Origin: Bdellovibrionales bacterium
GTDB taxonomy: Bacteria > Myxococcota > XYA12-FULL-58-9 > SYDY01
Reading direction: 5' to 3'
Length of the DNA stretch: 26,906 nucleotides
Assembly (NCBI GenBank): GCA_005801425.1
Contig: SYDY01000034.1
Span: 1 to 26,906, forward strand
Both the position numbers and the translations under genes were made by a program. Each line of letters starts with the position of its first letter. The first letter of the stretch is position 1. Below are positions 1 through 26,906 of this stretch, piece by piece. The notes below the pieces were generated by a model. The model worked only from the letters and a program-made list of their open reading frames with translations, searched no databases and was not told the DNA's origin.

Positions 1-35
1 ATGCGCCCTTCCAACATTTGAATCAACGTTTTATC

Positions 36-59
36 GCGCGGTTCACGAACCGCCCCTAC
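36..59. repeat. REP-like palindromic repeat, copy 1
   Basis: The palindrome GCGGTTC-AC-GAACCGC lies at 38-53 and is followed by CCCTAC at 54-59. It has the same core and the same CCCTAC flank as the copies near 13.1, 19.3 and 20.9 kb, with one changed centre base. Its CTA (56-58) is the reverse complement of TAG, the stop codon of the minus-strand gene that ends here. Confidence 0.75.
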
Positions 60-2254
60 GATGGAACACTTGAACACGTCTTTCGTCGCTTGAGGATCAT
101 GGCAGCAGCCCACACGATTAACCATGCGGCCGATCCGTGACCTGCACATCCATTGCAGCCGGATGATGGGGGATTGTCGAGGGACAATCCGATGGGGATG
201 GGTTCAATGGCATATTTATCATAGGCCTTGTCTTCGCTGCTCAACTGAATGCCCATCATCACGGTGATGTTTTGTGTTGCATAGAGTGTGAGTGCTTTGC
301 TGATGGCAACGGCTTGGGGTTGGTTCCAATTGGACGCATCAAACACCAATGTATTGGGCGTAAGCGTTATCAAGGTTCCTGCATCCAATGTGACCGTGAC
401 CGGATCGGTGGGCTCGGTGCTTAAATGCATGTGAAATGTTGATGCGGTGTTATTGATGGTGATGGAACCACCATCGCGACCGCTGATGAGATCGCCCTCG
501 GGTGTTGTGATATTTACACCGGCTGATGCTTCGACGACGGGTTCGGTGCCGGTGATGTGAATATCAAGGCTTGCCATGGCCGCTGCGGGATTTCCAAGTG
601 CATCTTGATAACTCAATTGTACGGCATAGACTCCGGTGATCAAGGGTGTTGGCGTTGCATGCTCCACACCGACCGCGGTGTCAGGCACTGTGGTTTGTGT
701 GAAGTCCCAATTGATACTGCGTGTGGTGAGATTATCCATGGTCCATGTGACGCTTACAGGCCCTACGAACCACAAACGAACGCTACCACTTAAAGGTTCT
801 TCAGGAAGAATATATGAAATGTGCATAGGATGCGTGTTCGATTGCTGAGCGGGAGTGAGTAAGGTCGGTGGCAATGTTTGTGTGTCGATAAAGAATGTAA
901 GGGCTTCACTGGTGGCTTCTGGGTGATTATCTGAGTCACGATAACTGAGTGTTATGCTGTATGTTCCATCGGGCAAGGAAGCGATATTGGTGTTTGTGAC
1001 GTGATTGCTGGTCGCGAGGCTTTTCGGATTGAGCGTCAATGTTTCGATACTATCTTCGACTGTGATATGGGCCGTCACAAGTTCATTGTTGATCGTAAGC
1101 GTGACGGATCCTGGTAGCGCCTCTTCTGGGAGTTCGAAAGATACAGGAATTTGATTGTAGGCGGCTCTTTCTGGTTCGAGAAGTTCAGGTATTGTGGTGC
1201 GAAGATCCAACGTGACGTTGCTGACGATTGTGGTTGCGGGGGCGTTTCCTAAAGCATCTTGGTATGTGAGGATAAAGCTGTACACGCCATCTGCGAGTTG
1301 CACGTTGGTGGGTGTGAAACTTAAGTCTTCTCCACGCTCATTGGGCAATGTCCATTCGGTATTACTGGGCTGTGCAATTATTTTTGCGCTTCCAGGCAGG
1401 GCATCCACAGGCAGGGTATAGCGAAATAGGAGTGTGCTTTCTCGTGTATTACTCAAGGGCCAGCTGATGGTTGGGCTCGGTGTAACCGTGCGCACCGTAA
1501 CGTTACTGCTGGATGTACTTGTCGATGGATGATTGGAAGTATCGGTGTATTGGAGTGTCACAGTGTAAACGCCGTCGGGGAGCGTTGTACTTGTTGCGCT
1601 CAGGATGACCACATTCGAAATATTGGTCGTGTCCAAATTAAAGGCAACGGTTTTGGCGGTACTCATGGTGAGATCCACCGTGGTATTTTGATTTTGGAAG
1701 ATCAGGTGCGTGCTGTTGCTTTGGGGTGTTTCAGGTAGCTCGTAGTCGATCGCGATTGTGCGCCCCGAGGTAGAATTTGTCGCAGGGGAAGTGAGCGTGG
1801 GGATCACGGTGCTTGTGTCTGTTTTTACGTTAGTTTTTGTGGTGCTGCTTACGGTTGCTCCCCCAACACTTGCCGGGCGCATATAGCGAATGAGTATATT
1901 GTAGGTTCCATCGGGCAGATTGGTGTTGGGGCTCACGGAAGAAAAATTTGTGTCGCTTGTGACGGCCGATGGGTTAAACGAAAAACTCGTCGAAGAGTTG
2001 GTTGTTGTGAGTGTGAGGACCCAAACCTGACCGACCGTGACACCCGGAACGGACGATGCGGTAAGTGTCCACTGCATGCTAATGCTTTGAGGTGTGCCAT
2101 TGGGTTCGCTGATGCTGTAGCTGACGGGCATATTATTGACGTACGTTTGGTTTGAGACGGGTAAACTTAATGTGATGGATTGTGCTTGCGCCTTGCAGGA
2201 AAGAGCAAGCATGAGTAGCACTGCAAAAGCACAATAAGAGGTCCGGTTAAGCAT
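56..2254 (-). CDS. secreted protein with five Ig-like repeats and a MYXO-CTERM-like C-terminal anchor
   Basis: This is a 732-residue protein. I place the start at the ATG at 2254 because it begins a good signal peptide (basic N-region, hydrophobic core ending LMLALSC, likely cut after AQA); the reading frame stays open upstream to 2521 but that part has no export signal. There is no clear Shine-Dalgarno sequence. The body has five repeats of about 100-130 residues, each opening with P-x-L-x-x-P and closing with a variant of LPDGTYxITLxYxD, which reads as Ig/fibronectin-like beta sandwiches. A segment like the Calx-beta style 'LTPNTLVFDASNWNQPQ' follows. The C-terminus is a short Cys-rich stretch (GCNGCAG), one hydrophobic helix and KRRK, which resembles the MYXO-CTERM/GlyGly-CTERM class of sorting tails. 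A surface-exposed or surface-anchored structural or adhesive role is inference. The last codons run into a REP element that provides the TAG stop. Convincing export signal, uncertain function. Confidence 0.75.
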   Translation of the reverse strand: MLNRTSYCAFAVLLMLALSCKAQAQSITLSLPVSNQTYVNNMPVSYSISEPNGTPQSISMQWTLTASSVPGVTVGQVWVLTLTTTNSSTSFSFNPSAVTSDTNFSSVSPNTNLPDGTYNILIRYMRPASVGGATVSSTTKTNVKTDTSTVIPTLTSPATNSTSGRTIAIDYELPETPQSNSTHLIFQNQNTTVDLTMSTAKTVAFNLDTTNISNVVILSATSTTLPDGVYTVTLQYTDTSNHPSTSTSSSNVTVRTVTPSPTISWPLSNTRESTLLFRYTLPVDALPGSAKIIAQPSNTEWTLPNERGEDLSFTPTNVQLADGVYSFILTYQDALGNAPATTIVSNVTLDLRTTIPELLEPERAAYNQIPVSFELPEEALPGSVTLTINNELVTAHITVEDSIETLTLNPKSLATSNHVTNTNIASLPDGTYSITLSYRDSDNHPEATSEALTFFIDTQTLPPTLLTPAQQSNTHPMHISYILPEEPLSGSVRLWFVGPVSVTWTMDNLTTRSINWDFTQTTVPDTAVGVEHATPTPLITGVYAVQLSYQDALGNPAAAMASLDIHITGTEPVVEASAGVNITTPEGDLISGRDGGSITINNTASTFHMHLSTEPTDPVTVTLDAGTLITLTPNTLVFDASNWNQPQAVAISKALTLYATQNITVMMGIQLSSEDKAYDKYAIEPIPIGLSLDNPPSSGCNGCAGHGSAAWLIVWAAAMILKRRKTCSSVPS

Positions 2255-2356
2255 GGGATGATTGTGCCATAAACAAGAAGTCGAATATACTTTTGGATCG
2301 ATGCGCATCAATAGATTGGTTGCGTTCCACAAGCCAATTGCTGCACAACATAGGTT
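2255..2356. promoter_or_regulatory. divergent intergenic region with a near-palindrome
   Basis: This 102-base gap separates two divergent start codons and must hold both promoters. Its only symmetric feature is GATGCGCATC at 2300-2309, extendable to ATCGATGCGCATCAAT (2297-2312) with one mismatched pair. It lies about midway between the genes, as an operator for a dimeric regulator could. I see no convincing -35/-10 pair. Confidence 0.3.
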
Positions 2357-3424
2357 ATGGATCGACAGTACAATATCGGTGTCATTGGGGCGACGGGTAT
2401 TACAGGTCAGAAGATTGTACAGGCGCTGTGTGTGCGTGGTTATTCGGTGTTGATAGGGGGACGTGACCACAAAGCATTGCAACGCATGTCCTCTGTATTC
2501 GGGGATGCTTGCGTGGCACAACCTGTGGATTTAACATCCCGCGAAAGTTTGTTGGATTTTCTGCAACGTGTTCCTGTGGTGATCCAATGCGTTGGGCCGT
2601 TTGTGCGATGGGGACTTCCTATCGTTGATGCTGCGATCGAAGCAAAAACACACGTGGTCGATATTTCGGGGGAACAGGCCTATGCACTCGCATGCATGCA
2701 AAACTTTCATACGCTGGCGCTTGATGCGGGCGTTTGTATTGTGAATGGTGCCGCCGTCGAAGGGGGTGTCGCCGATGCGTTGGCTACGCAGATCTGTAAA
2801 AATCGAAAATTGCGTCCACGTAATATCACGGTGTTGACCAAAATGCGTGGTGTTCTGCCAAGCCCCGCAAGTATCGCATCGTTTGCTGGTGTTCTTCATG
2901 GACCGATGTGGGATCTTCGCGGTGGGATACTTCAGGAAAAAGAATTTGGTTATCGTCAAGAGCGATGCCGAGGGCCCGAGGGCAAACGTCGGCGTGGTTT
3001 GTGGATCCCAGGTATTGAAACGATATTGATTTCACGTCATTTGCCTGCACGCAATGTGGGGTCGTTTTTTGATGTCAGTGGTTTTCCTCGTGTGTTGTTG
3101 GCTAAATTCGCTGCACGGCTGCTTCACGATTCTCCTGAGCGCGTGATTGAAATACTTGCGAAATTGATGCCACGCTGGTTGCCTGTGGGGGCGCCTTCTT
3201 TTTCCATCACAGTAACCGTCGAAGGGGATCTTGAAACGACACCCGGAAAATGCGCATCACGCAGTGAAACCCTTGTGGGTTTAGATCCCTACGTGGCTAC
3301 CGCACGCATTGCGATGACAGTGGCTGAACATCTTTGCCAGAAGGGTGAAGCAGAATCACACGGGATTGTGTCGCCCGCTATGGTTGTTTCAGCGGAAGCG
3401 CTTGTGGCGGCTGCGCTTTCATAG
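2357..3424 (+). CDS. saccharopine dehydrogenase-like NAD(P)-binding oxidoreductase
   Basis: The 355-residue protein opens with a Rossmann nucleotide-binding motif (IGVIGATGITGQ, residues about 6-17), then a GGRD at the end of the second strand, as in the saccharopine dehydrogenase NADP-binding / trans-acting enoyl reductase superfamily. The 'VVIQCVGPFVRWGLPIVDAAIEAKTHVVDISGE' region (given here only to identify it; residues about 74-106) is the typical continuation: a cofactor-proximal CVGPF loop, then the H-x-V-D-x-S/T-G-E motif. The start is the first ATG after the divergent promoter gap, with only a weak AGG upstream. Family members act in lysine metabolism, lipid modification or as uncharacterised reductases, and the substrate cannot be read here. 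Its last 47 bases overlap the end of the convergent minus-strand gene, an unusually long convergent overlap. Family assignment is good and specific function unknown. Confidence 0.82.
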   Translation: MDRQYNIGVIGATGITGQKIVQALCVRGYSVLIGGRDHKALQRMSSVFGDACVAQPVDLTSRESLLDFLQRVPVVIQCVGPFVRWGLPIVDAAIEAKTHVVDISGEQAYALACMQNFHTLALDAGVCIVNGAAVEGGVADALATQICKNRKLRPRNITVLTKMRGVLPSPASIASFAGVLHGPMWDLRGGILQEKEFGYRQERCRGPEGKRRRGLWIPGIETILISRHLPARNVGSFFDVSGFPRVLLAKFAARLLHDSPERVIEILAKLMPRWLPVGAPSFSITVTVEGDLETTPGKCASRSETLVGLDPYVATARIAMTVAEHLCQKGEAESHGIVSPAMVVSAEALVAAALS

Positions 3425-3893
3425 AAGTTTGATACTTCGCATCGGCAGCCCATGCTGCAGTCAAATACTTAGAGAAATATTTTTCTTCACTAGGGGCAAG
3501 TAGTGCAGAAATTTGAGACTCTGCAGGTATGGCGCACCATGATGGATGGCTGACGCACAACATGCACCATGCTTCTGTGGCCGTACGTTGCAATCCATGC
3601 CATGAATCATGGTTTGCACCGGCAATCACTGTGGGGAGGCTGCTCAGCTCCATTCGTGAGTTACCGAAAAATGCGCCTTGGTGTCCGATGGTCGCTGTTT
3701 TTAATTCAAATCTTACGGTGATATTTTTCTGGGCGTTGGGAAATTCAGCAGTCGTTTCCAAGGTGAAATGGTCTGGTTTTCGAAAGATACGCCCATTCCA
3801 TTGGGGCTTGTCTTGAACCATGTTGGCACGACTGCTCACGGCGGCCATGATGCTTTGTCGATCTTCGTCTTTATTTCGTATGATGATGCTCAT
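3378..3893 (-). CDS. uncharacterised protein, short paralogue of the 398-residue gene at 4668-5864
   Basis: This 171-residue soluble protein belongs to no family I recognise. Its residues about 25-120 align with the N-terminal part of the upstream 398-residue protein: QW-N/D, then LETTAEFP/LEVTTRLP, NITV-R/K-F/L-x-LK, E-x-x-P-x-I-A-G, LQ-x-A/T-A-x-x-AW-x-LCV, and WCA-x-P. It therefore looks like a duplicated first domain without the second half. The start ATG at 3893 follows AAAGGAAACACA, a reasonable ribosome-binding site. It is third in the minus-strand operon, 23 bases after the DJ-1/PfpI gene. The 3' end overlaps the convergent oxidoreductase by 47 bases. No signal peptide or membrane segment is visible. 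Real gene likely, function unknown. Confidence 0.72.
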   Translation of the reverse strand: MSIIIRNKDEDRQSIMAAVSSRANMVQDKPQWNGRIFRKPDHFTLETTAEFPNAQKNITVRFELKTATIGHQGAFFGNSRMELSSLPTVIAGANHDSWHGLQRTATEAWCMLCVSHPSWCAIPAESQISALLAPSEEKYFSKYLTAAWAADAKYQTSMKAQPPQALPLKQP

Positions 3894-3916
3894 TGTGTTT
3901 CCTTTAAATATTCTGT

Positions 3917-4666
3917 TTATCGCGCCAAGCGCTCCGCCATGCGTAAACCAAACACATGAGCATCGCCTGGCCAGCGTGCGGTGATAATATTTTCATCTTC
4001 AACTATAAAACCTGCGCCCATGTCATCAAGTGAGTCACGTCGCAAAGGCATGGGCCCAGCAATAAAATGTTTAGAATGACCGAGATGTCGAATGACCTCC
4101 GCCTGCACTGTTTCTGGGTATGTTCGGTAATAATTTTTTAGCCACAAGCACGTGAATGCCCATGCCATCATTTCTTGCGAGCGCAGAAGTGCAGTTACTT
4201 TTCGCCCGGCAAGCACACTGCGTCCCGAGGCATCTGTGCTGCGTGCTGCCAAAACAACCCCATGACAAATGGCACCCACAAGCCTCGAGGCAGTACAAAA
4301 TTCTGCTACGATTCTTTGCAACGTATTCGATTCTAAATAGGGTCGCATCCCTGGGGCATGTCCGCCCGCCAATGCAATACCATCGAAATCATTGCTCTTG
4401 ATATCATGCCAATGAAGTGGATTTTGAAATGCTTGGGAGGCGATCATTTCATCATAGGCGAGAAGACCGTTTCGGTTGGCTTTGAGAAAACATGACCACG
4501 GGCCAAGACCCGCACCCGTGAGCATCCTATGATCACCTGCTGCCGCTTTGGCGTTCGGTGTGGCAAACACCACGTCGACACCGTTTTGGTGAAGCATTTT
4601 CCAAGTGACACCGGCCTCTGTTGGGTCGAAGTCAGAAGCAGGAAGAGGGATCACTATTCTGCGCAT
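3917..4666 (-). CDS. DJ-1/PfpI-family (class I glutamine amidotransferase-like) protein
   Basis: The 249-residue protein has the type 1 glutamine amidotransferase-like fold of the DJ-1/PfpI superfamily. The nucleophile elbow is GAICHG, with Cys134 followed by His135, and the usual acidic partner is in the FDPTEAGVTWK segment (Glu17). The motif AGGHAPGMRPYL (about 100-111) and the C-terminal ITARWPGDAHVF (about 229-240) match the subgroup annotated as 'type 1 glutamine amidotransferase domain-containing protein', close to Hsp31-like enzymes. Such proteins act as glyoxalase-III/chaperone-like or amidase-type hydrolases, but the substrate cannot be inferred. The ATG at 4666 begins one base after the stop of the upstream gene, so translation is probably coupled. 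It sits between two genes that are paralogous to each other, which suggests a shared function. Confidence 0.85.
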   Translation of the reverse strand: MRRIVIPLPASDFDPTEAGVTWKMLHQNGVDVVFATPNAKAAAGDHRMLTGAGLGPWSCFLKANRNGLLAYDEMIASQAFQNPLHWHDIKSNDFDGIALAGGHAPGMRPYLESNTLQRIVAEFCTASRLVGAICHGVVLAARSTDASGRSVLAGRKVTALLRSQEMMAWAFTCLWLKNYYRTYPETVQAEVIRHLGHSKHFIAGPMPLRRDSLDDMGAGFIVEDENIITARWPGDAHVFGLRMAERLAR

Positions 4667-4667
4667 G

Positions 4668-5864
4668 CTATGCCTCTAAATGCGCAATAAATTTCCCACT
4701 TAACATGGGATGTGTGATCGACAAACGTTTGATTCTCCCAAAGGCATCTGCAAATTCTTCGGGCTTAAGTGTTGGGGTTTCTGTCGCTTCGCTTGCACGC
4801 TCAATGCTTGCTTTGACCGCACTGCCATCGACATTTTGTAATAAATAATACGTTGCGCCCAAGGATGGGCAGCATGGACAGCGTGTTCGTATATCTTGCA
4901 TGACATCCCATACATTACGACTGGCCCCCACATGGAGTGCGACGCGATGCATGCCATCACGGCTTGGGAGCATGAGCGTTGCTCCACCACTTGCAGCCCA
5001 TTGGTCTTGATGTTCAAAATCAATGTCTCTTAATTTTGTGCCACCGGAGTTTCCGTACCAATGATGTGTGGGACGCGTAAACGAAGCATTGATTACAGAC
5101 GCCCATGCATCGTCAGAAACGTCGTTGTAGATCCAATGTGATCTTTCTATATTGCGTGTGATGTGTACGTTGCTTTGCGCTGCGATGATATCAAGCAACT
5201 GATTGGTCTCAGTGGCAACTTCTGCAACGGGTGCGGTGAGAAATACCATAGGTGTATATCGTATAAATCCTGACCAAAGACCGATGTGTTGGGCAGTCGC
5301 TTCCATGACATCAGTGGAAATAGAATGGTAAGGCATGGGCACTGTGAGATGGGCAGTATAGATCTGATCAACAAGCCATGCTGCATTTCTGCGTTGGTGT
5401 GAAGACCAGCTTTGGATCCCAAATGTATGCGTTGCTTGGATATCGAAATTATCATCTGGAATACGCGTTATATCTTGGAGGATGGAGAGCGCAGGCGGTG
5501 CACACCACTGCATGCGTGTGACACAGAGATCAAGCCATGCATCAAGCGCCACGGCTTGCAATGTGTTGCGCATTGCAGGATTTGTTTCACCTGCAATAAT
5601 TTCTGGAACTGTTTCAAGCATGGCCCGTGTTAGTTTGGATGAATTTTCTCGGTCGACAACGGGAGCGCGTTTTAATGTCAGCTTCACCGTGATATTGATT
5701 GCAGGATCTGGAAGGCGTGTTGTGACTTCGAGGCCGAAGCGGGAATTACCTCTTGGGGTGTAGTTGTCCCATTGGGATTGATGATTGTATGTGATCTGAT
5801 GACGTGCGATGGCGTCGGCGATGGGCTGTCGGTATGTGTTTGTTATGTTTATAAAAGAACTCAT
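4668..5864 (-). CDS. uncharacterised 398-residue protein, first gene of a DJ-1/PfpI operon
   Basis: I do not recognise the family. The protein is soluble, with no signal peptide or long hydrophobic stretch. Residues about 30-125 are paralogous to the 171-residue product at 3378-3893 (shared NITVKLTLK, ETVPEIIAGE, LQAVALDAWLDLCV and WCAPP). The remaining 270 residues have no counterpart there and include a compact cysteine cluster, CPCC, at 329-332, which could bind metal or form a disulfide. The protein is rich in Trp and His. The start at 5864 is the first ATG of the frame after the divergent gap to mutS; the upstream bases give little Shine-Dalgarno support. The next gene starts one base past this stop. 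It could equally be a phage- or effector-type protein, but nothing in the sequence shows this. Confidence 0.72.
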   Translation of the reverse strand: MSSFINITNTYRQPIADAIARHQITYNHQSQWDNYTPRGNSRFGLEVTTRLPDPAINITVKLTLKRAPVVDRENSSKLTRAMLETVPEIIAGETNPAMRNTLQAVALDAWLDLCVTRMQWCAPPALSILQDITRIPDDNFDIQATHTFGIQSWSSHQRRNAAWLVDQIYTAHLTVPMPYHSISTDVMEATAQHIGLWSGFIRYTPMVFLTAPVAEVATETNQLLDIIAAQSNVHITRNIERSHWIYNDVSDDAWASVINASFTRPTHHWYGNSGGTKLRDIDFEHQDQWAASGGATLMLPSRDGMHRVALHVGASRNVWDVMQDIRTRCPCCPSLGATYYLLQNVDGSAVKASIERASEATETPTLKPEEFADAFGRIKRLSITHPMLSGKFIAHLEA

Positions 5865-5922
5865 TGCATTGGCTTTCGGGCGGTCGTGTCGCTTTTGATG
5901 TCGTATGGGTTTTTATCTGCGA

Positions 5923-5950
5923 TTGTAAAGTATTTGCGTGCGGCTATAAC
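5923..5950 (+). promoter_or_regulatory. candidate sigma70-type promoter for mutS
   Basis: TTGTAA (5923-5928) and TATAAC (5945-5950) are separated by 16 bases, 72 bases upstream of the mutS ATG. On the opposite strand, TTTACA (5929-5924) is a fair -35 for the divergent operon, with only a weak -10 (CATACG) after it. The two promoters may therefore overlap within this 157-base gap. Confidence 0.35.
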
Positions 5951-6021
5951 GTATTTCTCCTTTCAACGATCATCCAAAACTGCCTCTACCCATCCCCCCT
6001 CATCTTTGATACGCGGCCTTC

Positions 6022-8613
6022 ATGAGTAGCCTCCCCGGGTCGTCGCGTAAACTTACGCCCATGCTCAAGCAATATCTTGAGGCCAAGGCGGCGTGCCCTG
6101 ATGCCATTTTGATGTTTCGCATGGGTGACTTTTTTGAGCTATTTTTCGATGACGCAAAAATCGCTTCACACGAACTTGAAATTACGCTGACAGCCCGCGA
6201 CAAAAGCGACGATCCTATTCCCATGGCCGGTGTCCCGCACCACGCGGTCTCGGGGTATATCGCGCGTTTGGTCGAGAAGGGCTACAGTGTTGCGCTGTGC
6301 GATCAGGTGGAAGATCCCAAATTCGCCAAAGGACTGGTACGTCGTGAAATTACGCAACTGATCACACCGGGGACGGTGTGTGATCTCGATGCGCTTGATC
6401 CTACGTCGAGTCATTATCTCGCATGGATTTCGGAAATCACGCGTGGTGGTTTTCTGCTGTGTCTGCTTGATGTGCTTGCGGGCGAACTGCTGCTTACAAC
6501 CGTTGCCGATGATGAACTGCGTGACGAATGCACACGCATGAACGTGCGCGAAGTGCTCACCGTGGCCGATCTCCGCGATACGTTGGTGGGCGAGTTGCAA
6601 TCGGCACGTATTCCCGTGCGGGTGCCTCCACTGGATGACGTGCCCGATGCCGCATCCATGCGTGCGCGTTTTGGTGCCGAACGGATGGACAGTTTGGATG
6701 CCACCATGCCCGGCGCGACGCTCGCTTTGTCGCGCATTATTGCATTTGCCGAAAGCACCCAGCGTCGCGTCATGCCCCATCTGCGGGTGCCGCAGATCTA
6801 CAGGCGTGATGCCTCCGTGATCATCGATGCCTCAACACGTCGTAATCTCGAATTGTTGCAATCGGGTCCTGAAGCACGCAAACAGGGCAGTGTGTTGTGG
6901 CATATTGATCGCTGCAAAACGGCTTTGGGAAGTCGTATGCTTCGTCGTTGGATGTTGTTCCCTTTGCGCGACATGTCTGCCATCGATCATCGCCTCGATA
7001 CCGTGGCATGGCTCATGAATGACAGACCACGCCGTGAATCGGTGCAAGAGCATCTTCGTCTTGTGCGCGATTTAGAACGACTTGCAGGGCGGATCTCGCT
7101 TCAACGCGCAACGCCCCGTGACTTGGGCGCACTGCGCGCATCGTTGCAAGCGGTCCCAACCTTACACGCCATGTTAGAAACGGCACCTGAGGTTTTTGCA
7201 GGCCGTTGGCGATCGCTTGATGTGTGTGAAGATGTTCGCATACTTTTAGAAAAAGCATTGGTGGACGAACCCCCTCAAAATTTTTCTGATGCAAGTGTCT
7301 TTGCCAAGGGCTATTGTGATCAACTCGATGAGTGGATTGATTTGTCCACCGAAGGTCACGGCTTCCTAGAAGATCTTGAAACCCGTGAACGTGCGCGCAC
7401 AGGGCTTAATACGCTTAAAGTGCGTTACAATAAAATATTTGGATTTTACATCGAGGTAAGCCGTGCACAAGCTGCCTCTGTGCCTGCCGACTATGAGCGC
7501 AAACAAACCTTGGTGAATGCCGAGCGTTATATCAGCGCTGAACTCAAAGTGCATGAAGAGCGTGTTCTTAAAGCAGACGATCGTCGCAAACGTCGCGAAA
7601 CGGTTTTGTATGCCGAATTGATGACACAGCTTTCGGGGCGTGTGTCGGCACTGCGCCGTTTGGCGCGTATGGTTGGCGAATTGGATGCCGTACAAAGCTT
7701 GGGTGAGGCGGCCGAAGTCCATCGTTATGTGCGTCCTGTCTTGTTGCAAGAACCTGTGCTGCATATTGTCGGCGGGCGTCATCCTGTGATCGAACGCTTG
7801 ATGCCAGGGGGAGAACGTTTTGTGCCTGTTGATGTGTCGCTTGATACGAGCACGCGTCAAATTTTGATGCTCACGGGGCCCAACATGGCGGGAAAAAGTA
7901 CGGTGATGCGTCAGACCGCATTGATTGCGCTTCTTGCACATATGGGTTCGTTCGTTCCTGCGGATGAAGCGAGGGTGGGTGTCTGCGATCGTATTTTCAC
8001 CCGCGTAGGGGCCAGCGACAATTTGGGTGAAGGGCAGAGCACCTTCATGGTGGAAATGCTTGAAACAGCAACAATTCTTCGACACGCCACATCGCAAAGT
8101 TTGGTGTTGCTCGATGAAATTGGTCGGGGAACAAGCACGTACGACGGCGTGTCTATTGCGTGGGCTGTGGCCGAACATATTCACGACAGCGTAGGGTGTC
8201 GTACCTTGTTTGCGACGCACTATCACGAACTCACCGCGCTCTCCGATGAAAAATCCCGCATTCACAACGTGCAAATGGCTGTGGTTGAGCAAAACGGTGA
8301 GATTGTTTTTCTAAGACGACTTCTTGAAGGTGCCGTGGGGCGCAGTTATGGTATCGAAGTGGCCCGTTTGGCACACTTGCCTTCATCGGTGCTTTCCCGT
8401 GCACGTCAAATGCTTGCAAGTCTCGAACAAGGCGCACGCCCTAACATGCATGCATTGCCTGAAGAATCTATTTTTGTGCCTATGCTTGATCCTATACGTG
8501 CGCAATTACGTCATATGGATCCGCTGCGTTTAAGTCCCATGGAAGCCTTGGCGATGTTGCAAAAACTGTGCGGGGAAGCACACAATATGGATCCTTCAAG
8601 CAGAGCTGCATAG
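6022..8613 (+). CDS. mutS: DNA mismatch repair protein MutS
   Basis: MutS recognises mismatches and small loops and uses ATP to recruit MutL. The 863-residue length fits the bacterial family (E. coli about 850). The N-terminal mismatch-recognition motif is GDFFELF, giving Phe37 and Glu39 as the wedge and hydrogen-bonding pair. The core and clamp follow, then the ABC-type ATPase: Walker A GPNMAGKST (619-627), the conserved GQSTFMVEM loop, Walker B LVLLDEIGRGTST (694-706), and the ATHYHEL segment. The C-terminal region is about 90 residues long, as expected for the tetramerisation tail. The ATG at 6022 matches the normal N-terminus (TPMLKQYLEAK about 12 residues in), although the upstream sequence lacks a good ribosome-binding site. 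The gene appears to be a single unit. A long imperfect inverted repeat downstream may terminate it. Confidence 0.97.
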   Translation: MSSLPGSSRKLTPMLKQYLEAKAACPDAILMFRMGDFFELFFDDAKIASHELEITLTARDKSDDPIPMAGVPHHAVSGYIARLVEKGYSVALCDQVEDPKFAKGLVRREITQLITPGTVCDLDALDPTSSHYLAWISEITRGGFLLCLLDVLAGELLLTTVADDELRDECTRMNVREVLTVADLRDTLVGELQSARIPVRVPPLDDVPDAASMRARFGAERMDSLDATMPGATLALSRIIAFAESTQRRVMPHLRVPQIYRRDASVIIDASTRRNLELLQSGPEARKQGSVLWHIDRCKTALGSRMLRRWMLFPLRDMSAIDHRLDTVAWLMNDRPRRESVQEHLRLVRDLERLAGRISLQRATPRDLGALRASLQAVPTLHAMLETAPEVFAGRWRSLDVCEDVRILLEKALVDEPPQNFSDASVFAKGYCDQLDEWIDLSTEGHGFLEDLETRERARTGLNTLKVRYNKIFGFYIEVSRAQAASVPADYERKQTLVNAERYISAELKVHEERVLKADDRRKRRETVLYAELMTQLSGRVSALRRLARMVGELDAVQSLGEAAEVHRYVRPVLLQEPVLHIVGGRHPVIERLMPGGERFVPVDVSLDTSTRQILMLTGPNMAGKSTVMRQTALIALLAHMGSFVPADEARVGVCDRIFTRVGASDNLGEGQSTFMVEMLETATILRHATSQSLVLLDEIGRGTSTYDGVSIAWAVAEHIHDSVGCRTLFATHYHELTALSDEKSRIHNVQMAVVEQNGEIVFLRRLLEGAVGRSYGIEVARLAHLPSSVLSRARQMLASLEQGARPNMHALPEESIFVPMLDPIRAQLRHMDPLRLSPMEALAMLQKLCGEAHNMDPSSRAA

Positions 8614-8621
8614 ACACACCT

Positions 8622-8684
8622 AAAACGACCGTGGTATGTGTGCTTAGGGACCCCATGGCAATACATCGTTCCTAAGGTCGTTTT
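8622..8684 (+). terminator. inverted repeat with T-tract after mutS
   Basis: AAAACGACC (8622-8630) pairs with GGTCGTTTT (8676-8684), nine of nine. TTAGG (8644-8648) pairs with CCTAA (8671-8675), directly continuing the right arm. The left side has a 13-base bulge, the apex contains CCATGG, and the right arm ends in TTTTT. It could be the mutS terminator, or a structured leader of the next gene, whose ribosome-binding site GGGAG starts two bases after it. Confidence 0.45.
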
Positions 8685-8703
8685 TGGGAGAAAAGTGGGT
8701 GTG

Positions 8704-9261
8704 ATGGGAAGCAGCAAAAGTACAATGCTTCATAGTACAGGCAATACCGGAAATCGGTCGATTCCGCCGATCCAAGGGGAGGCGTCGCGTGACCACCAGG
8801 GCTCCCCAAACGCACGCACGGGCCTGCCAACACCCGCAAAATTAAAAGACCGCATTGATAAATTAATTGTGCGTATCGAGCAGCATCGTGCTTTGATTGT
8901 ACACAATGTCCATTTGCTGTTTGCCCATGCAGAAAACGCAAGTCTTGCAGGCGTGGTGCGGATTTTGCAACATCAATTGGATGCCATCCCCAATGAAACG
9001 GTATTGCTTGGGGCTTTGGCGAACTATCTCGATGAAATCGAACATGCGCTTGAAACTTTGCAAGGCAATGATCCCGACGAACGTATTATACAACTGGGGC
9101 GTTGGATTTACAGCAGCCTCAGACAGCGTTCAGCGCTTGATCAACGCATTACGCGCATGTGCAGCTTCTTGCGCACTATGCGGGAGGATGCTGAACTTCT
9201 CACCATCGTGTTGGATGATGCCGGTGACGATGTCATTTCCGAATGGATTGCTGACCGTTAG
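8704..9261 (+). CDS. uncharacterised alpha-helical protein
   Basis: I do not recognise this protein. The frame opens at 8638, but that start lies inside the inverted repeat following mutS. GGGAG at 8686-8690 points to one of GTG 8695, GTG 8701 or ATG 8704; I take the ATG, giving 185 residues. The first 45 residues are polar and probably disordered (Ser, Gly, Pro rich). The rest looks wholly helical, with heptad-like spacing of Leu/Ile (KLKDRIDKLIVRIEQHRALIVHNVH and onward, residues about 48 to 175). No signal peptide or membrane segment is present. It lies 30 bases upstream of the next gene, which has a strong ribosome-binding site, so the two probably form a bicistron. Likely real from length, codon character and context. 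Confidence 0.6.
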   Translation: MGSSKSTMLHSTGNTGNRSIPPIQGEASRDHQGSPNARTGLPTPAKLKDRIDKLIVRIEQHRALIVHNVHLLFAHAENASLAGVVRILQHQLDAIPNETVLLGALANYLDEIEHALETLQGNDPDERIIQLGRWIYSSLRQRSALDQRITRMCSFLRTMREDAELLTIVLDDAGDDVISEWIADR

Positions 9262-9291
9262 ACCGGTTTTAATTTCGTTTAGGGGGCCACA

Positions 9292-10374
9292 GTGACCGAT
9301 TTAGTCGACCGATCTCGCACAGAACCCGAAGGCGTGCGTGAAGCGCGGCGGCGTGGTTTGCCGCATGGTGATGCCTTGCAACGCTTTGCGGCGCTTCGTA
9401 TTGCACTGACCGGCGAGTCGGTGGTGGATTTAAAACGGGCATGGTTTACTGAACGTTCGCAGGTTGATCGCTTTTTGCGTTTGCTTGGTTTTGATACCGA
9501 CAGTACATTGGATATGTCGCGTTTGAGTGAATTTTTGCGTGAGGCATGCGATTATCTTACCGAGCTCCATGGCTATCAGATACCGCATGAAGTCACGCAA
9601 CCGAAAGATGTGCATGATATTTTTTTGATGGCCGCATCGCCTTATGACGATTTGCAGCGTGCCGCATGCATGGTGCTTAAAGTGATGCATATTATGGCCC
9701 ACGTGGCAGGCCGCGAACTGGGTCATAGCTCCAATGTGTCGGAAGCGGCACTTTTAGGCCGTTTGACCGAACGTGTTTTTGGTACGGTGGATGCCATGCG
9801 TCACGCAGGGTTTGTGATCCGTGAATTTGCGGTAGGAAAAAAAGCCCGCAACTCGGTGGTTACAAAATTGCTTGCAAGCCGAGGAACCCATGCGGCAACC
9901 GTGTTTGATCGTTTGCGGTTTCGCATCGTGCTCGAAGAACCAAGCGAAGTCGCAAAGGCACTTTTGTTTCTTACCGAAAATTTGATCCCGTTCAATTATG
10001 TCGTTCCAGGACAATCGCAAAATGCGTTGTTGGGCGAAGACGATCTGCTTTTGGCAAGCGGTTTGTCACGTGAGGATCTTGAAACGTTTTGGCCCGAAGC
10101 CAAAGGGCATTACAATTTGGGGCAAGCGGCGCCCGTGAATGAATTTAGCGGGAAATCCTATCGTGCGATCAATTTCGTGGCTGATATTCCCATTCGTGTG
10201 GATGATTTGGTGGACACATGCCCTGCGGTTGCATTCGTACAAGCGGAAATCCAACTTCTGGATCATCAGACCGCGCTGGCCAACGAATCGGGTGAAAATG
10301 CCCATGGGCTTTACAAGCAACGGCAGCGAGAGCGCGTGAGATTTAGGCTCGAAGGACGCTGGAAGCCTGTTTAG
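9292..10374 (+). CDS. uncharacterised conserved protein (TIGR04552-like), weakly RelA/SpoT-like
   Basis: This 360-residue protein starts with GTG at 9292, supported by AGGGGG at 9281-9286 with five bases of spacing. Its sequence resembles, from memory, the uncharacterised TIGR04552 family of Myxococcales; I cannot check this. No export signal is seen. The segment KKARNSVVTKLLAS...FDRLRFRIVLE (about residues 183-218) has the order of features of the RelA/SpoT nucleotidyltransferase core: basic residues, a Ser, Lys-containing helix, then D-x-L-x-x-R-I/V. If so, the usual GIR is replaced by RFRI. A nucleotide-transfer role is speculation. The C-terminus (RFRLEGRWKPV) is basic. It probably shares an operon with the helical protein upstream. 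Confidence 0.68.
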   Translation: MTDLVDRSRTEPEGVREARRRGLPHGDALQRFAALRIALTGESVVDLKRAWFTERSQVDRFLRLLGFDTDSTLDMSRLSEFLREACDYLTELHGYQIPHEVTQPKDVHDIFLMAASPYDDLQRAACMVLKVMHIMAHVAGRELGHSSNVSEAALLGRLTERVFGTVDAMRHAGFVIREFAVGKKARNSVVTKLLASRGTHAATVFDRLRFRIVLEEPSEVAKALLFLTENLIPFNYVVPGQSQNALLGEDDLLLASGLSREDLETFWPEAKGHYNLGQAAPVNEFSGKSYRAINFVADIPIRVDDLVDTCPAVAFVQAEIQLLDHQTALANESGENAHGLYKQRQRERVRFRLEGRWKPV

Positions 10375-10467
10375 GGTTCGAGCAACAATGCTTGTGAATG
10401 GTTCTTTATAGGCGCAGACTGATTAAGTTAACATTACATCAAAAATTTAAACGAAGTGGGGGCCCCG

Positions 10468-10608
10468 ATGTTGTGGACTATTTCAGTGCTGACGCTTATC
10501 TTGTGGATACTTGGGATCGTCAGCAACCGTACGATGGGCGGATATATTCACATCCTTCTGGTTGTTGCGATTGTCGTGGCGCTTGTGAGTTTTATCTCAA
10601 AACGTTAG
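10468..10608 (+). CDS. lmo0937-type small membrane protein, 46 residues
   Basis: The translation begins MLWTISVLTLILWILGIVS and continues NRTMGGYIHILLVVAIVVAL, ending VSFISKR. This is the signature of the lmo0937 family of tiny two-helix membrane proteins (W at 3 and 13, a G-x-x-x-x-x-x-GG-x-I-H-hairpin, then a second helix). Helix 1 spans about residues 2-19 and helix 2 about 26-43, joined by a short polar turn, with a basic C-terminus. The family is widespread in bacteria, often stress-linked, and has no defined function. The ATG at 10468 follows an AGTGGGGG purine stretch at 10455-10462. The last four bases overlap the end of the convergent lipoprotein gene. Confidence 0.85.
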   Translation: MLWTISVLTLILWILGIVSNRTMGGYIHILLVVAIVVALVSFISKR

Positions 10609-10946
10609 CGCCTGCCGTTACGGTGGCCACTACCAAAACCATGGTGACGGCTGCCCCAGCCATGATGCGAAAAGCCATGGTGGTGGTTTCGATAATGCGG
10701 CGGCATCACGATGATGGGTGCGGGTCGATAATTGAATCCCAAGCCATACCCGCCATAGTTCGATCGATACCCACCGTAGCCATAGCGGCCGATGCTGGAT
10801 TGGCCCCATGGGGCATAAGGACGTGGTGACACACCCACGTTGATCCCAGGCCCATAGCCATAGATGCCGGGGACGCAGGCGGATGTGAAAGCCAGTACAA
10901 AACCGATCACAAGAATTTTTTTGAGACGAAGGCGTATTCCATTCAT
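10605..10946 (-). CDS. Gly/Tyr/His-rich small lipoprotein
   Basis: The ATG at 10946 gives 113 residues; it is preceded by GAGGTGAGGAT at good spacing, so I prefer it to the in-frame start 33 bases upstream. The N-terminus has basic residues (RLRLKK), a hydrophobic core (ILVIGFVLAF) and a TSAC lipobox-like site, so export and lipidation at Cys are likely. The mature part is low-complexity: GYG and YGG repeats, then a His-rich tail (HYRNHHHGFSHHGWGSRHHGFG) that may bind metal ions. No domain is recognised. It is convergent with the lmo0937-type miniprotein, overlapping by four bases. Small lipoproteins of this composition are common in envelope-stress contexts, but the role here is unknown. Confidence 0.72.
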   Translation of the reverse strand: MNGIRLRLKKILVIGFVLAFTSACVPGIYGYGPGINVGVSPRPYAPWGQSSIGRYGYGGYRSNYGGYGLGFNYRPAPIIVMPPHYRNHHHGFSHHGWGSRHHGFGSGHRNGRR

Positions 10947-11023
10947 TGGATAGATCCTCACCTCAAAAGATACACCCATATGGGTTCTATTTTCCAGGGA
11001 GAATTACGTTGGATAGGTAGGAT

Positions 11024-11043
11024 AGCAGCGCTACGCTGTTTTT
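11024..11043 (+). terminator. possible intrinsic terminator (plus orientation)
   Basis: AGCAGCG (11024-11030) pairs with CGCTGTT (11034-11040), one G-U included, around a CTA loop, and T residues continue to 11043. The T-tract faces the plus strand, so it would stop transcripts running toward the rpsT 3' end. It overlaps the rpsT stop codon. Confidence 0.3.
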
Positions 11044-11308
11044 ATTTGTTGGAAGCGTTGAGCGCGAGGTGCAAGCGCGACACGCAACGTGAAGCCGTAC
11101 GGCTATGGATCACACCCTTGGAGGCAGCACAGCGCAGCTCACGTGTGGCGACATTGAACGCTTCTGTTACTACGCTGGCGTCACCGCCGGTAAGTGCTTC
11201 ACGGAATTTGCGAACGGCAGTTCGCATGCGGCTACGAAGGGCCACATTGCGTGCGGTACGTTTAATAGTTTGTGTATTGCGCTTCTCAGCAGATCGATTG
11301 TTAGCCAC
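11042..11308 (-). CDS. rpsT: 30S ribosomal protein S20
   Basis: S20 is a three-helix protein that binds 16S rRNA early in small-subunit assembly. The 88-residue product shows the family N-terminus (MANNRSAEKRNTQT, then KR-x-A-R-N-x-x-x-R-S-R-M-R-T-A-V-R-K-F) and the A-S-K-G-V-I-H-x-x-x-A-S-R-x-x-S-R-L core near the C-terminus. Length matches the usual 86-90. The start codon is GTG at 11308, five bases from GAGGAG (11319-11314), an excellent ribosome-binding site. Non-AUG starts in rpsT are known from E. coli (UUG), where they take part in autoregulation. It is divergent from murJ. Confidence 0.95.
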   Translation of the reverse strand: MANNRSAEKRNTQTIKRTARNVALRSRMRTAVRKFREALTGGDASVVTEAFNVATRELRCAASKGVIHSRTASRCVSRLHLALNASNK

Positions 11309-11450
11309 GTCTTCTCCTCGTGTCCCGCCAACATTAATATGCTGGAGCGTGGACTCCCATGGGGACCTCTGGTAGCAAAGGCCATTGAATTGGCCCGAAG
11401 TAGCAGGGGAGGACCTTTGCTGTCAAGCTGTCGGGCCGGTGGAGAGCACG

Positions 11451-13067
11451 GTGGGCGACGATTCCATACCTCAAGAAAAAAGACCCTCAGCGCCAGCCGA
11501 TGATCGAAAACAGAGCCAAACCATCGCGCGTCATACCGGAACCGTTTCGTTCTTTACCATGCTCAGCCGTGTGGGTGGCCTTGTGCGTGATGCTGTTTTT
11601 ACCCACATTTATGGGGCAGGTGCTGTGGCCGATGCCTTTGTGGTTGCCCTGACCATCCCCAATACCTTCCGGAACTTGGTGGCCGAGGGCTCGCTGACGG
11701 TCGCATTTTTGCCTGTCTTTGATGCGACACTGAAGGAAAAAGGGGAGGCACGTGCGCGGGAAGTGATGGCTTCGGCGCTTTATGTCTTTCCACTGATTGG
11801 ATTGTTTCTTACCTTTTTAGGAATTATTTTTGCAGGGCCTTTGGTGGACCTTTTTGCGTCAGGGTATCGGCGCACACCAGGTCAGCATGAGCTCACCAAG
11901 CACATGACCCAGATCATGTTTCCCTATTTGGCGATGATCAGTTTTGTGGCACTTGCCATGGGGGCACTCAATGCCCGACGACGTTTTGCAAGCTCTGCAG
12001 CATCGCCTGTTCTGTACAACATCGTGCAAACGATTGTGATGGTCCTTTTGGCAAAATATTTGGCCATTCCCATTTATGCAGCGGCCATTGGTGTTGTACT
12101 GGGCGGCATTGCGCAAGTGTGGATGCAGATCGACGAGATGAAACGCGTAGGATTGTGGGTCAAACCAAGTTACAAAATCGAGCCCGAAGTGCGCCGTATT
12201 TTAAGTTTAATGGTACCAGGTTTGGCGTCTCTTGCGGTGTATCAGATCAACATTGTGGCCTTGCGCCATTTTGGAAGTTACTTGCCCCAAGGTTCCATTA
12301 CCTATTTGTACGCTGCCGATCGTTTTGTACAATTGCCGCTGGGTGTTTTTAGTGTGGCGATTGCAACTGCGTCGCTTCCAATTCTTGCAGGGGCTTTTCG
12401 CGAGGGTGGCAAAGAAGGCTTGCGTGCGGTCACGTTGCAATCGCTTCGCTTGACGCACGTGGTGGTGGTGCCATCGACGATTGCGCTGGCGGTACTTGCA
12501 GTGCCGTTGGTCTCTACAGCCTTTCAGCACGGGGCATTTACGTGGCCTATGACACAATCCACTGCACAAGCGACCATGGCATTTGCGATGGGGCTTGTGC
12601 CGCTGAGTGGTATTCGTGTGTTCAGTCAGGGTTTTTTCGCGATGCAAAACACACGGGCACCGGTGTTGTGCAGTGTGGTGGGGGTTTCAACCAATCTGAT
12701 TGCGGCACCCCTTCTTGCACAGCAATTCAGTTTTATGGGCCTTGCCATGAGCGTGAGTTTGGCGGCGTGGATGCAATGGACTGTGGCCGGTTTGTGGCTT
12801 GGACGTCATGTCGGATTTTCGGGTGTCGCGCGGACAATGCTTGCCATGCTGCGCGATGCTGCATGTGCGGCGCTCATGGGCCTTGCGGTGTGGCGTATTG
12901 TTCAATACGGGCGCTGGGAGCAAGGCTTAAGTGCTTACAATACGATAATATTGATGGCCAGTGTGCTTGTTGGGTCGATCATTTATATCGCGTTGCAACT
13001 CATGCTGCGCGGTGCTGAAATGCAAGATCTGCTGCAGTCGGTGGCGAAAAGATTCAAGCGAAAATAA
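11451..13067 (+). CDS. murJ: lipid II flippase MurJ (MviN family)
   Basis: MurJ flips the peptidoglycan precursor lipid II across the inner membrane. The N-terminal block TGTVSFFTMLSRVGGLVRDAVF, followed by GAGAVADAFVVALTIPNTFRNLVAEGSLTVAFLPVF, is diagnostic (MviN signature with RNLVAEGS). The rest is a chain of about 14 hydrophobic helices, as in MOP-superfamily flippases. The frame is open from TTG 11385, but that codon has no ribosome-binding site. GTG 11451, six bases after GGAG (11441-11444), gives 538 residues, near the usual 500-530, with about 26 polar residues before the conserved block. It is divergent from rpsT and convergent with mazG across a REPIN. Identity is certain and the start uncertain by up to 66 bases. 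Confidence 0.93.
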   Translation: MGDDSIPQEKRPSAPADDRKQSQTIARHTGTVSFFTMLSRVGGLVRDAVFTHIYGAGAVADAFVVALTIPNTFRNLVAEGSLTVAFLPVFDATLKEKGEARAREVMASALYVFPLIGLFLTFLGIIFAGPLVDLFASGYRRTPGQHELTKHMTQIMFPYLAMISFVALAMGALNARRRFASSAASPVLYNIVQTIVMVLLAKYLAIPIYAAAIGVVLGGIAQVWMQIDEMKRVGLWVKPSYKIEPEVRRILSLMVPGLASLAVYQINIVALRHFGSYLPQGSITYLYAADRFVQLPLGVFSVAIATASLPILAGAFREGGKEGLRAVTLQSLRLTHVVVVPSTIALAVLAVPLVSTAFQHGAFTWPMTQSTAQATMAFAMGLVPLSGIRVFSQGFFAMQNTRAPVLCSVVGVSTNLIAAPLLAQQFSFMGLAMSVSLAAWMQWTVAGLWLGRHVGFSGVARTMLAMLRDAACAALMGLAVWRIVQYGRWEQGLSAYNTIILMASVLVGSIIYIALQLMLRGAEMQDLLQSVAKRFKRK

Positions 13068-13070
13068 TGA

Positions 13071-13135
13071 GGGCCGTTCGCGAACGGCCCCTACATCATG
13101 ATGCTATCTTTGTAGGGGCGGTTCGTGAACCGCCC
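13071..13135. repeat. inverted pair of REP-like repeats (REPIN) between murJ and mazG
   Basis: Copy A is the perfect 20-bp palindrome GGGCCGTTCGCGAACGGCCC (13071-13090) followed by CTACA. Copy B is TGTAG (13111-13115) followed by GGGCGGTTCGTGAACCGCCC (13116-13135). The CCCCTACA and TGTAGGGG flanks face each other, so the whole 65 bases can fold as one hairpin, the REPIN arrangement. It lies in a 74-base convergent gap and could also act as a bidirectional terminator. Confidence 0.85.
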
Positions 13136-13141
13136 GCTATT

Positions 13142-13939
13142 TTATGAATTGATCTTGGCTTTCTGCCACAACGCTTCTTGTGCATTGAGATCAAGATCCG
13201 AAATCGATTGACCTTGTGCTATGGCGGCCTGTTCCATGTGTTTGAATCGTTCGGTAAATTTGGCAACGGCACTTCGCAAACATGATTCTACATCGATATT
13301 CAAATGGCGTGCGACGCTTGAGATCGCAAAAAGATGATCGCCCAATTCTTCGCTGATGCGTTCGGGTGATTCGCCAGCGGCCAATGCCGAAGTGAACTCG
13401 TCCCATTCTTCTTCGGCTTTGAGCAATGCACCGTTGACATCAGGCCAATCAAATCCGGTTGCAGCCGCTTTTTCACCGGTGCGTTGGGCGGCAAGCAATG
13501 CGGGCAAGGCTTTGGGTACGCCGTGAAGGCGACTTTTTTGTGTGCCACGTTCTTCTGATTTGATCTGTTCCCAATTTTTGAGTGCTTCCGACGCGTTGTC
13601 GGCTTTTGCATCACCAAACACGTGGGGATGACGGCGGATCAATTTGTCCGTGATGGTATTGGCGATGGATTCGAAATTAAAATCGGGTTGGGTTTCTTGC
13701 AAAATCTCAGCTTGGAAAACAATTTGCAACAGCAAGTCGCCGAGTTCTTCAAGATGGGCATCGCTGCCTGGCGCGTCGTCCAAAGCATCGAGGACTTCGT
13801 AGGTTTCTTCAATGAGATATTGGCGCAGGGAGGTGATGGTTTGCTCAGCATCCCATGCACATCCGCCGGGGGCGCGCAGGGTATGCATGATTTCGGAAAG
13901 ACGCTGTAGGGCCTTCGCGGCAGTTTCGTGTCGATTCAT
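13142..13939 (-). CDS. mazG: nucleoside triphosphate pyrophosphohydrolase MazG
   Basis: MazG hydrolyses (d)NTPs to NMPs and pyrophosphate, cleaning the nucleotide pool. At 265 residues it has the full double-domain length (E. coli 263). Domain 1 carries LRAPGGCAWDAEQT, LRQYLIEETYEVLDAL (the E-E-x-x-E metal site) and HLEELGDLLLQIVFQAEI (the E-x-x-D site). Domain 2 repeats this with KAEEEWDEFTSAL and RISEELGDHLFAISSVARHL. A typical H-V-F-G-D segment (RRHPHVFGDAKAD) lies between. The ATG at 13939 gives MNRHETAAKALQRL, matching normal N-termini. It is divergent from ybeY with 47 bases between start codons. Confidence 0.95.
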   Translation of the reverse strand: MNRHETAAKALQRLSEIMHTLRAPGGCAWDAEQTITSLRQYLIEETYEVLDALDDAPGSDAHLEELGDLLLQIVFQAEILQETQPDFNFESIANTITDKLIRRHPHVFGDAKADNASEALKNWEQIKSEERGTQKSRLHGVPKALPALLAAQRTGEKAAATGFDWPDVNGALLKAEEEWDEFTSALAAGESPERISEELGDHLFAISSVARHLNIDVESCLRSAVAKFTERFKHMEQAAIAQGQSISDLDLNAQEALWQKAKINS

Positions 13940-13986
13940 GGGGCATGGTATAGCGATAAAACTCGCAAAACGTTAATAGACTTTTT

Positions 13987-14424
13987 ATGCCCCACATAGA
14001 TATTGCCAATCGCCGGAAAATGCCTCGTGTGAATACGATGTGGGTAAAAAATATCGCAAAACAAATTCTGCTGGGGCTTGATTTGGCTGACGCGGAGTTG
14101 TCGGTTTCGTTGGTGGGCGATGCGGAAATTCATGCGCTTAATAAACAGTGGCGCCACAAAGACAAACCGACCGATGTACTTTCGTTTGCACACGCCGAAG
14201 CAGGCATGCCAGGGCCTTCGCATCATTTGGGGGATGTGGTGGTTTCCATGGACACCGCAGCCGTTCAGGCCGAGCGTATTGGGCACAGCCTCGAAGATGA
14301 GGTGGTGCGTTTGCTTATCCATGGTGTGCTTCACTTGGTGGGGTATGACCATGTGCATGGGGGTGTGCAAGCGCGGAATATGAAACGTGAAGAAGAACGT
14401 TTGCTCTTGGCCTGCTGTAAGTGA
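13987..14424 (+). CDS. ybeY: endoribonuclease YbeY (16S rRNA maturation factor)
   Basis: YbeY is a metal-dependent endoribonuclease needed for 16S rRNA 3'-end maturation and ribosome quality control. The zinc-binding H-x-x-x-H-x-x-x-x-x-H motif is present as HGVLHLVGYDH. Upstream, the family segments LNKQWRHKDKPTDVLSFA and LGDVVVSMDTA are intact. The 145-residue length fits (E. coli 155). The ATG at 13987 gives MPHIDIANRR, matching the usual '..V.I.NR' start; the ribosome-binding site is poor, and a later ATG would cut into the conserved strand. The neighbour is mazG rather than the more common phoH, though both are housekeeping. Confidence 0.95.
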   Translation: MPHIDIANRRKMPRVNTMWVKNIAKQILLGLDLADAELSVSLVGDAEIHALNKQWRHKDKPTDVLSFAHAEAGMPGPSHHLGDVVVSMDTAAVQAERIGHSLEDEVVRLLIHGVLHLVGYDHVHGGVQARNMKREEERLLLACCK

Positions 14425-14523
14425 ATTTATATGCGACGGTAAATAATGAATGAAATAAACCCACATACACCTTATTTCGCTTGACGATTTCTCACAGACA
14501 TGGAGAGACTCATCTCTTTGCTA

Positions 14524-14537
14524 ACGTTGTACAACGT
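14524..14537. promoter_or_regulatory. perfect 14-bp palindrome before the ATP-grasp pair
   Basis: ACGTTGTACAACGT is a perfect dyad 20 bases upstream of the first ATP-grasp start. Just upstream, AGAGA (14504-14508) and TCTCT (14513-14517) form a small second dyad, and a lone TTGACG lies at 14481-14486 without a good -10. The position suits an operator bound by a dimeric repressor, but no regulator gene is nearby. Confidence 0.4.
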
Positions 14538-14557
14538 AGGTCTATTTGGAGCATGTT

Positions 14558-16384
14558 ATGAGCGCCACCAAAACTGAATCGCTGCAGTCAATCCACCCAA
14601 GCACCGGATGGAGGTTACCGCCTCCAGACGATCGATCGGGTTGGTTCGCTGTCGTCAATGGTTGTTGGGCCGAACACAATAAAGATTTGATGGATGTGCT
14701 CGATGGTGCTCCTTCTTACCCGAGCCGTGACTGGCTTGTGCAGTCGCTTCATGCTGGCCTGCTCGCATGCCGTGGCACTGCACCAACGCTCCAAATCGGT
14801 TTGTTTTCGAGCAATATTCCGCCAGAAATAGACCAACAGGTGCTGACTCTTACGTCTGATTTGCATACCGTTTGGGCCGCAAAGCATGGCATGAATGCTG
14901 CTCTGCCTGCCAATGTCCGTCAGTCATGGGTGCCTGTGTGTTATGTAGATGGCTTAGAAGGTGTTGATGTTTCGCGGGCATGGGTGATTGCACACGAAAA
15001 AATGCCAGAGGGCTTGGGTGCGTTGGTGACGCTTTCGCGTGAGGAAGCCGATCCTGCGCGATTGCGTGATTTATCCGTTTCACGTTGGCCTGAAAAAATT
15101 GTTGTGTTGTCGAGAGACGGCGATGTTCGCCCGAATACAGCTTCGTGTGCCGATGCGTTGATGGGAGTTCCGGCTGTGGTCGGCAGCATCCAGGCGCTGC
15201 GCGATGTACGGTTTGCCGATTGGTCAGGGGCCATCAATGGGTGCTGGTTGCCGGCACGCACGTCTGCCCATGATGGTGTCTGGGCAGAGCAGAGTGGGTT
15301 GCCGTCGTTTGGCTTTGACACGGATCTCTTTCAAGAATGGGGTACGAAAGAGGGGAATCATAAATTATTCCGTCTTGCCGGTGTGCCTCGTCCCGAAGGG
15401 ACTGAAGATCTTGTCCATACACAGGATGCTTTGCTTGACGCCATCGATGCCTTTATCCTTCGAACCGGTTCGTTCAAAGTGGTGGCCAAGGCCAGCGACA
15501 ATGCTTCGGGTATGGGCAATGCCATGCTTGATTTTTCACCCTTGAAACCCCTGTTTGACGACAAAGACACAATGCCAGCAATGCGCAAAGACGCCATGCT
15601 GAGATGTTTGTGCGAAAATGCGCACAAAAATTACGTAGCAGGCGATGCAAAAGAGAACCTGACGTTTGATGATTACGTACGCAATATCGTTGCGCGTGGT
15701 GGTGTGGTGCTTGAAGCATTTATTCATGCTCCCGTTGGCGGACGAACGTACGACGCAAGTGTGCAGTTTATTGTGTCTCCCATAGGTTCAGGGCGTACGT
15801 CGGATGTTGTGGGCATTCATAAACCGGTGGTGACCGAATCAGGTGTGTACAACGGTGCATTTGCGCCACCGCCGCAATATCTCGAAGAAATGCTGCGTGA
15901 GATTGGCCAAAAAGTGGGCGTGTTTTTGCATGAAAAAGGTCTTGCGGGTCCTATGGGCATCGATGTCTTCATCCAAGAAGGACCGATGGGAATCGACGGC
16001 AAACCCTCTTTTGTGAATGCCTTCTGCGTGGATGCCAATTTGCGCCAACCCGGCACGCTTCATGGATTGCATCTTAGATCGATCACGGAGCAGGTCCTTG
16101 GGATCCCACTGTCGAGTACCAGCACAGACAGCTATCATCCTCCGATAGGTTTAACACGCGCAGACATTGTGGCGGTGGCAGAGTCTGATGCGTTTCGTTT
16201 CAATCCTGAAACAGGAACGGGTGTTTCCTTGCACTTGGTGAGCAACGTGGATCCCTATAATAAACTAGGATTTTCATGTTTGGCACCTGCGGATCTTACC
16301 TCACAGACCGAACCCTTCGGGCCTGCGCGTGATTTAGAAATACGATTCAAAAAGGCGTTGGAAGACCGTGCAGGGGTTTCGTAA
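14558..16384 (+). CDS. ATP-grasp peptide ligase-like protein A (PGM1 family, tandem)
   Basis: This 608-residue protein starts at ATG 14558, six bases after GGAG. From about residue 240 it reads like the pre-ATP-grasp/ATP-grasp enzymes related to the pheganomycin peptide ligase PGM1: SGLPSFG, GTKEGNHKLF (Gly262-Lys264), LAGVPRPEGTE, a nucleotide-binding VVAKAS (Lys311), a glycine loop DNASGMGNAMLDF, a hinge VVLEAFIH (Glu386), metal-site GIDVF (Asp469) and V-D-A-N-L-R (Asp492, Asn494, Arg496). The last 80 residues match the PGM1 C-terminal domain: Y-H-P-P-x-x-L-x-x-x-D-I, F-R-F-N-P-E-T-G-T-G, then N-K-L-G-x-S-C. The N-terminal 240 residues are unlike anything I can name. I infer an ATP-dependent carboxylate-amine (peptide-bond type) ligase, cytoplasmic, substrate unknown. 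The next gene is its paralogue, overlapping by one base. Confidence 0.8.
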   Translation: MSATKTESLQSIHPSTGWRLPPPDDRSGWFAVVNGCWAEHNKDLMDVLDGAPSYPSRDWLVQSLHAGLLACRGTAPTLQIGLFSSNIPPEIDQQVLTLTSDLHTVWAAKHGMNAALPANVRQSWVPVCYVDGLEGVDVSRAWVIAHEKMPEGLGALVTLSREEADPARLRDLSVSRWPEKIVVLSRDGDVRPNTASCADALMGVPAVVGSIQALRDVRFADWSGAINGCWLPARTSAHDGVWAEQSGLPSFGFDTDLFQEWGTKEGNHKLFRLAGVPRPEGTEDLVHTQDALLDAIDAFILRTGSFKVVAKASDNASGMGNAMLDFSPLKPLFDDKDTMPAMRKDAMLRCLCENAHKNYVAGDAKENLTFDDYVRNIVARGGVVLEAFIHAPVGGRTYDASVQFIVSPIGSGRTSDVVGIHKPVVTESGVYNGAFAPPPQYLEEMLREIGQKVGVFLHEKGLAGPMGIDVFIQEGPMGIDGKPSFVNAFCVDANLRQPGTLHGLHLRSITEQVLGIPLSSTSTDSYHPPIGLTRADIVAVAESDAFRFNPETGTGVSLHLVSNVDPYNKLGFSCLAPADLTSQTEPFGPARDLEIRFKKALEDRAGVS

Positions 16385-18198
16385 TGAGTACCACACCTGT
16401 CGTGTCAAACCACGGATTGCGACTCCCCGTGCCTGGAGAAGCATCTGGATTTTTTGCGGTGGACAATGGCTGCCAGGGATCTCATAACATTGAATTGATC
16501 AATCGGATCTCCGGCATTAAGGCGTATGGTGCGCGCGAGTGGGTTGGATGGGCTGTGGGTGCCGGTTTGCGTGCATGCCGCGATGTGGCGCCTGTGCTTC
16601 AAATTGGACTCCTCCCTTGCGATGCACCTCCTGCAATGGATCAACAGGCACTGCGTCTTACGTCTGATCTGCATGGGATGTGGGCGAGTAAGCATGATGT
16701 GAGTGCGCGCGTTCCTGATAAAGTGCGGCAATCGTGGGTGCCTGTGTGTTATGTCCCGAATTTGGATGGCATCGATATTTCGCGCGCATGGGTGATTGCA
16801 CACGAAAAAATACCGGCCGATATGCACGCTCTGGCGACACTTGCACGTGAAGACGCGGATCCTGCGAGATTGCGCGACTTGGCGCTTTCAAGTTGGCCTG
16901 ACAAAATCGTTGTTGTGGAAAAAAAAGGCGATAACCTCCCTAATATAGGTGCATGTGCTCATGCGCTGATGGCCATTCCAGCGGTCGTGCAAAGCATCCA
17001 TGCTTTGCACGATGTGTGTTTTAAGGGTTGGACCGGCTCCGTAGAGGGATGCTGGTGGCCTTTGCGTGCATCGACGGAAGATTTTTCATGGGGAAAATCG
17101 TTTGGATTGCCTGTGCTGGGGTCTCAACCCGCGTCGTTTGCAACATGGGGAACCAAGCAAGGGAATCATAAGCTGTTTGAATCGGCTGGTATTCCGCGTC
17201 CCCTAGGGACTGAAGAACCGATGCACACGCAGGATGCGTTGCTTGGCGCCATTGACCTATTCATGCGTCAACATGATGTTTTCAAATTGGTTGTGAAGGC
17301 ATGTGACAGTGCGTCAGGGATGGGCAATGCCACGCTTGATTTTTCAAGCTTGAAAGCATTGTTGTCCGATGAGCTCATAACGCCTGCAGCGCGCAAGGAA
17401 GCCATGCTGGCATGCTTGCGAACGAATGCCACCAAGAATTTTGCGCCAGGCGATGCCGATCATGTGACGTTTGGTGATTACGTGCGCAATATTGTCGAAA
17501 AAGGCGGTGTGGTGCTTGAAGCATTCATTCATGCTCCCGAAGGCGGACGAACCTATGATGCCAGCGTGCAGTTCGTGGTGTTGCCTCAAGGTTCAGAAAA
17601 ACCCGTGGATGTGGTGGCCGTCCATAAACCGGTGGTGAGTGCCGATGGCGTGTATGGTGGGGCGCAGTCACCATCGCCTCAATACATTGTCGAGCGTTTG
17701 CAGGAGATTGGACAAAAAGCGGGCGCGTTTCTGTATTCCCAAGGCCTTTCAGGTCCTATGGGGATCGATGTGTTTGTCAAAGAGGGTCCGCTTGGACCTG
17801 ATGGCATTCCCGTTTTTGCAGAGCTCTATTGCGTGGATGCCAATTTACGTCTTCCCGGCACGTTTCCTGCGCTTCGTCTTAAAACGATGATGGAGCAGGT
17901 GTTGGATAGAAAACTATCAAGCACAAGCACCGAGGGTTACCATCCTCCTGCAACTCTTACTTTACGTGATATCATGACTGTCGTGGAATCTGACGCGTTT
18001 CGATTTGATCCGAAAACAGGGACGGGTGTTGTGCTACACATGGTGGGCCTCGTCGAAAGTCACAACAAACTCGGCGTGTCGTGTTTTGCACCCATGGACC
18101 ATGCGTCACAGGCTGAACCATTTGGACCTGCGGTTGCATTGGAAACAAAGTTCAAACAGGCGTTAACCGATCTTGCGATCGCAAAAGCATCCGCTTGA
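16384..18198 (+). CDS. ATP-grasp peptide ligase-like protein B (PGM1 family, tandem paralogue)
   Basis: This 604-residue paralogue of protein A shares well over half its residues across the full length, so the pair arose by gene duplication. ATG 16384 shares its A with the TAA of the upstream gene, indicating translational coupling. The same features are intact: GTKQGNHKLF (Gly256-Lys258), AGIPRPLGTE, LVVKAC (Lys305), DSASGMGNATLDF, VVLEAFIHAPEGGRTYDASVQF (Glu379), GIDVF (Asp462), C-V-D-A-N-L-R (Asp485, Asn487, Arg489), and the PGM1-type C-terminal block FRFDPKTGTGVVLH. Both copies thus look catalytically competent. Two ligases could act as a heteromer or add successive units to one product. 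No acceptor peptide, transporter or regulator gene adjoins; prfB follows after 33 bases and is unlikely to be functionally tied. Confidence 0.8.
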   Translation: MSTTPVVSNHGLRLPVPGEASGFFAVDNGCQGSHNIELINRISGIKAYGAREWVGWAVGAGLRACRDVAPVLQIGLLPCDAPPAMDQQALRLTSDLHGMWASKHDVSARVPDKVRQSWVPVCYVPNLDGIDISRAWVIAHEKIPADMHALATLAREDADPARLRDLALSSWPDKIVVVEKKGDNLPNIGACAHALMAIPAVVQSIHALHDVCFKGWTGSVEGCWWPLRASTEDFSWGKSFGLPVLGSQPASFATWGTKQGNHKLFESAGIPRPLGTEEPMHTQDALLGAIDLFMRQHDVFKLVVKACDSASGMGNATLDFSSLKALLSDELITPAARKEAMLACLRTNATKNFAPGDADHVTFGDYVRNIVEKGGVVLEAFIHAPEGGRTYDASVQFVVLPQGSEKPVDVVAVHKPVVSADGVYGGAQSPSPQYIVERLQEIGQKAGAFLYSQGLSGPMGIDVFVKEGPLGPDGIPVFAELYCVDANLRLPGTFPALRLKTMMEQVLDRKLSSTSTEGYHPPATLTLRDIMTVVESDAFRFDPKTGTGVVLHMVGLVESHNKLGVSCFAPMDHASQAEPFGPAVALETKFKQALTDLAIAKASA

Positions 18199-18231
18199 CT
18201 CTCGCTGTCTACCTGATAACCAGCGTCAATC

Positions 18232-19318
18232 ATGACTGAACGAAAAGCTGTGCAACAAGACCTGACGTCACGGATGTCCCTTCTACGGAGGCATCTTTGA
18301 CATCGCCAACCATCTTAATCGTCTTGAAGAATTAAACAGACGCTCGGAAGATCCTGATCTTTGGACCGACGCGGAAGCCGCAGCAGCGGTGCAGCGCGAA
18401 AAAAGCCAACTTGAAAAAATTACAGGGACGTTTGGTCGCCTTGAAACGACGGTGAACGATCTTGCGGACACGATCGCATTGGCCGAAGAAGATCCTGACT
18501 TTGCACGCGAAGTGGATGCCGAATTTGCCAAGGCCGAGAAGGCCGTCAGCGAACTTGAATTGCAGCGTATGCTCGGTGGCAAGTACGATGGCAACGACGC
18601 CATTGTGACGGTCAACGCGGGTGCAGGCGGCACCGAAAGCCAAGACTGGGCAGAGATGATCTTACGGATGCTCACCCGATGGTGTGAACGCCGTGGTTAC
18701 GAAATGACCATGATGGATCTGCAAGCGGGTGAAGAAGCAGGGATCAAAAGTGCCACCATTGAAGTGCGTGGCATGTATGCCTATGGCTATTTGCAGGCCG
18801 AAGCGGGTGTGCATCGCTTGGTGCGTATAAGTCCCTACGATTCGCAAAAACGGCGGCATACCTCATTTGCCTCGGTGGGTGTTGCCCCTTTGGTGGAAGA
18901 CGATGTGACAGTCGATATTCGCGATGAAGATCTGCGTGTGGACACCTATCGCGCAAGCGGTGCTGGCGGGCAGCACGTGAATAAAACCGATTCGGCTGTG
19001 CGTATGACCCATATTCCCACGGGTGTCGTGGTGGCATGCCAGGCTGAGCGCAGCCAACATAAAAATCGCGCCAAAGCCATGAAGATGCTTAAAGCGAAGC
19101 TGCTTGTGCTTGAGATTGAAAAGAAAGCGGCCGAAACAGCCTCTGTGGTGGGCGAAAAGAAAAAAATTGAGTGGGGCAGCCAGATCAGATCCTACGTGCT
19201 TCATCCCTATCGCATGGTGAAAGATCATCGAACGGATTATGAAGTGGGCAATACCGATGCAGTGCTTGATGGCGATTTGGACGGATTTGTTCAAGCCTAT
19301 TTGATGGCAACCACATAA
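18232..19318 (+). CDS. prfB: peptide chain release factor 2, made by programmed +1 frameshifting
   Basis: RF2 reads UGA and UAA and triggers peptide release. The gene is in two frames: ATG 18232 to CTT 18297 (22 codons, MTERKAVQQDLTSRMSLLRRHL), an in-frame TGA at 18298-18300, then reading resumes at GAC 18299 (DIANHLNRLEELNRRSED) to 19318, 361 residues in total (E. coli 365). The shift joins the natural L-x-R-H-L-D-x N-terminus, so the short upstream frame is real. The peptidyl-hydrolysis motif is AGGQ (GGQ at 245-247) and the stop-codon recognition motif is SPY (200-202) where E. coli has SPF. RRHTSFASV follows as usual. It starts 33 bases after the ATP-grasp pair; the ribosome-binding site is weak. 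Confidence 0.95.
18285..18301 (+). promoter_or_regulatory. prfB programmed +1 frameshift site with internal Shine-Dalgarno
   Basis: The sequence is ACGGAGG (18285-18291), CAT, then CTT TGA C (18295-18301). The internal Shine-Dalgarno sequence three bases before the CTT slip codon and the in-frame TGA followed by C are the classic autoregulatory layout: low RF2 lets the ribosome shift +1 and bypass the stop. Confidence 0.95.
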
Positions 19319-19337
19319 AACGTGGCGATGCTGTTAT

Positions 19338-19362
19338 TGTAGGGGCGGTTCGCGAACCGCCC
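19338..19362. repeat. REP-like repeat before lysS
   Basis: TGTAG (19338-19342) is followed by the perfect palindrome GGGCGGTTCGCGAACCGCCC (19343-19362). It sits between prfB and lysS, 18 bases before the lysS start. The preceding GATGCT is shared with the copy at 13.1 kb, so the repeat unit may extend further left. Confidence 0.85.
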
Positions 19363-19379
19363 TTGATATGAGGAAAACT

Positions 19380-20894
19380 ATGGCAACGCATGTTGAAGAG
19401 AGTTTGGTGGATCAGCGTCTTGCCAAGGCCGCAGATCTGCGTGCCATGGGGATCGATCCCTATGCCAATGATTTTCGCGTGGATACCCACGTGGCCGATT
19501 TTGTGACACGCTATGGGATGCTTGAAGGCGAGGCCTTGCAGCAGGCTTCCCAAACGCATGCCATCGCGGGCCGTGTGATGGCCATCAACAGTTTTGGAAA
19601 AGCAGCGTTTATACGCATTCAGGATGGCAGTACCGATCGCATGGTGGGCGATGTGCCTGCAGGGCGATTGCAGATCTATGTGAGCAAAAACGATCTGTCG
19701 GAAACCGATTTCGCGGTTTTTAAAAAACTCGATATGGGCGACATCGTGGGCATTACAGGTACGCCGATGCGTACCAAAACCAACGAACTTTCGGTGCATG
19801 CAGCCAGCTTTCGTATGCTTACGAAAAGCATGCGTCCGCTGCCCGAAAAATGGCACGGTCTTACGGATGTTGAGACACGGTATCGACAACGGTATCTCGA
19901 TTTGATCACCAACGAAGAAGTGCGGCAAACCTTTCGCAAGCGATCGTTGATTTTGTCGGCATTGCGAAAGTTTTTTATTGAACGCGATTTTCTCGAAGTG
20001 GAAACGCCCATGATGCAGCCCATCGCGGGTGGCGCCACGGCACGTCCTTTTGTGACCCATCACAATACGCTTGATATGGATCTGTATTTGCGTATTGCGC
20101 CTGAACTGTATCTGAAGCGCTTGGTGGTAGGCGGTTTTGATCGGGTTTTTGAACTCAATCGCAACTTTCGTAACGAAGGGATCAGTACGTTTCACAATCC
20201 CGAATTTACGATGCTTGAATTTTATCAAGCCTACGCGACCCATCTGGATCTGATGGATATCGGTGAAGCCTTGCTGTCTTCTATCGCGTTGGCAGTGAAT
20301 GGAAGTACCGAAGTGCAATGGGGTGAGCACGCGATTTCGCTCAAAGCACCGTTTGCGCGCTTGACCATGCGCGATGCGGTTTTGAAATATGCATCATGGG
20401 ATGCAACGAAGCTTGATGCCGAATTAAATTCGGGTCTTTTCTGTGCATCCATCGGAAAGGCCAAAGAGGCGAAATGCCCAGGCACACGTCTGGTTGCTTT
20501 GTTTGAGCATTTTGCAGAATCAAAGTTGATTCAACCTACGTTTATTTACGATTTCCCTTTGGTGGTTTCGCCGCTTTCACGGCGCAAATCGGATACACCC
20601 GATCTCACCGAACGTTTCGAACTTTTTGTGGGTGGACACGAACTGGCCAATGCCTTCAGTGAGCTCAATGATCCGGTGGATCAACGCCAACGTTTTGAAC
20701 ATCAACTTCAGGCCAAGGAAGCGGGCGATGATGAAGCCCATGCCATGGATGAAGATTATGTTCTTGCCCTAGAACATGGCATGCCGCCCACCGGAGGGTT
20801 TGGCTTGGGGATCGATCGGTTGGTGATGATGCTGACGGGAAGTATTTCGATCAGAGACGTGATCTTATTTCCTCAATTGCGGCCACGGGCGTGA
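19380..20894 (+). CDS. lysS: lysyl-tRNA synthetase, class II
   Basis: LysRS charges tRNA-Lys. The N-terminal domain is an OB-fold anticodon-binding region (AIAGRVMAINSFGKAAFIRIQDG, about residues 62-84). The class II catalytic motifs follow: motif 1 in FLEVETPMM, motif 2 FRNEGISTFHNPEFTMLE, and motif 3 GGFGLGIDRLVMM near the C-terminus. GGHELANAFSELNDP is also LysRS-specific. I choose ATG 19380 (504 residues, MATHVEESL) because AGG 19371-19373 stands six bases upstream; the in-frame ATG 12 bases earlier overlaps that site. E. coli LysRS is 505 residues. The gene is bracketed by REP repeats in inverted orientation and is probably separate from the envelope genes downstream. Confidence 0.96.
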   Translation: MATHVEESLVDQRLAKAADLRAMGIDPYANDFRVDTHVADFVTRYGMLEGEALQQASQTHAIAGRVMAINSFGKAAFIRIQDGSTDRMVGDVPAGRLQIYVSKNDLSETDFAVFKKLDMGDIVGITGTPMRTKTNELSVHAASFRMLTKSMRPLPEKWHGLTDVETRYRQRYLDLITNEEVRQTFRKRSLILSALRKFFIERDFLEVETPMMQPIAGGATARPFVTHHNTLDMDLYLRIAPELYLKRLVVGGFDRVFELNRNFRNEGISTFHNPEFTMLEFYQAYATHLDLMDIGEALLSSIALAVNGSTEVQWGEHAISLKAPFARLTMRDAVLKYASWDATKLDAELNSGLFCASIGKAKEAKCPGTRLVALFEHFAESKLIQPTFIYDFPLVVSPLSRRKSDTPDLTERFELFVGGHELANAFSELNDPVDQRQRFEHQLQAKEAGDDEAHAMDEDYVLALEHGMPPTGGFGLGIDRLVMMLTGSISIRDVILFPQLRPRA

Positions 20895-20898
20895 TGAA

Positions 20899-20923
20899 GG
20901 GCGGTTCGCGAACCGCCCCTACA
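20899..20923. repeat. REP-like repeat after lysS
   Basis: The perfect palindrome GGGCGGTTCGCGAACCGCCC (20899-20918) is followed by CTACA (20919-20923). It is the inverse orientation of the copy before lysS and lies 13 bases before the start of the lolC-like gene, within the only gap of that gene cluster. Confidence 0.85.
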
Positions 20924-20936
20924 AGATGGGTGCTTG

Positions 20937-22445
20937 ATGGTGGTGCTTCTTGGGTTCGCAATTCTTTTCGGATTTGCCCTTGGCTACCGAACACAACGAA
21001 CCCAAGGATGGGTCTGTTTTGCCATGGCATGGTTTGCGGGCTGCATCTCTGCCTGGACAGGGCCGCGCGGTGTTCAGCAGATCTTTGAAGCCTTGCGTCT
21101 TGTGCCACTGGTTTGGGCGTCTGGATATTTTGGAAGTTCTCTCGGATTTTTAGGACGCGATGCCAACGGGGGCTGGGGGTGGGCGTGGCTTGCGGCCCGT
21201 CGCTTTATGATAGGAACACGATCACAAGTGATCTCGGTCGCGAGCACCATGTCGGTTGCGGGTGTGGCGTTGGGCGTTTGGTTGGTGATGGTGGCCCTTG
21301 CGGTGCTCTCTGGTTTTGAACATGATCTGGCCACAAAAATTGTGGGTGCCCACGGCGATATCATTGTTGAACGTTTGGATGGCGGGTCTTTCGAACTTTC
21401 ATCTGAAACGCTGCATCGCTTGGAACAACAAAAACATGTGACATCCTTGGCGCCTGTGGTGGGTGTTGAAGTGGCGGCCGCCAGCCGTTCCAATTTTGCA
21501 GGGGCGCGTCTTTATGGGATTGATCCCGCAGGTGCGCCACAAACATTGCGCGTTCTGAAGCATCTTGAGGCCGGTGAATTGCGTGATCTTACTCCCGGTG
21601 TTCGTGCAGATTTGGATACGGAGGATCCCTATGGGTTTCCTGTACCAGCCGTGCCCGACGGTGTGGTGATCGGTGCACAGATCGCCCATGATTTAAGTGT
21701 GGAAGTGGGCGATGTAATAAGAGTGGTCTCCGCCACGGCCCAGGTTCTTACCCCTGCGGGGCTTGTGCCACGGTCTGTTAGTTTGCGCGTGGTCGGACTT
21801 TTTAACAGCGGTATGTATGATTACGACAGTGGCTATCTTTATGCCCACGCCGATGTGGTACGGCGTTTTGCACGCAAGGAGGCGGGCTGTGTGACCGCTA
21901 TCCATCTTTTATCCGATGATCCAGAAACCTCTCTAATAACGGCACAGGGCCTGAGTGATGCGCTTCCTGAAGGGACGGTCGCTCGGGATTGGACCCAGCG
22001 CAATAGCAGCTTGTTTGCGGCATTGAAGCTTGAGCGGTCTGTGGCAATGATTGTTTTGACGTTTGTTATTTTGGTTGCAAGCTTTTCGATTGTGACCACG
22101 CTTACCATGTCGATTCTTGAACGCAAAGGTGACATCGCAACGCTCAAAACCATGGGCGCGAGCAATTCGTCGGTGGTGCGTGTGTTTTTGTTGCAAGGCA
22201 TTTTGTTGGGCGGTGCAGGGCTTGTGCTGGGTGTTGTGCTGGGCCTTGCGAGTATCTGGGCGCTTGACCGCTTCGGTCTGGCTATCCCAAGCGATGTTTA
22301 TTACATACCTTCCTTACCGGTGGCTTTTTCGTGGGCCGACGGTGTTCCAGTGGTGTTTGCGGCGTTGCTCATCGTGTGGAACTTTTCGGTATTTCCTGCG
22401 GTGCGTGGTTCGCAGTTTCGTCCTGTTGAGGGGTTGCGTGGTTAG
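20937..22445 (+). CDS. lolC: lipoprotein-releasing ABC transporter permease, LolC/LolE family
   Basis: This membrane subunit works with LolD to extract lipoproteins from the inner membrane for transfer to LolA. From about residue 80 it fits the family: [43 protein letters not shown], a large periplasmic domain, then three C-terminal helices with [19 protein letters not shown], the typical coupling region. It is about 500 residues against the usual 400. The first 80 residues contain two or three extra hydrophobic segments not seen in E. coli LolC. The start is ATG 20937, with a weak ribosome-binding site (GATGGG). Its end overlaps lolD by eight bases. LolC and LolE cannot be separated by eye, and no second permease is in the window. 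Confidence 0.88.
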
Positions 22446-23115
22446 TTTGCTTACAGCCAAGGGACTCACCAAGCGGTATCGCAAGGCGGGCATCGATATC
22501 GACGTACTTCGAGGCGCATCGCTTTGCGTTGACGAAGGCGAAGCCATCGCCATCGTTGGGGCATCGGGCGCCGGCAAAAGTACACTTCTGCATATTTTGG
22601 GAACACTCGATACGCCTGATGCGGGCGATGTGTTGTATCGAGGCCAGTCGCTGTTTGCGATGAACGCCTCGGCGTTGGCCGCATTTCGCAACCGCGAACT
22701 TGGCTTTGTTTTTCAATTTCATCATCTGCTTCCCGAATTTACGGCCCTCGAAAATGCCATGATGCCGGGACTCATTGGCGGACTTGCGCGCGATATCGCC
22801 ACCGCGAAGGCCACCGCCAATTTAGAGCGCGTGGGTTTGGCCGACAGGCTTCATCATAGGCCTTCGGAACTTTCGGGCGGTGAACAACAGCGCGTTGCGC
22901 TTGCGCGCGCTATCATGATGGACCCGCCGCTTTTGCTGGCCGACGAGGTGACAGGAAACCTGGATGCGGCCACGGGTGAAGCCATTCATGATTTGTTATT
23001 TTCTATCAATCGCGAACGTGGCACTACGCTGATTGTGGTCACCCATAGCCAAGTTCTTGCCGAACGGATGCCGCGCCGGTTGCGTTTGGTGGATGGTGAG
23101 TTGCGCGGGTTATGA
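22438..23115 (+). CDS. lolD: lipoprotein-releasing system ATP-binding protein LolD
   Basis: LolD is the ABC ATPase of the LolCDE system. GTG 22438 gives 225 residues (E. coli 233), with AGGGG at 22429-22433; the frame is open further upstream, but that part lies inside the permease gene. All ATPase motifs are present: Walker [10 protein letters not shown], the Q-loop in [12 protein letters not shown] (the LolD/MacB-type '[15 protein letters not shown]' pattern), signature [14 protein letters not shown], Walker [13 protein letters not shown], and the switch histidine in VTHS. It overlaps the permease stop by eight bases and bamA by four (ATGA), so the three genes form one transcription unit. 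Confidence 0.95.
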
Positions 23116-25514
23116 TCAACGTCTTTCTTTTATGGATGACGATTGCCACAAGTGGGCAGGCTGACGATGCAGTGGTGAGATCCGTGCGTGTCGAAGGCTT
23201 AACCCGTGTGAGCCCCAGGGCCACCTTGCTTGGCTTGAGCACCAAAGAGGGCGAGGTGTTTGATGAATCACTTGTCACGGCCGATTTGCGGCACCTTTGG
23301 GCCAAAGGTTTTTTTCGTGATGTGCAAGCATTCAAAGAACCTCATGAGGGCGGGGGCGGCGTCGATATTATTTTCCAGGTGCGTGAGAAACCAAGCATTG
23401 CGCGCATTGTCTATGAGGGGCGCAGTTCCCTGTCCGAAGACGACGTCAAAGAAGTGGTGGATGTTCATGTCCACACCATCTTGGACGAAAAAAAGCTGAC
23501 TCTCAATGAAGGCAAAATAAAAAAACTTTACAGTGACGAAGGCTATTATCTGGCCGAAGTGCGTCACGAAGTTCGACCCGTCATAGGCAAGGACAATGAA
23601 GTCGAAGTGGCTTTTGTGATCCAAGAAAACATCAAGGTGATGGTGGGGGCGATCACGTTTGTGGGCAATCACAACATGCTCACGGATACCCTCAAAAACA
23701 GCATTTCAACCCGTGTGGGTAATTTGCTGTCGCTTGTAACCCAATCGGGCAAATTCAAAGAAGAAGAGTTTCAAGTCGATCTGATGCGTATTCAGGCGAT
23801 GTATTTTGACAATGGGTATATCACCGCCAAGGTGGCAACGCCCGAGGTGAATCTCTCGCAAGATCGTCGTTATGTGTACATCACGATCCCCATTGAAGAA
23901 GGCAAGCAATACCGTGTTGGGGAAATCACATTTGCGGGCGATATTGATCTTCCTACCGATGAAAAGACCAAAGGCCCTGCCGTTGGCAGCGCATCGCTTA
24001 CGAAGCTTCTTACACTCAAGAAGGGTGAAGTTTTCAGTCGTTCGGTTTTGCAGACCAACATTACACGCATCACCGACGTTTATCGCGATCGTGGATTTGC
24101 CTACGCCAATATCAATCCCAACTCCAAACTGCACGACACCGAAGATGTGGTGGACTTTGAGCTGGAAATACAACGTGGTGAGGTGGTTCGTATTGGCCGG
24201 GTGGAAGTCACAGGAAACACCCGTACACGTGATCGGGTGATTCGTCGGCAGATGCGTATCGATGAAACCGAATTGTTCAGCGCCGCACGGATTGCCGAGT
24301 CCAAAGCCCGAATTTTTCAATTGGGTTTTTTTGAGACCGTTGAAGTCAATAGCCAAGCGACGGACATACCCGGCGTGATGAACGTGATTGTGGAAGTCAA
24401 AGAAAAACAAACGGGAACTTTTCAAATCGGTGCCGGCTTTTCCAGTCTTGAAAAGTTTATTGCCACCGCACAAATTGCACAAAATAACTTTTTGGGTCGT
24501 GGACAATCGTTGTCTCTTTCGGCCCAATTGTCGTTTGGTAACTTTGCGCGACAATTGGTGACGTTGAACTTTTTTGAACCCTATTGTTTTGATACGTTGT
24601 TTTCGTGCGGTGTGAATGCCTACGTGAACCAACAACTCTTGCAAGATTTTCAACGCAATGCGCGCGGTGGTTCCCCATCCTTTGGCTATCAGATCAACCC
24701 CGATTTGCGTGTGCAGTTTTCATGGACTCTTGAGCAGATAAGTCTTCAAAGCGGCGTGTCGTCCACGGCAACGGCGCAGATCCGCGATTTGCTTTTGCAG
24801 GGATTTAATTCGGCACCGAGACTTTCGATTTCATATGATACCCGTGACAATCGTTTGTTTCCCACCAAAGGCCAGTATCATCTTTTGACGGGTGAGGTTT
24901 CCGATCGCGGGATAGGTTCTTCTCATGGGCTTGAATACCGTCGCTTGGATATGACAAGCCGCTTTTATCGGCCGCTGTTTTGGGAATTTGTTTTGCGTGT
25001 GAATGCGCAGCTTGGACTTGCGTGGGGGCGTGGTGAAAATCCTGTGCCTATCAGTGAGCGTTATTTCCCTGGCGGTATCTTTTCCGTGCGTGGTTTTCAG
25101 CCGCGTGGTTTGGGGCCGAGCAAACCGGTCTCTTTGGGCGGTTACCCAAGCGGTGACACCATCAACTTTATCGTAGGTGGTAACAAACAACTTATTCTTA
25201 ATGTCGAAATTGAATTTCCTATTTTAAAAGCGGCCGGTATTCGCGGTGTTGTTTTTGCCGATGCTGGCAATGCCTATGCCGAAAATGAAAATATGTTTTA
25301 CATTGGCGGCGGACCCAATACGCCCAAAGCCTATTTAATAGGCAGCAACAAAGAGATCTCTCCGCCGCTTGGTTTGTATTACTCCTTTGGATTTGGTTTC
25401 CGCTGGTTTAGTCCCATTGGCCCGCTGCGCTTTGAGTGGGGTATTCCCATCACCAAACGCAATCTCGATGATCGCGGTGTACTGTTTGCGTTTACGATTG
25501 GGAACATGTTTTGA
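23112..25514 (+). CDS. bamA: outer-membrane assembly factor BamA
   Basis: BamA inserts beta-barrel proteins into the outer membrane. The 800-residue length is typical. A short signal peptide ([17 protein letters not shown]) precedes about five POTRA repeats (roughly residues 20-440; each has V-x-x-I-x-x-x-G-x-x and ends R...F-x-x-V). The C-terminal beta barrel (about 440-800) contains the VRGF motif with Arg660 in loop 6, [11 protein letters not shown], and a final aromatic residue (Phe800), the outer-membrane insertion signal. It overlaps lolD by four bases (ATGA). The lolC-lolD-bamA order is a familiar envelope-biogenesis arrangement; the skp/lpxD genes that often follow are absent here. 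Confidence 0.95.
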
Positions 25515-25545
25515 TTTTGGGAATTTAAATTATCGGACATTTTTT

Positions 25546-25567
25546 AGGGCATGCCAAAAGATGCCTT
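25546..25567 (+). terminator. weak hairpin after bamA
   Basis: AGGGCAT (25546-25552) pairs with ATGCCTT (25561-25567), one G-U included, around an eight-base loop. Only a short T-rich stretch follows, so termination is uncertain. It lies in the 80-base gap between bamA and the lipoprotein gene. Confidence 0.3.
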
Positions 25568-25594
25568 TCACTTATCTTAAGGATAAAATGGACT

Positions 25595-26659
25595 ATGATT
25601 AGACTTTGTTTTCTTTTTTTGTGCCTATGTCCCTTCTTTGCTTTTGTTTCCTGTACGACTGCATCGGATGAGCCTTCATGCCATGATGCTGTAAAAAATA
25701 TTACTGAAACCGATGTGGACTGTGGCGGATCTTGTGACGATTGCGTGGATGGCAAAGTATGCACGTTGGCCGCCGATTGCGTAAGCGGCGTGTGTACGGA
25801 CAGCATATGCCAAATCCCAAATTGTAGCGATGGGGTGAAAAATGGCACGGAGATTTCGGCGGATTGCGGTGGTGTTTGCATCGGTGGGTGCTTAACCGCA
25901 GCAGTCTGTGAAAAAGATTTAGATTGCGCATCGGAGCGCTGTGAACTCACGGGTTCTTCCAAGCAATGTATTGCATTGATAGCTGAAGCGAGTGCTTCAA
26001 AAATATCGGATTTTAGCTTTGTAACGGTGAGTGGTGATACACCTGTCGACGGTGCAATTAATAATTCGTCCTACATACTGACGCCTGCAAGTGCAAGTCA
26101 TCACGGATATTTAATGATGAATGCGGCATCATTGTGTTCTGGCGCACCGGTGTATGTGTCTGCGGAATTGGCGATTGTGGGGAATATCGAATTTGACGGA
26201 TTTGCCATCAGTTTAAGCAATGTGGCGCTTGTCTCTCTTATTTCATTTCTTCGGTCAGCGGACCGCAATGGCGCTGCATTGGGGGTTTTGCAGAGGAATT
26301 CTGATGCACCGTTTGAAAGCAGTGTTGCCCAACACTTGGCGCTCCCATCGGGTAATTATGACGCATTGGCATATGACGATCATATGATCGGTAACGAGGT
26401 TGTCCTTCAAAACACGTCGGGTCTTGCTTCTTCTTTACAGGTCGCTTCTGCATCAGATCCCTTTAAAGAAGTGCGTGTCACATTTGGTTTGGGCGATGAA
26501 CATAAAACAATGCACGTATCTTCAGGGGCAATCAATGCGGATAATACGTTTTCGTTTGCCGCCCCCGATCGATCGCGTATCATTGTGAGTGCGTCGACGG
26601 GCGGTGCTGCTCAAGAGCAGAGGGTTAAACGCGTTCGCGTGTGGCAAAATTGTCCGTAG
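25595..26659 (+). CDS. Cys-rich repeat lipoprotein with a lectin-like C-terminal domain
   Basis: This 354-residue protein starts at ATG 25595 (AAGGAT at 25579-25584, rather distant). The N-terminus is a lipoprotein-type signal (MIRLCFLFLCLCPFFAFVSC). Residues about 25-130 hold two Cys-rich repeats of the type C-x-D-x-V-K-N-x-T-E-x-x-x-D-C-G-G-x-C, each followed by a C-x-x-x-x-D-C-x-S-x-x-C segment; these are typical of surface or secreted Myxococcota proteins. The remaining 220 residues look like a beta-sandwich: FDGFAISLSN and IIVSASTGGAAQEQRVKRVRVW resemble the L-type lectin/concanavalin fold, although this is a weak match. It ends near W-Q-N-C-P. It may be exported to the outer membrane and bind glycans; that is inference. 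Confidence 0.75.
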   Translation: MIRLCFLFLCLCPFFAFVSCTTASDEPSCHDAVKNITETDVDCGGSCDDCVDGKVCTLAADCVSGVCTDSICQIPNCSDGVKNGTEISADCGGVCIGGCLTAAVCEKDLDCASERCELTGSSKQCIALIAEASASKISDFSFVTVSGDTPVDGAINNSSYILTPASASHHGYLMMNAASLCSGAPVYVSAELAIVGNIEFDGFAISLSNVALVSLISFLRSADRNGAALGVLQRNSDAPFESSVAQHLALPSGNYDALAYDDHMIGNEVVLQNTSGLASSLQVASASDPFKEVRVTFGLGDEHKTMHVSSGAINADNTFSFAAPDRSRIIVSASTGGAAQEQRVKRVRVWQNCP

Positions 26660-26734
26660 ATTTTTTCGGGAGTGATACCTCGATGGTCAAGTTTTTAGGC
26701 GGTGAGTCAAGAACAAGTAAGGCAGGTATGATAA

Positions 26735-26788
26735 CCTCTCCCGCAAGCGGGAGAGGTCGCCGAGCGATAGCGAAGGCGGGTGAGGGTT
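26735..26788. repeat. second repeat family: GCGGGAGAGG hairpin unit
   Basis: CCTCTCCCGC (26735-26744) and GCGGGAGAGG (26747-26756) form a perfect ten-bp stem with AA between. GTCGCCGAGCG and GGCGGGTGAGGG follow to about 26788. This hairpin-plus-tail pattern is a common dispersed repeat in bacterial genomes and is different from the REP family elsewhere in the window. Confidence 0.7.
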
Positions 26789-26833
26789 TTGAGATAAGCA
26801 CCAACATAACAAACGTATGCGCATATCTTGGAA

Positions 26834-26906
26834 CCCCCACCCGTCGCTTACGTCATCTGTAGTCCATCATTGTTTGCGAGAAGCGACGACCTCCCCCGCA
26901 AGCGGG
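26834..26906. repeat. second repeat family: inverted partner unit, cut by window end
   Basis: CCCCCACCCGTCGC (26834-26847) corresponds, in opposite orientation, to the GGCGGGTGAGGG tail of the unit at 26735. GCGACGACCTCCCCCGCAAG with GCGGG (to 26906) begins its hairpin, truncated by the window edge. The two units thus face each other, like a REPIN. Confidence 0.6.

Follow-up and report, generated by a model that had tools for sequence, protein, structure and literature searches.

Described ligases related to the pair

Few PGM1/BesA-type ligases have a known chemistry; such enzymes are of use in forming amide bonds to unusual amino acids. Two members with solved structures are compared here. 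BesA from Streptantibioticus cattleyicolor (PDB 8yi6) is an L-propargylglycine--L-glutamate ligase, and PDB entries 3wvq and 3wvr are, we take it, PGM1, the pheganomycin peptide ligase. Here we describe two adjacent genes, copies A and B, from a contig of an uncultured Bdellovibrionales bacterium (SYDY01000034.1; the whole stretch analysed, 26,906 nucleotides, is referred to as the window). BesA has the same order of ATP-grasp and C-terminal domains as the pair, at about 20% identity. Unlike the pair, it retains the motifs H-D-Q and E-I-N-L-R, and its N-terminal part is shorter by roughly 100 residues. PGM1 has the grasp fold in common with the pair (Z about 13.8), and copy B has a weak match to the PGM1_C domain. 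The pair differs from PGM1 in having neither pathway genes nor a precursor peptide, in its changed active-site letters and in being present as two copies.

Two further loci were also compared. A 542-aa ORF in MAG 3_bin.68 (L009), a distantly related genome within the phylum, was 27% identical to residues 226-569 of copy B. It is a canonical PGM1-related ligase which, unlike the pair, scored above the PF24923 and PGM1_C cut-offs. It has E-I-N-L-R and H-D-Q, and it is a single gene on a short contig with other neighbours. An Elusimicrobia MAG (L010) likewise has PGM1-like grasp domains in two genes that lie next to each other. However, its proteins (1113 and 1352 aa) are twice the size of those of the pair, retain H-D-Q and carry E-T-N-L-R and E-V-N-P-R. 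These adjacent proteins (L010:8954-16453) have signal-peptide-like N-termini, which is odd for ATP-using enzymes.

The gene pair

Both frames begin with ATG, and the last A of the copy A stop codon TAA (16382-16384) is the first base of the copy B start codon, giving a one-base overlap (TAATG). The original prediction of two intact, full-length paralogues of 608 and 604 residues with such an overlap was thus confirmed. The features of the pair and its flanks are listed in Table 1.

Table 1. Positions in the window of the ligase genes, their flanking gaps and their active-site motifs
Feature	Position	Strand	Description and evidence
Ligase copy A	14558..16384	+	608 aa, divergent PGM1/BesA-type ATP-grasp; ORF; pair aligned with canonical ligases by hhalign (prob 99.7)
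Ligase copy B	16384..18198	+	604 aa, paralogue of A; ORF, pairwise identity, overlap and hhalign
133-base gap, ybeY/copy A	14425..14557	+	GGAG 6 bases upstream of the copy A start codon
34-base gap, copy B/prfB leader frame	18199..18232	+	Sequence scan
Copy A ATP-binding lysine K311 and phosphate loop (glycine-rich, A-S-G-M-G-N)	15488..15520	+	K311, G318, G320, N321 at canonical positions
Copy B K305 and glycine-rich A-S-G-M-G-N loop	17296..17328	+	K305, G312, G314, N315 at canonical positions
Copy A H421-K422-P423, canonical H-D-Q	15818..15826	+	Alignment with canonical homologues
Copy B H414-K415-P416, canonical H-D-Q	17623..17631	+	Alignment with canonical homologues
Copy A D492-A-N-L-R496 (canonical E-I-N-L-R), with Asp at the Glu metal-ligand site	16031..16045	+	Alignment
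Copy B D485-A-N-L-R489, canonical E-I-N-L-R	17836..17850	+	Alignment

The two proteins were 60% identical over 589 aligned columns with a single gap. Identity was lowest in the first 60 residues (38%) and ranged between 50 and 72% elsewhere. Synonymous differences (pS 0.63) were well above nonsynonymous ones (pN 0.26), with Jukes-Cantor corrected values of 1.38 and 0.32 and a ratio of about 0.23, which indicates purifying selection on both copies since the duplication. The two frames are real genes and both have been maintained. No further copies were found in the 3.38-Mb genome. With a GC content of 0.524 and a GC3 of 0.49-0.50, the pair is similar to the neighbouring genes, and this comparison thus gave no compositional trace of recent horizontal import. 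A near-perfect inverted repeat of 13 pairs lies within the copy B coding sequence (16984-17013) and appeared terminator-like in the scan; the number of terminator-like sites in that scan was not above that in shuffled sequences.

Family assignment and predicted fold

None of the curated family cut-offs in Pfam or NCBIfam was reached by either copy. The best Pfam match of both was the IQCH-like ATP-grasp domain PF24923 (22.2 bits in A and 19.6 bits in B, cut-off 27), and the best NCBIfam name was the BesA model NF042917 (22.7 and 27.2 bits, cut-off 750). The relationship was supported by profile-profile comparison. We aligned the pair, using hhalign, with six canonical PGM1/BesA-type ligases: the ORF from the distant genome of the same phylum, BesA, and sequences from Gemmatirosa, Nonomuraea, Streptomyces and Robbsia. 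The match covered copy B residues 193-573 (prob 99.7, E 1.5e-26), and its score of 202 compared with 17.1 +/- 2.7 (maximum 23.5) in 30 column shuffles. Homology to the canonical ligases is therefore significant along both the grasp and the C-terminal domains. When a profile of the pair was searched against solved structures, BesA (8yi6) was the top sequence match (E 1.9e-4).

The C-terminal domain had been described as PGM1-like. The hhalign match, which reaches residue 573 of 604, bears this out, but by Pfam PGM1_C (PF18105) fell below its cut-off of 22.5 in copy B (16.3 bits) and had no match at E <= 1 in copy A.

The AlphaFold model, built from five sequences, was of low confidence (mean pLDDT 49, with the first 256 residues under 50). 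Its best fold matches were a Streptomyces ATP-grasp peptide ligase, BesA and 3wvq/3wvr; at this low model confidence the scores were Z 14.4 for 8ynd, 14.0 for 8yi6 and 13.8 for 3wvr. Many ATP-grasp enzymes matched the same low-confidence model at Z 10-14, as expected of a member of the superfamily. The peptide ligases outscored carbamoyl phosphate synthetase (CPSase) and D-Ala ligases slightly, CPSase being behind by about one Z unit. Even with a model of pLDDT 49, structural comparison placed PGM1-type enzymes at the top. Together with the profile-profile comparison this upholds the assignment of the pair to the PGM1-like ATP-grasp ligases, which was broadly right.

About 190-230 residues precede the aligned part. 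The stretch from residue 193 matched the tail of the canonical pre-ATP-grasp domain in hhalign. The N-terminal region alone, compared with canonical N-termini in the same way, scored 14.0, which is not above column shuffles (12.8 +/- 2.3). Its best local match (ELINRISGIKAYGAR / RELEKIPGVEHYEER) lay at the expected place, with a score again not above column shuffles. Folded alone, the region had a pLDDT of 32. The Pfam pre-ATP-grasp family PF18604 did not match the pair, but canonical members often miss the PF18604 cut-off too. Our guess is that the region is a pre-ATP-grasp domain with an insertion.

Active-site residues

In an alignment of both copies with seven canonical homologues, most of the catalytic residues were shared: K258 and K305 (the two lysines of the ATP site), the glycine-rich S-G-x-G-N loop, E379, S394, H414, D462, N487 and R489 (copy B numbering). 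The residues named beforehand (K311/305, E386/379, D469/462 and D-A-N-L-R at 492-496/485-489) were all found at those positions. Nevertheless, the claim that the ATP-grasp core had been kept holds only in part, since several positions invariant in all seven canonical sequences were changed, and changed identically, in A and B. Near the active site, both copies have D-A-N-L-R for E-x-N-x-R, H-K-P for H-D-Q, A-S for P-S and D-V for D-F; the canonical motifs H-D-Q and E-x-N-x-R, present in 7/7 canonical sequences, are absent as such from the pair.

The D-x-N-x-R triad had been listed as part of the kept ATP-grasp core. Because the first residue was Glu in all seven canonical homologues, D-x-N-x-R sets the pair apart from the family instead of marking it as a typical member. 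In ATP-grasp enzymes in general this Glu is a metal ligand. Asp at this site is a conservative change but, to our knowledge, a rare one. With Asp in place of the metal-ligand Glu and H-K-P in place of H-D-Q, activity of the canonical type is not assured, and the changes common to both copies suggest altered handling of metal or substrate. The simplest account of the alignment would be that the shared changes are older than the duplication. Taken with the missed cut-offs, they place the pair in a divergent subfamily.

Genomic context and distribution

The order of genes on the contig was mutS, a TIGR04552 gene, murJ, mazG (on the opposite strand), ybeY, the pair, prfB, lysS, a LolC-like gene, a LolD-like ABC ATPase gene and bamA. 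MazG, YbeY and TIGR04552 were named by family matches and the other neighbours by reading of their translations. We found no consensus sigma-70 promoter in the gap upstream of copy A, no terminator-like site in the gap downstream of copy B and no convincing small ORF in either. With no terminator-like site before the prfB leader, the pair and prfB may be transcribed together. The start of prfB (18233-18300) has the usual arrangement for the RF2 programmed frameshift, with a short leader frame that ends in CTTTGAC and is preceded by GGAGG.

The pair had been proposed to form a new peptide-modifying system. Its neighbours are housekeeping genes (mazG, ybeY, prfB, lysS, the lolCD-like genes and bamA), and neither a precursor peptide nor a tailoring enzyme or exporter was seen beside it, so that such a system is unsupported by context, although an unlinked partner may exist. 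The pair had no PADLOC defence match and no phage-family match, and no RNA families were found in the window.

In one genome of the same order (G001) ybeY and prfB adjoin, with about 230 bases and no ligase gene between them, and in two further genomes (G002 and G007) different ORFs lie between these genes. The pair was not found in other genomes of the order. The simplest reading is that the lineage acquired it at a variable site within a row of housekeeping genes.

Searching for the pair elsewhere, as had been proposed, did not yield a second genome with it. A profile of the pair, run against 195 genomes of the phylum, recovered only its own two genes and the one distant canonical ligase, and PF24923 recovered only that ligase from 193 genomes. 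Nothing was found in 198 genomes of the Elusimicrobia phylum, where the search had no positive control. Close homologues were likewise not detected in the genome collection, in two scans with few, strict peptide patterns that test absence weakly. Viral contigs (three scans) and phages gave no match, and plasmids gave distant canonical ligases only. Since the search outside the phylum was thin and pattern-based, we make no claim that this genome alone has the subfamily.

Proposed function and alternatives

We consider it likely that A and B are paralogous carboxylate-amine ligases of the ATP-grasp type, from a divergent PGM1/BesA branch, with amide formation as the predicted activity. By homology, each would bind Mg-ATP in the grasp fold. 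A carboxylate would then be activated to an acyl phosphate and joined to an amine through an amide bond, as in the family. The TAATG overlap suggests that the copies are probably co-expressed and translationally coupled. Their substrates would most likely be small and related, an unusual amino acid and a peptide for example, and the two enzymes would work on them either consecutively or in parallel. A more specific version, in which the pair is a new ligase subfamily with an altered metal and substrate site and, working as a coupled pair, builds a peptide or amino-acid conjugate, the product of one enzyme being the substrate of the other, is doubtful. A peptide product has no support from partner genes.

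The overlap, which suggests coupled and roughly equal synthesis, and the purifying selection on both copies would also suit an obligate heteromer, a two-component ligase in which each subunit provides a different site or substrate. We regard this as unlikely. Both proteins share their catalytic residues as well as their unusual changes, leaving no visible split into a catalytic and a non-catalytic subunit; the searches found no other genome with the pair in which co-conservation could be seen, and we know of no heteromeric PGM1-type ligase. The identical set of catalytic letters is what would be expected if the duplication had brought little functional difference and the second copy served for dosage or was redundant. 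Such a role is very improbable, as the copies differ at 40% of their amino acids, synonymous sites have diverged strongly and the corrected ratio is about 0.23, all of which points to long retention of both copies.

The pair might instead have been repurposed and no longer form amide bonds; it could, for instance, be a regulator that binds ATP, or a ligase of a different bond. The joint loss of H-D-Q and of the Glu ligand, with invariant positions changed alike in both copies, and the housekeeping gene setting are in keeping with this. The remaining catalytic residues are kept, however, and Glu to Asp is conservative at a metal site, so we think repurposing quite unlikely. Amide-forming ligases remain our preferred reading. 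The pair is real, a diverged and duplicated variant within a known family, and it stays a lead. It may yield a ligase of new specificity, and a retained duplicate pair with a common non-canonical active site would show the range over which the family drifts under selection.

Other features of the window

On either side of a DJ-1/PfpI-like gene lie the frames of two paralogous proteins that match no known family (3381-3893 and 4671-5864, both on the minus strand; 31% identity, E 3.8e-13); the genome has no further copies of them. A large surface protein with Ig-like repeats is encoded at 59-2521 on the minus strand. Its end, made up of a Cys-containing stretch, a hydrophobic segment and RRK, resembles a MYXO-CTERM sorting tail.
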